From assembly GCA_027065775.1 (NCBI GenBank), contig JAMONN010000212.1, positions 1 to 64,000 of the forward strand: 64,000 nucleotides of DNA. Direction: 5' to 3'. Origin of the DNA: Flavobacteriaceae bacterium (GTDB lineage Bacteria; Bacteroidota; Bacteroidia; Flavobacteriales; Flavobacteriaceae). Below the pieces are notes generated by a model. It was not told the origin of the DNA, made no database searches, and worked only from the letters and a program-made list of their open reading frames with translations. The position numbers were made by a program, and so were the translations under genes. This document shows, piece after piece, positions 1 to 64,000 of this stretch. Each line of letters opens with the position of its first letter. The stretch's first letter is position 1.

Positions 1-257
1 CAGGTTCACCATTATCGGTAGATTTAACAGGTAACTTTTTAATTAATGATCGTTTTGAATTAGGTTTAGCATATAGATTTGATGATTCTATTGATGGTTT
101 AGTTAGTTTTTTAGTAACCGATGATTTTAGAATAGGTTACTCTTACGATTATACACTAACCGATTTACAAGATTTTAATAGTGGTTCACACGAAATATTT
201 TTACAATACGATGTTAATTTATCTCGTAAGAACTTAAAATCACCTAGATTTTTTTAA
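1..257 (+). CDS. PorP/SprF-like T9SS outer-membrane protein, C-terminal end (partial)
   Basis: Only the last 84 codons are in the window, reading in frame from base 3 to a TAA at 255-257. The visible peptide alternates polar and hydrophobic residues in beta-strand style, with stretches such as NDRFELGLAYRFDD and DDFRIGYSYDYTLTDL, and a tail SGSHEIFLQYDVN. This pattern is characteristic of the PorP/SprF family, beta-barrel proteins that anchor type IX secretion substrates at the cell surface. The next gene, 33 bases downstream, encodes an OmpA/beta-propeller protein, which is the usual PorP/SprF partner. The family call rests on this tail and on context; the 5' part is outside the window. Confidence 0.8.
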   Translation, partial: GSPLSVDLTGNFLINDRFELGLAYRFDDSIDGLVSFLVTDDFRIGYSYDYTLTDLQDFNSGSHEIFLQYDVNLSRKNLKSPRFF

Positions 258-290
258 AAAATTATTTAGCAACCTAAAAAAAACATAACC

Positions 291-1904
291 ATGAAAAATA
301 TATTAATATTAACATTATTATTAGTTTCGAGTTTTTTATTTTCACAAACCACAGCAGGAAATTATACTGTTGAAAATTTAGATTCAAATTCTAAAAATTC
401 CGATTTTGGAACTACATTTTTTGGAAAAAATAAAATTATTTTCTCTTCTTCTAGAAAAGAGGGTGTCTTAAAAGCTAAATGGAAAGAAAATGGGCAACCT
501 TTTTTAGATTTATATGAAGGTACAATTAGTGAAGATGGTAGTATAACAGATGTAAAAAGATTTGGTTCTAATTTAAATACAAAATTTCATGAATCTTCTG
601 TAACTTTTACTCCAGATCAAAAAACTGTTTATTTTACTAGAGATAATTTTTTAGATAAAAAATTAGGTAAAGATGAAGATGGTATAACGAACCTTGCAAT
701 ATATAAAGCTTCTGTATCACCAGATGGTGCTTGGACGGATATTGAACCTATGCCATTTAATAATGAAAATTATTCTTGTGGGCATCCTTCAATTAATAAT
801 GATGGAACAAAATTATATTTCACATCTGATATGCCAGGAACTTATGGCGGAACAGATATATTTGTTGTAGATATAGATGCGAATGGTACTTATGGAATAC
901 CAAGAAATTTAGGAAGAAAAATAAATACTTTAGGTAAAGAAATGTTTCCTTATATAGATAGTGAAAATGTTTTGTATTTTTCATCGGATAGTAGAAAAGA
1001 TGGTTTAGGAGGTTTAGATGTTTATGCAACTAAAGTTTATGAAAAATCAATTTCTGACGCATTACATTTGGGAGCACCTGTAAATAGTGAGTTTGATGAT
1101 TTCGGTTATATTTTGAAGAATGATGTTCATGAAGGATATTTTTCATCAAATAGAAAAAACGGAAAAGGAGATGATGATGTTTATCACTTTACAGCATCGC
1201 CACCATTAAATATAGAATGTAATCAAAATGTAACAGGAGTTGTAAAAGATAAAAAAACTGGAGAAGTAATATCTAATGCAATAGTAGTTTTATTTGATAA
1301 AGATGATAACGAAATAGAAACTAAAACAACTAATAATAGTGGTAATTTTAGTTTTGTAGTTGATTGTGATTCTAGTTATAAAATTATTGGAGCAAAAGAA
1401 AAATACGAAAAAGATGAAGAAACTTTTTCTACAGAAAACAATCCAGATGCTTCATTAAGTTTAAATTTAGATTTAGAACCAGTAAAAGTTGAAGTAGTAG
1501 TAGATATTGTAACTAAAAAAATAATCGTAAATATTAATCCTATCTATTTTGATTTTAATAAGTCAAACATTAGAACCGATGCTGCTTATGAATTAGATAA
1601 AGTAGTTGCTATTATGAACAAATATCCAGCATTAATAATTGAAGGTGGTTCACATACAGATGTTAGAGGTAAAGACGCTTATAATATAGATTTATCTTCT
1701 AGAAGAGCAAATTCAACAGTTAAATATATTATTGCACATGGTATTGACGTTAATAGAATAACCGCAAAAGGTTATGGCGAAACTCAAATTACTAACCATT
1801 GCTCTAATGGTGTAAAATGTTCGGAAGATGAACATCAACAAAACCGTAGAACTCAGTTTGTAATACAAAATCCAGATATTTTAGGATATGAAACTGTAGA
1901 GTAA
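291..1904 (+). CDS. OmpA family protein with PD40 beta-propeller and carboxypeptidase-regulatory domain (PorE-like)
   Basis: The 537-residue protein starts with a signal peptide (about residues 1-18, followed by Gln). Residues about 40-300 carry PD40/WD40-like propeller repeats (for example YGGTDIFVVDID and GGLDVYATKVY). About 310-395 is a carboxypeptidase-regulatory-like beta-sandwich (VTGVVKDKKTGEVISNAIV). About 420-537 is an OmpA peptidoglycan-binding domain with IYFDFNKSNI, GGSHTDVRGKDAYN and NRRTQFVI. The order is that of PorE of the T9SS, but no N-terminal TPR is seen. It follows a PorP/SprF gene and probably tethers an outer-membrane T9SS component to peptidoglycan. A longer paralogue lies at 10961-12895. 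Confidence 0.88.
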   Translation: MKNILILTLLLVSSFLFSQTTAGNYTVENLDSNSKNSDFGTTFFGKNKIIFSSSRKEGVLKAKWKENGQPFLDLYEGTISEDGSITDVKRFGSNLNTKFHESSVTFTPDQKTVYFTRDNFLDKKLGKDEDGITNLAIYKASVSPDGAWTDIEPMPFNNENYSCGHPSINNDGTKLYFTSDMPGTYGGTDIFVVDIDANGTYGIPRNLGRKINTLGKEMFPYIDSENVLYFSSDSRKDGLGGLDVYATKVYEKSISDALHLGAPVNSEFDDFGYILKNDVHEGYFSSNRKNGKGDDDVYHFTASPPLNIECNQNVTGVVKDKKTGEVISNAIVVLFDKDDNEIETKTTNNSGNFSFVVDCDSSYKIIGAKEKYEKDEETFSTENNPDASLSLNLDLEPVKVEVVVDIVTKKIIVNINPIYFDFNKSNIRTDAAYELDKVVAIMNKYPALIIEGGSHTDVRGKDAYNIDLSSRRANSTVKYIIAHGIDVNRITAKGYGETQITNHCSNGVKCSEDEHQQNRRTQFVIQNPDILGYETVE

Positions 1905-1930
1905 AAACTAAAATTTAATTTAAAAATTAC

Positions 1931-1957
1931 ACCATCAGCAGTTTGTTGATGGTTTTT
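1931..1957 (+). terminator. Rho-independent terminator after the OmpA-family gene
   Basis: The stem ACCATCA (1931-1937) pairs with TGATGGT (1947-1953), with extra pairs closing a short loop. It runs directly into a T tract. It lies 27 bases after the stop codon of the OmpA-family gene. Confidence 0.8.
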
Positions 1958-2013
1958 TTGTGAATAGAACAGAAAATTTATAACTTGCAAAAGTACTTAC
2001 TAATAATACTCAA

Positions 2014-3048
2014 ATGAAATATACTACTTTACCAAATTCTAGCATAAAAGTATCTAAAATCTGTCTTGGCACAATGACTTGGGGCGAACAAAATACTGAA
2101 AAAGAAGGTCATCAGCAATTAGATTTTGCGATAGATAAAGGTGTAAACTTTGTAGATACAGCCGAATTATATTCCGTTCCTGGAAGACCAGAAACTCAAG
2201 GTAGTACAGAGAAAATAATTGGTTCATGGATAGCAAAAGGAAATAGAGAAAAAATAGTTTTAGCAACTAAAATAACTGGTTCATCTGGTGGATTAAAATA
2301 TATTAGAGAAAATCTTGATTTCAATAAAAATACTTTAATCGAAACCATTGAAAAAAACCTAAAAAGATTACAAACCGATTATATAGATTTATATCAATTG
2401 CATTGGCCAGAAAGAGCAACCAATTGTTTTGGTATTAGAAACTATCAACATAAAACCAATCAATGGCAAGAAAATTTTACTGAAGTTGTTGAAACGCTAA
2501 ACAATTTAATAAAGCAAGGTAAAATTAGACAATACGGTATTTCAAACGAAACTCCTTACGGAATACTTCGTTATTTAGAAGAAGCAACAAAAAAGAATTT
2601 AGCACAACCAATTACTATTCAAAATCCGTATAATTTATTAAATAGAACTTTTGAAATTGGCAATGCAGAAATCTCCATTAAGAAAAATGTTGGTTTATTA
2701 GCATATTCTCCATTGGCGTTTGGTCATTTAACAGGCAAGTTTTTAGGTGGTAAAAAACACCCAAATTCAAGAGTGGCACTATTTCCACAAATGGCAAGAT
2801 ATAATAGTTTAGAAGTAGATAATGCAGTTAAAAAATATGCTGAAGTTGCTAAAAAACACGATTTGAGTTTAACACAAATGAGTTTAGCATTTATTAACCA
2901 ACAGTCTTTTTTAACGAGTAATATTGTTGGTGCAACCAATTTAGAACAGTTAAAAGAAAATATTGAAAGTATACATATTACCTTATCGGATGATATTTTA
3001 CAAGATATTGAAATGGTTTTTAAAAGTCAACCTAATCCAGCGCCTTAA
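2014..3048 (+). CDS. Aldo/keto reductase, Tas-like
   Basis: This is a 344-residue NADP(H)-dependent aldo/keto reductase of TIM-barrel fold. Catalytic tetrad context is visible: Asp and Tyr in FVDTAELYSVPG (about residues 47-58), Lys in VLATKITG, and His in LYQLHWPERA. Length and the N-terminal LGTMTWGEQNTEKEGHQQLD match E. coli Tas (about 346 residues). The physiological substrate cannot be read from sequence. It stands alone between a terminator upstream and a secreted-protein gene downstream on the same strand. Confidence 0.9.
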   Translation: MKYTTLPNSSIKVSKICLGTMTWGEQNTEKEGHQQLDFAIDKGVNFVDTAELYSVPGRPETQGSTEKIIGSWIAKGNREKIVLATKITGSSGGLKYIRENLDFNKNTLIETIEKNLKRLQTDYIDLYQLHWPERATNCFGIRNYQHKTNQWQENFTEVVETLNNLIKQGKIRQYGISNETPYGILRYLEEATKKNLAQPITIQNPYNLLNRTFEIGNAEISIKKNVGLLAYSPLAFGHLTGKFLGGKKHPNSRVALFPQMARYNSLEVDNAVKKYAEVAKKHDLSLTQMSLAFINQQSFLTSNIVGATNLEQLKENIESIHITLSDDILQDIEMVFKSQPNPAP

Positions 3049-3092
3049 AATCAATGAAATAATTTTGTATATTTACTATAAATTAAATTGAC

Positions 3093-3713
3093 ATGAAAAA
3101 TATTATTACATTTATTGCATTAATGGTTATAAGTACTATTTGTTACAGTCAAGAATTCCCAGTTCCTCAAAATTTAACATTAGACCATTGTTATAATAAT
3201 GAAGGAGAATGTGTTGGCGATTATGAAATTTATGATAATATTTTTACTTTTTCTTTTGATGCACCAGATACTTCATCTATTGAATCTAAATTAATAAGTT
3301 ATAATTTGTATGAAGAAAACGGGGATTTAATTGCCAATTTCATAGACACTTCTATAATAATTTTAAATACTATTGACAAAGGTTTTTATTATGTTACTGC
3401 GGTTTATGATAATCCGCAAGGAGAATCTTTGCCATCTAATTTAGTACAGAGTTTTGGCTCAGTAATAAGTGTAAATGATTTTGATTTAAGTGCTAATGTT
3501 TTAATTTATCCAAATCCGATGGATATTAATTATAGTTTAAATATTAAATCATCTTTTGAAATAAAAAGAATAATTGTTTTGACTTTTTTAGGAAAAGAAA
3601 TTTTACAAACCACAAATACCAATATTGATTTCTCTAAATTCAATGAAAAATTATATTTTATTAAGGTTATTACTAATAAAGGAATAGTTATCAAAAAGAT
3701 AATAAAAACTTAA
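3093..3713 (+). CDS. Secreted protein with T9SS type A C-terminal sorting domain
   Basis: The 206-residue protein has a signal peptide (about residues 1-19, ending CYSQ). Its middle region resembles a fibronectin-III or Ig-like strand pattern (LISYNLYEENGDLIANFID). The last 75 or so residues fit the type A T9SS sorting domain: LIYPNPMDINYSLNIKSS, then a short strand pattern ending LYFIKVITNKGIVIKKIIKT. It should be exported through the T9SS and released or attached at the surface. No catalytic motif is seen. Confidence 0.8.
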   Translation: MKNIITFIALMVISTICYSQEFPVPQNLTLDHCYNNEGECVGDYEIYDNIFTFSFDAPDTSSIESKLISYNLYEENGDLIANFIDTSIIILNTIDKGFYYVTAVYDNPQGESLPSNLVQSFGSVISVNDFDLSANVLIYPNPMDINYSLNIKSSFEIKRIIVLTFLGKEILQTTNTNIDFSKFNEKLYFIKVITNKGIVIKKIIKT

Positions 3714-3739
3714 CAAAATATCAAAACTACCCGTAATAA

Positions 3740-3856
3740 AATATCACCACAAAAGGCACAAAAGAAAACAAAAGTCTTACGTGAACTTTTATGCCTTTTG
3801 TGGTTCAAAATATATTAATTTGATTAATTAATCCGAGAGAATCTGTGAAATCTGTG
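3740..3856 (+). repeat. Intergenic leader repeat: long hairpin plus TCTGTG words
   Basis: A near-perfect inverted repeat (3746-3764 with 3786-3804, CCACAAAAGGC against GCCTTTTGTGG) is followed by AATCTGTGAAATCTGTG at 3840-3856. No T tract follows the hairpin, so it is not an ordinary terminator. The TCTGTG words run into the start of the next gene. It belongs to the family of degenerate leader repeats seen at many junctions of this window. Confidence 0.6.
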
Positions 3857-4618
3857 TCAAATAAAGAACTAAAACAATTTCTAAACGAAAAAGTAGCACA
3901 ATACAATCAACCAAAATTTATTGAATCTGATCCTATTCAGATTCCACATTTATTTACCAAAAAAGAAGATATTGAAATCGCAGGTTTTTTAACCGCAACT
4001 ATCGCTTGGGGAAAACGAGCAATGATTATCAAAAACGCACATAAAATGATGGAATTACTAGGCAATTCACCTCATGATTTTATTATAAACCATCAAGAAA
4101 AAGATTTAGATTTTGAAGAACACTTTGTGCACAGAACGTTTAATCTAATAGATTTTAAATATTTTATAAAGTCATTAAAAAATATCTATCAAAATCATAA
4201 CGGATTAGAAACTATATTTTCTTCAAATATTAAAGATAATTCCGTTAAAAATAGCATTCATCAATTTAAAAAAGTGTTTTTTGAAATGGAACATCTATTA
4301 AGAACAACCAAACATATTTCCGATCCAATGAAAGGTTCTGCCTCAAAACGAATCAATATGTTTTTACGTTGGATGGTTAGAAATGACCAAAAAAACGTTG
4401 ACTTTGGTATTTGGAAAACAATTTCATCAAGCGCATTATCTTGTCCGTTAGACGTACATTCTGGGAATGTAGCCCGTAAATTAGGGTTACTTAACAGAAA
4501 ACAAAATGATTGGAAAGCATTAAATGAATTAGATACAAACTTAAGAATATTAGATCCAAAAGACCCTGTAAAATATGATTTTGCACTTTTTGGATTAGGA
4601 ATTTTTGAAGGGTTTTGA
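3845..4618 (+). CDS. TIGR02757 family protein
   Basis: This conserved Bacteroidota family of about 255 residues has no established function that I know of. The segment CPLDVHSGNVARKLGLLNR (about residues 198-217) resembles the helix-hairpin-helix region of DNA-glycosylase-like proteins, so a DNA-related role is an inference. There is no ATG near the N-terminus. The only plausible starts are GTG at 3845 and GTG at 3854, and both lie inside a TCTGTG leader repeat; starting at 3854 gives MSNKELKQFLNEKV. The stop is only four bases from the convergent transglutaminase gene. Confidence 0.8.
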   Translation: MKSVSNKELKQFLNEKVAQYNQPKFIESDPIQIPHLFTKKEDIEIAGFLTATIAWGKRAMIIKNAHKMMELLGNSPHDFIINHQEKDLDFEEHFVHRTFNLIDFKYFIKSLKNIYQNHNGLETIFSSNIKDNSVKNSIHQFKKVFFEMEHLLRTTKHISDPMKGSASKRINMFLRWMVRNDQKNVDFGIWKTISSSALSCPLDVHSGNVARKLGLLNRKQNDWKALNELDTNLRILDPKDPVKYDFALFGLGIFEGF

Positions 4619-4622
4619 AAAA

Positions 4623-5630
4623 TTAAGTTCCGTTTACCTTTATGGTATATGTTGCTACAATATCATCTTCAATTTTTAAATGCACATCGTAAAATCCTTT
4701 CCATTTAAATTTATTTTTGAATGTTATATTTCCTTTTTCATTTTCTAAGTTGTAGATCTTAAAAGACAATTCCTTATTTCCTAAATAGAAAATTAAAGAA
4801 ACCTTATTTATAGAAACATTTTTAAGAACTTTAAAATTAAAACTAATTTCTTCATTTGTTTGAACTTCAAGGTTCATTTTAGATGGAGTCAAGGTCATAA
4901 TTTTGTACTTAAAAGTTTCTCCGTAAACAAGAGATGAATCAAGAAATGTAGCATTAGTTGTTACCTCATTTAATAACCATTTTTTTTGTATTGGATAATG
5001 ATTTTTAGCAAACAGTATCGGGTTTGTTAAAAAATAACCATCATTATAATTTTTTACAAATGTGTAGTTTTCATTCATGTAACCACTTGACCATGTTGCA
5101 TCACATAAATACCATTTATTGTTTAATTTTACTGCATTCCAAGAATGATTTGCTGTTTCTAAGGTCTCAACATTAGCATTAAAAGTTCGTCCATATCCAT
5201 CAATAATTTTACATTCTATATCTGCTAAAAAAGCAAGTTCTTTAATTAGATATGCATAACCTGTACACATTGTTTTGTTGTATTTTAATAACTTTTTAAA
5301 GGCTTTTTTCTTGTATTCATTATTCCATTTAATAAGAGCAACACTGTCGTTTTTAAGTTTTTTTCGTTTGTATGAAATTTTATCACTTTGCTTTAAATCT
5401 CCGCTAATATTAGTGCAAACCCAAGTGTAAATTGCTCTAAATTTTTCTACTTTAGTTGTAAGTTTAGACGTGAGTTTATAGCTAAGGAGAGGCAGATTTC
5501 GCAAATCCTCTCCTTTATTTAATTTAGCAATATTATCCGCTTTAGTAAAATCTATATTTTTAAAATCAGCAATCTGAGCATTGGTTATATTAAAAATAAA
5601 GAAAGAAGCAATAATGAATATTATTTTCAT
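4623..5630 (-). CDS. Transglutaminase-like domain secreted protein
   Basis: I start at ATG 5630, not at the 24-codon-longer start at 5702, because 5630 begins a clean signal peptide (MKIIFIIASFFIFNITNAQ). The longer start would also overlap the upstream gene. The 335-residue product has a transglutaminase-core triad: Cys in NKTMCTGYAYL, His in ANHSWNAVKL and Asp in WYLCDATWSSG. The C-terminal third looks like a beta-sandwich. Bacterial proteins of this type are usually proteases or cross-linkers in the envelope; the substrate is unknown. It probably shares a transcript with the upstream carboxypeptidase-regulatory protein, 22 bases away. Confidence 0.85.
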   Translation of the reverse strand: MKIIFIIASFFIFNITNAQIADFKNIDFTKADNIAKLNKGEDLRNLPLLSYKLTSKLTTKVEKFRAIYTWVCTNISGDLKQSDKISYKRKKLKNDSVALIKWNNEYKKKAFKKLLKYNKTMCTGYAYLIKELAFLADIECKIIDGYGRTFNANVETLETANHSWNAVKLNNKWYLCDATWSSGYMNENYTFVKNYNDGYFLTNPILFAKNHYPIQKKWLLNEVTTNATFLDSSLVYGETFKYKIMTLTPSKMNLEVQTNEEISFNFKVLKNVSINKVSLIFYLGNKELSFKIYNLENEKGNITFKNKFKWKGFYDVHLKIEDDIVATYTIKVNGT

Positions 5631-5652
5631 AATAAATAATTTTAAATTCCTA

Positions 5653-6315
5653 TTAATTTTTTCTTTTAGACTTGTAAACTTTCTTAACGGCAACTTTACC
5701 AAGTAAAAAACAAGTATCTGACTTCATATTTACTTTCAATTCAATATTTAAAGCAGCATTATTATCAATTACTATTTTTTTGGATTTCAGACCTATAAAA
5801 CTAAAAACTAAGACATCGCCTTTTTTTAATGGTTTTGGGAATTCAAAATAACCATCAAAATCGGTCACTGTTCCTATTGTAGTACCTTGTAAAAGAACAC
5901 TTACATCTGCAAATGGTCCTAATTCATCAGAAACAATTCCTTTAACGTTTATCTCTTTTTCTTGATTTTTTATGGTCGTTTCTGAGTCTTTTTTAATTAC
6001 TTCTCCTTGTGCATAACCTGTATTAAAAGAAAAAATAGATAAACAAGCCAAACCTATTCCGCTCCAAAAACTATATCTCTTTTTTGGTTGCGATTTTTCC
6101 GTATAGGTTTTTAATTGATTGGTATTAAATTTTCCACAAATATCTTGATTACTTTTATTTTTAAAATAATTCATTATCTCTTGGGAATTCATTTTGGAAA
6201 AGTCGATGACTTCTTTTTGACAACTACCACAAAATCCACCATCTAAAGTAGGTGTAAATAGATTAAAGTTTTCTGAACATGGTTTGTTAATTTCTAAGTT
6301 AATTTGATTTTTCAT
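5653..6315 (-). CDS. Carboxypeptidase-regulatory-like domain membrane protein
   Basis: The 220-residue protein starts with a cytoplasmic N-terminal segment carrying CGSCQKEVIDFSKMN (about residues 31-45), a Cys-x-x-Cys module common in Bacteroidota. A membrane segment follows at about residues 85-102 (FWSGIGLACLSIFSF). Then comes a carboxypeptidase-regulatory beta-sandwich (KGIVSDELGPFADVSVLLQG, FDGYFEFP). The C-terminus is basic. It is the first gene of a probable two-gene unit with the transglutaminase-like gene, and a TAAATTTG promoter box lies 29 bases upstream. Confidence 0.82.
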   Translation of the reverse strand: MKNQINLEINKPCSENFNLFTPTLDGGFCGSCQKEVIDFSKMNSQEIMNYFKNKSNQDICGKFNTNQLKTYTEKSQPKKRYSFWSGIGLACLSIFSFNTGYAQGEVIKKDSETTIKNQEKEINVKGIVSDELGPFADVSVLLQGTTIGTVTDFDGYFEFPKPLKKGDVLVFSFIGLKSKKIVIDNNAALNIELKVNMKSDTCFLLGKVAVKKVYKSKRKN

Positions 6316-6344
6316 AATAAGTGATTTATAAGTTAAACATGTAT

Positions 6345-6352
6345 CAAATTTA
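6345..6352 (-). promoter_or_regulatory. -7 promoter box (TAAATTTG)
   Basis: On the minus strand this reads TAAATTTG, matching the Bacteroidota -7 consensus TAnnTTTG. It lies 29 bases before the ATG of the carboxypeptidase-regulatory gene. The -33 element is not obvious. Confidence 0.55.
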
Positions 6353-6739
6353 GGACTTCATGTTAAGTTAAAAAACCAGTATTGAGGGAACGATACGTTT
6401 GGGTGAGTGAAAAGTTGTTTTCAATTAGTTTGTGAACTTCCTTAAATTTTTACACCTTGTGTAAAACCCAAAAGAAAGATGCAAACTTTTCTAAAAATAT
6501 AAAAAAATAACAAATTGGACTATGTTAGTTTAAAAAAAACAAATTAATTTTTTTTGCTATTTTAACATTAAATATAATTATACCGTATTGTGTAGTATTG
6601 TATATTTCGTTATATGTAAGTGTAGTTGCGGTTTTAAAGGCACTTACTTTTCAATTTATCACTAAACTTTGTTCAAAGAAACTTACTTTGAATTTAGCAC
6701 AAAACCCGTAATTACGTTTACATTTTGTGTGTGTAGGCT
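6353..6739. other. Gene-free region between the transglutaminase unit and the RloA/RloB cassette
   Basis: No convincing gene is seen. It holds an imperfect direct repeat: CACTTACTTTTCAATTTATC begins at 6641, and ACTTACTTTGAATTTAGCAC begins at 6681. Close to the end of rloB it contains GTGTGTGTAGGC, which weakly resembles the reverse complement of GGCTTACACACAAC on the other side of the cassette (about 8861-8874). These may be relics of cassette edges. Confidence 0.4.
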
Positions 6740-7465
6740 TTAATTTTCAGGTTTATATGAGAAATATTTTATCCATTTTAATATTTCTTTTATTAGTAAA
6801 TGAACCTTGGTACTTGGGTTGGCATTTATTGGTTTATTCTCATTCTCATTGTGGTGTTCTAATAAGACTTCTGCTCGTTTAATTGCTAACCCTTGGTTTC
6901 CTGCTTTAAAAACTATTTCAATAGTTCTTTCATCAATTTTATAGTGGTCATATTCATAATCTTTATAACCATCTATTTTTTGAAATTCTTCTTTTAATAA
7001 TCTATAAATTTCTTTTCTCGGAATTGATGTATTTTTATCAACATCAATAAAATGAAGTAAAAGCCATAATTCAAATACTTCATTGCTATAAGCTATTTCA
7101 AAATTTTCATTGTTCGCTATAGTAAAAGCATCTTCAAAATTTTTAATTTTTGTTGCATTCTCGTCTGCATCATCTTTATCAAATACTACCCAAATAAAAT
7201 CTACTTCTTTTTTTGCTTTCAATTCTAAAATGCCCTTTTCAATAATAGCCCTTTCAACCACACCTTTAGGATCTCGCCCTGTACCTACTGGTTTTAAGTA
7301 TAAGGTTTCTTTTGGAAAATATTCAATATATTTATTGAAGTATGAAGGTTCAGTTTTTTCATCTTCGCAAACGATTAGAAATAAATATTCATACCTTCTA
7401 AATCTTACTGTTCGTTCTTTTGCCTCTTTTTTAGCAAATTTTTTGAGTTTACCTTTTTTTGCCAT
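6740..7465 (-). CDS. RloB-like Toprim-type protein, probable defence effector
   Basis: The 241-residue protein belongs to the RloB family. Acidic motifs typical of a Toprim-like fold are visible: an early Glu in LIVCEDEKTEPSYFNKYI (about residues 31-48), then the Asp pair in FIWVVFDKDDADE (about 107-119), then YSNEVFELWLLLHF (about 140). From memory, RloB shares its family with AbiLii of the lactococcal AbiL phage-resistance system and resembles the Toprim effectors of ATPase-Toprim defence pairs. Its start overlaps the end of the ATPase gene by 17 bases, so the two are translated together. The defence role is inferred from family and pairing. Confidence 0.82.
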   Translation of the reverse strand: MAKKGKLKKFAKKEAKERTVRFRRYEYLFLIVCEDEKTEPSYFNKYIEYFPKETLYLKPVGTGRDPKGVVERAIIEKGILELKAKKEVDFIWVVFDKDDADENATKIKNFEDAFTIANNENFEIAYSNEVFELWLLLHFIDVDKNTSIPRKEIYRLLKEEFQKIDGYKDYEYDHYKIDERTIEIVFKAGNQGLAIKRAEVLLEHHNENENKPINANPSTKVHLLIKEILKWIKYFSYKPEN

Positions 7466-8759
7466 CTGTGACTAAATTTAATGAGTGGAAATTAGCAAGA
7501 ACAGGTATTGCTCCATATCTACCTTCAAAATATCTCTTCTCTTTATCAGTATCTGGTCTCTCTTTAGAATTATCTATATAAACAAAATCTGAAAGGGAAT
7601 ATATTTCTGTAGATTCCCAATTATTTTTTTCGGAAAAATAAATTTGGTCTCTTCTGAGTTTTGAGTATGAAAGTAGATTTGTATCGTGAGTGGCAAAAAT
7701 TAACTGAGCATTATTTGGATTACTTTCTTTATCTAAGAATAAATTAATTGTTTCAATGGTCATAATTGGATGTAATTTTGCTTCAATTTCATCAATTATT
7801 AGTACACCTCCATTTGATAATGTCCAAAGTATAGGACCACTTAAATGAAATGCTTTATTTGTTCCTGCTGATTCTCTTTCTTCAAACTTCCAAGATATAA
7901 AATCATCAGTTTCTTTACCTTCTGTTGAGTAAACTTTATGTTTGGCATAAATCGTAAAACTTTTAGACCCACTTAATCGTTTTATCAGTTTATCTCTTTC
8001 GTTTTCATTCAGAATATCAGGTAACTCAGAAGAATCAAAATCTTTAGTTGTTATATCTATTTCAACTAAACTAAGACCAAGTTTAGTCATATAGTCATTT
8101 ATTCTTTTTTGATAACCTTTATTATCCCACAATGTTACAGTATTAATTGTTTCAGTGTTAAGACCATCAATCATTTGGAAGTTTTTAAACCACTGAAATA
8201 TAATTTTTGCTTCATCAATATTGAACATATCACAAGTTGAAAGAAATAATGCATTGGGTCTTGTTGCTTCAATTGCAGTATCAATAATTTTATTATTTCC
8301 CTTAAATGCAGAAGAAGTGTCAATGATGTCTTCTTGTCTTAAAAACAAATAAACCTCCCTACCTACTGATTTTCGATAAAGCCATTCTGAAACAACTTTG
8401 TCTTGAAAAAATTCAAGACCATATCTGTATTTTATTTCATTTATGATAAAAGTAACTTCAAATTTTGTAGGTAACTTCTCCCAACCTTTTCTAAGTAGAA
8501 AAGGGTCGTAAGGCAATTTTGTTGTAGAAGAAGAACGTGCAGATAAATGAATGAGTTTATCAAGTAAACTCATTGAAAGTAGTAAATTACTTTTTCCACT
8601 TGCATTAGAACCATATATTGCAATTGCATTTAGAGCATTATGTTTTCCTTTGGATATAATATTATCAGAAGAATCTCCTTTTTTCTTATCAGGGATAAGA
8701 CTTAATATTTGTTCCTCACCAATAGAGCGATAGTTCGATACTTTAAATTCTGTCAACAT
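7449..8759 (-). CDS. RloA-like AAA ATPase, ATP-binding partner of RloB
   Basis: This is a 436-residue ABC/SMC-type ATPase. Walker A is GSNASGKSN (residues 50-58). A signature-like stretch is SAGTNKAF, Walker B is GGVLIIDEIEAKLHP, and the switch His lies in LIFATHDTNLL. The C-terminal RYFEGRYGAIPVL is characteristic of the RloA/AbiLi branch. It lacks its own Toprim domain, which is supplied by the overlapping downstream rloB. The pair probably senses phage and acts by abortive infection (inference). A TATATTTG promoter box lies 22 bases before the start. Confidence 0.85.
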   Translation of the reverse strand: MLTEFKVSNYRSIGEEQILSLIPDKKKGDSSDNIISKGKHNALNAIAIYGSNASGKSNLLLSMSLLDKLIHLSARSSSTTKLPYDPFLLRKGWEKLPTKFEVTFIINEIKYRYGLEFFQDKVVSEWLYRKSVGREVYLFLRQEDIIDTSSAFKGNNKIIDTAIEATRPNALFLSTCDMFNIDEAKIIFQWFKNFQMIDGLNTETINTVTLWDNKGYQKRINDYMTKLGLSLVEIDITTKDFDSSELPDILNENERDKLIKRLSGSKSFTIYAKHKVYSTEGKETDDFISWKFEERESAGTNKAFHLSGPILWTLSNGGVLIIDEIEAKLHPIMTIETINLFLDKESNPNNAQLIFATHDTNLLSYSKLRRDQIYFSEKNNWESTEIYSLSDFVYIDNSKERPDTDKEKRYFEGRYGAIPVLANFHSLNLVTDGKKR

Positions 8760-8781
8760 ATCTATTTATGTAAATTTTATG

Positions 8782-8789
8782 CAAATATA
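8782..8789 (-). promoter_or_regulatory. -7 promoter box of the RloA/RloB cassette (TATATTTG)
   Basis: The minus strand reads TATATTTG, an exact TAnnTTTG match, 22 bases upstream of the ATPase start codon. It suggests that the cassette has its own promoter. Confidence 0.55.
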
Positions 8790-8876
8790 CATAAGTTCGT
8801 TTATGTTATTGTATGAAATTGAAAAATATTTATAAATAATTTTGTAGGATGTTTAGTTTTGGCTTACACACAACGA

Positions 8877-8911
8877 TTTTATATATTGTAGTTTCAATGC
8901 AATATATAAAA
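8877..8911. repeat. Perfect 12-bp stem hairpin between rloA and the SulP gene
   Basis: TTTTATATATTG (8877-8888) is perfectly complementary to CAATATATAAAA (8900-8911), with an 11-base loop. It lies between two divergent genes, so it is not a terminator of either. It sits next to GGCTTACACACAAC and could mark the edge of the defence cassette or serve as a protein-binding site. Confidence 0.5.
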
Positions 8912-9010
8912 ATGAAATATAAAGTTCGTGTAAAATTATGATATAATCAACTAAACTTAATGATTATTAAAAAATAGTATTATTTTCGCACGCTTATAAA
9001 TCAATTACTT

Positions 9011-10852
9011 ATGAACGCATTTATCCGTAAACATACTAATAACGCAAAAAATGATATTTTATCAGGTATTACAGTTGCTTTAGCCTTAGTGCCAGAAGCA
9101 GTTGCCTTTGCATTTGTTGCAGGTGTTGACCCATTAGTTGGTTTATATGCTGCGTTTATGATTGGTCTTATTACCGCAATTTTTGGCGGTAGACCTGGTA
9201 TGATTTCTGGCGCAACTGGTGCATTAGCAGTTGTTATGGTTGCTTTAGTTGCCAAAGGAAACGCTATGGGAACAGAAGCCGAAAACCTAGGTTTATACTA
9301 TCTTTTTGCCACCGTAATTTTAATGGGTATTATACAAATGCTCGCTGGACTTTTAAAACTAGGTAAATTTGTTAGATTAATTCCGCATCCTGTAATGATG
9401 GGTTTTGTAAACGGTTTGGCAATCGTGATTTTCTTATCACAATTAGGCATGTTTAAAGAAATTATAAAAGATAATTTTGGAAATAATAAAATAGAAACTG
9501 TTTCTACTGAAAAAATAATGTATGTAGAAAATGATAAAGTTTATGATTATCAAACTAATGAATTGATGTTTACTAAAAGTAATAATCAATTAATTTCTAC
9601 AAATGCAAATGTTGTTTCTTATGAAATTTATAACAATCAAGTTTTTGATGCTTCCACTAAAAAAGTAAAATTTAATTTTGAAGATAATGCTATTTATAAA
9701 ATAGAAAAGAAAGGCTTTGCAAAATCCTTTTTAAAATCCACCAAATTATATTTAATGATTGGTTTGGTTTTATTAACCATGTTATTAATGTGGGGTTTGC
9801 CTAAAATAAGCAAAAATATACCAGATGCTTTAGTAGCAATTTTAGTAGTTTCATTAATTGTAATTTTTGGTAATTTAGACGTTGCAACTGTTGGTAGTTT
9901 TATAAAAGATGGTGGCGGAAATGGTTTAAAAGGCGGTTTACCCGAATTTCAATATGCCATTTTTAATAAAATTCCATTAACATGGGAAACGCTTAAATTT
10001 ATAGGACCTTTTGCAATTATTTTAGCAGCAATCGGTTTAATAGAATCTTTAATGACCTTAAATTTAATTGATGAATTAACCGAAACTCGCGGAAACTCAA
10101 ACAGAGAATGTTTAGCGCAAGGTGGCGCAAATATTGTAACTGGTCTGTTTGGCGGAATGGGCGGTTGTGCTATGATTGGTCAATCTATCATTAACATAAA
10201 AGGTGGTGGAAGAAATCGTTTATCTGGTATTACAGCGGCTTTATTATTGTTAATATTCATTTTATTTGCCTCAGGATTAATCGAACAAGTGCCAATTGCA
10301 GCATTAGTTGGCGTTATGTTTATGGTTGTTATTGGTACATTTGCTTGGTCAAGTTTTAGAATATTACATAAAATACCTTTAGCAGATGCTTTAGTTATCA
10401 TTACCGTTTCTTTAGTAACCGTTTTTGAAGATTTAGCAGTTGCCGTTATTGTAGGTATTATTATATCTGCTTTAGTTTATGCTTGGGAGAATGCAAAACG
10501 TATTAGAGCAAGAAAACGTTTTAAAGAAGATGGTACTAAAGTTTATGAAATTTATGGACCACTTTTCTTCGGAAGTATTCAAACATTCAACACAAAATTT
10601 GATGTAAAAAACGATCCTGAAAAAGTAGAAATCGACTTTTTAGAATCTAAAGTATCAGATCATTCTGCCATAGAAGCTATTTTTAATTTAGTAGAACGTT
10701 ATCAAAATGCGAATATAGAAATCACTTTAAAACATTTATCCGAAGAATGTAAAGATATCATGGTAAAAGCTTCGCCTAAGTTACTAAATGTAATTGAAGA
10801 AAGTATTGATGACCCAAGATATCATGTGATGACAAGAACCGATTTTATTTAG
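9011..10852 (+). CDS. SulP family inorganic anion transporter with STAS domain
   Basis: The 613-residue protein has the SulP core (SGITVALALVPEAVAFAF, PGMISGATGALAVV, IPHPVMMGFVNGLAIVIFL) of many membrane segments. A C-terminal STAS domain follows (about residues 510-613, with VEIDFLESKVSDHSAIEAI). Members import sulfate, bicarbonate or similar anions, often with sodium; the substrate cannot be told here. Unusually, about 90 hydrophilic residues (about 151-242, rich in Asn, Lys and Tyr) are inserted after the FLSQLGMFKE helix, where relatives have a short loop. The insert is in frame and its codon use looks like that of the rest. Confidence 0.9.
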   Translation: MNAFIRKHTNNAKNDILSGITVALALVPEAVAFAFVAGVDPLVGLYAAFMIGLITAIFGGRPGMISGATGALAVVMVALVAKGNAMGTEAENLGLYYLFATVILMGIIQMLAGLLKLGKFVRLIPHPVMMGFVNGLAIVIFLSQLGMFKEIIKDNFGNNKIETVSTEKIMYVENDKVYDYQTNELMFTKSNNQLISTNANVVSYEIYNNQVFDASTKKVKFNFEDNAIYKIEKKGFAKSFLKSTKLYLMIGLVLLTMLLMWGLPKISKNIPDALVAILVVSLIVIFGNLDVATVGSFIKDGGGNGLKGGLPEFQYAIFNKIPLTWETLKFIGPFAIILAAIGLIESLMTLNLIDELTETRGNSNRECLAQGGANIVTGLFGGMGGCAMIGQSIINIKGGGRNRLSGITAALLLLIFILFASGLIEQVPIAALVGVMFMVVIGTFAWSSFRILHKIPLADALVIITVSLVTVFEDLAVAVIVGIIISALVYAWENAKRIRARKRFKEDGTKVYEIYGPLFFGSIQTFNTKFDVKNDPEKVEIDFLESKVSDHSAIEAIFNLVERYQNANIEITLKHLSEECKDIMVKASPKLLNVIEESIDDPRYHVMTRTDFI

Positions 10853-10900
10853 GTTTTAAAGTATAATTTATGATACTGAAACAGTAAAAAAACAACAATG

Positions 10901-10938
10901 AAAAAGCCACAAAGATTTAAATCTTTGTGGCTTTTTTT
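10901..10938. terminator. Bidirectional terminator between convergent SulP and OmpA-family genes
   Basis: A perfect 18-bp inverted repeat centred between 10918 and 10919 (AAAGCCACAAAGATTT and its complement) is flanked by A and T runs. It therefore works in both directions. It lies between the ends of two converging genes. Confidence 0.9.
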
Positions 10939-10960
10939 ATTAAGATATACTAGGTATTCA

Positions 10961-12895
10961 CTAATTTATATAGCCTAAAACTTCAGGATTCAAAATCACA
11001 AACTCTGTTCTACGGTTTTGGGCGTATTCTTCCTTAGAACATCTTACACCATCAACACATCTATTTACGGGTTGTGATTCTCCATAACCTTTTGCAGTAA
11101 TTCTATTTCTGTTAATCCCTTGACTTATTATATATTCTACTGTAGAGTCAGCTCTTCTGTTTGACAATTTAAGGTTGTATGCATCTGTTGATCTTGAATC
11201 TGTATGTGAACCACCTTCAATTTTTAAATTAGGATATTTCCTCATTATTGTAACAACCTTATTCAATTCTGTTGCTGCTGCAGGATTTATATTAGCCTTA
11301 TTTAATTCAAAATAGATAGGTTCTATATTAACCATTACTTTATTTTTAACTATTCTAACCTCGGTTGTATCAATTTCTGGTTTTAAATTAAATACTAAAT
11401 CCATTGCCTTTTTTGGTTTTTTCTTAGTTCTAATTTCACGATAATCTTCCAGAAATTTAAGTTTACTTGCTGTAAATTTGTAATCGCTTTTACAAGGTAA
11501 AGTTGTAGTAAATTCACCATTATTATCCGTATTAAGTGAGTTTTGGTCTTTACCTGTATTATCAACTATTCTAACAAACGCATTAGAAATCGGGTTCCCT
11601 GTTTTAGCATGTTTTACGATACCATTAACTGTTTGTTTACAAATTATAACTGATTTTAATTGTAATGCAATCTTAACATCACCATCTTGACTTTCACTAG
11701 TAGTAAATTCTTCAAAATCATCTTCAAATTTAGATTTATTAGCGACAATTTTTAAATTAGAATCACATGGTACGTCAAATTTAAAAACACCTCTACTATT
11801 TGTTGTTGTAGTATTTAAAACGGTTCCGATTTTATTATAAAGAGTAACTGTTGCTTTAGAAACAGGTTTGTCTTTATCGGTACTTTTAACCGTTCCTGTT
11901 AGAAATTGTGTGCATTCAAACTTTAACGGAACAATTGCCGATAAATGATAAATATCATCACTACCCTTTCCGCCTTTTCTGTTAGAAGAAAAATAACCTT
12001 CGTTTAAATCGTTATTTAAAGCATAACCAAAATCATCGCTATCGCTATTAATTGGTTGACCTAAATGCAAAGCATCAGAAATAGTATTGTCGGCATATAC
12101 TTTTACTGCATAAATGTCCAAACCACCAAAACCACCTTTTCTACTATCCGAAGAAAAGTATAAATTATTTTTACTATCCATATAAGGAAATGCTTCACGA
12201 CCTAATGTGTTTATTTTTCTCCCTAAATTTCTTGGTTTAGAATATTTACCATCAGCAAGAATATCAGCTACAAAAATGTCAGAACTTCCATAAGCACCTG
12301 GCATATCAGATGCAAAATATAATTTAGAACCGTCACGACTTACAGATGGGTGACCTACAGAGTAATTTCTATTATTAAAAGGTAATGAGGTTATATTTAT
12401 CCATTTACCTTCAAAATCAACCTCTGCTCTATAGATAGCAATATATTGTGTTTTTTCTCTGCTTTTTTCTTCTTTTTTTGCTTGTCTAATATCTCTACGA
12501 GAACCTGCACTTACTAAACTATCATTAACTCTTTCATCAGAATTAGAATTATTTCGTGTAAAATAAACTGATTTTTTATCTGGTGAAAATGAAATAGAAG
12601 ATTCATGATCTCGTGAGTTTACATTAGGAGGTAATTTTTTAATATCACTAAAACTTCCATCTTCATTAATTTTTGCTTCAAATAAATCAAGAAAAGGTTC
12701 TTTGTTATCCCATTTTTTTCCGCCACCTCTAGATGATGAAAAGATTACTTTATTATTGGTTTGATATGCTGGTCCAAAATCAGAATTTTTAGAATTAGAT
12801 TCTAAAAGTTTAATAGTATAATCTCCAGGAGTTGTTTGGGAGAAACTAATTATACCAAATGATAAGATTACGAAAAGAGTAAATATGTTTTTCAT
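10961..12895 (-). CDS. OmpA family protein with PD40 propeller and two regulatory-like beta-sandwich repeats
   Basis: This 644-residue paralogue of the protein at 291-1904 has a signal peptide (about residues 1-19). PD40 repeats follow (GSSDIFVADI, GGLDIYAVKV, GSDDIYHLSA). There are then two tandem carboxypeptidase-regulatory-like domains instead of one, each starting with a Cys (CTQFLTGTVKS and CKQTVNGIVKH). A C-terminal OmpA domain ends the protein (IYFELNKANINPAAA, GGSHTDSRSTDAYN, NRRTEFVI). It also has a charged insert in the propeller at about residues 123-150. No PorP/SprF gene is adjacent. It should link an outer-membrane complex to peptidoglycan. Confidence 0.87.
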   Translation of the reverse strand: MKNIFTLFVILSFGIISFSQTTPGDYTIKLLESNSKNSDFGPAYQTNNKVIFSSSRGGGKKWDNKEPFLDLFEAKINEDGSFSDIKKLPPNVNSRDHESSISFSPDKKSVYFTRNNSNSDERVNDSLVSAGSRRDIRQAKKEEKSREKTQYIAIYRAEVDFEGKWINITSLPFNNRNYSVGHPSVSRDGSKLYFASDMPGAYGSSDIFVADILADGKYSKPRNLGRKINTLGREAFPYMDSKNNLYFSSDSRKGGFGGLDIYAVKVYADNTISDALHLGQPINSDSDDFGYALNNDLNEGYFSSNRKGGKGSDDIYHLSAIVPLKFECTQFLTGTVKSTDKDKPVSKATVTLYNKIGTVLNTTTTNSRGVFKFDVPCDSNLKIVANKSKFEDDFEEFTTSESQDGDVKIALQLKSVIICKQTVNGIVKHAKTGNPISNAFVRIVDNTGKDQNSLNTDNNGEFTTTLPCKSDYKFTASKLKFLEDYREIRTKKKPKKAMDLVFNLKPEIDTTEVRIVKNKVMVNIEPIYFELNKANINPAAATELNKVVTIMRKYPNLKIEGGSHTDSRSTDAYNLKLSNRRADSTVEYIISQGINRNRITAKGYGESQPVNRCVDGVRCSKEEYAQNRRTEFVILNPEVLGYIN

Positions 12896-12924
12896 TTCTA
12901 AGAAATGTTTAGAGGTTTATATTA

Positions 12925-13227
12925 TTATTCTACCATTTTAAATGTAGTAGCTACAAATCTATTATCAATAATTTTGCCAGTAATTTTTGCTTTTCTTATA
13001 ACTTCACAAAAACCGTCTTTTTTATTATGTGCATCGCCATGATCATCAATTTTAGTGCCATCCACAAAATATGCTTTACCATCTATTTTAATTGCTAAAT
13101 CACAACCTTTTTGACTTGTCATGCCAAATTGACATTGACCACAAGATGCTTCTACTATTTGAGACACTTCATTTTTCTTTGTACAAGAAAGCGCTAAAAA
13201 AACGAGTAGTATTGCAATTTTTTTCAT
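12925..13227 (-). CDS. DUF6370 family lipoprotein
   Basis: The 100-residue protein has a lipoprotein signal ending in LALSC (Cys about residue 15). The mature part carries CGQCQFGM, GCDLAIKIDGKAYFVDGT and DDHGDAHNKKDGFC, the conserved pattern I associate with DUF6370. The Cys and His residues suggest metal binding, but no function is established to my knowledge. It has its own TAGATTTG promoter box just beyond the preceding glycosyltransferase gene, and the OmpA-family gene follows 30 bases downstream. Confidence 0.8.
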   Translation of the reverse strand: MKKIAILLVFLALSCTKKNEVSQIVEASCGQCQFGMTSQKGCDLAIKIDGKAYFVDGTKIDDHGDAHNKKDGFCEVIRKAKITGKIIDNRFVATTFKMVE

Positions 13228-13246
13228 GAGATAAATATTTAGATTG

Positions 13247-13254
13247 CAAATCTA
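13247..13254 (-). promoter_or_regulatory. -7 promoter box (TAGATTTG) of the DUF6370 gene
   Basis: The minus strand reads TAGATTTG, an exact TAnnTTTG match, 19 bases upstream of the DUF6370 ATG and just past the stop codon of the glycosyltransferase gene. Confidence 0.5.
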
Positions 13255-13261
13255 AGGTTAT

Positions 13262-14290
13262 TTATTGAAACTTAGCAATAATTTCATCAACAGAAATACC
13301 TTGCATTATGTTTTCATAACCTTCACAGATTTTATTTCCATAAATGGAACAAGGTAAATCTGGGTATTGTTTTCTATTAGGTAAGATACAGTTTTCTTGT
13401 TGTAAAAAAGGAACAAATCCTGCAAACGGATGCGTAACACCCCAAATTGTAATTGTTTTTACACCAAACATTGCAGAAAAATGTGCATTACCAGAATCCA
13501 TTGCTAACATTGCGTCTAAATTTGCAATAAGTTGCAATTCTTCTTTTAGATTTAATTGCCCAGCAACATTTAAAACATTTTTATGTTTCTTGGCCATTTT
13601 AGTTAATATTTCAACTTCCTTTTTTCCGCCACCAAAAAGAAATATTTGATTCTCCTTTGCCAATTCTTCCAAAACGTTCTCTGTTAAATCTAACGGATAC
13701 ATTTTGCCTTTATATTGAGCGAAAGGAGCAATGCCTATCCATTTTTTTGAAGATTCTTCTAAGGAATTTATTAAAATTGTATTAGGTCTATTTGGTTTTT
13801 TAGGAAAAACATGTTTTGATAAATCAACTTTCACATCTAAATTTCTAAAAACATCTGCATATCTTTCGTGTGTTGTTTTTAATTGTTTGAATAACTTATT
13901 TTTGGTTCTTGTTAATGCTTTTTTTTCTGCTCTGCCTTTATTTATGGAAGCGTTTTTTATACCAAATAACATTAAAAAAGAACGTACTATTTTTGAGCGT
14001 AAAACATTATGTGTGTCAGCAACGTGTGTGATTTTTAGTTTCTTTAATTCTTTCGCTAATTTATATAAACCTAGAAATCCTTTGTGTTTATTTTTTGTGT
14101 CCGCAGTATAAAAATTTACATTATCGCCTAAAATAGTTTCATCAAAAATGGGTTTTAAAAAACCACGTGATAAAACCGTGATTTTCACATTTTTATTTTG
14201 ATTTAAAACACAACGTATTACAGGTGCAAGCATTGCCACATCACCCATTGCGGAAAGTCGTATTACTAATATGTGTTTTTCTTTTGTCAT
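13262..14290 (-). CDS. Glycosyltransferase family 9 (heptosyltransferase-like)
   Basis: The 342-residue protein has the GT9 N-terminal pattern HILVIRLSAMGDVAMLAPV and the C-terminal nucleotide-sugar site ANLDAMLAMDSGNAHFSAMF followed by TIWGVTHP. Members transfer a heptose or similar sugar to lipopolysaccharide at the inner membrane; the exact sugar is unknown. I start at ATG 14290 rather than 14299 because it forms a TAATG overlap with the stop of the patatin-like gene, indicating translational coupling. Confidence 0.88.
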   Translation of the reverse strand: MTKEKHILVIRLSAMGDVAMLAPVIRCVLNQNKNVKITVLSRGFLKPIFDETILGDNVNFYTADTKNKHKGFLGLYKLAKELKKLKITHVADTHNVLRSKIVRSFLMLFGIKNASINKGRAEKKALTRTKNKLFKQLKTTHERYADVFRNLDVKVDLSKHVFPKKPNRPNTILINSLEESSKKWIGIAPFAQYKGKMYPLDLTENVLEELAKENQIFLFGGGKKEVEILTKMAKKHKNVLNVAGQLNLKEELQLIANLDAMLAMDSGNAHFSAMFGVKTITIWGVTHPFAGFVPFLQQENCILPNRKQYPDLPCSIYGNKICEGYENIMQGISVDEIIAKFQ

Positions 14291-15624
14291 TATAGCCAAT
14301 TTAAATCGTTCATTGCATCGCTAAAAGTTTGGTGACCTTTTGCAAAAATATAATCGCCATTAATGGTTTTTGACCATTGAATTGGTTCGTTAATAATTTC
14401 TGATTTTTCCCATTTATCAAAACATTTTATGATTAAATCTAGTTCTTTTTTTTCGGTTATATCCATATCTAAATCATATAATTGTTTGATAAATTCATCC
14501 GATTCATCGTTCACAATTTGAGGAGAAAGTCTAATAAATCGATGTTCATGATCATTTTTATTTAAATCACCTGAAAATAAATTAATGCAAGTACTATAAT
14601 TCGACCAAGTTTGAGGTTCAAACAAAATAGATTGAGACATATTTGATAAAGTAGATTTAAAAAATTTTAAACCAATAAAAGATTTTTTTGGTCTTTTAAT
14701 TAATCGACCTAAAAAAGTGCCTTTTTTAAGTGTTTTTTTAAAATCGATATAGCCTTCTTTATTGTGTATTATTTTTTTTCTAAAAAGCGTTCCATAATAT
14801 TCATCTCTAAATTTTTGAGCAATTTCATTAGATGTAATTTTACTTGCAGTACCAAGAGATAAAATATAAATATCTTCGCGTTTTATACCATTTGCTAATG
14901 CTTCGGTTAAACCTGCTTCAACTGGGTTATTAAAACCACCAAGTGCGCCATCCCAAAGGTAAAAGCGTTTTCTGGTATTTTTTGGACTAAAAACGGCTGG
15001 GAAATCGAAGTAATTAATTGGTGCATTTGATGAACCATGAATTGCTTCTACCAAACTCACTTCGTCAAAATGATCATGGTTTGCAATGATTTCTGCTCTT
15101 GCTTTACTGTTTTTATTAGATCTAAAAAATTTTGCTCTGCGATTAATAATGTCAAAGGTTGCCACAACAATTTCTAAACTATCTTTACCAATTATATTTG
15201 GCAATTTGGTTAAATTTATTGCATTTAGTGGTTTTTTATCATCTACTAATAACAAATCTACTAATGCTTGTTTTTTTTTAGTTGTTGAATATTTTGCGCC
15301 TAAATTTTTAACATTAAAAAATCGTAAAAAGTTGGTAGGAAAATATTGTTCTTTTCGTTTTAATTTAGTAAAAATAGCATTGGTAATTTCTTCTTTTTGA
15401 AATAGGTCAAGTATTTTTTTAAAAGTCCAATTGCAAGATAATGCTGCTAAAACCATGCTACCGCCAGAATTTGCTATTACCAAATCAAAATGTCTTAGTA
15501 CTTCATGACCTTTAATAATCTTGTTAGGGTATTTTTTCTGAAAAATTTTCTCTAAAGTAAGTACTTGTAAAATTGCCCAACTTCCGCCGCCATCTAAAGA
15601 AAGAATTTTATATTTTTTTGCCAT
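14290..15624 (-). CDS. Patatin-like phospholipase family protein
   Basis: The 444-residue protein begins with the oxyanion-hole motif SLDGGGSWAIL (about residues 9-19). The nucleophile motif is ANSGGS (about 52-57), a variant of GxSxG with Ala at the first position. The second catalytic Asp lies in LWDGALGGFNNPVEA. This Ser-Asp dyad architecture is that of patatin lipases and acyl hydrolases. There is no signal peptide. The stop codon overlaps the start of the glycosyltransferase gene, so the pair may act together on envelope lipids (inference). Confidence 0.85.
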   Translation of the reverse strand: MAKKYKILSLDGGGSWAILQVLTLEKIFQKKYPNKIIKGHEVLRHFDLVIANSGGSMVLAALSCNWTFKKILDLFQKEEITNAIFTKLKRKEQYFPTNFLRFFNVKNLGAKYSTTKKKQALVDLLLVDDKKPLNAINLTKLPNIIGKDSLEIVVATFDIINRRAKFFRSNKNSKARAEIIANHDHFDEVSLVEAIHGSSNAPINYFDFPAVFSPKNTRKRFYLWDGALGGFNNPVEAGLTEALANGIKREDIYILSLGTASKITSNEIAQKFRDEYYGTLFRKKIIHNKEGYIDFKKTLKKGTFLGRLIKRPKKSFIGLKFFKSTLSNMSQSILFEPQTWSNYSTCINLFSGDLNKNDHEHRFIRLSPQIVNDESDEFIKQLYDLDMDITEKKELDLIIKCFDKWEKSEIINEPIQWSKTINGDYIFAKGHQTFSDAMNDLNWL

Positions 15625-15713
15625 CTTTTATGTTTTTTAGGGTTGTTGTTTTGTAAAACGATTTACAAAATAATATTTTCAAAAATTAACCTTTTTAAAG
15701 ATTAATGGGAATG

Positions 15714-16784
15714 CTATTTTTTAATAATTTTCTCTTGATGTTTGATAGATTCTTGATGAATTTCTCTATAAATATTATTTATAAATTTATTACTTAAATC
15801 TAAGTTTTCACCATTTTTTATACTTTTTTCAATAATATCGTTCCATCTATTTTGTTGTAAAATAGCGACATTTTGTTTCTTTTTTTCTTTACCAATTTGT
15901 TCCGAAACTTCCATTCTTTTTGCTAAGGTACGAAGTAATTTTGCATCTATAAAATCAATTTCATCTCTTAGAGTTTCTAATTTTGTAATCGAAGATGTTT
16001 TTTCAAAACTACTTTTTCTAACTTTAAGTTTTTCAGTTAATTCCTTTAAAACTGTTGGTGTTATTTGTTGTTTTGCATCGCTCCAAGCTTTGTTAGGGTT
16101 GCAATGTGTTTCTATCATTAAACCATCAAATTTCAAATCTAGTGCTGTTTGAGAAACGTCAAAAATTCTGGTTCTTTCGCCACAAATATGCGAAGGATCA
16201 TTTATTAATGGTATTTCTGGCATTCTATTTTTAAAATCTATCGCAATTTGCCAATTTGGGTTGTTACGGTATTTTGTTTTTTGATATGATGAAAAACCTC
16301 TATGAATAGCACCAATATTTTGAATGTTTACTTTTTGTAATCTTTCAATAGCACCTAACCACAATTCTAAATCAGGATTTATAGGATTTTTTACCAAAAC
16401 TATTTTTTCGGTATTTTCTAAAGCATCAGCGATTTCTTGTACAGCAAACGGATTTACAGTAGTTCTTGCGCCAATCCATAAAATATCTACATCGTGTTTC
16501 AATGCTAATTTTACGTGTTCTCTATTTGCTACTTCAACAGCAATTAATAAACCTGTTTCTTTTTTAACACGTTGTAACCAAGGTAATGCAAGTGCGCCAA
16601 CGCCTTCAAAATTGCCAGGTCGAGTTCTTGGTTTCCAAACTCCTGCTCTAAAAATGGTAGCATCGGTGTTTTTTAATTCATGAGCAATTTCTAAAACTTG
16701 TTCTTCTGTTTCTGCACTACATGGACCTGCGATTACCAGCGGATGTGCTAATTTCATGTCTTCTAACCATTTATTATTTTTCAT
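15714..16784 (-). CDS. Bifunctional DAHP synthase / chorismate mutase type II
   Basis: The 356-residue enzyme joins an N-terminal class I-beta DAHP synthase to a C-terminal AroQ chorismate mutase. The first part shows GPCSAETEEQVLEIA, FRAGVWKPRTRPGNFEGVG and DPSHICGERTRI. The mutase part is about residues 265-345, with LRDEIDFIDAKLLRTLAKRM. Together they make the first shikimate-pathway intermediate and convert chorismate to prephenate. The fusion is normal in Bacteroidota. It is the last gene of the aromatic amino acid operon, 15 bases after the prephenate dehydrogenase gene. Confidence 0.95.
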   Translation of the reverse strand: MKNNKWLEDMKLAHPLVIAGPCSAETEEQVLEIAHELKNTDATIFRAGVWKPRTRPGNFEGVGALALPWLQRVKKETGLLIAVEVANREHVKLALKHDVDILWIGARTTVNPFAVQEIADALENTEKIVLVKNPINPDLELWLGAIERLQKVNIQNIGAIHRGFSSYQKTKYRNNPNWQIAIDFKNRMPEIPLINDPSHICGERTRIFDVSQTALDLKFDGLMIETHCNPNKAWSDAKQQITPTVLKELTEKLKVRKSSFEKTSSITKLETLRDEIDFIDAKLLRTLAKRMEVSEQIGKEKKKQNVAILQQNRWNDIIEKSIKNGENLDLSNKFINNIYREIHQESIKHQEKIIKK

Positions 16785-16799
16785 ACTAATTTGTTTTAT

Positions 16800-17645
16800 T
16801 TATTTAATAATTCCGTTAAGGATTTTTTTAATGTGATTTGTTTCATTCATAGAACGAAATAAATCTTCTTCGTTAGAATTTTGTAAATGCCTTTTAAACT
16901 CTTGCAAATTACTAATATATTCGTCTAATGATTTTAAAATATTCTTTTTATTTTGAATAAATATTGGTGTCCAAGTTTTTGGGGAACTTTTTGCTAAACG
17001 TACCGTAGATTCAAAACCACTACCAGCCATATCAAAAATATTTTTTTCGCCTTTTTCGATTTCTAAAACCGTTTTACCCAACATAAAAGAACTAATATGT
17101 GATAAATGCGACACATAAGCAATATGTTTATCGTGTTGTTTAGCGTCATCTATAAAAACGGTTCTCATTTTTATTGGTTTTAACAATTCTTCTAACTTTA
17201 GTAATTGTTTTTTATCGCTTAAATCTTGTTCGCAAATAATATTTACTTTACCTGTAAAAAGGTTTTTAATGGCTGCATTTGGTCCTGAAAATTCAGTTCC
17301 TGCTATTGGATGCATGGCAATAAAATTTTTCCTTTTCGGATGATTTCTTACATGATTACAAACTGCTTCTTTGGTAGAACCAACATCAAAAACCAAGGTG
17401 TTATCCTGTATAGTATTTAAAACTTCTAAAGTGATTTTAGGTGTTACATCAACAGGAATTGCGATAATAACCACATCTACATTCTGAATATTTTCTAATT
17501 TAATTATCTTAGAAACCAAACCTAATTTTAATGCTTTTTCTTGATGTTCTTTTTTATTGTCTATACCTAAAATAGTATGATTTTTTTTAAGTTCTAGCGC
17601 TAAAGAACCACCAATTAAACCCAAACCTATTATTGCTATTTTCAT
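16800..17645 (-). CDS. tyrA: Prephenate dehydrogenase
   Basis: The 281-residue protein opens with the NAD(P)-binding motif KIAIIGLGLIGGSLALEL. It contains the conserved HPIAGTEFSGP stretch (about residues 117-127) and HIAYVSHLSHISSFML (about 177-192). It oxidises prephenate to 4-hydroxyphenylpyruvate for tyrosine synthesis. I use ATG 17645, which puts the dinucleotide fold at the N-terminus. The longer start at 17666 adds seven residues derived from the intergenic repeat. Confidence 0.92.
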   Translation of the reverse strand: MKIAIIGLGLIGGSLALELKKNHTILGIDNKKEHQEKALKLGLVSKIIKLENIQNVDVVIIAIPVDVTPKITLEVLNTIQDNTLVFDVGSTKEAVCNHVRNHPKRKNFIAMHPIAGTEFSGPNAAIKNLFTGKVNIICEQDLSDKKQLLKLEELLKPIKMRTVFIDDAKQHDKHIAYVSHLSHISSFMLGKTVLEIEKGEKNIFDMAGSGFESTVRLAKSSPKTWTPIFIQNKKNILKSLDEYISNLQEFKRHLQNSNEEDLFRSMNETNHIKKILNGIIK

Positions 17646-17676
17646 ATTTTGTTTTGTTACAGACATTCAAAGAGTT

Positions 17677-18867
17677 TTAATTTCTTTGAGAATCTTTGTG
17701 GTTCTTTGTGTGACTTTGTGATATAATCCTTTTTAATACCTCTTCTAATTTCTCTTTATTTATACATAAAGACAATCTTATATAACCTTTGCCATTTGAT
17801 CCAAAAATGATTCCTGGTGTTATAAAAACATCTTTTTTATATAATAAATCATCTGTGAATTCTATAGCGTTTTTGTCGTTTGGTATTTTTGCCCAAATAA
17901 ATAAACCAACACTGCTTTTATTGTATGTGCAATTTAGTTTGTCTAATATTTTCCAAACTATTTTTCTTCGCTTTTCATAAATTTTATTCTGATTATCAAA
18001 CCATTCATTTGTTGTTTTTAAAGCTGTAATCGCTCCTTTTTGAATGCCATAAAACATGCCTGAATCCATATTACTTTTCACTTGTAAAACAGTTTTGATA
18101 TAGGTTGATTTACCAAGTAACATACCAACTCGCCAACCTGCCATATTAAAGGTTTTGCTTAAGGAGTTTAATTCGATAGCAACCTCTTTTGCTCCGTTTA
18201 TAGATAAAATACTTAATGGTTTTTGATTTAAAACAAAACTATACGGATTATCATTTACCAATAATATTTGATGTTTTTTTGCAAAAGTAATTAGTTGTTT
18301 AAATAATGCTTTGGTTGCTACATTACCTGTTGGCATGTTAGGGTAATTTAGCCACATTATTTTTACTTTTTTTAAATCTAATTTTTCCAAATCTTCTATG
18401 TTTGGTAACCAATTATTTTCTTGTTTTAAATCATAAAAAACGGGTATTGCTTTCACTAATTTAGTTACGGAAGTATAGGTTGGATAACCAGGATTTGGTA
18501 TTAAAACTTCATCGCCTTCATTTAAAAAAGCCATAGAAATATGCATAATTCCTTCTTTTGACCCCATTAGAGGTAAAATTTCGTTATCGGAATTTAAAGT
18601 AACCTTATAATGTGTCTTATAAAAATCTGCAATGGTATTTCTAAATTCTGGCAAACCATTATAACTTTGGTATGAATGATTTTTCTCTTCTAAAACCGCA
18701 GCATTAATTGCATTAATTACATTTTTTGGTGGCGCTAAATCTGGTGAACCAATACCTAAATTTATTATTGGTTTTCCATCTTTAATTAAAGTACTAATTT
18801 CTTTTAATTTTGTAGAGAAATAATACTCTTTTACGTCATTTAATCTATTTGATTTATTTATTATCAT
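17677..18867 (-). CDS. Class I/II pyridoxal-phosphate aminotransferase (aromatic operon)
   Basis: The 396-residue enzyme has the fold-type I pattern NLGIGSPDLAPPKNVI near the start, MLNYP-type WLNYPNMPTGNVA, and the PLP lysine in LNSLSKTFNMAGWRVGML (about residue 235). It most likely makes phenylalanine or tyrosine from the keto acids, given its place between prephenate dehydratase and prephenate dehydrogenase. The last 14 residues (SQSHTKNHKDSQRN) are encoded by a CACAAAG-type intergenic repeat rather than by family sequence. A degenerate TCTGCG leader repeat precedes the start. Confidence 0.9.
   Translation of the reverse strand: MIINKSNRLNDVKEYYFSTKLKEISTLIKDGKPIINLGIGSPDLAPPKNVINAINAAVLEEKNHSYQSYNGLPEFRNTIADFYKTHYKVTLNSDNEILPLMGSKEGIMHISMAFLNEGDEVLIPNPGYPTYTSVTKLVKAIPVFYDLKQENNWLPNIEDLEKLDLKKVKIMWLNYPNMPTGNVATKALFKQLITFAKKHQILLVNDNPYSFVLNQKPLSILSINGAKEVAIELNSLSKTFNMAGWRVGMLLGKSTYIKTVLQVKSNMDSGMFYGIQKGAITALKTTNEWFDNQNKIYEKRRKIVWKILDKLNCTYNKSSVGLFIWAKIPNDKNAIEFTDDLLYKKDVFITPGIIFGSNGKGYIRLSLCINKEKLEEVLKRIISQSHTKNHKDSQRN
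17683..17735 (-). repeat. CACAAAG-type repeat at the aminotransferase/tyrA junction
   Basis: Read on the minus strand, this is a series of ACAAAG/TCAAAG words (CACAAAGTCACACAAAGAAC and onward). The repeat straddles the end of the aminotransferase gene, so its last dozen or so codons are repeat sequence. It continues almost to the tyrA start, in the same orientation as the gene it precedes. Confidence 0.6.
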
Positions 18868-18875
18868 TTTTAGAC

Positions 18876-18925
18876 TCTGATTTTTTTTTGATACGGATTT
18901 CGCAGATTTGTACGGATTTTTTTAC
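18876..18925 (-). repeat. TCTGCG/TCCGTA leader repeat before the aminotransferase gene
   Basis: On the minus strand the sequence reads AAATCCGTACAAATCTGCGA then AATCCGTATC, ending about 10 bases before the ATG. It has the same sense relative to the downstream gene as the copies before sdhA, tolC and moeA. Confidence 0.55.
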
Positions 18926-18947
18926 TTTTACCTTTTATCCAAAACCT

Positions 18948-19757
18948 TTAACCCTTTTTATATTTTCCTAATATTTTTACTTCACTAACTATTCCGTTTA
19001 ATTCTTGTAAAACGTTATTAAATTGTTCTTTTTCATTAAAAGTTACATCTACAAAAAATGAATATTCCCATGGGTTATCTATAATTGGTAACGATTGTAT
19101 TTTAGATAAATTTAATTGATGTTTCACAAAAACCTGTAACACTTCTACTAAACTACCTTGTTGGTGTTTTGTGATAAATTTTAAAGATACTTTGTTGAAA
19201 TCGATTATTTGTTTTGGTTCTTTATTTAGTATAAAAAACCGAGTGTAATTTTCTTTATTTGTCTGAATATTAGATTCTATAATTTTTAAGTTATAAATTT
19301 CTGCTGCTTTTTTACTTGCAATCGCTGCAATACCTTTTAGTTGTTTTTCTTGAATTAATCTTGCAACTTCTGCGGTATCACTTTCTTCAATTAATTTAAT
19401 ATGTGGTTGTTTTCTTAAAAAAACACGACATTGATTTATTGCCATAGGATGCGACCAAACTTCCTTAATATCTTTTAAAGATTGATTTTCTAACGCCATT
19501 AATTGATGCTGAATTGGTAAATATACTTCGCCAATAATATTTAGATTGTATTCATCTATTAATTTATAGTTTGCTAAAATTGCTCCAGCAATCGAGTTTT
19601 CTATTGCCATTACCAAGTAATCTACGTTATTGTTTGTTAGTAGTTTAGGCATTTCGTCAAAAGATAAACATTCGTTTAAAGTAATATTTTTACCAAAATA
19701 TTGATTTGCTGTAATATGATGAAATGATCCTTTTATACCTTGTATCGCTATTTTCAT
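18948..19757 (-). CDS. pheA: Prephenate dehydratase
   Basis: The 269-residue protein starts with KIAIQGIKGSFHHITANQYF. It has the substrate-site stretch VMAIENSIAGAIL (about residues 49-61), the ESDTAEVAR motif (about 124-132), and a C-terminal ACT domain for phenylalanine feedback (VSLKFITKHQQGSLVEVLQV, about 190-209). It converts prephenate to phenylpyruvate. It is the first gene of the aromatic operon, with the sdh terminator just upstream. Confidence 0.93.
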   Translation of the reverse strand: MKIAIQGIKGSFHHITANQYFGKNITLNECLSFDEMPKLLTNNNVDYLVMAIENSIAGAILANYKLIDEYNLNIIGEVYLPIQHQLMALENQSLKDIKEVWSHPMAINQCRVFLRKQPHIKLIEESDTAEVARLIQEKQLKGIAAIASKKAAEIYNLKIIESNIQTNKENYTRFFILNKEPKQIIDFNKVSLKFITKHQQGSLVEVLQVFVKHQLNLSKIQSLPIIDNPWEYSFFVDVTFNEKEQFNNVLQELNGIVSEVKILGKYKKG

Positions 19758-19806
19758 ATATATCCTTTAGACTATAATTTTTTAATTCCTAATTCTTTAT
19801 AAAAAG

Positions 19807-19834
19807 AAAAAGTCTCGATTTCTCGAGACTTTTT
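19807..19834 (-). terminator. Terminator of the succinate dehydrogenase operon
   Basis: AAAAAGTCTCGA (19807-19818) pairs with TCGAGACTTTTT (19823-19834) across a four-base loop. On the minus strand it ends in a T-rich run. It lies between the sdhB stop and the pheA start. Confidence 0.85.
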
Positions 19835-19992
19835 ATATTAGTTTTATTTTAAACATATAACAAATCCCTTCACTTTTTATAAAAGTAAAAGAAGTAATAA
19901 TAATTGTTAAATGTGCTGTTTAATTTCATATATTCTATAACAAATCTAAACTTTATTTTTGATTACACAATAAAAATGACGTTTTTTTGATT

Positions 19993-20733
19993 TTAAAGAC
20001 TCGCCTTTAAAAACTCACGATTCATTCTTGCTATATTTTCTAAAGAAATTCCTTTTGGACATTCTACTTCACAAGCACCTGTATTTGTACAGTTACCAAA
20101 ACCTTCTACGTCCATTTGATGAACCATATTTAAAACACGATCTGTAGCTTCAACTTGACCTTGTGGTAATAATGCATATTGACTCACTTTTGCAGCTACA
20201 AATAGCATTGCGCTTGAATTTTTACAAGTAGCAACACAAGCACCACAACCAATACAAGTTGCAGCATCCATTGCTTCATCGGCAGCGTGTTTAGAAATTG
20301 GTATTGCGTTTGCATCTTGTGTGTTACCAGAAGTATTTACGCTAATAAATCCACCAGATTGTTGAATACGTTCAAAAGACATTCTGTCTACAACCAAATC
20401 TTTAATTACCGGAAATGCTGCTGCTCTAAATGGTTCAATAGTTATAGTATCGCCATCTTTAAAGCTACGCATATGTAACTGACAAGTTGTAATACCACGA
20501 TCTGGACCATGTGCTTCACCATTAATATACATAGAACACATACCGCAAATTCCTTCACGACAATCGTGATCAAAAGCAACAGGTTCTTCGTCTTTTTCAA
20601 CTAATTGTTCATTTAAAACATCTATCATTTCTAAAAATGACATGTGTTCTGAAATATCAGTAACTTTATAATCTACCATTTTACCTTTGGCATCTTTATT
20701 TTTTTGTCTCCAGATTTTAAGTGTAAGATTCAT
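19993..20733 (-). CDS. sdhB: Succinate dehydrogenase/fumarate reductase iron-sulfur subunit
   Basis: The 246-residue subunit has all three cluster motifs. The [2Fe-2S] cysteines are at residues 58, 63, 66 and 84 (CREGICGMC and TTCQ). The [4Fe-4S] motif is [11 protein letters not shown] (about 155-165). The [3Fe-4S] motif is [14 protein letters not shown] (about 210). It passes electrons from SdhA to the membrane subunit. Instead of following sdhA directly, it starts only five bases after the stop of a PD-(D/E)XK-like gene, so its translation depends on the inserted pair being transcribed through. Confidence 0.95.
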
Positions 20734-20738
20734 ACTTT

Positions 20739-21227
20739 TTAATTAAAAGTTAAACTATTTGTTTCGATATATTTAGTATTATAATTTACATTATAACGGT
20801 TTCTTCTATTCTTATCCGCTGAACTTGTTAAATTTGATGTACTTCTTAAATTTAAAATTACTTTTATTTTCATTTCTTCAATTTCAGGATATAAATTTAA
20901 AAAATAAGGTATTGTTACTTCAAACTTTTTTTCAGCATTTTTCTTTGCTTTACTTCTTTGTTTAATTTTCACATCTTTTGCTTCAATAAAGTAAAATTCA
21001 TCTTTAAAAATAATTATCCAATCGCATTTTTTCAAATTTTTATTAGTCATTAAGCATTCATCATTTTGAAAAAAATCGACATTAATATTAGATTTATTTA
21101 TAATATTTAAATTCCATTTTTCGTCTACTTTACAAAATAATGGTTTGTTATTTATATCGTCATCATAAATATAATAATCTCCTTTTTTTAAAGGATAATG
21201 ACATTTTGTATCTAATTTTTCAATCAT
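20739..21227 (-). CDS. Small PD-(D/E)XK-nuclease-like protein paired with an AAA ATPase
   Basis: This 162-residue protein is not a known family to me. The segment [20 protein letters not shown] contains Asp69, Glu82 and Lys84 in the D-x(n)-E-x-K arrangement of the PD-(D/E)XK nuclease fold. A basic stretch [15 protein letters not shown] follows (about residues 87-101). Its ATG overlaps the ATPase stop (21224-21227, ATGA-type), and its stop is five bases before sdhB. The layout suggests a nuclease effector controlled by the ATPase. Nuclease activity is inferred from one motif only; a structural role is possible. Confidence 0.6.
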
Positions 21228-22429
21228 CTAATATCTAATAGGTTTTCAAATTCATCATTCATATCATCAGACACTTCATCGATAATATTATCACTTATTA
21301 ATCCTGTTTTTTTGTCGATTATGCTTTTTGCTTTTCCGTTTTTTAGTTGATAACAACTAATGTCATCTACATTTAACCAATATTCTTCTTTTATTATTTT
21401 TTTAGTTGCTTTTTTATTTAATTGTCCTTTTTTATATGCCATTAAATAATCATTAATAGCAGATAAAAAATATGGTGAATGTGTAGGGATAATAAATGAA
21501 TGTCCATTTTCATTAACATTTTTAATAAAAAATGCCATTAATTTTTTTTGAGTACTTGGAAAAAGATTTATTTCTGGTTCTTCTACTATAAAAGTTCGTT
21601 TTCTTTTTTCAATTCCAGTGTAGTATTTAATTCCTAAAACTATTGGTATAGACGATTGATAACCACTTGCTCCATTAGACAAATTATAAAATGACAATTC
21701 ATCATTTTTTCTAGTTAAACCTTTACCATTTTCATTTTTATAATGGATTTCTAAATGTTCTATTTCTGTTTCAGTTTTATATTTATCAGCAATATTGTAT
21801 AAACTTGCTAATTGTCCATATAAAGTATCAGAATAATTAGGAGATTTACCCAAAGAAAAAATAGACTGTAGACCTCTTTCGGTAGGAAAATAAAAAGGGT
21901 TGTTCATTACACTTTTTACATTTAACCTAAAAAAATTCTCCGAAGGATGCCAATTTGGATCTAATAAATAAGTTTGTTTTGGTTTAATATCTTCTAATTC
22001 GCTAAGTAATTTTTTAAATTTTTTGGATTTCTCTATGATTTCACAATACGATACAGGTATTTTTTTTGTTATATATTTTTCGTTATCATCTAAACCAACA
22101 TTAAATGATTCTAACTTAGTTGAAACTTCAATTGTATAATCCTTACTTTTGTAAAAAATATATGTATTTTCTTTTTTATAACTTGCAATTCCCCAATCAA
22201 ATAATCCTTGATAAAAAGCACTTTCTCTTCTGCCTACACTTCCTTGAGGAACTAGGTTATAATCAACTATATAAGAAAAATACCTACAAACAGCCAAAAC
22301 CTTAGCAATAGTACTTTTACCAGTTGCTTGTTCACCAATAAGTATATTAATCTTTTTTAAATCAAGTTTAATATCCTTAATTGGACCAAAGTTTTTTATG
22401 ATTAATGTTTCTTTATTTTCCTTACTCAT
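21224..22429 (-). CDS. AAA/ABC-type ATPase (OLD-like, no Toprim) inserted in the sdh operon
   Basis: The 401-residue ATPase has Walker A GEQATGKST (residues 32-40). A signature-like LSNGASGYQSS is present, as is Walker B TFIVEEPEINLFPS, and the switch His lies in FIIPTHSPYFLSAIND. The C-terminus is acidic ([18 protein letters not shown]). This is the AAA_21/AAA_15 type common in defence ATPases such as PtuA or RloA. It overlaps a small nuclease-like gene by four bases and lies between sdhA and sdhB, where no relation to respiration is expected. A defence role is inferred. Confidence 0.8.
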   Translation of the reverse strand: MSKENKETLIIKNFGPIKDIKLDLKKINILIGEQATGKSTIAKVLAVCRYFSYIVDYNLVPQGSVGRRESAFYQGLFDWGIASYKKENTYIFYKSKDYTIEVSTKLESFNVGLDDNEKYITKKIPVSYCEIIEKSKKFKKLLSELEDIKPKQTYLLDPNWHPSENFFRLNVKSVMNNPFYFPTERGLQSIFSLGKSPNYSDTLYGQLASLYNIADKYKTETEIEHLEIHYKNENGKGLTRKNDELSFYNLSNGASGYQSSIPIVLGIKYYTGIEKRKRTFIVEEPEINLFPSTQKKLMAFFIKNVNENGHSFIIPTHSPYFLSAINDYLMAYKKGQLNKKATKKIIKEEYWLNVDDISCYQLKNGKAKSIIDKKTGLISDNIIDEVSDDMNDEFENLLDIR

Positions 22430-22468
22430 TTAATATATACTTTGTGAAAAGGTTATATAAAATATATC

Positions 22469-22504
22469 ATAAGTAAAGACGTTTTGCAAAACGTCTTTAC
22501 TTAT
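22469..22504. repeat. Perfect 36-bp palindrome at the sdhA stop codon
   Basis: The sequence is fully self-complementary about the point between 22486 and 22487 (core ACGTTTTGCAAAACGT). It covers the last codons and the TAA of sdhA. No T tract follows, so it is not a typical terminator. Its form (GTAAAGACG arms) resembles the dispersed GTAGAGACG-type palindromes I recall from other Flavobacteria. It marks the exact left edge of the ATPase-nuclease insertion. Confidence 0.75.
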
Positions 22505-24512
22505 AACTCCTAGTCTTCAACTCAATATCTTTAAATTCTAATTCTTCTTTGTGTAAAATTGCATCACTTGGTTCGCCTTTATATTCCCAAGCAGCCACGT
22601 ATTTGTAATTTTCATCATCTCTTAATGCTTCTCCTTTTTGTGGACCATCTGTTTCTACAGATTCATCTCTAAAATGTCCGCCACAAGATTCGTTACGGTT
22701 TAAAGCATCTTTTGCAAATAATTCTCCTAATTCTAAGAAATCTGCAACTCTACCTGCTTTTTCTAATTCTTGATTAAATTCGTTTAATGATCCTGGTACT
22801 TTTACGTTTTTCCAGAAATCTTCTCGTATCTCTTTAATTTCAGTAATAGCTTCTTTTAAATGTTTTTCATTTCTTGCCATACCTACTTTATCCCACATTA
22901 CTTTCCCTAATTTTTTATGGAAATAATCAACAGAATGTGTTCCTTTATTATTAATGAAAAAATCTAAACGTTCTTTCACTTCTTTTTCTGCTTGTTCAAA
23001 TTCTGTAGAATCTGTAGAAATTGTTCCTGTTCTAATATCATCCGATAAATAATCGCCAATAGTATAAGGTAATACAAAATAACCATCGGCTAAACCTTGC
23101 ATTAATGCAGATGCACCAAGTCTGTTTGCTCCGTGATCTGAAAAATTTGCTTCACCAATACAATACAAACCTTCTACAGTTGTCATTAAATTATAATCTA
23201 CCCAAACGCCACCCATTGTATAATGTGTTGCAGGATAAATCATCATTGGTGTTTCATACGGATTTTCAGCAATAATTTTTTCATACATTTGGAATAAATT
23301 CCCGTACTTTTCTTCAATAATTGCTTGTCCTAATTTTATAATTTCCGCTTTGGAAGGATTAGAAATATTATGAATTTTTGCTTGTTCATTACCATATCTT
23401 ACAAAGGCAGAAGCAAAGTCTAAATAAACTGCTTCGCCAGTTGCATTCACACCAAAACCAGCATCGCAACGTTCTTTTGCTGCTCTAGAAGCAACATCAC
23501 GTGGCACTAAATTACCAAATGCAGGATAACGTCTTTCTAAATAATAATCTCTATTTTCTTCAGCAATTTCGGTAGGTTTTAATTTACCTTGTTGAATTGC
23601 TTTTGCATCTTCTATTCTTGCTGGCACCCAAATTCTTCCGTCATTACGTAAAGATTCAGACATTAAAGTCAATTTAGACTGATAATCACCTGATCTTGGA
23701 ATACAAGTTGGGTGAATTTGTGTATAACAAGGGTTTGCGAAAAATGCACCTTTTTTATGAATTTTCCAAGCGGCAGTTGCGTTTGAACCCATTGCGTTGG
23801 TTGATAAAAAGTAAACATTTCCATAACCACCAGTTGCAATTACTACTGCATGTGCCGAGTGTCTTTCTATTTCGCCAGTAATTAAATTACGTGCAATAAT
23901 ACCTCTTGCTTTTCCGTCAACTTTTACAACATCTAACATTTCATGTCTGTTGTGCATGGTAATTTTACCACGAGCAATTTGTCTATTCATTGCTGAATAT
24001 GCTCCTAAAAGAAGTTGTTGACCAGTTTGTCCTTTTGCGTAAAATGTTCTAGAAACTAAAACACCACCAAAAGATCGATTGTCTAATAAACCACCATAAT
24101 CTCTCGCAAACGGAACACCTTGTGCAACACATTGATCTATAATATTACCTGAAACTTCAGCTAAACGATATACATTTGCTTCACGTGAACGATAATCGCC
24201 ACCTTTTACGGTATCATAAAATAAACGATAGTTAGAATCACCATCGCCCATATAATTTTTTGCAGCATTAATTCCGCCTTGTGCAGCAATTGAATGTGCT
24301 CTACGTGGCGAATCTTGATAACAAAACGCTTTTACATTATAACCTAATTCGGCTAAAGTTGCAGCAGCAGAACCGCCAGCTAAACCTGTACCAATAACAA
24401 TAATATCAATATTACGTTTGTTTGCAGGATTTACTAAATCAATTTTATTTTTATAATTCGTCCATAAATCAGCAATAGAATCACCTTTAGGAACTTTTGA
24501 ATCTAGTTTCAT
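22497..24512 (-). CDS. sdhA: Succinate dehydrogenase/fumarate reductase flavoprotein subunit
   Basis: The 671-residue flavoprotein has the FAD-binding motif [19 protein letters not shown] (about residues 46-64). The histidyl-FAD region is [20 protein letters not shown], and substrate-site sequences include [12 protein letters not shown] and [16 protein letters not shown]. It oxidises succinate to fumarate in the respiratory chain and TCA cycle. The large size is normal for the Bacteroidota type. The last codons lie inside a perfect palindrome. A TCTGCG leader repeat separates it from sdhC. Confidence 0.95.
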
Positions 24513-24518
24513 ATGTTT

Positions 24519-24552
24519 AAATTTTCACGCAGATTTTACAGATTGCGCAGAT
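24519..24552 (-). repeat. TCTGCG leader repeat before sdhA
   Basis: On the minus strand it reads AATCTGCGCAATCTGTAAAA then TCTGCGTGAAAA, ending about a dozen bases before the sdhA ATG. This is the same word family and the same orientation relative to its gene as at moeA, tolC and hlyD. Confidence 0.6.
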
Positions 24553-24568
24553 TCTTATTTGTTATTTT

Positions 24569-25249
24569 TTAATGATTGAAATGATGAAAAAGTGCAATTA
24601 CTATAAATCCTAACGGAATTAGTATTGCATATAATTTACCAAATATTTTCATACCATTTGTGTATTTATTATTCGCTCCCATAGATTGAAAAGCAGAATT
24701 AAAACCATGTAATAAATGTAAGGATAAAAACACAAAACCTATTACATATAAAACAACTCGCCAAATTTCTTCAAATTTTTCTTGTAATTCATGGTAGTAT
24801 CTTAAACCAGAAATCCCTTCATGTGTACCTGACCAATCGCCTTGAATAAATTTTGTATTTATTTCTGGAAACCAAAAATCTATAAAGTGAATAACAATAA
24901 AAATTAAGATAAATAGACCGCTATAAATCATGTTTCTGCTCATCCAAGTAGAATTGGCAGCACCATTATTTTTATAATATTTTACACCTTGTGCTTTTTT
25001 ATTTTTAATTTCTAGGATAAAACCCATTATAAAATGAAAGACAACACCAATTATTAATATAGGTTGAATGGCGTATTGTACAATAGGGTTTGTACCCATA
25101 AAATGGGAAATTTCATTAAAAGTTTTACCGTTGTTAGGTAAAAGTGAAGTCATGTTTATAGCAAAATGTTGCAATAAAAATAACATTAGGAATAAAGCCG
25201 AAAGTGCCATAGCAAACTTTCTAGCAAGTGATGAAGATAAAATACTCAT
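24569..25249 (-). CDS. sdhC: Succinate dehydrogenase cytochrome b subunit
   Basis: The 226-residue membrane protein has five hydrophobic segments. His residues sit in transmembrane positions (FLLQHFAINM, GVVFHFIMGF, IVIHFIDFWF, LSLHLLHGFN) as expected for haem b ligands of the Bacteroidota/Wolinella-type single membrane subunit. It anchors SdhAB and reduces menaquinone. It is the first gene of the sdh operon, with a TACTTTTG promoter box 25 bases upstream. Confidence 0.92.
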   Translation of the reverse strand: MSILSSSLARKFAMALSALFLMLFLLQHFAINMTSLLPNNGKTFNEISHFMGTNPIVQYAIQPILIIGVVFHFIMGFILEIKNKKAQGVKYYKNNGAANSTWMSRNMIYSGLFILIFIVIHFIDFWFPEINTKFIQGDWSGTHEGISGLRYYHELQEKFEEIWRVVLYVIGFVFLSLHLLHGFNSAFQSMGANNKYTNGMKIFGKLYAILIPLGFIVIALFHHFNH

Positions 25250-25274
25250 TATTTTGATTTAAAAATGTAGGTAA

Positions 25275-25282
25275 CAAAAGTA
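25275..25282 (-). promoter_or_regulatory. -7 promoter box of the sdh operon (TACTTTTG)
   Basis: The minus strand reads TACTTTTG, an exact TAnnTTTG match, 25 bases upstream of the sdhC ATG. It would drive the sdh genes and the inserted ATPase-nuclease pair. Confidence 0.55.
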
Positions 25283-25376
25283 ACATTTTATATTGTACTG
25301 AAAAAATGATTTATGTCATACTTAATTATTAAGAATGGATATAAATAAAATTAAGAGGCATAATTTAACTAACATT

Positions 25377-26279
25377 TTAAGGTGTTATAATGCCATCTTG
25401 GTTTTTATTTTTTTTAATATTTACTAAGACTTCATGTAATGTTTCGGCTGCTAAACCATGCAAAACCAAATTATAAGCAGCATTATAAGTTGTTGCAGGA
25501 ACCATAGGATGTTTATTATTTACTAGACCTAAATGACTTGGCGTTCCTAAAATTTGTGCAGTATAAATTGAAATTGTTTCGTCTAATTGTAAAGAATTAG
25601 ATGCTCTTACAAAATCATTTGAAGTTAAAAAAAGTTGATAATATGGTGTAAAAAGTTCAATGGCAGACCTTAAATCTAATACATTTGTCCATTTATTTGG
25701 AAAATCGATATGATCAAACTGATCTTCGGTTATCATACTTAAATTTAGGGTTTCGACTTTTTTAATAATTGTATTTTTATTTGCTAATTCTCTGTTTAAA
25801 TTAATAACAAAATTGTACAAATTTAAATCGTGATTTAAAAATAAGTTATCTTTTACGTCATTAAAGTTTTTTGGTCTTAACGGATTTGTTTCTACTTGCA
25901 CACCTTCTATATTGTTAGCAATAAATTCTACTATTTCGGTACCAATATGAAAATGTCTAAAGATTAATAAATTTGCATTATTACTAACAAACTTTTTTAA
26001 ACCCCATGCTAAAATTTTGTGTAGCGTTTTTGGTGCATTGATTATCTTTGGAAAAAAGAACTTAAATAAATGAATAAAAAACATCAAAACTTTAGAAAAA
26101 AACATAATTAATGGCAGTAAATATTTGACCGATTTGGAGTCATTATCTAACATTAATGCTTTTTTAGTAGCGTTATTTAAAGGAATACTTGTATCTAAAT
26201 ATAATGCTAACCAAGGATTTGGATCTCTGCTATCATGTGTAGAAACATCAAATATTTTATTTTTCATTTTCATTTTCAT
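25377..26279 (-). CDS. Conserved protein of unknown function in a ketosynthase locus
   Basis: I do not recognise this 300-residue protein with certainty. It has a hydrophobic segment at about residues 53-77 (LLPLIMFFSKVLMFFIHLFK). A His-rich FRHFHIGTEIVEFIANNIEG follows at about 105-124, and the rest is largely helical. Three possible starts (26279, 26273, 26267) arise from the KMKMK N-terminus. It follows the ketosynthase-di-iron fusion gene by 53 bases on the same strand, so it probably works on the same lipid or ketone product. An integral or peripheral membrane enzyme is possible. Confidence 0.7.
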   Translation of the reverse strand: MKMKMKNKIFDVSTHDSRDPNPWLALYLDTSIPLNNATKKALMLDNDSKSVKYLLPLIMFFSKVLMFFIHLFKFFFPKIINAPKTLHKILAWGLKKFVSNNANLLIFRHFHIGTEIVEFIANNIEGVQVETNPLRPKNFNDVKDNLFLNHDLNLYNFVINLNRELANKNTIIKKVETLNLSMITEDQFDHIDFPNKWTNVLDLRSAIELFTPYYQLFLTSNDFVRASNSLQLDETISIYTAQILGTPSHLGLVNNKHPMVPATTYNAAYNLVLHGLAAETLHEVLVNIKKNKNQDGIITP

Positions 26280-26332
26280 ATTTATTTTATGATTAATTTC
26301 TTCCGCTAAAGCGAAAAAAAGTCAATATTAAA

Positions 26333-28183
26333 TTAATAATTCCCTAATTCTTCTAACTGCATCTGATAAAGTCTTGCGGTAACTTTTGCTGTTTTAACAA
26401 TACGTTTTGCTAAATTTATATCCATTAACGGATGATTTATAGCTTTTTCTAAGTTGTGAAAATGACTTTCGTCAGCAACACCATGATACGTAAAAAAGGA
26501 AACTTGATCGGCATTTAAATTTAGCTGCTCTTTAATCATATTTCCCCAAAATGCTGCTAATCTTTTGCCAATACCTTCAATAATAAACATAGAACCTAAT
26601 AAATTTATTGGGTTTGGTTTACTTGCTTCTTGAAACATAAATGAAGTAAGCGCAACCGAACCAATATTTTTTTTGCCGTTTTGAATAACGGATTTTGGTT
26701 CGCCAAGATTTTCGAAATTTGCTTCTAACATTTGGTAATCTTTATGTTCTGCTGCGGTGTGTTTAATAAAGGCAGAACGTAATTCAAAAATTTCAATATC
26801 GATGTTCGATGCTGCTCTAGAGATCCAAAGTGAACCATCTATTACTTGTTGTCTTAAATCGCAAAGCAATAATTTATAATCTTCTAAACTTAGTTTGCCA
26901 TCATGTATTTTTGTTACAATTGGTATTTTTAAAAGATTGGTTTCAAAATTTATCCAAACTTTGGTAAGATTTCTAATTAGCCATTCTGACACTTCTGTTT
27001 TGTCTAAAATTAATTCTGGTGCTTCTATTTTTCTTATCGGAAATTTATTTTTGGAAGGTTTATTATTTCCAACAACAGTTAATTTCATAAAGGAAGTAAT
27101 AAATCGACCACTTTCTGGAACCATACATAAAATGGTGTCGTTTGGTTTTAATTTACCAGAATACATAAGTTCTTCTAACATTATAAAAATGGAGGCAGAA
27201 CCTGTATTTCCTTTAGTTGTTAGATTGCTAAACCATTTTTCATCTGGAATTTCGCCACCACCTTTTATCATTAATTCTTTAATTGGTTCTTTAAAAAATT
27301 CAGTAGAATAATGACAGCATAACCAATCGATTTCTTTCACATTAATCAATCCTTTATCAATTAATTCAAAATAGTGATTAACACCTGTTTTTATAACTTG
27401 ATTTAATAATTTTACATCTTGTTTTAAGTTAAAAGCACCATCTTTTGAAGCCAAATCTTGGTTTGGATAATCTAACCAAAATGGACCTTTATTACTTTTA
27501 TTATCCTTTTTACCATTATACATACATAACGGAAATTTATGCGCATGCGATTCTATTTCTATCCATTCAATTTTTAGAGAAAGTCCTTTGTCATTTTTTT
27601 TATTTTCTAAGACAAAAGCTCCAGCACCATCCGAAAGCATCCATCTTAAAAACTCGGTATCAAAAGGAATCGATTTTTGTTCTTGTGCATCAAAACGTGA
27701 TGCTTTAAATAATCTACTTGCAAATTCGCTACCAACACAAACTGCATTTTGTTTTTCATCACTTTTTATTTGAACAAAAGCATTTTTTAAAGCCATCATT
27801 CCGCTTGCACAAACACTTTGAAAACTGGCAACTTCGCATTTATCAAAGTCTAATTCTGCATGAACCATACTTGCAAAACCTGGTATTAATAAATCGCCTT
27901 GTGTGGTACCTGTAGATAAAAGTTGCACATCTTTTGCTTTTAGTGTACTTTTTTTAATTGCTTGTTCTACTGCATTTTTTGCTAATTCTGCATTAGAATG
28001 TGTGCTTTCTTGTTTTTTATTAATTGCAAAGTATCTTTTTTTAATTCCGTTTTGTTTTAAAATACGGTTTTTTAAACCACTTTTTTTACCATTAATCTTC
28101 CCTAAAAAATCTTCCATATTATCATTAGAAATCGCTTTGTTTGGTAAAAAAATACCCGAACTGGTAATGTAAACATCTTTCAT
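26333..28183 (-). CDS. Ketosynthase III fused to a haem-oxygenase-fold di-iron domain
   Basis: The 616-residue protein has an N-terminal beta-ketoacyl-ACP synthase III domain (about 1-370). Its Cys-His-Asn triad is intact: C125 in FQSVCASGMM, H291 in LCCHYSTEF and N326 in KGNTGSAS. The C-terminal about 390-616 is all-helical and carries E479-H480, E536 and H567-x3-D571-x2-H574 (YHGVADESHFHN). This is the ligand pattern of haem-oxygenase-like di-iron oxygenases such as UndA or CADD. Ordinary KAS III ends near residue 330-370, so this is a fusion. It may condense an acyl chain and oxidise or cleave it; the product is unknown. Confidence 0.78.
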   Translation of the reverse strand: MKDVYITSSGIFLPNKAISNDNMEDFLGKINGKKSGLKNRILKQNGIKKRYFAINKKQESTHSNAELAKNAVEQAIKKSTLKAKDVQLLSTGTTQGDLLIPGFASMVHAELDFDKCEVASFQSVCASGMMALKNAFVQIKSDEKQNAVCVGSEFASRLFKASRFDAQEQKSIPFDTEFLRWMLSDGAGAFVLENKKNDKGLSLKIEWIEIESHAHKFPLCMYNGKKDNKSNKGPFWLDYPNQDLASKDGAFNLKQDVKLLNQVIKTGVNHYFELIDKGLINVKEIDWLCCHYSTEFFKEPIKELMIKGGGEIPDEKWFSNLTTKGNTGSASIFIMLEELMYSGKLKPNDTILCMVPESGRFITSFMKLTVVGNNKPSKNKFPIRKIEAPELILDKTEVSEWLIRNLTKVWINFETNLLKIPIVTKIHDGKLSLEDYKLLLCDLRQQVIDGSLWISRAASNIDIEIFELRSAFIKHTAAEHKDYQMLEANFENLGEPKSVIQNGKKNIGSVALTSFMFQEASKPNPINLLGSMFIIEGIGKRLAAFWGNMIKEQLNLNADQVSFFTYHGVADESHFHNLEKAINHPLMDINLAKRIVKTAKVTARLYQMQLEELGNY

Positions 28184-28189
28184 AATTAA

Positions 28190-28921
28190 TTATTTTTTTT
28201 TGATTAATTTAATTAACCAAACGTATAGATGATCTAGTTTATTTAAAGCAAAAGCATAATTTTTTCTTAAATTATAATGATGTTGATTATGTTGCGTTGC
28301 TATTAATTGCCATTTTTTTCCGTTACCGAAACGATAATTGCAATGCGCAGAGAAGTTTATTAAAATACTTATAAAAGGATAAATAAATATTGCCAAAGGA
28401 GCGAAAGCAAAAAACGGAATAATTGTAATCGGAACCGTACTTAGTAACAGCGCTTCTAACCAATGAAAACTGAAAACGGAATAAACAGTTGTTATTTTTG
28501 ATTTATGATGAACACGATGTACATTTTTCATAAAAAACGGTATATGCATTATTCGATGTATAATAAAGAAATGAATTTCGTTCCAGAAAATTAATACAAT
28601 TAAACCAATAAAAATAGAACTCGTTGTGTTTGGAAGCATGATGATTTTTCCATTTCGAAATAAATATATTATAGGAAGAATGGAAAAACCAAAAATAAAT
28701 ATTGATTTTAATGAATGATAAATTTCAAAACGAATTTGTTTTTTTGATACTTCTTTTTTAACCATTTTATGAATTATATTTTTATGATTTAAATAATTAC
28801 TTATTCTTAAAAAAACCTGTCCAACACCAAAATATAAAATTAAAAAGTATAAAAAAGTTAATAAATACAAACTTAAATAACTGTATTTAAAGAGAATGTT
28901 ATTTATAAGTTCTTGTATCAT
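28190..28921 (-). CDS. Sterol desaturase / fatty acid hydroxylase family protein
   Basis: The 243-residue membrane protein has several hydrophobic segments and the His-box set of the fatty acid hydroxylase superfamily: HRIMH, HRVHHKS and HNQHHYN. These bind a di-iron centre that hydroxylates lipid chains. It lies seven bases upstream of the ketosynthase-di-iron fusion and starts a likely three-gene unit. A TACATTTG promoter box sits only four bases before the ATG, which suggests a leaderless or near-leaderless message. Confidence 0.85.
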   Translation of the reverse strand: MIQELINNILFKYSYLSLYLLTFLYFLILYFGVGQVFLRISNYLNHKNIIHKMVKKEVSKKQIRFEIYHSLKSIFIFGFSILPIIYLFRNGKIIMLPNTTSSIFIGLIVLIFWNEIHFFIIHRIMHIPFFMKNVHRVHHKSKITTVYSVFSFHWLEALLLSTVPITIIPFFAFAPLAIFIYPFISILINFSAHCNYRFGNGKKWQLIATQHNQHHYNLRKNYAFALNKLDHLYVWLIKLIKKK

Positions 28922-28925
28922 TACA

Positions 28926-28933
28926 CAAATGTA
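28926..28933 (-). promoter_or_regulatory. -7 promoter box (TACATTTG) of the hydroxylase/ketosynthase locus
   Basis: The minus strand reads TACATTTG, an exact TAnnTTTG match. It ends four bases before the hydroxylase ATG, so transcription would start at or next to the start codon. Confidence 0.5.
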
Positions 28934-29244
28934 TACTATTTGTTAAAAGAAACTCTATTAAAATTAAAATGATGTAATAAATAATTTTAACTGTTCTTCA
29001 ATTCCATTTTTCGTTTTAATATTTCCTTAAATGATAATTATTTTGTTTCTTTTTCATGCGTTTTGATAGAAAAAACAAGTTAAAATAAGCAACTACAATA
29101 GATGTTTTATGATTAAAGTAAAACCAAATAACATTGGTAATATGTTTTAGATAAAATAAACAGATTAAACTGGGCAATTAACAATTCACCTTTCAAAAAG
29201 TACAATTCGGTATATTTTAGTTTTTTAAAAGTCACTTTGTGTTA
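28934..29244. other. Divergent intergenic region before the CPBP protease gene
   Basis: I see no gene, strong hairpin or repeat here. It is AT-rich and holds the divergent promoters of the hydroxylase locus and of the CPBP gene. Confidence 0.4.
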
Positions 29245-29252
29245 TATCTTTG
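29245..29252 (+). promoter_or_regulatory. -7 promoter box (TATCTTTG) of the CPBP protease gene
   Basis: TATCTTTG is an exact TAnnTTTG match, 15 bases upstream of the ATG at 29268. It supports that ATG over the upstream TTG at 29250, which would lie inside the promoter box. Confidence 0.6.
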
Positions 29253-29267
29253 TACAAAATTATAACA

Positions 29268-30023
29268 ATGAACTTACTTTTAAAAAATCAAATCACCAAA
29301 AACGAAGTCCTTCAAAAAACAGGATATATTTTACTTTATTATATCATTGCTGTTGCTTTGCGATATTATATTTTACATGTAAAACCTGATTTTTTTATTA
29401 ATGCAAATTTATTTATTCAAATTTTATTAGAAGGAATTGGTCCATTATTTGGCGGATTATTACTTATAAAAGTATTTAAAAGGAAAAATGAATTGAGTCT
29501 ATTTTCAATTGGTGTTTGGAAAACCATTATTGTTTTTTTAGTTCCTGTTGTGTTATTTACTTTGGTAGGCATTTTAAATATTGGACAACCTTATTATATT
29601 TTAGGGCCAAAAATTATTATTGGCGCTATAATATATGGTTTATTCGAAGAATATGGTTGGCGTGGTTATTTACAAAGTGAATTATCGTTTTTAAAAAATT
29701 TCCCTAAGTATTTTATTATAAGTGTACTTTGGTTTGCTTGGCATTTAAACTTTAGTTTAAGTTTGGATAATTTAATATTTTTCGGGTTTTGCCTACTTGG
29801 TAGTATTGGTATTGGTGGAGTTGCTACAAAAACTAAATCTTTAATTTTGGTGGCTTTATTTCACTCATTTTTTAATTTGTTTTATATCACTAGAGTTTTG
29901 GAAGGCATAACAACAATGCAAAAAATTGTTATTCTAGTTATTAGTATTGTTGCTATTATTTACGTGATGTTTCTTGATGGTAGAAAAAAACGATTAATTG
30001 AAAAAAATAAAATTACAATATAA
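29268..30023 (+). CDS. CPBP family intramembrane metalloprotease (Abi/CAAX protease-like)
   Basis: The 251-residue polytopic membrane protein carries the CPBP/Abi motifs EEYGWRGYLQ (motif 1, about residues 128-137), a WFAWHLNFSL segment (motif 2) and HSFFNLFY (motif 3). Glu and His bind the catalytic metal. Family members process prenylated or small peptides in the membrane; the target is unknown. ATG 29268 is preferred because a promoter box covers the upstream alternative. The gene is monocistronic or leads into the hydrolase-OsmC gene 75 bases on. Confidence 0.85.
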   Translation: MNLLLKNQITKNEVLQKTGYILLYYIIAVALRYYILHVKPDFFINANLFIQILLEGIGPLFGGLLLIKVFKRKNELSLFSIGVWKTIIVFLVPVVLFTLVGILNIGQPYYILGPKIIIGAIIYGLFEEYGWRGYLQSELSFLKNFPKYFIISVLWFAWHLNFSLSLDNLIFFGFCLLGSIGIGGVATKTKSLILVALFHSFFNLFYITRVLEGITTMQKIVILVISIVAIIYVMFLDGRKKRLIEKNKITI

Positions 30024-30098
30024 ATCTATTTATTTGTTGCGATTTTAAATTATAGATATCCGTAAATCTATCGTATCTTTTGCGTCTAACAAAAGTAT

Positions 30099-31310
30099 AT
30101 GTATTCAAAAAAAGTAACTTTTAAAAACAAACAAGGTCAAGTTTTAACAGGCGAAATTGATTTGCCAATAGATAAAAAACCATTGAGTTATGCTTTATTT
30201 GCTCACTTTTTTACAGGTAATAAAAATTTTACTGCTGTGCGAAATATTTCAAGAGCTTTAACTCAAAATCAAATTGCAGTAATGCGTTTTGATTTTACTG
30301 GTTTAGGTAAAAGTGAAGGTAAGTTTGAAGATACAAATTTCACAAGTAATATAGATGATTTGATTTCCGCAGCAAAATATCTAACCGAAAACCATCAAGC
30401 ACCAAAAATTATGATTGGTCATTCTCTTGGTGGAGCAGCAGCAATTTTTGCAGCCGAAGCAATAGATTCTATAGAGACTGTTGCTACAATTGCAGCGCCA
30501 TCAAGTCCAAGTCATGTTGAACATTTATTTGACGAACATATTGATAAAATAGAATTAGATGGTGAAGCAACATTTGATATTGCGGGAAGACAATTCACTA
30601 TTAAAAAGCAATTTTTAGATGATATTCATGAAAAAAATCTTCCGAAAATTTTAAAAGATTTACGCAAACCAATTTTGGTTTTTCATTCGCCTCAAGATAA
30701 AATTGTAGGAGTTAAAAATGCAAGAGAAATTTATAGTGCAGCACATCATCCTAAAAGTTTTATTTCGCTTGATGGTGCAAATCATTTGTTAACCAATAAA
30801 GAAGACTCTTTTTATGTTGGTAAAGTTATAGGCTCTTGGGCAAATAGATATGTTAATCACGACAAAAAAGAAGAATTATCCACAGACAAATCGGTTGTTG
30901 TTCGTATTGGTAGAGAAAAATATACTACAGAAATTGCAGCAAGAAATCACGCTATTTTAGTTGATGAACCTAAAAAATATAAAGGTAAAGATGCAGGAAT
31001 GACACCTTACGAATTACTATTAGCAAGTTTAGGTTCATGTACTGCAATTACCTTAAGAATGTATGCAGATAGAAAAGAATGGGATTTACGTGAAGTGAAA
31101 GTGCATTTAGAACATTTTAAACAACATGCAAAAGATTGTAATTCTTGTTCTAAATCTGATAATAAAATTGATAAATTTGTACGTGAAATAAAATTAAAAG
31201 GAAATCTAACCGAAGAGCAAAAACAACGCTTATTACAAATTGCAAACCGTTGTCCTGTTCATAGAACTTTAGAAAATACTATTAAAATTGAAACGAAATT
31301 ACGAGAATAA
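30099..31310 (+). CDS. Bifunctional alpha/beta hydrolase / OsmC family protein
   Basis: The 403-residue protein joins an alpha/beta hydrolase (about residues 1-250) to an OsmC-type domain (about 265-403). The hydrolase has the nucleophile elbow GHSLGGAAAIF (about 108-118), an Asp in HSPQDKIVGVKN and a His in DGANHLL. The OsmC part has its two redox cysteines in LGSCTAITLRMY and ANRCPVHRTLEN. OsmC domains reduce organic hydroperoxides. This fusion is common in Bacteroidota, so it is not unusual. The protein is cytoplasmic. Confidence 0.9.
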   Translation: MYSKKVTFKNKQGQVLTGEIDLPIDKKPLSYALFAHFFTGNKNFTAVRNISRALTQNQIAVMRFDFTGLGKSEGKFEDTNFTSNIDDLISAAKYLTENHQAPKIMIGHSLGGAAAIFAAEAIDSIETVATIAAPSSPSHVEHLFDEHIDKIELDGEATFDIAGRQFTIKKQFLDDIHEKNLPKILKDLRKPILVFHSPQDKIVGVKNAREIYSAAHHPKSFISLDGANHLLTNKEDSFYVGKVIGSWANRYVNHDKKEELSTDKSVVVRIGREKYTTEIAARNHAILVDEPKKYKGKDAGMTPYELLLASLGSCTAITLRMYADRKEWDLREVKVHLEHFKQHAKDCNSCSKSDNKIDKFVREIKLKGNLTEEQKQRLLQIANRCPVHRTLENTIKIETKLRE

Positions 31311-31441
31311 TTAGCACACAGAACTCACAAATTCCACAGAGAAAGTATTTGAGTTCTACGTGAAAATATAAAATAAATCAACATTAATAATAACTAGTCT
31401 ATAGTTAAATAACAAATTAATTCCTTCCCTTTGGGAAGGTT
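31311..31441 (+). repeat. Leader repeats before rimK: CACAGA words and a CCTTCCC hairpin
   Basis: The first half holds degenerate words (ACACAGAACTCACAAATTCC, GAGTTCTACGTGAAA) related to the TCTGYG family. The second half holds a perfect CCTTCCC-TTT-GGGAAGG hairpin (31423-31439), followed by TAGGATGGG up to the ATG. There is no T tract after the hairpin. Confidence 0.5.
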
Positions 31442-31449
31442 AGGATGGG

Positions 31450-32337
31450 ATGAAAATAATAATATTATCTGTTAGTGAAAACATCTATTCAACCGAAAGA
31501 TTAGTTGCAGAGGCAGAATATCGCGGTCACCAAGTTAGTGTAGTAAATCACACAAAATGTTCTGTGTTAATTGGCAAATCAAAACCTCAAATAATGTTTG
31601 AAGGTAGAGATATTATTGACGATGCTGACGTGATAATACCTCGAATTGGTTCTTCGGTTTTTAGGCATGGTGCAGCAGTTGTTAAAGAATTTGAAATGAA
31701 TGGCGTTTTTAGTACTGCAACTGCTTTAGGAATTGCTCGTTCTCAAAACAAAGTGCGTACTTTACAGATAATGAATCGTAAAAATGTACCGATTCCGAAA
31801 ACTGTTTTTTCTATAAATCCAGATGATATTGAACAGCAAATCGAATTACTTGGTGGCGCACCAGTTATCATAAAATTACAAGAAGGAACACATGGTTTAG
31901 GTGTTATATTAGCAGATTCTAAAAAATCTGCAAAGTCTATTATTGATACTTTCATTAATATGGACACAAGTATTATGTTACAAGAATTTGTGAAAGAATC
32001 TAATGGCGAAGATATTAGAGCAATTGTCGCTGGTGGAAAAGTAATTGCATCTATGAAAAGAATTGGTGCCGAAGGTGATTTTAGATCAAACATTCATCGT
32101 GGTGGAACAGGCGAAAAAGTAGAATTAACCAATAAAGAAAAAAGAACTGTTTTAAGAGCAGCACGTTTTTTAAGTCTGCCTATTTGTGGTGTAGATTTAA
32201 TTAGATCCAAAAGAGGTTCATTATTAATAGAAGTAAATTCAACGCCTGGTTTACAAGGTATCGAAGCATATACTAAAATAAATGTAGCCGAAGAAATTAT
32301 AAAATTTATTGAAAAAAACAAACACTTTAAATATTAA
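31450..32337 (+). CDS. rimK: RimK family alpha-L-glutamate ligase (ATP-grasp)
   Basis: The 295-residue protein has the RimK N-terminal domain (KIIILSVSENIYSTERL, DDADVIIPRIGSSVFRHG) and the ATP-grasp core (PVIIKLQEGTHGLGVILA, MLQEFVKESNGEDIRAIV, LIEVNSTPGLQGIE). RimK adds glutamates to ribosomal protein S6, or to another acceptor. An aspartoacylase-like gene follows eight bases downstream, a pairing often seen with RimK. Confidence 0.9.
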   Translation: MKIIILSVSENIYSTERLVAEAEYRGHQVSVVNHTKCSVLIGKSKPQIMFEGRDIIDDADVIIPRIGSSVFRHGAAVVKEFEMNGVFSTATALGIARSQNKVRTLQIMNRKNVPIPKTVFSINPDDIEQQIELLGGAPVIIKLQEGTHGLGVILADSKKSAKSIIDTFINMDTSIMLQEFVKESNGEDIRAIVAGGKVIASMKRIGAEGDFRSNIHRGGTGEKVELTNKEKRTVLRAARFLSLPICGVDLIRSKRGSLLIEVNSTPGLQGIEAYTKINVAEEIIKFIEKNKHFKY

Positions 32338-32345
32338 AAACAAGA

Positions 32346-33308
32346 ATGTTTACAAAAAATTTTAAAAATGAAGTAGTAGAAATCCGAGGTCATAAAATAG
32401 GTTTAGGAGAAAATAAACTCATAAAAATACCTGTAGATAGATTGCCAACAGGTACATTAATCGAAATTCCTGTCTATATTTTTAATGGTAAAGAAGCAGG
32501 TCCAACTATTTTGTTACAAGGCGGTTTGCATGGCGATGAGGTGAATAGTATTGAAATGATTAGAAGAATGTTAATTGATAAATCCTACAAAATTAATCGT
32601 GGTTGTGTGATTGTTGTTCCGTTATTAAATGTTTTTGGATTTTTAAATTTATCACGTGATATGCATGGTAAAGATGTTAACCGAAGTTTTCCTGGTTCTA
32701 AAAAAGGTTCTTTGGCAAGAAGAGTTGCGTATTATCACATGAGAGATTTAGTTGGGAATATCGATTTCGGAATCGATTTTCATACTGGTGGAGAACAGCG
32801 TTCAAACTTCTCACAAATTAGATATACAGCAACCGATGTTAGAGCACAAGAATTGGCAGAAATATTTAATGCTCCGTATATGTTTGCTTCAAGTCTAATC
32901 CCTAATTCTTTTAGAAATGAGTGTTATAATAATAATATTCCTATTTTAGTTTTTGAAGGTGGCGAATCCTTAAGGTTAGATGAAGATTCCATAGAAAAAG
33001 GTATTAACGGAACGCTAAATATACTCAAACACTTTAAAATGATTAGTGATAAAATTATTATTCCAGTAATGGGAAAAAGTATTCTAATTAAAAAACGAAA
33101 ATGGATTAGAGCAGATATTGCAGGTCTTTTTAGTATTAAAATTAAAAACGGAAATAAAGTAAGTAAAGGAGAATTATTAGGTAATATTATGGATACGTAT
33201 GGCGAAACAAAATTAGAAGTTTTAGCGCCAAAAAATGGTTATATTATTGCCGTAAATAATTTTCCTATTGTAAATATGGGTGATGCTTTATTTCATATTG
33301 GCAGTTAA
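32346..33308 (+). CDS. Succinylglutamate desuccinylase/aspartoacylase family protein
   Basis: The 320-residue zinc carboxypeptidase-fold protein has the metal and catalytic motifs LQGGLHGDEVNSIE (about residues 57-70), GKDVNRSFPG and GIDFHTGGE. The C-terminal about 90 residues resemble a lipoyl/barrel-type domain (NGNKVSKGELLGNI). Because it forms a pair with rimK, it may trim or regulate the glutamate modification (inference). Its stop codon abuts the stop of the convergent pth gene with no base between. Confidence 0.85.
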   Translation: MFTKNFKNEVVEIRGHKIGLGENKLIKIPVDRLPTGTLIEIPVYIFNGKEAGPTILLQGGLHGDEVNSIEMIRRMLIDKSYKINRGCVIVVPLLNVFGFLNLSRDMHGKDVNRSFPGSKKGSLARRVAYYHMRDLVGNIDFGIDFHTGGEQRSNFSQIRYTATDVRAQELAEIFNAPYMFASSLIPNSFRNECYNNNIPILVFEGGESLRLDEDSIEKGINGTLNILKHFKMISDKIIIPVMGKSILIKKRKWIRADIAGLFSIKIKNGNKVSKGELLGNIMDTYGETKLEVLAPKNGYIIAVNNFPIVNMGDALFHIGS

Positions 33309-33935
33309 TTATTTTGTGTTAAAATCATTCATGGTTCTAGCAATACCAACAGTTCCAAATGCTTTAATTGAAGTATGTATTTTTTCTATTTTAGTAGGTA
33401 TTATTTTTAATTCAGTATCTGTCCAATTACCTAAAACATAATCTACTTGTCTGCCTTTTGAAAATTTATCACCTACGCCAAAACGTAATCTTGCGTACTG
33501 TTGTGTATTTAATTGTGCATTTATATCTTTTAAACCATTGTGTCCGCCAGCGCTTCCTTTAGGTTTTAATCGTAAAGATTCAAATGGTATATTTAAATCA
33601 TCGCAAATAATTAAGATGTTTTCTAAAGCTATTTTTTCTTTAGTCATCCAATATTTTACTGCTTTGCCACTTAGGTTCATATAGGTATTTGGTTTTAGTA
33701 AAATAAAAGTTCTTCCTTTAAATCTAAATTTGGCAAGATCACCTAATTTTTGAGTTGTAAAGGTTACTTCTTCTTTTTGAGCGATTTCATTTAAAATTTT
33801 AAACCCAATATTGTGTCTGGTATTTTTATATTTATCGCCAATATTTCCTAAACCAACTATTAAGAATTTTTTCATAGTGTCTTCTTCTATCTTATTATTT
33901 TTGAAAATGTTTTTAATAAACGAAAGTATATTCAT
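33309..33935 (-). CDS. pth: Peptidyl-tRNA hydrolase
   Basis: The enzyme releases peptides from stalled peptidyl-tRNA. Core motifs are LIVGLGNIGDKYKNTRHNIGF, with the catalytic His in TRHN, then LLKPNTYMNLSG, ICDDLNIPFESLRLKPKG and SAGGHNGLKDI. The long form is 208 residues with a 20-residue extension. ATG 33875 would give the classical 188-residue enzyme. The TATATTTG box ends four bases before ATG 33935, so the long form would need a leaderless start; the start remains open. The gene converges with zero spacing on the aspartoacylase-like gene. Confidence 0.9.
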   Translation of the reverse strand: MNILSFIKNIFKNNKIEEDTMKKFLIVGLGNIGDKYKNTRHNIGFKILNEIAQKEEVTFTTQKLGDLAKFRFKGRTFILLKPNTYMNLSGKAVKYWMTKEKIALENILIICDDLNIPFESLRLKPKGSAGGHNGLKDINAQLNTQQYARLRFGVGDKFSKGRQVDYVLGNWTDTELKIIPTKIEKIHTSIKAFGTVGIARTMNDFNTK

Positions 33936-33939
33936 TTTA

Positions 33940-33947
33940 CAAATATA
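33940..33947 (-). promoter_or_regulatory. -7 promoter box (TATATTTG) of pth
   Basis: The minus strand reads TATATTTG, an exact TAnnTTTG match. It ends only four bases before the upstream candidate ATG of pth, so either translation is leaderless or it begins at the internal ATG 33875. Confidence 0.5.
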
Positions 33948-33955
33948 AGGAACAA

Positions 33956-33985
33956 AAAAAACCCTCCAAAAAATGAAGGGTTTAA
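33956..33985 (-). terminator. Terminator of the prs-rplY unit
   Basis: On the minus strand AAACCCTTC pairs with GGAGGGTTT and is followed by a T run. It lies about 20 bases after the rplY stop and before the pth promoter. Confidence 0.8.
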
Positions 33986-34004
33986 ATATTATTCAAGTAC
34001 TAAA

Positions 34005-34631
34005 TTATTCAGCACCTTCTTCTTCTTTAGTTTCTCCTTCAGTACCTTCTCCTTCTGCACCTTCTTCTGCTTCTTCTTCTACAACAGCAGCACGAGACAT
34101 TCTAACTTGTACAACCACCATAGCATCTGGATGTAAAAATTCAAACTTCTCACTTTCTAATTCATTTAAAAACAGTCTGTCACCAATTTTTAAATTAGAT
34201 ATATCCGCTGTAATTTCATCTGGTAAATTCATTGGTAAAGCTTTTACCTTTAATTTACGATTGGTAAATCTTAAATTTCCACCATTCATTACACCTGGTG
34301 CATTACCAAGTAATCTCACAGGAATATTCATAGTTACTTCTTTATCATCAAATAATTGATAAAAATCTATATGTAAGATTCTGTCAGATACAGGATGAAA
34401 TTGAATATCTTGTAAAATAGTATTGATTTTTGTACCATCTAAATCGATAGTTGCTGTATATACATTTGGTGTATATACTAATGGTCTAAATGCTTTTTCC
34501 TCTGCGGAGAAATGGATAGTGTCGCCACCGCCATAAATTACGCAAGGTACTTTTTCAGCATTACGTAAGGCTTTTGTTTCTTTTTTACCTACGCTTTCTC
34601 TTTTGGTTCCTTTAATAGTAATAGATTGCAT
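34005..34631 (-). CDS. rplY: 50S ribosomal protein L25 / general stress protein Ctc
   Basis: The 208-residue protein has the L25 N-terminal 5S rRNA-binding domain ([26 protein letters not shown]) and the CTC C-terminal domain ([13 protein letters not shown]). It ends in an acidic low-complexity tail rich in Glu and Gly (about residues 184-208), typical of Bacteroidota L25. The ATG is 11 bases after the prs stop, an arrangement widely conserved in bacteria. Confidence 0.93.
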
Positions 34632-34642
34632 TCTGTATTTTT

Positions 34643-35584
34643 TTACATTAAAAATTGATTACTGATAGATGTGTTCTCGTGAACTTTCTTCATCACATCG
34701 GCAAATAATGGGGCGCAAGATACTGTTTTTATTTTAGAACAATCGTGATTTTTAGGAATAGTATCGGTAACTATTAATTCTAATAATTTAGAATTGTTTA
34801 TACGTTCAATTGCTTTGCCTGAAAGTATGGCGTGTGTGGTGATTGCTCGTACACTTAAAGCGCCTTTTTCCATCATAATATCTGCTGCTTTTGTTAATGT
34901 TCCTGCAGTGTCAACCATATCATCTACAATGATTACATGTCGACCTGTTACGTCGCCAATTAATTCCATATGAGAAATTACGTTGGCTTTTTCGCGTTGT
35001 TTGTAACAGATTACAACTTCGCTATTTAAAAATTTAGAATAGGCATACGCACGTTTTGAACCGCCCATATCTGGTGAAGCGATTGTAATATTATCTAAAT
35101 TTAAACTTTCAATATATGGTAAAAATACAGTTGATGCATATAAGTGATCTACCGGTTTTTCGAAAAACCCTTGAATCTGGTCTGCGTGTAAATCCATTGT
35201 AATAATTCTAGTAGCACCTGCGGTTTGTAACATTTTCGCAACTAATTTTGCTGCAATTGGCACTCTAGGTTTGTCTTTTCGATCTTGTCTTGCCCAACCA
35301 AAATAAGGTATTACAGCTGTAATGTGTCTTGCAGATGCCCGTTTTGCTGCATCAATCATTAAAAGCATTTCCATTAAATTGTCGCTATTTGGCATGGTCG
35401 AACCTATAATAAAAACTCTTCGTCCACGGATGGTTTCATCATAAGAAACTTGAAATTCGCCATCACTAAAATTTATTCTTTTAGAATCCCCTAATTTTTG
35501 CCCGTAAGCTTCTGCGATTTTTTTTCCTAATTCATTGCTTTCCGAGCAAGAAAACAGTTTCGGTTTTAATAGATTTGTTGTCAT
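34643..35584 (-). CDS. prs: Ribose-phosphate pyrophosphokinase
   Basis: The 313-residue enzyme makes PRPP from ribose 5-phosphate and ATP. Seen motifs are [59 protein letters not shown] and the PRPP-binding loop [14 protein letters not shown]. Length is normal for class I. It heads the prs-rplY unit, with a TATTTTTG promoter box 28 bases upstream. Confidence 0.95.
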
Positions 35585-35612
35585 CTGTTTATTTTAGTTA
35601 TGTAGTATTTGG

Positions 35613-35620
35613 CAAAAATA
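35613..35620 (-). promoter_or_regulatory. -7 promoter box (TATTTTTG) of prs-rplY
   Basis: The minus strand reads TATTTTTG, an exact TAnnTTTG match, 28 bases upstream of the prs ATG. Confidence 0.5.
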
Positions 35621-35736
35621 AATATAAGTATAAGTTAAATTGTTTTATTTTGATTTTACTTATTAACTATATTCTTATCTATTTGTTAGCTTAAATTAAA
35701 AATGAAAAAAAAATAGTTAAAACAATGTCAATTTTA

Positions 35737-35744
35737 TAGATTTG
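35737..35744 (+). promoter_or_regulatory. -7 promoter box (TAGATTTG) of tRNA-Leu
   Basis: TAGATTTG is an exact TAnnTTTG match, 38 bases upstream of the tRNA-Leu 5' end. Confidence 0.5.
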
Positions 35745-35782
35745 CATTCTTAATTTTAGGTTAGCTTAATTTTATTGGTAAT

Positions 35783-35864
35783 GCTCAAGTGGCGGAATTG
35801 GTAGACGCGCTGGATTCAAAATCCAGTTTTTTCGGAAGTGCGGGTTCGATTCCCGCCTTGAGTA
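35783..35864 (+). tRNA. tRNA-Leu (anticodon CAA)
   Basis: The acceptor arm GCTCAAG pairs with CTTGAGT, with discriminator A at 35864. The D-arm GCGGAATTGGTAGACGC is present. The anticodon stem CTGGA/TCCAG encloses the loop TTCAAAA, giving anticodon CAA. A short variable arm follows, and the T-arm is GCGGGTTCGATTCCCGC. The 82-base length fits a class II leucine tRNA. CCA is not encoded. Confidence 0.95.
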
Positions 35865-35870
35865 CTTTTT

Positions 35871-35912
35871 AAAACCTCAACTATTTAATTTTAAATACGT
35901 TGAGGTTTTTTT
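35871..35912 (+). terminator. Terminator after tRNA-Leu
   Basis: AAAACCTCAAC (35871-35881) pairs with GTTGAGGTTTT (35899-35909) and is followed by further T residues. It starts seven bases after the tRNA. Confidence 0.85.
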
Positions 35913-35943
35913 AGGTTCTAGTTTATAATTGGTATTATTTTCA

Positions 35944-35951
35944 TATATTTG
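35944..35951 (+). promoter_or_regulatory. -7 promoter box (TATATTTG) just before a 53-residue ORF
   Basis: TATATTTG is an exact TAnnTTTG match that ends three bases before the ATG at 35955. If used, the message would be leaderless or would start inside the small ORF. Confidence 0.4.
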
Positions 35952-35954
35952 AGA

Positions 35955-36116
35955 ATGAAATTATTAGAAATTAAAACATACTTACTTATATCTAAAAAAC
36001 CAACCAAATTAAAAAGAAATCGAATTATCGAAATTTTTGATGACGTAGAAAATTTCAAATATTATCATAATAGAAAACAAAATTTGAATAATATTGAAGA
36101 TTTAATGATGGATTAA
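35955..36116 (+). CDS. Small hypothetical protein (53 residues)
   Basis: An open frame from ATG 35955 to TAA 36114-36116 encodes a charged 53-residue peptide (starts MKLLEIKTYLLISKKPTKLK, ends NIEDLMMD). It has no membrane segment or signal. It fills the space between the tRNA terminator and the NRDE gene and has a promoter box in front. I do not recognise it, and it could be a chance frame. Confidence 0.35.
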   Translation: MKLLEIKTYLLISKKPTKLKRNRIIEIFDDVENFKYYHNRKQNLNNIEDLMMD

Positions 36117-36123
36117 TATAATT

Positions 36124-36138
36124 AACCCTTGAAGGGTT
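36124..36138 (+). repeat. AACCCTTGAAGGGTT palindrome before the NRDE gene
   Basis: AACCCTT and AAGGGTT flank a single G, giving a near-perfect palindrome 14 bases before the NRDE ATG. It is too tight to be a terminator; it could be a protein-binding site or a dispersed short palindrome. Confidence 0.35.
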
Positions 36139-36151
36139 GTAAAACATAAAT

Positions 36152-36823
36152 ATGTGCACAGTAACCTACATACCAATAAACGAAACCGATTTTATATTAA
36201 CCTCAAGTAGAGATGTCCCTTTTGCAAGAGAAAAGGCATTATACCCAAAAAAGTATGAAGAAGATAGTGTAGAAATCACGTATCCAAAAGATGGTAGAGC
36301 AAGTGGTACTTGGATTGGTTATAGTTCTAAAAACCGATTAATTTGTTTATTAAACGGCGGATTTGAAAATCATAGTTCTGAAAAAACGTATCGAAAAAGT
36401 AGAGGAGTCATTGTAAAAGATTTGTTGAAAGAAACGGATATTTTTGCCGCTTTAAGCGAAATAAATTTAAATAACATTGAACCTTTTACACTAGCTATTG
36501 TAGATTGGAATAACGAATTACAATTAATAGAATTAGTTTGGGATGGAAAACAAAAACACATCAAAAAATTAGATCAAGAAAAGCATATTTGGTCATCTTC
36601 TACTTTGTACGATGAAAAAATGAAGCAATTGCGAAAAAATTGGTTTGCAGATTGGAAATTAGAAAATAAACAAACAGATATTTTAGATTTTCATCACAAT
36701 GCAGGAATTAATGATTGTAATGTAGATGTAATTATGAAACGTGAAAAAGTTGGTACAGTTAGTATTACGCAAGTAATCAAAACGAACAATGAGATTGCTA
36801 TGAATTACGAAGAAATTATATAA
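36152..36823 (+). CDS. NRDE family protein (TANGO2-like)
   Basis: The 223-residue protein begins with Cys2 (MCTVTYIPINETDFILTSSR), typical of the NRDE/TANGO2 family. That family has an N-terminal nucleophile-like layout and an unknown reaction. The hallmark Asn-Arg-Asp-Glu is here SSRDVPFAR. Other conserved parts are DGRASGTWIGYSSKNRLICL and LLNGGFENH. No signal peptide is seen. It converges on the DUF3667 gene with an eight-base overlap. Confidence 0.82.
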   Translation: MCTVTYIPINETDFILTSSRDVPFAREKALYPKKYEEDSVEITYPKDGRASGTWIGYSSKNRLICLLNGGFENHSSEKTYRKSRGVIVKDLLKETDIFAALSEINLNNIEPFTLAIVDWNNELQLIELVWDGKQKHIKKLDQEKHIWSSSTLYDEKMKQLRKNWFADWKLENKQTDILDFHHNAGINDCNVDVIMKREKVGTVSITQVIKTNNEIAMNYEEII

Positions 36824-38201
36824 GAAATGCTAAAAACATTACTAGCACACTACCGATTATTGATAAAAAGAAATAAGTCATATTTAATAAAATAAATTTA
36901 AAAAATGTTTTCCACTTACTTTGTTTGTAATATTTTCTTAAAGCGATATAAAGGTAAATAAGAAATAAAAGAAATGAAATACCAAAGAAAATATCTGAAT
37001 TAAAAATTCTATCTAGAATTATACTTAATAATAAATTTAGAAAAAATACGGTTTGTATATGAAAAATAAAAATTAAATGCTCCGTGTAATTTATCTTTCT
37101 TCTTATATAAAATAATTTCATAAAGAGCGCAAAAACAGGAAGCATAAAAAATAACACTATAGGAATTTTAGAAATAAAATCACTTAAATAAGCATCTTTA
37201 GAATCATTATTTTCTAATAAAGATCTAAATTCTTTTGCTTTCTTAAACCAAAATACATTTGTTGTAGTCCTTTTGTAACCTAAAGAATCTAATGCTTTGC
37301 CAACATTTTTTGTTTTACAATTTGTAAAGGTCTTTAGTTTGTTGAAAAATGACTCATGACCTAATCTTTTGAGTATTTGTTTGCCAGTATTCATTTTTGA
37401 GTAATCACTTATTTTATAATCTATTTCATTTAATAATAATTTATCATCTAAGTTATTTAGATATACCATTTTAAAATTTTGATAATTTTTCAAACTATCT
37501 CCTAAAAAATCATTTTTTTTAAACTCTGAATAAAAAAGAGGGACATTATCTTTAATTAAATTATTTATAATTTTATCTTTTTCAATAGTTGTAAGTAAAC
37601 TATCGGTTACTGTTTCTTTAAATTTAGAATGATTAAATAAACTATCCGAATTTTGTATAATCCTATTTCTTAATTTTGGTTTATTTTTAATTGTATCGGA
37701 ATTCTTATCTGAATACTTGAATTTAAGTAAACCAAGATCAATATTAAATTCTAAATCATCTTTTACTTTTTTAAGATCTTTTTTTGTTTTATTTAATAAA
37801 GAATCTTTCTGTTTTTCTATAGGATTTTCCGATTCGTACTTATTAGCAATATCTTTATAACTATCTATAGAACTAAAAATACCAGTAATTAAAAAGAAAA
37901 TAATACTAGTGTGTAAATACAGTTGAAACGGATTTACATACTTCATTCTATGCCCATAAACATATTCATTAGTAACTTTACCAGGTTTAAATAATAGAGG
38001 AACAATCGTGTTTAATGTTCGTGTATCGAAAGAGAAAAATCCAGAAAGAAACTCAGTTAAATATTGTTTTATACTTAATGGTTGTAGGTCATTTACCTGT
38101 CCGCAATTAGAACAAAAGTTATCACGATTAGAAATTGGTTGCTGGCAATTAAGACATTCAACACCTCTTTTATTTCCGTCAAATCTTGTGTTTGATTTCA
38201 T
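36816..38201 (-). CDS. DUF3667 family membrane protein
   Basis: The 461-residue protein has an N-terminal zinc ribbon with two Cys pairs (CLNCQQ and CSNCGQ, about residues 17-35). The DUF3667 region follows (LTEFLSGFFSFDTRTLNTIV, KPGKVTNEYVYGHRMKYVNP). Then come a membrane segment, a long charged soluble loop (about 120-300), and four or five membrane segments. Its function is unknown. The large central loop is typical of the Flavobacterial members. Confidence 0.88.
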   Translation of the reverse strand: MKSNTRFDGNKRGVECLNCQQPISNRDNFCSNCGQVNDLQPLSIKQYLTEFLSGFFSFDTRTLNTIVPLLFKPGKVTNEYVYGHRMKYVNPFQLYLHTSIIFFLITGIFSSIDSYKDIANKYESENPIEKQKDSLLNKTKKDLKKVKDDLEFNIDLGLLKFKYSDKNSDTIKNKPKLRNRIIQNSDSLFNHSKFKETVTDSLLTTIEKDKIINNLIKDNVPLFYSEFKKNDFLGDSLKNYQNFKMVYLNNLDDKLLLNEIDYKISDYSKMNTGKQILKRLGHESFFNKLKTFTNCKTKNVGKALDSLGYKRTTTNVFWFKKAKEFRSLLENNDSKDAYLSDFISKIPIVLFFMLPVFALFMKLFYIRRKINYTEHLIFIFHIQTVFFLNLLLSIILDRIFNSDIFFGISFLLFLIYLYIALRKYYKQSKWKTFFKFILLNMTYFFLSIIGSVLVMFLAFLI

Positions 38202-38244
38202 TTTAAATGGAAAACTAAGTCACTAAACTACAACTATTTTTCTG

Positions 38245-38631
38245 TTAATTCAAAATAGCAGGAATCATTAACTGAAAAGAAGGAATAAAAACCTTAAACT
38301 TTTTAGTGGTTGTAAAATTAATCATTTTATAAAAGCCACACATCGATCCAATTGGAGAACTCAGTAAACAAAACGAACTATATTTATGTTGTTCTTTTGG
38401 TGCTAATATTGGTTTTTGACCAATAACACCTTCGCCTTTAACAATTTCTGTTTCGTTAAGAGAATCGAATATTTGCCATTTTCTACTAATTAACTGAACC
38501 GAATCATTACTTTGGTTTTCAATAACAACTTCATAACTAAACAAATAATTTAGTCGATAATTTTGATAGCGAGTACCTTCAAAATTTGTTTTGACTGAAA
38601 TTTTAATTCCGTTTGTTATTTGCTGAACCAT
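38245..38631 (-). CDS. apaG: ApaG domain protein (Co2+/Mg2+ efflux-linked)
   Basis: The 128-residue beta-sandwich protein shows the ApaG pattern: GIKISVKTNFEGTRYQNYR, FSYEVVIENQS, LISRKWQIFDSLNE, VIGQKPILAPKEQHKYSSF and GSMCGFYKM. In E. coli, apaG is linked to Co2+ resistance and Mg2+ efflux, but the molecular role is not settled. A TACCTTTG promoter box lies upstream. Confidence 0.9.
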   Translation of the reverse strand: MVQQITNGIKISVKTNFEGTRYQNYRLNYLFSYEVVIENQSNDSVQLISRKWQIFDSLNETEIVKGEGVIGQKPILAPKEQHKYSSFCLLSSPIGSMCGFYKMINFTTTKKFKVFIPSFQLMIPAILN

Positions 38632-38657
38632 TGTAAATACTGATTAATAGTGCTACA

Positions 38658-38665
38658 CAAAGGTA
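38658..38665 (-). promoter_or_regulatory. -7 promoter box (TACCTTTG) of apaG
   Basis: The minus strand reads TACCTTTG, an exact TAnnTTTG match, 26 bases upstream of the apaG ATG. Confidence 0.5.
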
Positions 38666-38718
38666 ACTTTTATTTTTAAAAATTACTCGTAAATACTAAA
38701 AATCTACCTAAATCCCAT

Positions 38719-38726
38719 TACATTTG
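38719..38726 (+). promoter_or_regulatory. -7 promoter box (TACATTTG) of the TruA-like gene
   Basis: TACATTTG is an exact TAnnTTTG match, ending six bases before the ATG at 38733. It covers the alternative TTG at 38724, so ATG 38733 is the likely start and the leader would be minimal. Confidence 0.5.
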
Positions 38727-38732
38727 CAAAAT

Positions 38733-39521
38733 ATGAGTCAAAAACAACGTTATTTTTATATTATTCGCATGCAATTTTTGGGTTTCCGTTTTCACGGATG
38801 GCAAAAACAAAAGGATCAAAAAACTTTACAAGGTCATGTAGAGAAAACACTAAAATTTGTTTTAGGTGCAGGAAAAGCAAAAGTTTTAGGTTCGGGTAGA
38901 ACCGATGCAAAAGTGTCTGCAAATGATTTTCCGATGGAATTATTTATTTATGAAGAAATAACAGATTTAGATAATTTTTTAATTGAATTTAACAATAATT
39001 TGCCAGCAGATATTAAAGCACTTTCAGTTATCGAAACAAACGATAAATTCAATATAATTCAAAATTCAAAAGTGAAAGAATATTTGTATTTTTTCTCTTT
39101 TGGCACTAAAAATCATCCGTTTTCAGCGCCTTTAATTACTTGTTTTCATGAACATTTAGATTTAGAATTAATGAAAAAAGGTGCACAATTATTTCAAGGC
39201 GAACATTGGTACAAACATTATTGCACCAAACCAACCGAATTTGCTAATTACAATAGAGAAATTACAGTAAGTGAAATTGTAGTAAATGACATTTATACCG
39301 CTAATTTTTTCCCTGAAAAGTCGTATGTTTATCGTGTTAAAAGTAGAGGCTTTTTACGAAATCAAATCCGTTTAATTATGGGAACACTTTTTAGATTAGG
39401 GCAAGGAGAAGTAGATTTAGAATTTATTAAAAAATCATTAATCGAACATAATATAGACAGACCTTTACCTTTTGTTGCTCCAGCATCTGGTTTAATTTTG
39501 AATAATGTGGAGTTTATTTAA
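38733..39521 (+). CDS. TruA-like tRNA pseudouridine synthase
   Basis: The 262-residue protein has the TruA catalytic Asp in VLGSGRTDAKVSAN (about residues 49-62), preceded by QFLGFRFHGWQKQKDQKTLQ. The C-terminal NQIRLIMGTLFRLGQGE also fits. It isomerises uridines in tRNA. The sequence is divergent from canonical TruA, and Bacteroidota often have such a second copy, so I leave the symbol blank. The start is set by the promoter box at 38719-38726. Confidence 0.85.
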   Translation: MSQKQRYFYIIRMQFLGFRFHGWQKQKDQKTLQGHVEKTLKFVLGAGKAKVLGSGRTDAKVSANDFPMELFIYEEITDLDNFLIEFNNNLPADIKALSVIETNDKFNIIQNSKVKEYLYFFSFGTKNHPFSAPLITCFHEHLDLELMKKGAQLFQGEHWYKHYCTKPTEFANYNREITVSEIVVNDIYTANFFPEKSYVYRVKSRGFLRNQIRLIMGTLFRLGQGEVDLEFIKKSLIEHNIDRPLPFVAPASGLILNNVEFI

Positions 39522-39646
39522 AATGACTTTAGACGAAAAGACTTTAGACTAAATTGATAAATAGTATAAGATAATTAAAATAAAAATTCGCAAAATCTGT
39601 GAAAATCTGCGTAATCTGCGAGATCAGTGGGAAAAACAAAAATATA
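39522..39646 (+). repeat. AGACTTTAGAC and TCTGYG leader repeats
   Basis: The first part reads GACTTTAGACGAAAAGACTT then TAGAC (39525-39549). The second (39586-39628) is a run of TCTGTG/TCTGCG words (AAATCTGTGAAAATCTGCGT and onward). It ends about 19 bases before the next ATG, in the same sense as that gene. Confidence 0.6.
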
Positions 39647-39994
39647 ATGACAAAAGAAGAAACCTTAAAAGATAAATGGCAAGCTATACAAACAAAATTA
39701 TCTAATCAGTTTGCTGATGGCGAAACTTTAAATGTAGATTCAATTACCTATTTAATTGGCGTACAAGAATTAGGTCAAGGAGCAAGAAAGTTCAAAAAAG
39801 ATGAGAAAGTTGCCTTAATGCACATTGCTGTTTGTAGATTGTTAGAACCTTTTGGTTATTATGAATTCGAATATTATGATGAAGATAAATGGCCACATTA
39901 TAAATCTATTAAAGAATTGCCATTTCTAAAAGCAGGCGAGCAAACTGTGTTGCTTAAAGAAGCAATTGTTAATTATTTTGAGAATGAAATCTAG
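39647..39994 (+). CDS. Conserved hypothetical protein (115 residues)
   Basis: I use ATG 39647 because the 16-codon extension upstream (from 39599) is entirely TCTGYG repeat. The soluble, charged 115-residue protein (MTKEETLKDKWQAIQTKL, SITYLIGVQELGQGARKFKK, LMHIAVCRLLEPFGYYEFE) has no motif that I recognise. Sequence character and length look like a conserved Flavobacterial protein of unknown function. It is followed by moeA on the same strand. Confidence 0.7.
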   Translation: MTKEETLKDKWQAIQTKLSNQFADGETLNVDSITYLIGVQELGQGARKFKKDEKVALMHIAVCRLLEPFGYYEFEYYDEDKWPHYKSIKELPFLKAGEQTVLLKEAIVNYFENEI

Positions 39995-40025
39995 AAATTA
40001 GCAAAAAGTTAAAAGGAATAGAAAT

Positions 40026-40080
40026 TTAAAAAAATCTGTGGAATCTGTGAAATCTGCGTGAAATTAAAATCTGTGCATAA
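40026..40080 (+). repeat. TCTGTG leader repeat running into moeA
   Basis: The run AAATCTGTGGAATCTGTGAA then ATCTGCGTG, with a further AAATCTGTG, lies in the sense of moeA. It contains the GTG codons at 40058 and 40073 that are the only plausible starts of moeA. Confidence 0.6.
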
Positions 40081-41311
40081 AGAAAATCTAATATCCGTTA
40101 AAGAAGTAACCGAAATCATACAAAATCAAACTGTAAATTTTGGTGTTGAAGAAGTGAACTTTCAAGAATCCTTACATCGTGTTTTAAAAGAAAATGTGGT
40201 TGCCGATCGTGATTTTCCGCCTTTTAATCGTGTTTCTATGGACGGAATTGCTATCAAATTCAATCAATTCCAAAACGGAAAAAGAGATTTTAAAATTGAA
40301 GGAATTCAACCAGCAGGTTCGCCACAATTAACTTTAAAAAACAATGAAAATTGTATTGAAGTAATGACTGGCGCAACCTTGCCAAACAATGTAGATTCTG
40401 TTATTCCGTATGAATTAGTTACAATTAAAAACGGAATTGCAACCATAAACTTACAAGAAATAAAGCACTTTCAAAACGTGCATAAAAAAGGAAAAGATCG
40501 TAAAAAAAACGATGTTATTTTAACCGAAAACACTTTAATAAGTTCTGCGGATATTGGTGTTTTAGCAACAGTCGGAAAGTATAAAGTAAACGTTGCAAAA
40601 CAACCTAAAGTAATGATTATTTCGACTGGTGATGAATTGGTTGCCGTGAATGAAAATCCGTTAGATTGTCAAATTAGAAGATCTAATGTGTATACTTTAA
40701 TTTCCTTATTAGAAAATCTAAATATTAAAGCAGATAATGTTCATATTTCGGATGATAAAGAGAAATTAAAAACCACCATTTCAAAAATATTAAATAATTA
40801 CGATGTACTACTTTTTAGTGGCGCAGTTAGTAAAGGTAAATTCGATTTTATACCAGAAGTTTTAAACGAACTTAAAGTTGAAAAACTTTTTCATAGAGTA
40901 AGTCAACGACCAGGAAAACCATTTTGGTTTGGGCGTATTGCATCATCTATAACGGATAATTTAGGCACAAAAAAAAATACAGTTGTTTTCGCTTTTCCAG
41001 GAAATCCTGTTTCAACTTATGTGAGTTGTTTGCGTTATTTTCAGCCTTGGTATAAAAAATCGGTTGGTTTAGATGCAACTAATAAAAACTTTGCAATATT
41101 AGATCAAGATTATACTTTTAAACCAAATCTAACTTATTTTTTACAAGTAAAATTAACTAACAAAAACGGAAGTATTTACGCAACGCCATTAACTGGTCAC
41201 GGTTCAGGCGATTTAGCAAATTTGGCAGATGTTGATGGTTTTTTAGAAATCCCTAAAGGGAAAGATTTGTTCTTGAAAGGCGCTGTTTTTAATTATATAT
41301 CTTTTCGATAA
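40058..41311 (+). CDS. moeA: Molybdopterin molybdotransferase
   Basis: The protein inserts molybdenum into adenylated molybdopterin. Motifs seen are DRDFPPFNRVSMDGIAI (about residues 50-66), MTGATLPNNVDSVIPYE, IISTGDELV, SGAVSKGKFDFIPEVL and FAFPGNPVSTYVS. There is no ATG near the N-terminus. GTG 40058 gives 417 residues and GTG 40073 gives 412 (MHKENLISVKEV), and both are part of a TCTGTG repeat. moaC follows; the other cofactor genes are not in the window. Confidence 0.92.
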   Translation: MKLKSVHKENLISVKEVTEIIQNQTVNFGVEEVNFQESLHRVLKENVVADRDFPPFNRVSMDGIAIKFNQFQNGKRDFKIEGIQPAGSPQLTLKNNENCIEVMTGATLPNNVDSVIPYELVTIKNGIATINLQEIKHFQNVHKKGKDRKKNDVILTENTLISSADIGVLATVGKYKVNVAKQPKVMIISTGDELVAVNENPLDCQIRRSNVYTLISLLENLNIKADNVHISDDKEKLKTTISKILNNYDVLLFSGAVSKGKFDFIPEVLNELKVEKLFHRVSQRPGKPFWFGRIASSITDNLGTKKNTVVFAFPGNPVSTYVSCLRYFQPWYKKSVGLDATNKNFAILDQDYTFKPNLTYFLQVKLTNKNGSIYATPLTGHGSGDLANLADVDGFLEIPKGKDLFLKGAVFNYISFR

Positions 41312-41314
41312 CAA

Positions 41315-41432
41315 AAAGTTCACGCAAAGTCCACAAAGAAAAAATACGCTAAGATCGCAAAGTTTATATTTTTTGTATTTGCTTTGCAATCTTTGCGAAA
41401 ACTTTGCGACCTTTGCGTGAAACCATACGATA
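41315..41432 (+). repeat. CGCAAAG leader repeat with inverted arms before moaC
   Basis: The left arm has CACGCAAAG, CACAAAG and CGCAAAG words. The right arm has the complementary CTTTGCAATCTTTGCG and CTTTGCGACCTTTGCGTGAA. The whole can fold into one long imperfect hairpin about 90 bases across. It fills the gap between moeA and moaC. Confidence 0.65.
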
Positions 41433-41915
41433 ATGAAAGAAAAATTTACACACATAAATAAAAATAACCAACCAAAAATGGTAAATGTTGGTGATAAAAA
41501 AATAACCAAAAGAACTGCAATTGCTAAGGCGGAAATGTTTTTAGGTAAAGAAATTATCAATCATTTTAATGACAAAGAATTGGTTACCAAAAAAGGACCT
41601 GTTTTTCAAACGGCAATTATTGCAGGAATTCAAGCAGTTAAAAAAACGTCTGAATTAATACCAATGTGCCATCCGTTATTGATAAATGGCGTGGATATTA
41701 CTATTGAGATTATAGATAAAGAACAAGTAGAAATATTTTGCAAAGTTTCCATTGAAGGAAAAACTGGCGTTGAAATGGAAGCATTAACAGGCGCAAATAT
41801 TACTGCATTAACCATTTATGATATGTGTAAAAGTATTTCGCAAAAAATGGTAATTAAAAACTTAAGATTGGTTAAAAAAACTGGTGGAAAAAGTGATGTT
41901 TTCTTATCGGAATAA
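41433..41915 (+). CDS. moaC: Cyclic pyranopterin monophosphate synthase
   Basis: The 160-residue enzyme has PKMVNVGDKKITKRTAIAKA, the conserved IPMCHPLLINGVDI (about residues 81-94), GKTGVEMEALTGANI and the final LVKKTGGKSDVF. It makes cPMP in molybdenum cofactor synthesis together with MoaA, which is not in the window. A 29-base scrap of this gene recurs at 44765-44793. Confidence 0.93.
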   Translation: MKEKFTHINKNNQPKMVNVGDKKITKRTAIAKAEMFLGKEIINHFNDKELVTKKGPVFQTAIIAGIQAVKKTSELIPMCHPLLINGVDITIEIIDKEQVEIFCKVSIEGKTGVEMEALTGANITALTIYDMCKSISQKMVIKNLRLVKKTGGKSDVFLSE

Positions 41916-41966
41916 ATTAACAAAGTAAATAAACGTTTTTAAACAATTAATTTCTCAAAAAATTAT

Positions 41967-42464
41967 ATGAATAAAATAATACTACTTTTAATAATAGCAT
42001 TTACAACAGGTTGTGAGGTTGAATCTCAAAAAGTCTATAGACATATTGGTGATATAGAAAAAAACAATACCGATGCTGAAGATTTTAAAACATGTCATAA
42101 TGAAAAACACATAATTCAATATTTTAATGATTCTAAAGGTTTATCTTATTTAGGTGAAAAACCTGAGATAGAAACTAAATTTAAAAAAGAATTTATACCA
42201 TCTAAAAAGAAAAATCAAAACGGTTATATTAGAATTCGTTTTGTTGTTAATTGTAAAGGAGAAACAGGTAGATTTAGGGTTTTAGAATCGGATAATGATT
42301 ACAAAAAGAAAATATTTGATTCCGAAATTACAAAACAACTTTTAGAAATCACTAAAAAATTAGACGCTTGGGAAATCAAATTAATCCGCAATAAAGAAAG
42401 AGATTATTACCAATACCTAATTTTTAAAATTGTTAACGGAAATATTAAAGAAATTTTACCATAA
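41967..42464 (+). CDS. Lipoprotein with TonB-C-like domain
   Basis: The 165-residue protein has a lipoprotein signal ending FTTGC (Cys16). The mature part contains GYIRIRFVVNCKGETGRFRVLES followed by a helix and a strand, the order of a TonB C-terminal-like fold. No TonB proline-rich linker is seen. The stop overlaps the ATG of the TPR gene (TAATG at 42462-42466), so the two are translated as a pair. Function unknown. Confidence 0.68.
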   Translation: MNKIILLLIIAFTTGCEVESQKVYRHIGDIEKNNTDAEDFKTCHNEKHIIQYFNDSKGLSYLGEKPEIETKFKKEFIPSKKKNQNGYIRIRFVVNCKGETGRFRVLESDNDYKKKIFDSEITKQLLEITKKLDAWEIKLIRNKERDYYQYLIFKIVNGNIKEILP

Positions 42465-43276
42465 TGAGATATTTATTAATAGGATTAGGTTTGTTGTTTT
42501 TTAGTCATACTTTTTCACAAGAAAATTGCGAGGCGTATAAATATTATGGTGATACCTTAAAATGTAAGGCTTGTGAAAAAGCGGAAGAGTCATCAAAATA
42601 TTATCAATTTAAAATGCAGTTTCATCAAAAATTAGATGAAGCTCTTAAAATAGATAGTACTTATGCTTACGCTTACCGAGAAAAATCTACGGCATATTTA
42701 AAATCTGGTGATTTTATAACTTGGAAAAAAATAATTGATAAAGCAGTAAAATACGACTTTGAAGATAATTTAGGTTATCGTGCTTGGTGTAGATATCAAT
42801 TTTTTAGAGATTATCATGGAGCAATTAAAGATATTGAAAAATTAGAAAGTTTAGTGACTTACGATATAGGAAATGGAATTAACGGTCATTATCACTTAAA
42901 TATTGCCAAAGCAATTTGTTATGATGCAATTGGTGAGAAGCAAAAGGCAATTCAAATTATTGAAAATCAACTTAAAGTAAAAAATTATTTTATTGGTTTA
43001 TTTGATTACTACCAATTAGGTGTTTTGTATTATGAATCGGCTGATTTTAATAAAGCATTAATTGCTTTACAAAGGCAAATTAAAGAGAATGATTTAGCGG
43101 AAGTTCATTATTATTTAGCTCTAACACAGAAGAAATTAAATAATCTTATTGCCTATAAAAAGGAGTTGCAAACTGCAAAAACAATGTATTTGAATAATGA
43201 AATATTATTTGATGCTTACACACATCATTATAATAAAATATTTTTAGTAGATATTGAAAATGAATTAACTAAGTAA
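42464..43276 (+). CDS. Secreted tetratricopeptide-repeat protein
   Basis: The 270-residue protein has a signal peptide (about residues 1-18, ending TFSQ). It contains several 34-residue TPR-like helical pairs (STYAYAYREKSTAYLKSGDF, DYYQLGVLYYESADFNKALI, LAEVHYYLALTQKKLNN). TPRs are protein-binding scaffolds. It is translationally coupled to the upstream TonB-C-like lipoprotein and probably sits with it in the periplasm. Confidence 0.8.
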   Translation: MRYLLIGLGLLFFSHTFSQENCEAYKYYGDTLKCKACEKAEESSKYYQFKMQFHQKLDEALKIDSTYAYAYREKSTAYLKSGDFITWKKIIDKAVKYDFEDNLGYRAWCRYQFFRDYHGAIKDIEKLESLVTYDIGNGINGHYHLNIAKAICYDAIGEKQKAIQIIENQLKVKNYFIGLFDYYQLGVLYYESADFNKALIALQRQIKENDLAEVHYYLALTQKKLNNLIAYKKELQTAKTMYLNNEILFDAYTHHYNKIFLVDIENELTK

Positions 43277-43277
43277 A

Positions 43278-43335
43278 TACCATGCTTAAAAAAAACACTT
43301 CTAATATGATTTGATTGAAAACTTTGGAAAGAGTG
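43278..43335 (+). pseudogene. Decayed copy of the start of the HD-phosphohydrolase gene
   Basis: TACCATGCTTAAAAAAA at 43278 is identical to the start of the gene at 45255. After a deletion of about 27 bases, ACTTCTAATATGATTT matches ACTTCTAATAATGATTT of that gene, and a further stretch ending CTTTGGAAAG also matches. This is a truncated duplicate, out of frame and not expressed as a protein. Confidence 0.6.
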
Positions 43336-43342
43336 TTTTTAA
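43288..43342 (+). terminator. Possible terminator after the TPR gene
   Basis: AAAACACT (43292-43299) pairs with AGTGTTTT (43332-43339), followed by one more T and then A residues. The loop is long (about 32 bases) and the region overlaps the decayed gene copy, so the hairpin may be fortuitous. Confidence 0.35.
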
Positions 43343-43430
43343 TGAAAATTTGACAATTCACATCAATTTTTTATATGATAATCGTTAAAAATAAAGATGT
43401 AAAAGTTATGAGTAATAAAAAGAGAACAAA

Positions 43431-44762
43431 ATGACACAACACAGAAAAAGAAATAAGAATTTAGGGTTAGCAGAATTAATTGCTATTGCTTTAGGCGGAA
43501 TGGTTGGCGGAGGAATTTTTACCATACTTGGTATTTCTGTATCTATGATTGGAAATTTGACACCAATTGCTATTATTATTGGTGGGTTAATTGCTTCTTT
43601 AGCAGCATACTCTTATGTGAAATTAGGGCTGTATTATCGAGATGAAGGAGCAACATATTCTTTTTTTAAAAAGACGTATCCTAAGTCTCATTTTTCAGCA
43701 TCTGCAATAGGTTGGTTTATTATTTTTGGATATATCAGTACTTTAGCATTGTATGCTTACACTTTTTCATCTTATGCAATAAGTAGTACGGATTTTGCCA
43801 ATAATATTTGGATTAGAAAAGGTATTGCAATAGGTGTAATAGCTCTTTTTACATTAATTAACATTTGGAGTGTTAACGGAATGGGAAAAATTGAAGATTT
43901 AATGGTTTATACTAAACTGATAGTTTTAACAATCATTTCAATCGTATTAATGCAACACGGAACAACAGATTTTGGAACATTTATCGAAAATATGGCTTTA
44001 GATGCTGAAAATTCAAGTGTTTTTTCGATTCTAATTGTTGCTTCATTAACTTTTGTTGCCTATGAAGGTTTTCAGTTAGTTATTAATGCTGTAAATGAAA
44101 TGACTAACCCAGAAAAAAACATTCCAAGAGCAATATATATTGCTATTAGTTTGGCAATTTTAATTTATGTTGTAATTTCTTTAGGTGCTTTGTTTGCCAT
44201 ACCAACTGAAGAAATCATAAAAAATAAAGAATATGCACTTGCGGCAGGAGCAGGCAATGTACTCGGTAAAATTGGAACAAACCTTGTTATTCTAGGTGCA
44301 ATTTTGGCAACAAGTAGTGCAATAAGTGGGACTGTTTTTGGTTCTTCAAGACAAATGTCTGTAATTGCAAAAGATGGTTATTTTCCGCATTGGTTGGCAA
44401 TCAGAAAAAATAATGGTCCGCAAAACGCAATTATAGGAATGGCAGTTATGGCAAGTATTTTAATTTTAATTGGTGGTCTTGAATTAATACTTGAATTTGG
44501 AAGCATCACTTTTCTTTTAGTTTCTTTATTAATGGCTGTAGCAAATTATAAAATAAGAGACAAAACTAACTCTTCTAAATTTTTAACAGGGTTATCAATT
44601 ATTGGACTTGGAATTGGTGGAATACTAATATTATATTATGAATTTACAACCAAATGGGAACAGATGATTATCATAATAATACTCTATATTGTTTTGGCTT
44701 TTGGTGCTTGGAAGTATTCAAAAAAAAATATTAAATCAAAAACATCGATAAAGAACATATAA
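43431..44762 (+). CDS. APC family amino acid permease
   Basis: The 443-residue inner-membrane protein has about 12 membrane segments. The APC signature LAELIAIALGGMVGGGIFTILG is in helix 1 (about residues 12-33), with VASLTFVAYEGFQLVINAV in helix 6 and a cytoplasmic NEMTNPEKNIPRAI loop. It likely imports an amino acid by ion coupling; the substrate is unknown. It lies between a decayed copy of the HD-gene start and a scrap of moaC, which suggests that it was inserted by recombination. Confidence 0.88.
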   Translation: MTQHRKRNKNLGLAELIAIALGGMVGGGIFTILGISVSMIGNLTPIAIIIGGLIASLAAYSYVKLGLYYRDEGATYSFFKKTYPKSHFSASAIGWFIIFGYISTLALYAYTFSSYAISSTDFANNIWIRKGIAIGVIALFTLINIWSVNGMGKIEDLMVYTKLIVLTIISIVLMQHGTTDFGTFIENMALDAENSSVFSILIVASLTFVAYEGFQLVINAVNEMTNPEKNIPRAIYIAISLAILIYVVISLGALFAIPTEEIIKNKEYALAAGAGNVLGKIGTNLVILGAILATSSAISGTVFGSSRQMSVIAKDGYFPHWLAIRKNNGPQNAIIGMAVMASILILIGGLELILEFGSITFLLVSLLMAVANYKIRDKTNSSKFLTGLSIIGLGIGGILILYYEFTTKWEQMIIIIILYIVLAFGAWKYSKKNIKSKTSIKNI

Positions 44763-44764
44763 AA

Positions 44765-44793
44765 TTGTAAAGTTTCCATTGAAGGAAAAACTG
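44765..44793 (+). pseudogene. 29-base scrap of moaC
   Basis: 28 of 29 bases match moaC 41738-41766 (core AAAGTTTCCATTGAAGGAAA). It begins two bases after the APC permease stop codon and is not part of an open frame of its own. Confidence 0.7.
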
Positions 44794-44861
44794 ATGGGAA
44801 TATTGATATATCAGAACACTGATGACACGGATTTGAACAGATAATCACAGATTAATTAGTT

Positions 44862-45232
44862 ATGAAAAACTATATATTACTTATTTTAGTTATTACTTTT
44901 TTAGGATGTTCTTCTTCTAAAAATAATTTTAATAAATCAGATTGGGATAAAGAAAACTTATTTGGGGAAATTAAAACTTTAAAAACGAAAACTCCAATTT
45001 AATAGCTAAAGAAGACAAACCGATTGGTTCCAAACATTTTAAAATTAAAAACTATAAGTGGGATGAATTTGGGAATTTAATAGAGGAAATCAGTACAGAT
45101 AATATGCAAGGAATCTTATTCCATTTTAGATTTAAATATAAATATGATCAATTTAATAATTGGATTTTTAAAGAAAAGTTTAATAAAAGCAAGTCCATTT
45201 ATATTGTAAAAAGAGAAATTGAGTATTATTAA
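44862..45232 (+). pseudogene. Frameshifted lipoprotein gene
   Basis: The first frame opens with a good lipoprotein signal (MKNYILLILVITFLGCSSSK) and stops at 45000-45002. The other frame carries on without a break as LIAKEDKPIGSKHFKIKNYK and WDEFGNLIEEIS to a stop at 45230-45232. The two parts read as one RHS-like, Tyr/Phe-rich lipoprotein of about 122 residues after a single-base correction near 44985-44998. A sequencing error in the A-rich stretch cannot be excluded. Confidence 0.65.
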
Positions 45233-45254
45233 TACATTAATTTTATGAATTACC

Positions 45255-45869
45255 ATGCTTAAAAAAACATTCTTCAAATTAATAAATAACTATACTTCTA
45301 ATAATGATTTAATCGAGAATCTTTGGAAAGAAATAGAAAAACAATATTCTTCCCAAAAAAGGCATTATCATAATTTAAATCATTTAGAAAATTTATTAGA
45401 GCAACTATTAAAAGTTAAATCAGAAATTAAGGATTGGAATGTTGTTTTATTCACATTGTACTATCACGATATAATATACAATGCTTTAAAAAAAGATAAC
45501 GAGGAAAAAAGTGCAAATTGTGCAAAGAAAGTAATGTTTGAATTAAATATTTCATCAAATAAAATAGAACTTTGTTATTCTCAAATAATTGCTACAAAAA
45601 GTCATCATAAAAATACGAATGAGGATACTAATTTGTTTACAGATGCCGATTTGTCTATTTTAGGATTTCCATCAAAAAAATATAGAATCTATTATACACA
45701 AGTTAGAAAAGAGTATAAAATGTTTCCTGATTTTATGTACAATCCTAATCGAAAAAAAGTATTGCAAAAATTTTTAAAAATGAAACGGATTTTTAAAACA
45801 GATTACTTCTTTAATTCTTTTGAAAAACAAGCAAGAATTAATCTAAAATCGGAAATAAAAATCCTTTAA
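45255..45869 (+). CDS. HD superfamily metal-dependent phosphohydrolase-like protein
   Basis: The 204-residue helical protein shows RHYHNLNHLENLLEQL (about residues 34-49), FTLYYHDIIYN (about 66-76), ATKSHHKN and DADLSILG. These are the His/Asp metal ligands of the predicted HD-hydrolase family of about 200 residues. The substrate is unknown. Its start has a decayed duplicate at 43278-43335. Confidence 0.82.
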   Translation: MLKKTFFKLINNYTSNNDLIENLWKEIEKQYSSQKRHYHNLNHLENLLEQLLKVKSEIKDWNVVLFTLYYHDIIYNALKKDNEEKSANCAKKVMFELNISSNKIELCYSQIIATKSHHKNTNEDTNLFTDADLSILGFPSKKYRIYYTQVRKEYKMFPDFMYNPNRKKVLQKFLKMKRIFKTDYFFNSFEKQARINLKSEIKIL

Positions 45870-45877
45870 AATAAGAG

Positions 45878-47212
45878 TTACTCCAAAGAACTAAGTATTC
45901 CTTTTAAAAACAAATTCATATCAAAATCACTACTGCTTTTTAAACCAGTTCTTACAATAACCAACTCTTGTGTTGGTAAAATAAAAACACGCTGACCTTG
46001 ATAACCGTTAGCGGAATACATATTTTCTGGAGCATCTTTAAAGTATTTACCAGCATTTAACCAAAAATGTCCGCCATAATCACCATTAGATGTATTTGTT
46101 GGTTCTTTTGTAAAATCAACCCAAGATTTATTAATAATTTGTTCGCCGTTCCACATGCCGTTTTGCAAATAAAATTGACCGTATTTTGCCCAATCTCTAG
46201 TGGTTGCCCAACCATAAGAACTACCTACATAAGTACCTGAATAATCCGTTTCTATCAACATAGAATGCATACCTATTTTATCAATGAATTCAGTGTACCA
46301 AAAGTCTAAATATTCTTGGTGTGTACCAAACCGATTTCTAATAAATTCACTTAAAAGATTTGTGGTTCCGCTAGAGTAATTCCAACTTTCGTTTGGTTTG
46401 CCAGCAAATTGCTTTTCTAATTGTACTTTACTCATTTTAGGTTCAATAAACAGCATTTTTGTAACGTCGCAAATTTTTCCGTAATCTTCTAACCATTCTA
46501 AACCAGAATTCATATTTAAAAGATTTTTTAATGTGATTTCTTTTCTGGAATCATCTTCCCATATAGGAAATAAGAATTTTTGATCTAAATTTACTTTTTC
46601 TTGTTTCTCTAAAACTCCTAAAATAGTGCTAGTTACACTTTTAGTCATTGACCAACCAAGAATTATAGAATTTTTATCGAAGTTCTCAGCATACTTTTCC
46701 GAGATTAAATGGCCTTTATATAAAACTAAAACCGAACGTGTTTTATGTTTATCTTCAAAAGCAAAATCTATTGCTTTATTAATTTTAGCATAATCAATAG
46801 TATTAAATATAGTATCTATTGGTTTTAAATTTCCAGACGGATAAGGTTTATTAATAGTTTGCTTATTTCTATTTGGTTTTGGTATGTTAATCGGTTCATT
46901 TTCTTTACCATGCGGAATTAAAATTGCACCTAAACCATCTTTAAATTTTGAAGTTCTATTTTTAAAGATAACAACTTTAGAATTAACAGATTTATCTTTT
47001 TCGTTTAGTGTACTTGTCGCTAAATTCATTGACGGAATGTCATTATCTTCTTTTTCGGTTTGAGATTGACTTCTGTCTGCAATAAATTTATGAGAAGCAA
47101 TACTTTTAGATGAAAATCCGTTTATAATATCAAATTTAGGATATAGAGCAAAATAAAAATATACGGATACTAATATAATGATTAGTGTTAAGAATTTTAA
47201 AATATGTTTCAT
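45878..47212 (-). CDS. Serine hydrolase, beta-lactamase class C family
   Basis: The 444-residue protein has one N-terminal membrane anchor (about residues 5-22) and a long linker. The class C beta-lactamase/esterase fold follows: SMTKSVTSTILG with the Ser-x-x-Lys pair (about residue 191), the YSSGTTNLL motif in place of YxN, and GGHFWLNAG near the end. Such proteins are usually esterases or peptidases rather than antibiotic-degrading enzymes. It converges with the HD gene, with eight bases between. Confidence 0.87.
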   Translation of the reverse strand: MKHILKFLTLIIILVSVYFYFALYPKFDIINGFSSKSIASHKFIADRSQSQTEKEDNDIPSMNLATSTLNEKDKSVNSKVVIFKNRTSKFKDGLGAILIPHGKENEPINIPKPNRNKQTINKPYPSGNLKPIDTIFNTIDYAKINKAIDFAFEDKHKTRSVLVLYKGHLISEKYAENFDKNSIILGWSMTKSVTSTILGVLEKQEKVNLDQKFLFPIWEDDSRKEITLKNLLNMNSGLEWLEDYGKICDVTKMLFIEPKMSKVQLEKQFAGKPNESWNYSSGTTNLLSEFIRNRFGTHQEYLDFWYTEFIDKIGMHSMLIETDYSGTYVGSSYGWATTRDWAKYGQFYLQNGMWNGEQIINKSWVDFTKEPTNTSNGDYGGHFWLNAGKYFKDAPENMYSANGYQGQRVFILPTQELVIVRTGLKSSSDFDMNLFLKGILSSLE

Positions 47213-47310
47213 GATTAAAAAGAATTTGAAACAAAAATGATAAAAATATTTTTAAAAATATTCAATTTTAAATATTTATTGTTTTTTTTGCCTTAAAATA
47301 AGTTTTGTGC

Positions 47311-48000
47311 TTAACACTTTCCTCTTCCTTTTCTCATTCCAGATCCATGACCTTTTCCTTGCCCATTGCCTTTTCCTTTTTTCATCTGTTCTTTTGCTTT
47401 GGTTTTATTACCACAGGGTTTGTTAGAACCTTTAACAATACTTTTAAAGTTTTTTTTAGAAATATACTGTGCTTCGTAAGAAGATTTTTCTTTTAGTATT
47501 TGTTTATAAAACACACGTAAGTGATTTTTTGAACCACAGGTTAATTGAGTATATACATTTAAAATTAAAGAATTATCGGTTCTTTTTTTAAAGGATTCTA
47601 TATCGTATATATCTAATTCTTCAATTGTAACAGCAACTTTTAAAGCCTCAATAAGCGATTGTTCAGACTGTTTGGTTAATTTATTATATAATTCTTGAAT
47701 TTTATGATTTGAAAATTCACCGTTAAGTTTATTAGGTGTTTTGATGCCATTATTTTTCAATAAACTCAATATTTTATTCATATGGTTTTGCTCAGAACTC
47801 GCAATAGTTTTAAAAATTTCCAATTCATATTTTTCATATGCAAAGTAATAAACGTCTCTTGCTAATTTTTCCTCTTCGTATAAAAAAGTCAAATCATTAA
47901 CTTCTTCGTTTGTAAGAATTATTTGATTGCTGTATGTTGTTTTGCTGTATCCTAATAGACTAACAAGTAAAAAACAACTTATATTAATTAGTTTAATCAT
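47311..48000 (-). CDS. DUF2202 ferritin-like protein with Gly/Lys-rich tail
   Basis: The 229-residue protein has a signal peptide (about residues 1-18) and a DUF2202 ferritin-like helical domain. Metal-ligand-like motifs are LYEEEKLARDVYYFA, SSEQNHMNKIL and CGSKNHLRVFYKQ. After CGNK the C-terminal 30 or so residues form a low-complexity Gly/Lys tail (KGKGNGQGKGHGSGMRKGRG), which the paralogue at 52982-53587 lacks. A TTAACC-N4-GGTTAA palindrome 106 bases upstream suggests TetR control. A di-iron role is inferred from the family fold. Confidence 0.85.
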   Translation of the reverse strand: MIKLINISCFLLVSLLGYSKTTYSNQIILTNEEVNDLTFLYEEEKLARDVYYFAYEKYELEIFKTIASSEQNHMNKILSLLKNNGIKTPNKLNGEFSNHKIQELYNKLTKQSEQSLIEALKVAVTIEELDIYDIESFKKRTDNSLILNVYTQLTCGSKNHLRVFYKQILKEKSSYEAQYISKKNFKSIVKGSNKPCGNKTKAKEQMKKGKGNGQGKGHGSGMRKGRGKC

Positions 48001-48094
48001 AATGTGTGGTTTTAATTATGGATTTTATTTTGCAAATTTCATACCAAAACTCCTAAAAAATAGCAACAAAAGTTACATTGCTTAATGTTTTTTT

Positions 48095-48121
48095 GCAAGA
48101 TAGTATTAACCATGCGGTTAA
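48095..48121 (-). promoter_or_regulatory. Candidate TetR operator (TTAACC-N4-GGTTAA) with weak -7 box for the DUF2202 gene
   Basis: A perfect 6-4-6 palindrome TTAACCATGCGGTTAA occupies 48106-48121. On the minus strand a weak -7-like TATCTTGC follows three bases downstream (48095-48102), so a bound repressor would cover the -33 to -7 spacer. The same AACC-N4-GGTT core recurs before the DUF2141 and TetR genes. Confidence 0.6.
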
Positions 48122-48184
48122 GTGGTATTGATACTTAAATAAAAGATAAACAAGTTATTAAATAAAAAATATTATGAATTGTTA

Positions 48185-48231
48185 TTTGAATTATTGAATA
48201 ATAATTTTTATATTTGCCAACCACATGGTTA
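48185..48231 (+). promoter_or_regulatory. Promoter and candidate TetR operator of the DUF2141 gene
   Basis: TTTG (48185-48188), 20 bases, then TATATTTG (48209-48216) form a full Bacteroidota promoter. Two bases after the -7 box lies AACCACATGGTT (48219-48230). The operator thus overlaps the transcription start. The geometry is the same as before the TetR gene. Confidence 0.65.
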
Positions 48232-48266
48232 AATTAAATAGTTAATTTTCGAAAAAAAATAAATAA

Positions 48267-48710
48267 ATGTTAAAAAAAATATTGATACTATTAATAGGGA
48301 TTGTCTTAATGTCTTTTAATTTTCAGAATAATGAAGAAACATATTCTTTGACAATAATTGTAAAGGATTTGAGAAACTCAACTGGTGTTGTTCAATTTGC
48401 ATTATATAATAAAAAAGGTTCTGTACCTGATGAAAAATATCAAAAATATTATAAAAAGAGTACTGTATTTATTAATGATAATTCAGCAACCATAACTTTT
48501 AATAATTTACCTAAAGCTAAATATGCTATAAATATTCTACACGATGAAAATGAAAATGGTAAAATTGATAAAAGGTTTTTTTTGCCAAAAGAAGGTATTG
48601 GTTTTTCAAATTATAAATCAATAGGATTGCGAAATCGTCCTAAATTTTCGAAAGCAAGTTTTAACTTAGATGATAATATGACAAAGATTGTTACAGTAAT
48701 TTATATGTAA
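48267..48710 (+). CDS. DUF2141 family secreted protein
   Basis: The 147-residue protein has an N-terminal hydrophobic signal (about residues 1-19). The DUF2141 beta-sandwich shows STGVVQFALYNKKGSVPDE, NLPKAKYAINILHDENENGK (an acidic DENENGKID loop) and GIGFSNYKSIG. Function unknown. Its promoter carries a candidate TetR operator. Confidence 0.85.
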   Translation: MLKKILILLIGIVLMSFNFQNNEETYSLTIIVKDLRNSTGVVQFALYNKKGSVPDEKYQKYYKKSTVFINDNSATITFNNLPKAKYAINILHDENENGKIDKRFFLPKEGIGFSNYKSIGLRNRPKFSKASFNLDDNMTKIVTVIYM

Positions 48711-48739
48711 ACAAGTTAAATAAATTTAAAGTTAGTAGT

Positions 48740-49576
48740 ATGGATAATTTTTTTATTTCGAAAAGTAATGGCGATAAAGAACTTTTTTTACCCAATAAAC
48801 TAAGAGAATCATTAAAAAAAAGTGGTGCAATAAATCAATATATTAATTTAATTATGGAAGAATTAACGTCACAAATTTATGATGGTATATCTTCTAAAGA
48901 AATCTATAAAAAAGCTTTTTCATTATTAAAAAAAATGAATCGTACTTATGCATCTAAATATAGTTTAAAAAAGGCATTATTTGATTTAGGACCAACAGGT
49001 TTTCCGTTTGAACGATTGGTAAGTGCTTTGTTAAAACAAAAAGGATATAAAACAAAAGTTGGTGAATTATTGTTTGGAGAATGTGTTACACATGAAATAG
49101 ATGTTTTGGCCGAAAAAGACCAAGTAATTTATGCGGTTGAATGTAAATTTCATTCAAAACCTCAGGTTAAAAATAATGTAAAAATCCCGCTATATATTAA
49201 TTCAAGATTTATTGATATTCAGAAGCAATGGAATAAAAACCCAAAAAACACAAGTCATTTAAAGCAAGGTTGGTTGGTTACTAACACAAAATTCACGAAA
49301 GATGCCATTAATTATGCTAAATGTGTTGGGTTAAAATTATTAAGTTGGGATTATCCTAAAAATAACGGAATTGGTAAAAATATTGATGAATTTGGATTAT
49401 ATCCCATAACTGCATTGACGACACTTACAAAATCCGAAAAAAAACAAATTATCGAAAATGATATTATTTTAATTACAGAATTGAGGCAATCAGCATTTGT
49501 GTTAAATAAAATAAGAATTTCGCCAATAAGAATTGAACGAATTTTGGCAGAAGCACAGCATCTATTAACAAAATAA
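48740..49576 (+). CDS. ATP-cone domain protein fused to an Mrr-like PD-(D/E)XK nuclease domain
   Basis: The 278-residue protein has an N-terminal ATP-cone (about residues 1-85: GDKELFLPNKLRESLKKSGA, YASKYSLKKALFDLGP). This is the nucleotide-sensing module of ribonucleotide reductases. A restriction-endonuclease-like domain follows (about 90-200) with Glu in FPFERLVSALLKQKGY, Asp in HEIDVLAEKDQ and Glu-x-Lys in YAVECKFHS. A nucleotide-controlled nuclease is the simplest reading (inference). It lies between the DUF2141 and phospholipase genes, probably in one transcript. Confidence 0.8.
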   Translation: MDNFFISKSNGDKELFLPNKLRESLKKSGAINQYINLIMEELTSQIYDGISSKEIYKKAFSLLKKMNRTYASKYSLKKALFDLGPTGFPFERLVSALLKQKGYKTKVGELLFGECVTHEIDVLAEKDQVIYAVECKFHSKPQVKNNVKIPLYINSRFIDIQKQWNKNPKNTSHLKQGWLVTNTKFTKDAINYAKCVGLKLLSWDYPKNNGIGKNIDEFGLYPITALTTLTKSEKKQIIENDIILITELRQSAFVLNKIRISPIRIERILAEAQHLLTK

Positions 49577-49587
49577 GAGAATTTATT

Positions 49588-50490
49588 ATGAACAGAAACA
49601 ACAAATTTCACAGCATATTTTTGATATTATTTTTCTTTATTTATGGTTTTTCTCAAGAGAAAAAAGATAGTATTCCTAGTTTTAACCTTGTAAAAATAGC
49701 ATTGGTAAATCAAACAGATAGTTATGTTACATTTCCTACAGATGTTGGGAATATTGCGCCTTTAATGTTTGAAGCAAACATAAGTCCAAGTTTTATTATA
49801 AGGCAAAGAAAAGATTCGAGATTACTGGCTGTACTTACTTCTCAAATAGTTATTAGAATGTATAATGAAGAGTCTTTTCCTGTACAAACTCCAAGTTATA
49901 TACCACAAATTTCATTTTATTATGCTGCAAATAATAAGCAACGAAAAAACCAAAATACAATTTTTGGAAGAATTGCACATCATTCTAATGGGCAAGATGA
50001 TAAGTTTTATAACGAAAATGAATCTATTAATTTGAAATCAGGAAATTTTGCAACTAATTTTTTTGAAATAGGATTAATTCAGACTAGATATAATAAAAAA
50101 CTTAATGCAGTCAATTTTTTTAAAAGTTCGTTTGAAGTTCATCCTAGAAGTTGGATGCTAACAGAACTGCATGGTCAATATAGCGGATTCCGATGGCATA
50201 ATTCATTCGAAGCTTTTAAGTTGCCTTTTTTAAAATCAGATAAAAATGACAACCCAAAATTTTCTTTAAAGTTAGAGACAACCTTGATGTTGGATAGTTA
50301 TAATAATCTAAACACCTTTGATTTAGATAGACTAAATGCTAGTTTGACATTTTATTATCATCCAAAATTTTTGGAAGATATAGGTTTGTTTGTGCAATTT
50401 TATCATGGTTTAGATTATTATAATATTTATTTCCAAGAACAATTAGATGTTATTAGATTTGGAATTATGACTGAAATATTACGATTTTAA
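49588..50490 (+). CDS. Outer-membrane phospholipase A1 (PldA-like)
   Basis: The 300-residue protein has a signal peptide (about residues 1-22) and beta-barrel strand patterns. The OMPLA active-site motif is seen as FGRIAHHSNGQDD (about residues 129-141), with the His and Ser of the H-x-S-N-G pattern. The barrel end FGIMTEILRF closes with Phe. OMPLA hydrolyses misplaced phospholipids in the outer leaflet. It is 11 bases after the ATP-cone nuclease gene and just upstream of the TetR gene. Confidence 0.82.
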   Translation: MNRNNKFHSIFLILFFFIYGFSQEKKDSIPSFNLVKIALVNQTDSYVTFPTDVGNIAPLMFEANISPSFIIRQRKDSRLLAVLTSQIVIRMYNEESFPVQTPSYIPQISFYYAANNKQRKNQNTIFGRIAHHSNGQDDKFYNENESINLKSGNFATNFFEIGLIQTRYNKKLNAVNFFKSSFEVHPRSWMLTELHGQYSGFRWHNSFEAFKLPFLKSDKNDNPKFSLKLETTLMLDSYNNLNTFDLDRLNASLTFYYHPKFLEDIGLFVQFYHGLDYYNIYFQEQLDVIRFGIMTEILRF

Positions 50491-50533
50491 TTTTGATTGT
50501 GTAATCAAAGTTACACTTTAAAACAGGCGAAAA

Positions 50534-50579
50534 TTTGGTAGAACGAAATATTGTTTTTATTTTTGTCAACCAAACGGTT
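50534..50579 (+). promoter_or_regulatory. Promoter and candidate TetR autoregulatory operator
   Basis: TTTG (50534-50537), 20 bases, then TATTTTTG (50558-50565) form a full promoter. Two bases downstream lies AACCAAACGGTT (50568-50579). Box spacing and operator offset equal those at the DUF2141 promoter, as expected if the TetR protein represses both. Confidence 0.65.
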
Positions 50580-50599
50580 AAACTATATAATTAAATAAA

Positions 50600-51217
50600 G
50601 TGATTAAAAAGAAAGAAAATAATACCGAAAAGCAAATTCTAGAAGCTGCAAAAAATATTTTTCAGCAAAAAGGAATGGATGGCGCAAGAATGCAAGAAAT
50701 TGCAGACACTGCTGGTATTAATAAATCCATGTTACATTATTATTACCGTAGTAAGCAAAAATTATTTGATGCGGTTTTTAAAAGCGCCATTAATTTAATG
50801 GCGCCAAAAATTATTAAAATTGTAGAAACGGACGAGCATCTTTTTGATAAAATAAGAAGTTTTACTAATAAATATATTTCATTTATGAACAAGCATTCTT
50901 TTATACCGACTTTTATCATTCAGGAATTAAACAGAAACCCAGATATGATTAAAGAGGTTTTTATTTCAAAATTTGATGATTCAATCAGTGAAAAATTAAA
51001 AAAACAAATAGAAGAATTGGTAGAAAAAGGAGGAATAAAACCAATAAAACCAGAGCATTTATTAATAAATATTGTGTCTATGAGTATTTTTCCGTTTATG
51101 GCAAAACCGCTATTAAGTGCAGTTTTGCAAAAAAATGAAAAGCAATATAAACAACTAATTAACGAAAGAAAAATGCATGTTGCAGAATTTGTAATTGATG
51201 CTATAAAAATTAAATAA
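50600..51217 (+). CDS. TetR/AcrR family transcriptional regulator
   Basis: The 205-residue regulator has the TetR DNA-binding region: KQILEAAKNIFQQKGMDGAR, MQEIADTAGINKSMLHYYYR and SKQKLFDAVF (about residues 10-57). A helical ligand domain follows. The start codon is GTG at 50600. A palindrome in its own promoter and matching ones before two nearby envelope genes suggest that it represses itself and those genes. Ligand unknown. Confidence 0.9.
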   Translation: MIKKKENNTEKQILEAAKNIFQQKGMDGARMQEIADTAGINKSMLHYYYRSKQKLFDAVFKSAINLMAPKIIKIVETDEHLFDKIRSFTNKYISFMNKHSFIPTFIIQELNRNPDMIKEVFISKFDDSISEKLKKQIEELVEKGGIKPIKPEHLLINIVSMSIFPFMAKPLLSAVLQKNEKQYKQLINERKMHVAEFVIDAIKIK

Positions 51218-51307
51218 AATGAAACATTCGTAACAATAATTTTGATACACAAAGGAATAATCAATATGAATGTGCCATATTCCAAATTATAAAATAAAAA
51301 TGAACAT

Positions 51308-51694
51308 ATGAAAATTTTAACTAAATATATTCCTGCAAGTATTTTAACCGCTTTTGGTTTGTTAACTTTATTTTTAACAACAACCATCTTGTTAGATTTG
51401 CTTGGTATGCGTGACAAAAATGAAGGTTTTACACCATTTGTAATTTGGGTGAATCTAATTAGTGGTTTAATTTACGTAATTTCTGCTTATGGTTTTTTAA
51501 AATCTAAAAGTTGGACAACCAAACTGCTTGCCGCTACATTATTGCTGTTAATTGGTGCTTTTATTGCTTTTAATATTCATATAAATAATGGTGGAATTCA
51601 TAAAAATGACACTTTTGGTGCTTTAATTTTCAGAATGAGCATAACCGCAATTTTTACTGTAGTATCCTATTTTACAATAACAAGAAAAAAATAA
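51308..51694 (+). CDS. Small four-helix membrane protein of unknown function
   Basis: The 128-residue protein has four hydrophobic segments (about residues 9-31, 44-62, 72-90 and 105-124) and little else: SILTAFGLLTLFLTTTILLD, NLISGLIYVISAYGFLKSKS, LLAATLLLLIGAFIAFNI, AIFTVVSYFTI. It resembles DoxX-like or similar small membrane proteins, but I cannot assign a family. It is the first of five closely spaced genes leading to the VIT transporter. Confidence 0.72.
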   Translation: MKILTKYIPASILTAFGLLTLFLTTTILLDLLGMRDKNEGFTPFVIWVNLISGLIYVISAYGFLKSKSWTTKLLAATLLLLIGAFIAFNIHINNGGIHKNDTFGALIFRMSITAIFTVVSYFTITRKK

Positions 51695-51704
51695 AAGAAT
51701 TCTC

Positions 51705-52484
51705 ATGAAAAAAATATTTTACATTTTAATCGCATCTATTTTCTTCTTTAGTACAAGTTGTACTAAAGAAAAGAAAACAGTTGTAAAAAAAGAAATTGCC
51801 GTTAATACAGATCAATTAATTTATCAAAGTAAAGGGTATAAATTAATGGAACAAAAATGTTTTATTTGTCATTTTCCTAAGCCAGATCCATCAAAAAGAG
51901 ATCAAATGATTGCGCCACCAATGTTAAGAGTGCAAGAACATTACAAACCATCATATTCTAAAAAAGAAGATTTTGTTAATGCGATTAGAACTTGGGTTGC
52001 AAATCCAACCGAAGATAAAGTGCAAATGCCAGGAGCAGTTCGTAAGTTTAACATTATGCCAAAATTGGCTTATGCCGATGAAGATGTAAAACTAATTGCA
52101 GAAACTTTATATGATATAGATTTTGGTGTTAGTCCAAAAATGCACAATAATAATCAGAAATTACAATTAAATAATGGCAAAAAATGGGAATTAGATAAAA
52201 CCGCTATCACCAAAGTAAATACCATTATTAAAAAACTAAATAATTTTAAATCGGATGATGTAAACGAATATCAAAATTTTGGGAAAGAAGTTTTTAGTAC
52301 TGCTAAAACTATTTTGTTAGACAAAAATATTTCCAATGAAAAATTAGAACAATTACAAGCGTTTTTTCATAATACCGAAGAAAATATGCATGATTTAATA
52401 AAAGTAAAAACGATTGAAGAAGGACAAAAACAGCAAGTAATTTTAAAGGGAAAGTTTAATGAATTTTTAAATTTTTTCGAATAA
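51705..52484 (+). CDS. c-type cytochrome lipoprotein with helical C-terminal domain
   Basis: The 259-residue protein has a lipoprotein signal (FFSTSC, Cys19). A single haem-binding CFICH (Cys-x-x-Cys-His) sits at about residues 52-56, with Met candidates in VQMPGAVRK and NIMPKLAYADED. The C-terminal about 110 residues (from NNGKKW) form a helical domain similar to the whole mature part of the next protein. It should be a monohaem cytochrome facing the periplasm; its redox partner is unknown. Confidence 0.8.
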   Translation: MKKIFYILIASIFFFSTSCTKEKKTVVKKEIAVNTDQLIYQSKGYKLMEQKCFICHFPKPDPSKRDQMIAPPMLRVQEHYKPSYSKKEDFVNAIRTWVANPTEDKVQMPGAVRKFNIMPKLAYADEDVKLIAETLYDIDFGVSPKMHNNNQKLQLNNGKKWELDKTAITKVNTIIKKLNNFKSDDVNEYQNFGKEVFSTAKTILLDKNISNEKLEQLQAFFHNTEENMHDLIKVKTIEEGQKQQVILKGKFNEFLNFFE

Positions 52485-52499
52485 AATAAACATAAAATC

Positions 52500-52961
52500 A
52501 TGAAATTAAAAATAATAATCATTGCATTAATTGCAATAACTACTTTTAGTTGTAAAAAGGATAAACCGAATAATACGGTAACAAAAGCAGAACAAAAAAC
52601 AGTTCAAGAAGAAGAGCATCATCATGAAAATGAAGTCATTGTTTTTAATAATGGTGAAAAATGGAAAGTGGTTGATCATATGATGGCGCACATCCAAAAT
52701 ATGGAAAAAGATGTAAATAACTTTAACGGAAAATCATTAAAAGATTACACAGTTTTATCTAATAAACTAAATAAAAATATTGAATTATTGACTTCCAATT
52801 GTACTATGAAAGGTCAGGCGCATGACGAATTACACAAATGGTTATTGCCATATTTAGATTTAACAAATCAGTTTACAGAAGTGAAAACTAAAGATGAAGC
52901 AGAAAATCAATATCAAAAAATTAAAGCATCATTTAAAGACTTAAATAAATTTTTTAATTAA
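52500..52961 (+). CDS. His-rich lipoprotein related to the cytochrome's C-terminal domain
   Basis: The 153-residue protein has a lipoprotein signal (TTFSC, Cys18) and a His cluster EEEHHHENE (about residues 37-45). A helical domain starting NNGEKWKVVDHMMAHIQN and ending DLNKFF follows. The order NNG-x-KW ... VNNF ... L-x-x-FF matches the C-terminal domain of the cytochrome gene just upstream. His, Met and Cys residues (NCTMKGQAHDELHKW) suggest metal or haem binding. Function unknown. Confidence 0.72.
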   Translation: MKLKIIIIALIAITTFSCKKDKPNNTVTKAEQKTVQEEEHHHENEVIVFNNGEKWKVVDHMMAHIQNMEKDVNNFNGKSLKDYTVLSNKLNKNIELLTSNCTMKGQAHDELHKWLLPYLDLTNQFTEVKTKDEAENQYQKIKASFKDLNKFFN

Positions 52962-52981
52962 CCTTTTAAAACAAATATATT

Positions 52982-53587
52982 ATGAAAAAAGTATTTTTTA
53001 TTAGTATGCTAATTATTACGTTATTTATGGTTAGTTGTTCAGAAACTGATGATTCACCAGAAGTAGAAACTTTAAGTCAAACAGAAATAGATGATTTAAA
53101 ATTTTTAAGAGAAGAAGAAAAATTAGCAAGAGATGTTTATTTATTTTCTTATGATAAATATACGCAAGATATTTTTAATAATATTTCACAAAGCGAACAG
53201 CAGCATATGGATAGTATTTTAACATTATTGAACAGATATAATATTGACGATCCAGCATCTACAGAAAGAGGTGTTTTTATAAATCAAACTTTGCAAAATT
53301 TGTATAATGATTTAATAATACAATCTGATGTTTCTTTACTGGAAGCATTAAAAGTTGGAGCAACCATTGAAGATTTAGATATTAATGATATAGATGATTT
53401 TGAAGATAGAACAGATAAAACGGATATATTAAACACTTACGATAAGTTAAAATGTGGTTCTAGAAACCACATGCGAAATTATTATCAGCAGTTAATAAAT
53501 GATGATTTTATTTATATAGTTCAATTTATTTCTATAACAGAATTAACCGAAATAATTAATAATTCAAACGAACAGTGTGGAAATTAA
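52982..53587 (+). CDS. DUF2202 ferritin-like lipoprotein
   Basis: The 201-residue protein has a lipoprotein signal (MVSC, Cys19) and the DUF2202 domain. Motifs are LREEEKLARDVYLFSYDKY, SQSEQQHMDSILTLL and CGSRNHMRNYYQQ. It ends at CGN, without the Gly/Lys tail of its paralogue at 47311-48000. It is directly followed by the VIT transporter gene, which supports a metal-handling role (inference). Confidence 0.86.
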   Translation: MKKVFFISMLIITLFMVSCSETDDSPEVETLSQTEIDDLKFLREEEKLARDVYLFSYDKYTQDIFNNISQSEQQHMDSILTLLNRYNIDDPASTERGVFINQTLQNLYNDLIIQSDVSLLEALKVGATIEDLDINDIDDFEDRTDKTDILNTYDKLKCGSRNHMRNYYQQLINDDFIYIVQFISITELTEIINNSNEQCGN

Positions 53588-53604
53588 AACCACAAATATA
53601 GCAT

Positions 53605-54297
53605 ATGCAAGAATTTGAAAAACATTACGTAAACCGTAGTAATTGGTTAAGAGCAGCTGTTTTGGGTGCTAATGATGGTATTTTGTCAACAGCAAGTATT
53701 ATAATTGGTGTTGCCGCAGCAAGTACCACAAGAGAACCTTTTATTTTGGCAGGTGTTGCAGGTTTGGTTGCTGGTGCTTTAGCAATGGCTGCAGGCGAAT
53801 ATGTTTCTGTTGGATCACAAGCAGATATTGAAAAATCGGATTTAGAAAGAGAGCAGAAAGAATTAGACGAAATGCCTGAAGAGGAACTTTTAGAATTAGC
53901 AAAAATATATGTAGAAAGAGGTTTAGACGATGATTTAGCACTAAAAGTTGCAAAGCAATTAACCGACCATGATGCATTAGGAGCACACGCTAGAGATGAA
54001 TTAGGAATTAATGAGATTACCGAAGCAAAACCGCTAATTGCAGCATTGGCATCTGGAGTAGCATTTGTTTTTGGAGGAATTTTACCTGTTGTGGTTGCTT
54101 ATTTTGGAGATTTAGATAGAATGATTTATTTACAATATATTTTCGCCATGTTATTTTTAATAATTTTAGGAGCAACAGCAGCAAAAACTGGAGGATCAAG
54201 TATAAAAAAAGCAATTATAAGAATCACATTTTGGGGAACAATGGCAATGGGAATTACTGCTTTATTAGGTCATTTATTTGGTGTAAATGTGAGTTGA
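53605..54297 (+). CDS. VIT1/CCC1 family Fe2+/Mn2+ transporter
   Basis: The 230-residue membrane protein has the family start WLRAAVLGANDGILSTASII (about residues 11-30) and AAGEYVSVGSQADIEKSDLE (about 60-79). A charged metal-binding helical loop follows (about 80-145, with ARDELGINE), then three more membrane segments. It probably exports or stores iron or manganese. It follows the DUF2202 gene by 17 bases. Confidence 0.9.
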   Translation: MQEFEKHYVNRSNWLRAAVLGANDGILSTASIIIGVAAASTTREPFILAGVAGLVAGALAMAAGEYVSVGSQADIEKSDLEREQKELDEMPEEELLELAKIYVERGLDDDLALKVAKQLTDHDALGAHARDELGINEITEAKPLIAALASGVAFVFGGILPVVVAYFGDLDRMIYLQYIFAMLFLIILGATAAKTGGSSIKKAIIRITFWGTMAMGITALLGHLFGVNVS

Positions 54298-54610
54298 GTT
54301 TAGACAATAAGATATTAGACTTTTAGACGCTAGACTAAAAACCAAAATCTGTGATAATCTGTGAGATCTGTGTTAGATAAAGCAACTAAAAACCACACAA
54401 CTCTGTGAAATCTGTGAGTTCAGTGTGAGCAAAATAAAACCAACAAATTCTGCGCTAATCTGCGAAATCTGCGGGAGAAAACCTAAAATGAAGTTGAAGT
54501 TGAACTCGAAATAAAATTAAAGATAAAATTGAAATTAAAGTAAAAATTCAAAGCTAAAACACCGTAAAACTCTGTGGAATCCGTGAGTTCTGCGTGAAAA
54601 CAATAATAAA
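54298..54610 (+). repeat. Composite leader repeat before the exporter operon
   Basis: Three word families occur in order. First is an AGACTTTTAGACGCTAGAC run (54302-54338). Next are TCTGTG/TCTGCG words over 54345-54480 and again 54570-54602 (AATCTGTGATAATCTGTGAG, AATCTGCGAAATCTGCGGGA). Between them (54487-54560) is a GAAGTTGAAGTTGAA / AAATTGAAATTAAAG run. No gene or terminator is visible. All units read in the sense of tolC. Confidence 0.65.
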
Positions 54611-55861
54611 ATGAAACTAAAATACATCATATTCATCCTTTTCGGATACATAGCAACAGCACAACAATCAATTACTTTAAATGAATGTTATGACTTGCTT
54701 ACTGAAAATTATCCGTTATTAAAACAAGGCGAATTTATAGAGCAGCAAAATCAATTAGATTTAGAAATTCTAGACAATAAGCGTAAGCCAACTATCGAAC
54801 TTTTGGCACAAGCAAGTTACCAGTCAGATGTTACCAGTTTGCCAATTAGTATTCCGAATATAGAAATTGAAGAACCTAATAATGAACAATATCGAGCAAG
54901 TGTAAATGTAAATCAGTTAATTTATGATGGCGGACTTTTAAAGGCGACTGAGAATGCTAAAAAAAACAGTACAAATTCTAGAAAGAAAGAATTGGAAGTT
55001 TCTGTTTATCAATTACGGTTAAAATTGAATCAATTGTATTATTCAGTGTTGTCTTTACAGGAAAAAGAAGCACTTTTAAAACTAAAATTAAACTTGCTAC
55101 AAACTAAACTTAAGGAAGTAAAAGCAGGTATAAAATATGGTGTTTTATTGCCATCACAAGATGATATTATTGAAGCTGAAATGCTAAAAATTGATCAATT
55201 AATAGACGGAAATATTATTTCGAAAACAAATTTAAAGAACACCATTTCACAATTAATCAATAAAGATATAAACATGTATGATTTTGATGAAAGCGACGTA
55301 AGTATCTCATTGTCAAATGATTTAAAACGACCAGAATTAGATTTATTTAACCTTAAAAAAGAAGAAATAACCAATAATAGTAAAATATTCGATTATAAAA
55401 ATAAACCAAAATTATTTGGCTTTGCACAAGGTGGCGTTGGTAATCCTGCATTAAATATGTTAGATAATTCTTTTCAACCTTATTATGTAGTTGGTTTAAA
55501 ATTAAAATGGAATCCGTTTGATTGGAACACCACAAAAAAAGAACAACAGAAATTACTGATAAATCAAAATTATATAGATAATCAGCAAGAAATATTTGAG
55601 TTAAATACAAAGATTGAATTAACCAATCAGCAATCACAAATAGAAAATTTAAACAAGCAAATTAAAAGCGATTTAGACATTATTACTTTGCGAAAAAGAA
55701 TATTAAAAACAGTAGATTCTCAATTAAGAAATGGTGTCATAACAGCATCTATTTACATAACCGAATTAACTAATTTAACCGAAGCAGAAATCAATTTAAA
55801 GACACATAAAATTCAATTAACATTAGCAAAAGCAAATTATAATACGTTGTTAGGGAATTAA
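54611..55861 (+). CDS. TolC family outer-membrane efflux protein
   Basis: The 416-residue protein has a signal peptide (about residues 1-17, ending ATA). The TolC repeat architecture is present: long coiled helices (about 100-220 and 300-400), SITLNECYDLLTENYPLLKQ, ASVNVNQLIYDGGLLKATEN and LKLKWNPFDWNTTKKEQQ. It forms the outer-membrane channel of the exporter encoded by the following five genes. Confidence 0.9.
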   Translation: MKLKYIIFILFGYIATAQQSITLNECYDLLTENYPLLKQGEFIEQQNQLDLEILDNKRKPTIELLAQASYQSDVTSLPISIPNIEIEEPNNEQYRASVNVNQLIYDGGLLKATENAKKNSTNSRKKELEVSVYQLRLKLNQLYYSVLSLQEKEALLKLKLNLLQTKLKEVKAGIKYGVLLPSQDDIIEAEMLKIDQLIDGNIISKTNLKNTISQLINKDINMYDFDESDVSISLSNDLKRPELDLFNLKKEEITNNSKIFDYKNKPKLFGFAQGGVGNPALNMLDNSFQPYYVVGLKLKWNPFDWNTTKKEQQKLLINQNYIDNQQEIFELNTKIELTNQQSQIENLNKQIKSDLDIITLRKRILKTVDSQLRNGVITASIYITELTNLTEAEINLKTHKIQLTLAKANYNTLLGN

Positions 55862-56020
55862 AAAAGACGGTAGAGTTCAGATGATAAGACATAAGACTAA
55901 AAACTCTATGAATCTCTTTGTTTCTCTGTGCAACTCTGTGAAACAACAAATAAAACAAAAACAAACATTACACGTACAATTCTGCGAAATCTGCGAAAAT
56001 CTGCGTGAAAAAAGCATCAC
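55862..56020 (+). repeat. Composite leader repeat before the HlyD gene
   Basis: An AGATGATAAGACATAAGACT run is followed by CTCTGTGCAACTCTGTGAAA and by AATTCTGCGAAATCTGCGAA, then AATCTGCGTG. It ends four bases before the HlyD ATG. It has the same word families and sense as the leader before tolC. Confidence 0.6.
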
Positions 56021-56023
56021 ATC

Positions 56024-56908
56024 ATGAAAATAAAAACAATCCTAATAATAACAATCTTAATTCTATTAACTTCCTGTAAAGAAGAAAAAATAAAAGCGGA
56101 TGCCTACGGAAATTTTGAAGCAACCGAAACCACTATTTCAGCAGAAAGTAATGGTAAATTAATTTTATTTACCATTGAAGAAGGACAAACTATAAAAAAA
56201 GGAGCATTAATTGGCGTAATCGACACCATACAATTACATCTTAAAAAGAAGCAATTATCGGCATCTAAAACTGTAGTTTATTCTAAATCAAAAAGTGTTT
56301 TGTCACAAGTAAATGTGTTGAAATCACAAAAAAAAGCAGCACTACGTGTTAAAAGTAGAGTAGAAAATTTAATTCGTGAAAACGCAGGAACGCAAAAACA
56401 ATTAGACGATATAAATGATAAAATTTCAGTTATCGACCAGCAAATTATTACTGCAAAAACACAAAGTAAACCTGTGCTTAGTGGTGTAAATCCAATAAAT
56501 GCACAAATAGCACAATTAAACGATCAGATTAAAAAAAGTAGAATTATTAATCCAGTAAACGGAACCATTTTAACCAAATATGCAGAACCAAACGAACTAA
56601 CTTCTTTTGGTAAGCCATTGTATAAAATTGCTAATTTAGAAACCATGCTTTTTAAAGGTTATATTTCTGAAAAACAATTGTCAAATATTAATATAGACGA
56701 TACAGTAACCATAAAAATTGATGGTATTAATGGTGATAAAAATTACGAAGGTAAGGTAAGTTGGATTTCTTCGGAAGCAGAATTTACACCAAAAATAATT
56801 CAAACTAAAGAAGAACGAGTAAACCTTGTTTACGCTATAAAAATAACCGTTAAAAACGATAAAAGTATTAAGATTGGTATGCCTGCGGAAATGTGGGTTA
56901 AGGAATAG
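56024..56908 (+). CDS. HlyD/YbhG-type periplasmic adaptor lipoprotein
   Basis: The 294-residue protein has a lipoprotein signal (LLTSC, Cys18). A barrel-sandwich hybrid or lipoyl half follows (AYGNFEATETTISAESNGKL, EEGQTIKKGALIGVIDT), then a coiled coil (about 75-165) and a beta-barrel part (ILTKYAEPNELTSFGKPLYK). It links the TolC channel to the ABC permeases, as YbhG does in the YbhGFSR system. Confidence 0.9.
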   Translation: MKIKTILIITILILLTSCKEEKIKADAYGNFEATETTISAESNGKLILFTIEEGQTIKKGALIGVIDTIQLHLKKKQLSASKTVVYSKSKSVLSQVNVLKSQKKAALRVKSRVENLIRENAGTQKQLDDINDKISVIDQQIITAKTQSKPVLSGVNPINAQIAQLNDQIKKSRIINPVNGTILTKYAEPNELTSFGKPLYKIANLETMLFKGYISEKQLSNINIDDTVTIKIDGINGDKNYEGKVSWISSEAEFTPKIIQTKEERVNLVYAIKITVKNDKSIKIGMPAEMWVKE

Positions 56909-56995
56909 AGAGTTAAAAGTGGAAAGTTAAAAGTAAAAAGTTGAAAGTGTCGAAAGCAACTTACTACTTTATAAACTTTAATATAATAAACTCAA
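56909..56995 (+). repeat. AAGTTAAAAGT leader repeat
   Basis: The run AGTTAAAAGTGGAAAGTTAA, then AAGTAAAAAGTTGAAAGT, is followed by weakly complementary ACTTTATAAACTTTAA. It lies before the four-helix-bundle pseudogene. Confidence 0.55.
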
Positions 56996-56999
56996 TAAT

Positions 57000-57348
57000 A
57001 TGAAAATAAATAAATTTGAAGATATATTATCTTGGCAGAAAAGCAGAAAACTTACAATAAGCATATATAATATTTTTAAAGATACTAGAGATTTTGGTTT
57101 TAAAAACCAAATTGAAAGAGCATCTGTTTCAATAATGAATAACTGCTGAAGGTTTTGAAAGAAAATCAAATAAAGAATTTATATATTTTTTGTTTGTTGC
57201 AAAAGGTTCTTGTGGAGAAGTTCGCTCAATGCTATATTTAGCAAAAGAATTAAATAAAATCTCCGAAACGCAATTTCATGAATTTTACAATTTATCTGTA
57301 GAGATTTCAAAATTAATATCAGGTCTAATTAAAAGTATAAAAAAGTAA
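57000..57348 (+). pseudogene. Four-helix-bundle (S23/IVS-type) protein gene, frameshifted
   Basis: From ATG 57000 the product reads INKFEDILSWQKSRKLTISI ... ERASVSIMNN and hits TGA at 57147-57149. The +1 frame continues at once with AEGFERKSNKEFIYFLFVAK ... to a stop at 57346-57348. Intact relatives have SIMNNIAEGFER at this point, so a small indel broke the gene. It lies between the HlyD and ATPase genes of the exporter, an odd place for this family. Confidence 0.8.
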
Positions 57349-57466
<118 letters not shown>

Positions 57467-57468
57467 AA

Positions 57469-58374
57469 ATGAGTATAAAAACAACTAACATATCAAAACT
57501 ATTCGGTAAAACCGAAGCCTTAAAAAACATTAGTTTTAATGTCAAAGAAAATGAGTTGTTTGGTATTATTGGTCCAGATGGAGCAGGAAAAACAACCCTT
57601 TTTAGAATTTTAACAACCTTACTTTTTGCTGATAAAGGTACTGCAAGTGTTGCTAATTTTGATGTGGTAAAAGAATATATTGATATTAGAAATCATGTTG
57701 GTTATATGCCAGGGAAATTCTCTTTATATCAAGACTTAACAATCGAAGAAAATTTAGAATTTTTTGCTACCATATTTGGTACAACTGTCAAAGAAAATTA
57801 CGATTTAATAAAAGATATTTATGTACAAATAGAACCGTTTAAAAAGCGTAGAGCAGGAGCATTAAGTGGCGGAATGAAACAAAAATTAGCATTGTGTTGT
57901 GCATTAATACACAAACCAAAAGTCTTATTCTTAGATGAACCAACTACAGGAGTAGATGCTGTTTCTCGTCAAGAATTTTGGCAAATGCTTAAAAAATTGC
58001 AAAAAAAAGGAATTACCATTTTAGTTTCCACACCATATATGGACGAAGCCGAACTTTGTGATCGTATAGCGTTAATCGATAAAGGTGAAATTTTAAATAT
58101 AGATACGCCGCAAAATATTATCAATAAATTTGATAAACAAATATATAATGTAAGTGCAAAAAAAACCTATAAATTATTAACCGATTTAAAAGATTATCAA
58201 CACAATTACAGTGTTTTTCCTTTCGGAGAATTTATTCATTATATAGATAAAAGAAAAGATTTTAATAAAAGTGATTTGTATAATTACTTAGAAAAAAAAG
58301 GAAACGAAAATATAATAATAACCAAAACAAAAGCAAGTGTAGAAGATGCTTTTATGGATTTAATGAAGACTTAA
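57469..58374 (+). CDS. ABC exporter ATPase 1 (YbhF N-half-like)
   Basis: The 301-residue ATPase has Walker A GPDGAGKTT (about residues 35-43), signature LSGGMKQK, Walker B VLFLDEPTTGVD and His switch replaced by VSTPYMDEAELCDR. It corresponds to the first half of E. coli YbhF, here a separate gene. It powers export with the second ATPase and two permeases. Confidence 0.92.
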   Translation: MSIKTTNISKLFGKTEALKNISFNVKENELFGIIGPDGAGKTTLFRILTTLLFADKGTASVANFDVVKEYIDIRNHVGYMPGKFSLYQDLTIEENLEFFATIFGTTVKENYDLIKDIYVQIEPFKKRRAGALSGGMKQKLALCCALIHKPKVLFLDEPTTGVDAVSRQEFWQMLKKLQKKGITILVSTPYMDEAELCDRIALIDKGEILNIDTPQNIINKFDKQIYNVSAKKTYKLLTDLKDYQHNYSVFPFGEFIHYIDKRKDFNKSDLYNYLEKKGNENIIITKTKASVEDAFMDLMKT

Positions 58375-58468
58375 CCGTAAAGAACGCTAAGTTTTCGCAA
58401 AGAACGCTAAAAATTAAACATTGCGTGCCTTGCGTTTTCCTTGCGACCTTTGCGGTTAAAACAACAAT
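58375..58468 (+). repeat. CGCAAAG leader repeat with inverted arms
   Basis: ACCGTAAAGAACGCTAAG and CGCAAAGAACGC on the left pair with GCGTTTTCCTTGCGACCTTT and GCGGTTAAA on the right. It is the same family as the repeat before moaC and fills the gap between the two ATPase genes. Confidence 0.65.
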
Positions 58469-58471
58469 AAA

Positions 58472-59203
58472 ATGAAAGATCAAAACATCATACAAGTAAA
58501 AAACCTAACCAAAAAATATGGCGATTTCTTTGCTGTAAACGAAATATCTTTCCATGTAAAAAAAGGAGAAATATTCGGATTTTTAGGTGCAAATGGTGCG
58601 GGAAAAACAACCGCAATGAAAATGCTTATTGGTATTTCTAAACCAACTTATGGTGAGGCAACAGTTGCTGGTTTTGATGTGTTTAAAAATCCAGAAAAAA
58701 TAAAAAAAAATATTGGTTATATGAGTCAGAAATTTGCTTTGTATGATGACTTAACCGTAAATGAAAATATTATATTCTTTGGAGGAATTTATGGATTAAA
58801 GAGAAAAATAATAAAACACAAAACAAAAGAATTATTGTCTTATTTAGGAATTGAAGAATTAGGAAAAACCTTAGTTGGTTCATTACCGTTAGGTGTTAAG
58901 CAGAAATTAGCATTTTCTATTGCATTAATTCACGAACCAAAAATAGTTTTTTTAGACGAACCAACAGGTGGCGTTGACCCAATTACAAGAAGACAATTTT
59001 GGGAAATGATTTACGAAAAAGCACACCAAGGAACAACCATTTTTGTAACCACACATTATATGGACGAAGCCGAATATTGTGATCGAGTTTCCATTATGGT
59101 AACAGGAAAAATTGAAGCATTAGACACACCAAAAAAATTAAAAGAAATATATAAAGTAGATAGTATGAATGAAGTGTTTTTGAAGTTAGCAAGAGGAGAA
59201 TAA
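58472..59203 (+). CDS. ABC exporter ATPase 2 (YbhF C-half-like)
   Basis: The 243-residue ATPase has Walker A GANGAGKTT (about residues 38-46), Walker B VFLDEPTGGVDP and His switch TTHYMDEAEYCDR. The signature is degenerate (GSLPLGVKQKL instead of LSGGQ), as is usual for the second half of YbhF-type ATPases. One ATP site is therefore probably weak. Confidence 0.92.
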   Translation: MKDQNIIQVKNLTKKYGDFFAVNEISFHVKKGEIFGFLGANGAGKTTAMKMLIGISKPTYGEATVAGFDVFKNPEKIKKNIGYMSQKFALYDDLTVNENIIFFGGIYGLKRKIIKHKTKELLSYLGIEELGKTLVGSLPLGVKQKLAFSIALIHEPKIVFLDEPTGGVDPITRRQFWEMIYEKAHQGTTIFVTTHYMDEAEYCDRVSIMVTGKIEALDTPKKLKEIYKVDSMNEVFLKLARGE

Positions 59204-59204
59204 A

Positions 59205-59327
59205 TGTTAGACTTATAGACGCAAGACTTCAAGATTGTACGGGAGTTTAAAGTAACATTACAATAAAAACCTTATATGACCTTTAATGCCTTATATGGTT
59301 CAAAAAACAAATCGGAAAGAATTTAAA
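59205..59327 (+). repeat. AGACTTATAGAC and CTTATATG leader repeats
   Basis: TTAGACTTATAGACGCAAGA (from 59208) is an AGACTTTAGAC-type run. CCTTATATGACCTTTAATGC then CTTATATGG (59271-59298) is a further word family. Together they separate the second ATPase from the first permease. Confidence 0.5.
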
Positions 59328-60434
59328 ATGAAAAAATTTAAAGGATTCATAAAAAAAGAATTTTACCACATTTTTAGAGATAAACGTTCTTTGTTTATTC
59401 TCTTCGGAATGCCAATTGCACAAATATTACTATTTGGTTATGCGGTTACTAACGAAATAAATAATGTGAATATTGCCATTTTCGACAAAGCAAACGATGC
59501 GCAAAGTGAAAAGATAATTCAAAATATTTCGGCATCCAATTATTTTAATATCGAACAAATAATTTACAACGAAGCAGATATAGAAAAGAGCTTTAAAAAA
59601 GGAAAAGTAAAAGCAGTGTTAGTTTTTGAACCAAAATTGGCTAAAAAATTAACTAAAGACAATAAAGCAAATATCCAAGTAATTACAGATGCAACAGAAC
59701 CAAATACTGCAACAACAATTATAAATTATGTGAGTGTAATTTTGCAAAAAATTCAAATGAATTTAAATAAGGATATTAAAATGCCATATCAAATTAAAGC
59801 ACAAACACGCATGCTTTATAATCCTGAATTAAAAAGTGTTTTTATGTTTGTGCCTGGAGTGATGACTATTATTTTAATGCTAGTTTCGGCAATGATGACT
59901 TCCATTTCAATAACTAGAGAAAAAGAAATTGGTACTATGGAAATACTATTAGTGTCACCTTTAAAACCATTTCAGGTAATTTTAGGTAAAGTTTTTCCGT
60001 ATATATTTTTATCAATTTTTAACGCTTTGGTTATTGTAGTAATCGGTTATTTTGTTTTCAGAATGCCATTAGAAGGTAGTTATTTTTTACTAGGTTTAGA
60101 AAGCGTTTTATTTATAGTAAGTGCTTTATCTTTAGGTGTTTTGATATCTACAATTTCAAATACACAACAAACCGCAATGATGATTTCATTAATGGGTTTA
60201 TTATTGCCTGTAATTTTATTGTCAGGGTTTATTTTTCCGATAGAAAGCATGCCAAGACCATTGCAAATATTTAGTAATATTATACCTGCAACTTGGTATA
60301 TTATCATTTTAAAAGGCATTATGTTAAAAGGTGTCGGAATTGCTTATTTATGGAAAGAAACCTTAGTTTTAATAGGTATGACCATATTTTTTATAGCATT
60401 GAGTATTAGGAATTATAAAATCCGTTTGGAGTGA
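59328..60434 (+). CDS. ABC-2 type permease 1 (YbhS-like)
   Basis: The 368-residue permease has one N-terminal membrane helix (SLFILFGMPIAQILLFGYAV) and a periplasmic domain (about 40-170). Five or six C-terminal helices follow, with ITREKEIGTMEILLVSPLKP (the ABC-2 motif) and LLPVILLSGFIFPIESMP. I use ATG 59328 (MKKFKGFIKKEFYH). The longer start at 59286 lies in the CTTATATG repeat. Confidence 0.9.
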   Translation: MKKFKGFIKKEFYHIFRDKRSLFILFGMPIAQILLFGYAVTNEINNVNIAIFDKANDAQSEKIIQNISASNYFNIEQIIYNEADIEKSFKKGKVKAVLVFEPKLAKKLTKDNKANIQVITDATEPNTATTIINYVSVILQKIQMNLNKDIKMPYQIKAQTRMLYNPELKSVFMFVPGVMTIILMLVSAMMTSISITREKEIGTMEILLVSPLKPFQVILGKVFPYIFLSIFNALVIVVIGYFVFRMPLEGSYFLLGLESVLFIVSALSLGVLISTISNTQQTAMMISLMGLLLPVILLSGFIFPIESMPRPLQIFSNIIPATWYIIILKGIMLKGVGIAYLWKETLVLIGMTIFFIALSIRNYKIRLE

Positions 60435-60541
60435 TTGAGTAGAAAGGTTTAAAGTTAAAAGTAGAAAGTGGAAGGCGAACTTTTAACTTTAAGAACTTTA
60501 CAAACTTTTAACTTTAAAACCTTCAACTAAATAGAAAAAAA
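60435..60541 (+). repeat. AAGTTAAAAGT / ACTTTAAGAACTTT leader repeat between the permeases
   Basis: GGTTTAAAGTTAAAAGTAGA and AAGTGG are followed by the complementary CTTTTAACTTTAAGAACTTT, then ACAAACTTTTAACTTTAAAA. It can form a long imperfect hairpin ending close to the second permease ATG. Confidence 0.6.
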
Positions 60542-61663
60542 ATGAAAACAATACTATTCATAATCCAAAAAGAATTTAAGCAAATCTTTAGAAATAAAGC
60601 CATGTTGCCAATTATTTTTGTGTTGCCAATAATGCAAATTGTAATCTTATCTTTTGCAGCAACTTTTGAAGTCACCAATATTGAATTGGCTTATATTGAC
60701 AATGATAAATCTACCTATTCAAGAGAATTGATTAGTAAATTTAAAGCATCTAATTATTTTACGATTAACGGTGAATTAAGTTCTGCAAAACAAGGTTTTG
60801 ATGCCATGCAAAAAGGAGAAATAGATGTATTTATAGAAATACCTTCTAATTTTGAAAGACAATTAATTAAAGAAAAAGAAATAGCATTATCTATACAAAT
60901 AGATGCAATTAATGGCGCTTCTGCTGGTGTTGAAAATGCGTATATAAATCAGATTATTCAAAAATTTAATGCGAAAATCAGAGCAGAATTAATGCCTGTT
61001 ATTCCCAAAAGTAAAGGATTAAAAAGATTAGAATTAACACCATCCTATTGGTATAATGAAACCTTAGATTATAAAACTTTTATGGTTCCTGGTATTATTG
61101 TTTTATTGGTAACTATGGTTACTTTTTTCTTGTCAGGTATGAATATTGTGCGTGAAAAAGAAATCGGAACGTTAGAACAAATTAACGTAACACCAATTAA
61201 AAAATATCAATTTATTATTGGTAAACTTTTCCCGTTTTGGGTTCTAGGAATTTTTATTTTATTTTTTGGAATGAACATTGGTCGGTTTTTATTTGAAGTA
61301 CCTTTGTTAGGTAATCCGTTTGTTATTTTACTCTTTGCATCTATTTATATTTTGGTTTTTTTAGGTATGGGATTTCTAATTTCAAACTTTACAGACACAC
61401 AGCAACAAGCGATGTTTATTGCTTGGTTTTTTGTAGTAATTTTTATATTAATGAGCGGTTTATTTACACCAATTGAAAGTATGCCTTCTTGGGCTCAAAA
61501 ATTAACTGAATTTAATCCAATTCGTTATTTTATTGAAGTAATACGTATGGTAATGTTAAAAGGTTCTGGTTTTCAAGATATTCTTCCACAACTTATAAAA
61601 ATAACTGTTTATGCTATTGTTATGAATATTTTAGCGGTTGTTAGTTATAGAAAAGTGAGTTAA
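60542..61663 (+). CDS. ABC-2 type permease 2 (YbhR-like)
   Basis: The 373-residue permease has an N-terminal helix (MLPIIFVLPIMQIVILSF), a periplasmic domain (about 40-175) and five or six helices with NIVREKEIGTLEQINVTPIK and ILMSGLFTPIESMPSWAQ. With its partner it forms the transmembrane pathway of the YbhGFSR-like exporter. The substrate is unknown; the E. coli system is linked to Na+/Li+ and drug export. Confidence 0.9.
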   Translation: MKTILFIIQKEFKQIFRNKAMLPIIFVLPIMQIVILSFAATFEVTNIELAYIDNDKSTYSRELISKFKASNYFTINGELSSAKQGFDAMQKGEIDVFIEIPSNFERQLIKEKEIALSIQIDAINGASAGVENAYINQIIQKFNAKIRAELMPVIPKSKGLKRLELTPSYWYNETLDYKTFMVPGIIVLLVTMVTFFLSGMNIVREKEIGTLEQINVTPIKKYQFIIGKLFPFWVLGIFILFFGMNIGRFLFEVPLLGNPFVILLFASIYILVFLGMGFLISNFTDTQQQAMFIAWFFVVIFILMSGLFTPIESMPSWAQKLTEFNPIRYFIEVIRMVMLKGSGFQDILPQLIKITVYAIVMNILAVVSYRKVS

Positions 61664-61887
61664 AATCTATTCGTGAAAACTCACGCCGTGACTCAAAGTC
61701 AGGATGTGAGTAGAAAGATAAATTAAAAACTAACACTTTAAAACTCTTCTAATATATTCTTATTGATAATATTACATATTCATATAAAAATACAATATAA
61801 AGTTTTAATTATCAACCAATATTTAAAATAACATTATAAACTATAATAATTTTATCGTTATTTGCATTGTAATTAAAACAGAACATT
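61664..61887 (+). other. Intergenic region before asnB
   Basis: A short ACTCACGCC / CGTGACTC / TGTGAGT run (61675-61712) is related to the TCTGYG words. The rest is plain AT-rich sequence with no gene. A near-match to the -7 box (GTTATTTG) lies about 30 bases before asnB. Confidence 0.35.
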
Positions 61888-63504
61888 ATGTGCGGAATAT
61901 TAGCGATCATCGGAAAAGGAGTAGAATTAGAAAAAGCAAGAGAGTTATCTAATAGAATGAATCATCGTGGACCTAATGAGAATGATATTCACGTAACCAC
62001 AAAAGGGCATATTTTATCTCATGAAAGATTATCTATTATAGATTTACATACAGGTAAACAACCAATACAAGGTTGTGATACTGCGTATATGGTTCATAAT
62101 GGTGAAATTTATAATCATGCAGAATTACGTGCAACCGATTTAAAAGAACATACTTTTAGGTCAAAATCAGATTCTGAAGTCATTGTACATTTATACGAAA
62201 AATACGGTTATGATTTTTTACATAAACTAGATGGTGTTTTTGCATTTGTTGTAATTGATGGCGATGATTTTATTGCAGGTCGTGATCCAATAGGTATAAA
62301 ACCATTATATTATGGTACAGATAAAAGTGGTCGCATGTATTTTGCTTCCGAAATGAAAGCAATTGCAGACCAATGTGTGGAGTTTGCAGCATTTCCTCCA
62401 GGACATTATTATACACCCAAAACAGGATTTGTACAATATTTTAAACCAGATTGGTTTGATCATTCCGTTGCAACGGAAGAGTTAGATTTAAAACTAATAA
62501 GGGAAACTTTAATAAAAGCAACCAAAAAGCGATTAATGACCGATGTTCCTTTAGGTGTTTTACTTTCTGGTGGTTTAGATTCGTCGTTAACTTCCGCAAT
62601 AGCGATGCGTTTATTAAAAAAGCAAGGTAAAGAATTACACTCTTTTTCTATCGGATTAGATAGTTCGTCGCCAGATTTAATTGCCGCAAAAAAAGTAGCC
62701 GATTTTTTAGGTACAAAACATCATGCAATCACTTTTTCTGTTGAAGAAGGTTTGGAAATTATAGACAAACTAATTTGGCACCTAGAGACGTATGATGTTA
62801 CTTCAATAAGAGCATCAACACCAATGTATATAATGAGCGAAAAAATAACCGATTTAGGTGTGAAAGTGGTTTTAAGTGGCGAAGGAGCAGACGAAATGTT
62901 AGGTGGTTATCTATATTTTGATAATGCACCAAATACAGAAGAGTTTCAAAAAGAAACGATACGCAGAATGCAATTATTGTCTACTAGCGATTGTTTAAGA
63001 GCAGATAAATCGACTATGGCTTTTGGTTTAGAAGCGAGAGTTCCGTTTTTAGACAAAGAATTTGTTTCGACTATTATGAAAATAAAGCCAGAAGAAAAGC
63101 AACCAAAAACTTATAAAGGTGTAGAGAAATACATTTTAAGAAAAGCGTTTGATACTAAAGAAGATCCGTTTTTGCCAGATGAGGTTTTGTGGAGACAAAA
63201 AGAACAATTTAGCGATGGTGTTGGTTACAGTTGGATTGATACTTTAATTGAATATTGCGCAAGTCAAGTGAGTGATAAACAAATGCAAGAAGCATATATA
63301 AAATATCCACATAATACACCAAGTACAAAAGAGGCATATTATATTCGTGAAATTTTCAATAAACATTATCCACAAAAAGATGCTGCAAAAACAGTTTTAA
63401 AATGGATACCAAAATGGCAAGAAAATACAGATCCAAGTGGCAGAGCAAATAAAAATCATATAGATGCTGATGTTAATATTGCTAAGGAATTAATTACCGT
63501 ATAG
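61888..63504 (+). CDS. asnB: Asparagine synthase B (glutamine-hydrolysing)
   Basis: The 538-residue enzyme has the glutaminase nucleophile Cys2 (MCGILAIIGKG) and NHRGPNEND, NGEIYNHAELR and SDSEVIVHLYEKYG. The synthetase half has the PP-loop LLSGGLDSSLTSAIAMR (about residues 229-245) and SGEGADEMLGGYLYFD. It makes asparagine from aspartate, glutamine and ATP. Length is close to E. coli AsnB. Its last codons and stop are included in a tandem duplication downstream. Confidence 0.95.
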   Translation: MCGILAIIGKGVELEKARELSNRMNHRGPNENDIHVTTKGHILSHERLSIIDLHTGKQPIQGCDTAYMVHNGEIYNHAELRATDLKEHTFRSKSDSEVIVHLYEKYGYDFLHKLDGVFAFVVIDGDDFIAGRDPIGIKPLYYGTDKSGRMYFASEMKAIADQCVEFAAFPPGHYYTPKTGFVQYFKPDWFDHSVATEELDLKLIRETLIKATKKRLMTDVPLGVLLSGGLDSSLTSAIAMRLLKKQGKELHSFSIGLDSSSPDLIAAKKVADFLGTKHHAITFSVEEGLEIIDKLIWHLETYDVTSIRASTPMYIMSEKITDLGVKVVLSGEGADEMLGGYLYFDNAPNTEEFQKETIRRMQLLSTSDCLRADKSTMAFGLEARVPFLDKEFVSTIMKIKPEEKQPKTYKGVEKYILRKAFDTKEDPFLPDEVLWRQKEQFSDGVGYSWIDTLIEYCASQVSDKQMQEAYIKYPHNTPSTKEAYYIREIFNKHYPQKDAAKTVLKWIPKWQENTDPSGRANKNHIDADVNIAKELITV

Positions 63505-63798
63505 TAGGTTTTTGAGGGGAAATCTATTTAATTAACCACTAAGATTTATTATAAGTCTAGGTGGTTTTTTTATTTAAGTAGGGTAAAACAGAGTTAAGTT
63601 GTTAAATTTGTATATGTTAACAGCAAATAATGATTTATTTATCATAATTACCATATAGTAGATTTTTGAGGGGAAATCTATTTAATAACCACTAAAATTT
63701 ATTACAAATTTGAATTGTTTTTTTATTTAGGTAGGGTAAAACAGAGTTAAGTTGTTAGACTTGCAGATATTAACAACCAATAATAATTTATTTATCAT
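63492..63798 (+). repeat. Tandem duplication of about 154 bp downstream of asnB
   Basis: Copy 1 (63492-63645) starts in the last codons of asnB (AATTACCGTATAG). Copy 2 (63646-63798) starts AATTACCATATAG. Both contain TTTTTGAGGGGAAATCTATT, AACCACTAA, GTAGGGTAAAACAGAGTTAA and end in TTTATTTATCAT. Copy 2 ends with the ATG of the next gene, where copy 1 has ATA. The copies have diverged by many point changes. Confidence 0.85.
63534..63571 (+). terminator. asnB terminator (copy 1 of the duplicated block)
   Basis: AACCACTAAGATTTAT pairs imperfectly with ATAAGTCTAGGTGGTT and is followed by seven T residues. In copy 2 (about 63686-63722) the right arm has decayed (GAATTGTT), so only the first works. 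Confidence 0.7.
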
Positions 63799-64000
63799 GA
63801 AAAAAATTACATTTTTATTCCTTTTAGTAATCACTTTTTTTAATATTAATGCTCAAAACGATTGTCAAAATGCCTTAAGCATTGTCCCAGAAACCTATAC
63901 TGTTACTATTGTTGATGGTCAAGAATTACAATTAAACTGTACTCAAAACTCTGTTGGTCAAAATGCAGAATGGTATATATATACTGCTCCAAACGAAGAT
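63797..64000 (+). CDS. Secreted protein, N-terminal part (runs off the window)
   Basis: The frame opens at ATG 63797 with a signal peptide (MKKITFLFLLVITFFNINAQ). It continues NDCQNALSIVPETYTVTIVD and onward to the window edge without a stop. The NDCQNA start after the signal is common in large T9SS-exported proteins of Bacteroidota. The start codon lies in the second copy of the tandem duplication. Confidence 0.75.
   Translation, partial: MKKITFLFLLVITFFNINAQNDCQNALSIVPETYTVTIVDGQELQLNCTQNSVGQNAEWYIYTAPNED

Follow-up and report, generated by a model that had tools for sequence, protein, structure and literature searches.

A ketosynthase III fused to a haem-oxygenase-like domain is the centre of a conserved, apparently lipid-making operon in marine and freshwater bacteria

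A single gene of a Flavobacteriaceae bacterium encodes what looks like a double enzyme, one half of which joins fatty chains and the other of which resembles an O2-using iron enzyme. Both parts are of known kinds, and the pieces are annotated in databases already. Its position at the centre of a conserved operon of three to four genes, and the existence of a version with the two domains on separate genes, go beyond what the first-pass annotation of this DNA had recorded. This operon is common to many marine and freshwater bacteria, and it apparently makes a lipid. We propose, with a probability of roughly 0.6, that the ketosynthase domain carries out a condensation and that the haem-oxygenase-like domain then oxidises the ketosynthase product in an O2-dependent step, as part of a small dedicated lipid pathway.

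The gene lies on the minus strand of the window, that is, the whole stretch of 64,000 nucleotides that was analysed; the first-pass annotation had given no strand. The open reading frame first reported at 26333-28183 is real and intact, and each residue named in the first-pass annotation sits at the number given there. The gene, its parts and its two operon neighbours are as follows, HDO standing for haem-oxygenase-like dimetal oxidase.

26333..28183, minus strand: ketosynthase III-HDO fusion gene, 616 aa, with an ATG start and no internal stop
27068..28183, minus strand: ketosynthase III domain, residues 1-372, with C125, H291 and N326 (Pfam, NCBIfam NF005293, StlD 5gk2)
26996..27067, minus strand: linker, residues 373-396, with the lowest model confidence (residues 376-378 at pLDDT <50)
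26336..26995, minus strand: haem-oxygenase-like (HDO-type) domain, residues 397-616, seven main helices (Pfam, model, Foldseek, profiles)
26747..26749, minus strand: codon of E479, in the alignment column of the Glu that serves CADD-like HDOs as second-helix ligand
26576..26578, minus strand: codon of E536, a conserved Glu common to PF14518 and CADD-like proteins
26462..26485, minus strand: H567-x3-D571-x2-H574, third-core-helix ligand motif (alignment, 74/74 conservation)
28190..28921, minus strand: membrane protein of the fatty-acid hydroxylase family PF04116, 243 aa, 6 bases upstream of the fusion
25377..26279, minus strand: DUF6999 (PF22523) protein, 300 aa, 53 bases downstream of the fusion

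The same fused frame is present in 8 of 395 Bacteroidia genomes at 65-76% identity, and a search of those 395 genomes with the haem-oxygenase-like domain at E 1e-4 found it in these eight only, always fused. A wider scan of the C-terminal domain against 84,980 species genomes returned 157 relatives, of which the best 80 were taken as the loci for study. An open reading frame of 605-640 aa occurs in 73 of these 80 loci, and the near-full-length fused copies span Bacteroidota, Planctomycetota and Verrucomicrobiota. Among the remaining loci, L119 is also a fused open frame, two sit at the end of a contig and begin within the domain, two are without the first N-terminal residues, L116 runs off its contig, and L107, from a metagenome-assembled genome (MAG), is broken. 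In this last case (L107:2138-3207) the start of the ketosynthase is joined to the haem-oxygenase-like part with the middle missing, probably through an assembly fault. Hosts of the fusion include Flavivirga, Aquimarina, Zobellia, Cyclobacterium, Echinicola, Flagellimonas, Crocinitomix and one Kapaibacterium MAG, together with MAGs of Planctomycetota and Verrucomicrobiota, whose copies are about 50% identical. Genome mining for the same fusion, which had been proposed as a check, thus recovered it repeatedly. Conservation was assessed on 74 full-length sequences representing 35 clusters at 80% identity, and the fusion is conserved across all of these clusters, which rules out a chance open reading frame, a frameshift or an assembly fusion. 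C125, H291, N326, E479, H480, E536, H567, D571 and H574 are each present in 74 of the 74 full-length fusions.

The N-terminal half is a ketosynthase of the StlD-like type III fold. Pfam ketosynthase III and thiolase-superfamily models match over residues 58-354 (ACP_syn_III_C at 280-354), and the nearest solved structure to the predicted model is StlD 5gk2 (Z 52.5 over 368 residues, rmsd 1.7, 41% identity), with the next family following at Z 38.7. The condensing triad Cys125-His291-Asn326, noted at first reading, is borne out by this fold and by its invariance. The NCBIfam model of the StlD/DarB ketosynthase (NF005293) covers residues 4-371 at 439.1 bits, below its cut-off of 450, while NF053539 reaches 407.7 bits against a cut-off of 550. 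Because both scores fall under the NCBIfam cut-offs, we file the domain as a sister clade of StlD/DarB and not as a member. A maximum-likelihood tree places the fusions and a split ketosynthase from Pseudoalteromonas on one side and StlD with the solo DarB-like ketosynthases on the other, with support of 100/100, and an earlier quick tree likewise gave the domain as the sister group of StlD/DarB. The fusion and split ketosynthases are one clade, separate from the StlD/DarB-like enzymes, and have a single-clade origin.

The C-terminal half of about 220 residues has a haem-oxygenase-like fold. Haem_oxygenas_2 (PF14518) matches residues 520-606 of the window protein marginally, at 29.1 bits against a cut-off of 28.9; the assignment is firmer among relatives, 18 of 19 diverse members matching (best E 9.4e-10). 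An AlphaFold2 model of the whole fusion (mean pLDDT 89.8) gives this half as a seven-helix bundle, with helices at 397-417, 433-460, 463-492, 507-520, 526-553, 562-582 and 589-611. Searched with Foldseek against a viral library, chosen for the fold match because ketosynthases are few there, the model returned four ketosynthases and then three viral haem-oxygenase or haem-oxygenase-like proteins at probability 1.00 (TMt 0.52-0.56, E 0.009-0.013). Ketosynthase matches filled the lists when the whole model was compared with the PDB by Foldseek and VIA-align, so that the haem-oxygenase-like domain was barely tested there. By profile, the domain matches 3dde, described as a haem-oxygenase-like fold, at E 1.8e-8, and the CADD family (TIGR04305) matches weakly (E 0.0028) over the entire domain length. 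Profile-profile alignment with other PF14518 groups covers the C-terminal half only, and a comparison of the domain with PHROGs gave no match. The predicted structure, for which comparison had been advised at the outset, points to a haem-oxygenase-like fold; together with the model, the Foldseek, 3dde and CADD matches bear out the fusion of this fold to a ketosynthase III.

For the candidate metal ligands, MAFFT alignments set the domain against PF14518 proteins of Bacteroidia genomes, CADD-like ones among them. E479, E536, H567, D571 and H574 share columns with the conserved E, E, H, D and H of these proteins, and all five are kept in the split protein (P0002), which is 35% identical. The first-pass annotation had also counted H480 in the ligand set, paired with E479, and this pairing is not borne out by the alignments: the column of the usual third His, which comes after the second-helix Glu, is occupied by Tyr/Phe483 instead of H480, as it is in the alignment with 3dde. 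Judging from helix periodicity, the neighbours E479 and H480 would point different ways, and H475, E479 and D482 would lie on one face. H475, H480 and D482 are invariant in the fusions and are kept in the split protein too, and any of them may supply the missing ligand. The column of the first-helix carboxylate has no stable counterpart, the alignment being unstable there, and the candidates are Q446 (Q in 74/74), D449 (Glu in the split protein) and D442 (70 D, 4 N). The residue pattern suggests an HDO-like site with a changed second-helix contribution, which might hold two metals, one or none. Variants of the 3H/3C, 3H/4C and mononuclear kinds are described in a 2026 review of HDOs (PMC13108848). 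With the third His and the first-helix carboxylate off their usual columns, the site may be mononuclear or may carry out no O2 chemistry.

The neighbourhood of the fusion was compared in 81 loci, made up of the window and 80 relatives (the best 80 of 157). A PF04116 fatty-acid hydroxylase stands just before the fusion in 58 of the 81, and DUF6999 follows it in 78, with median gaps of 3 and 10 bases, giving an operon of hydroxylase, fusion and DUF6999. A fatty-acid desaturase (PF00487) is found in 12 loci, between or behind the other operon genes. The hydroxylase keeps the invariant histidine set typical of its family. The Planctomycetota and Verrucomicrobiota loci are without it and carry, behind DUF6999, a His-rich membrane protein of about 190 aa with no Pfam match, which is possibly an unrecognised membrane oxygenase; examples of this protein, which also occurs in Pseudoalteromonas, are at L117:9604-10164, L120:9575-10162, L121:4645-5232 and L130:7436-7993. 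A further Bacteroidota set, many of them Flagellimonas/Muricauda, has neither protein. Across the 81 loci the His-rich protein is the only recurrent neighbour family besides the hydroxylase, desaturase and DUF6999, and the remaining surroundings vary; no carrier protein, DarA-like aromatase or redox partner was found in the conserved operon of these loci. An operon that combines acyl condensation, a haem-oxygenase-like oxidase, a membrane hydroxylase and a desaturase points to a modified acyl product.

A split version of the system is present on the 801-kb plasmid pTHAF3_a of Pseudoalteromonas sp. THAF3, where the ketosynthase III and the HDO are separate, adjacent genes (FIU82_RS18255 to RS18240). 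The order is His-rich membrane protein, ketosynthase III, 'iron-containing redox enzyme' and DUF6999, with gaps of 1, 2 and -8 bases between the four genes. This arrangement resembles that of the fusion in the succession of ketosynthase III, HDO and DUF6999, with 44% identity across both domains. It differs in having two genes in place of one, and in that the His-rich membrane protein, which again lacks a Pfam match and is homologous to that of Planctomycetota (46%), replaces the fatty-acid hydroxylase. The occurrence of the domains as one protein in one lineage and as neighbouring genes in another argues for their cooperation. Of 14 control genomes, the only one to match in all three family searches (DUF6999, PF14518 and StlD/DarB-type ketosynthase) was that of Caulobacter vibrioides. 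Judging by these matches, this genetically tractable laboratory species probably carries a version of the system; literature searches for a link to Caulobacter found nothing relevant.

DUF6999 follows the fusion closely: among the 395 Bacteroidia genomes, all eight with the fusion have it, and it was found in no other. Its model is of high quality (pLDDT 88.2, pTM 0.87), and comparison of the fold with the PDB gave no match (Foldseek best E 0.77; VIA-align best Z 2.9). Sequence searches of the PDB and of PHROGs returned nothing, and paper searches nothing relevant. Residues kept as far as Pseudoalteromonas include D19, D29, R108, H109, H150, D151, D233, H257, H274 and E279. On the basis of the model, DUF6999 may be an enzyme of undescribed fold, which we offer as a lead only.

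The identity of the domains, the conservation of residues, the single-clade origin, the operon and its split version were observed directly; for the metal, the use of O2, the substrates, the order of steps and the product, we infer the following scheme. C125 would take up an acyl chain and, aided by H291 and N326, join it to a second (beta-keto)acyl thioester; the ring of a cyclohexane-1,3-dione might close in this step, as it does with StlD/DarB-type ketosynthases. The haem-oxygenase-like domain would bind one or two metals with H567, D571, H574, E479 and E536 plus one or more additional ligands, activate O2, and oxidise the ketosynthase product by dehydrogenation, hydroxylation or decarboxylation. 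The membrane hydroxylase or the His-rich protein, the desaturase where present, and DUF6999 would then tailor the acyl chains or the product.

The nature of the second step can be narrowed only tentatively. In one form of the scheme, the HDO domain would take the place of DarA: the ketosynthase would supply a cyclohexanedione, and the HDO domain would aromatise or hydroxylate it to an alkylresorcinol, or else to an alkylphenol or quinone in a more oxidised state. The sister-group position of the ketosynthase is consistent with this, as are the conserved operon without a DarA-like gene and the finding that six of the eight fusion-bearing Bacteroidia genomes hold no second match to the fusion at E 1e-10, that is, no solo DarB-like ketosynthase. 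However, ring formation by the fusion clade would be an analogy, the ketosynthase scores under the curated StlD/DarB level (439 against 450 bits), and its active-site surroundings differ, reading FQSVCASG where StlD has STSGACAAG. The fusion itself as a flexirubin DarB was considered and rejected. The host has another DarB-like gene on another contig, where a DarA-like gene comes directly before it and two FabZ-like genes come next (names that are a reading of their sequences), and it is this locus, not that of the fusion, which matches the DarA-like, DarB-like, FabZ-like arrangement of flexirubin loci.

The first-pass annotation had envisaged oxidative decarboxylation or cleavage instead. An UndA-like HDO would act on a beta-keto or free fatty chain from the ketosynthase and release an alkene, a methyl ketone or a shortened acid. 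UndA is indeed a haem-oxygenase-like fatty-acid decarboxylase (PMC13108848), and the operon looks lipid-related. Against this, the searches did not place the domain nearer to UndA than to other HDOs, its sequence matches being to 3dde and, weakly, to CADD, and the third-His column is changed. StlD/DarB-type ketosynthases also lead to ring products, not free fatty acids. Decarboxylation is therefore possible but unlikely, and ring aromatisation or hydroxylation in the place of DarA, itself a doubtful proposition, is preferred to it because the ketosynthase is sister to ring-forming enzymes. Least likely of all is that the domain is no oxygenase but a metal-poor or metal-free TenA/PqqC-like or haem-binding domain that only holds or passes on the product. 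In favour of this, the first-helix carboxylate and usual His are off their columns, haem oxygenase PF01126 gives weak matches in 3 of the 19 members (best E 0.0031), and E479, H475, H480 and D482 could serve other roles. It is opposed by H-x3-D-x2-H, E479 and E536, which agree with the ligand motif of characterised HDOs and never vary, either among the 74 fusions or in the split protein with its 35% identity.

Condensation followed by O2-dependent oxidation is thus the reading that we favour. Beyond it, we speculate that these loci could represent an undescribed O2-dependent lipid pathway of Bacteroidota, Planctomycetota, Verrucomicrobiota and some Pseudomonadota. Here, a DarB-like ketosynthase would deliver its product to a tethered haem-oxygenase-like oxidase with rearranged ligands, aided by DUF6999, as an enzyme with no fold match in the PDB, and by interchangeable membrane oxygenases.

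Other gene arrangements of the window were also noted. A two-gene insert at 20739-22429 (minus strand) lies inside the succinate dehydrogenase operon, between sdhA (22497-24512) and sdhB (19993-20733). It comprises an AAA ATPase and a small protein, whose matches are to PDC-M29A/PDC-M29B, a candidate anti-phage pair (E 9e-34 and 1.4e-10), and forms an island of defence-like genes within a housekeeping operon. At 30099-31310 (plus strand) an alpha/beta hydrolase is fused to an OsmC domain. At 31450-33308 (plus strand) a RimK-like ATP-grasp ligase adjoins an AstE/AspA-type deacylase, which suggests a pair for tagging and untagging with amino acids or peptides.

HDOs do unusual oxidations, and only about a dozen have been characterised among more than 10,000; those characterised mostly take fatty or amino acids as substrates (PMC13108848). 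With a condensing enzyme tethered to the HDO, the choice of likely substrates comes down to the ketosynthase product, making this group unusually easy to test. Further, the operon provides a defined set of genes and draws in DUF6999, a family of unknown function. The main text of the 2026 review never mentions a ketosynthase (PMC13108848), and the literature searched, which leaves most subscription journals outside it, held no characterised enzyme or paper with the fusion or the operon. Both agree with the original remark that no characterised enzyme has this fusion.

Besides the split operon of Pseudoalteromonas, three known systems are close to parts of this one. StlD/DarB (NF005293; PDB 5gk0, 5gk2) resembles the whole ketosynthase domain in fold and in its Cys-His-Asn triad; the fusion differs in falling under the family cut-off, in forming a separate clade, in the attached haem-oxygenase-like domain and in an operon without DarA. 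CADD/PabS and other HDOs (TIGR04305, PF14518; UndA, SznF, AetD) share the haem-oxygenase-like fold, the second-helix Glu, the E536 column and the H-x3-D-x2-H motif, whereas the fusion has Tyr/Phe483 at the His column, no clear counterpart of the first-helix carboxylate, the extra invariant residues H475, H480 and D482, and an attached ketosynthase. DarB-type ketosynthases form cyclohexanediones and resorcinols, according to the passage of PMC3992019 that cites Fuchs 2013. The DarA-DarB dialkylresorcinol/flexirubin operon is like the present one in that a DarB-type condensing enzyme has an oxidising partner of its own. In resorcinol synthesis by DarA/DarB, a separate protein, DarA, carries out an oxidation that follows the DarB step, whereas here the oxidising partner is a haem-oxygenase-like domain, fused or adjacent to the ketosynthase, and the further partners are DUF6999 and a membrane hydroxylase.
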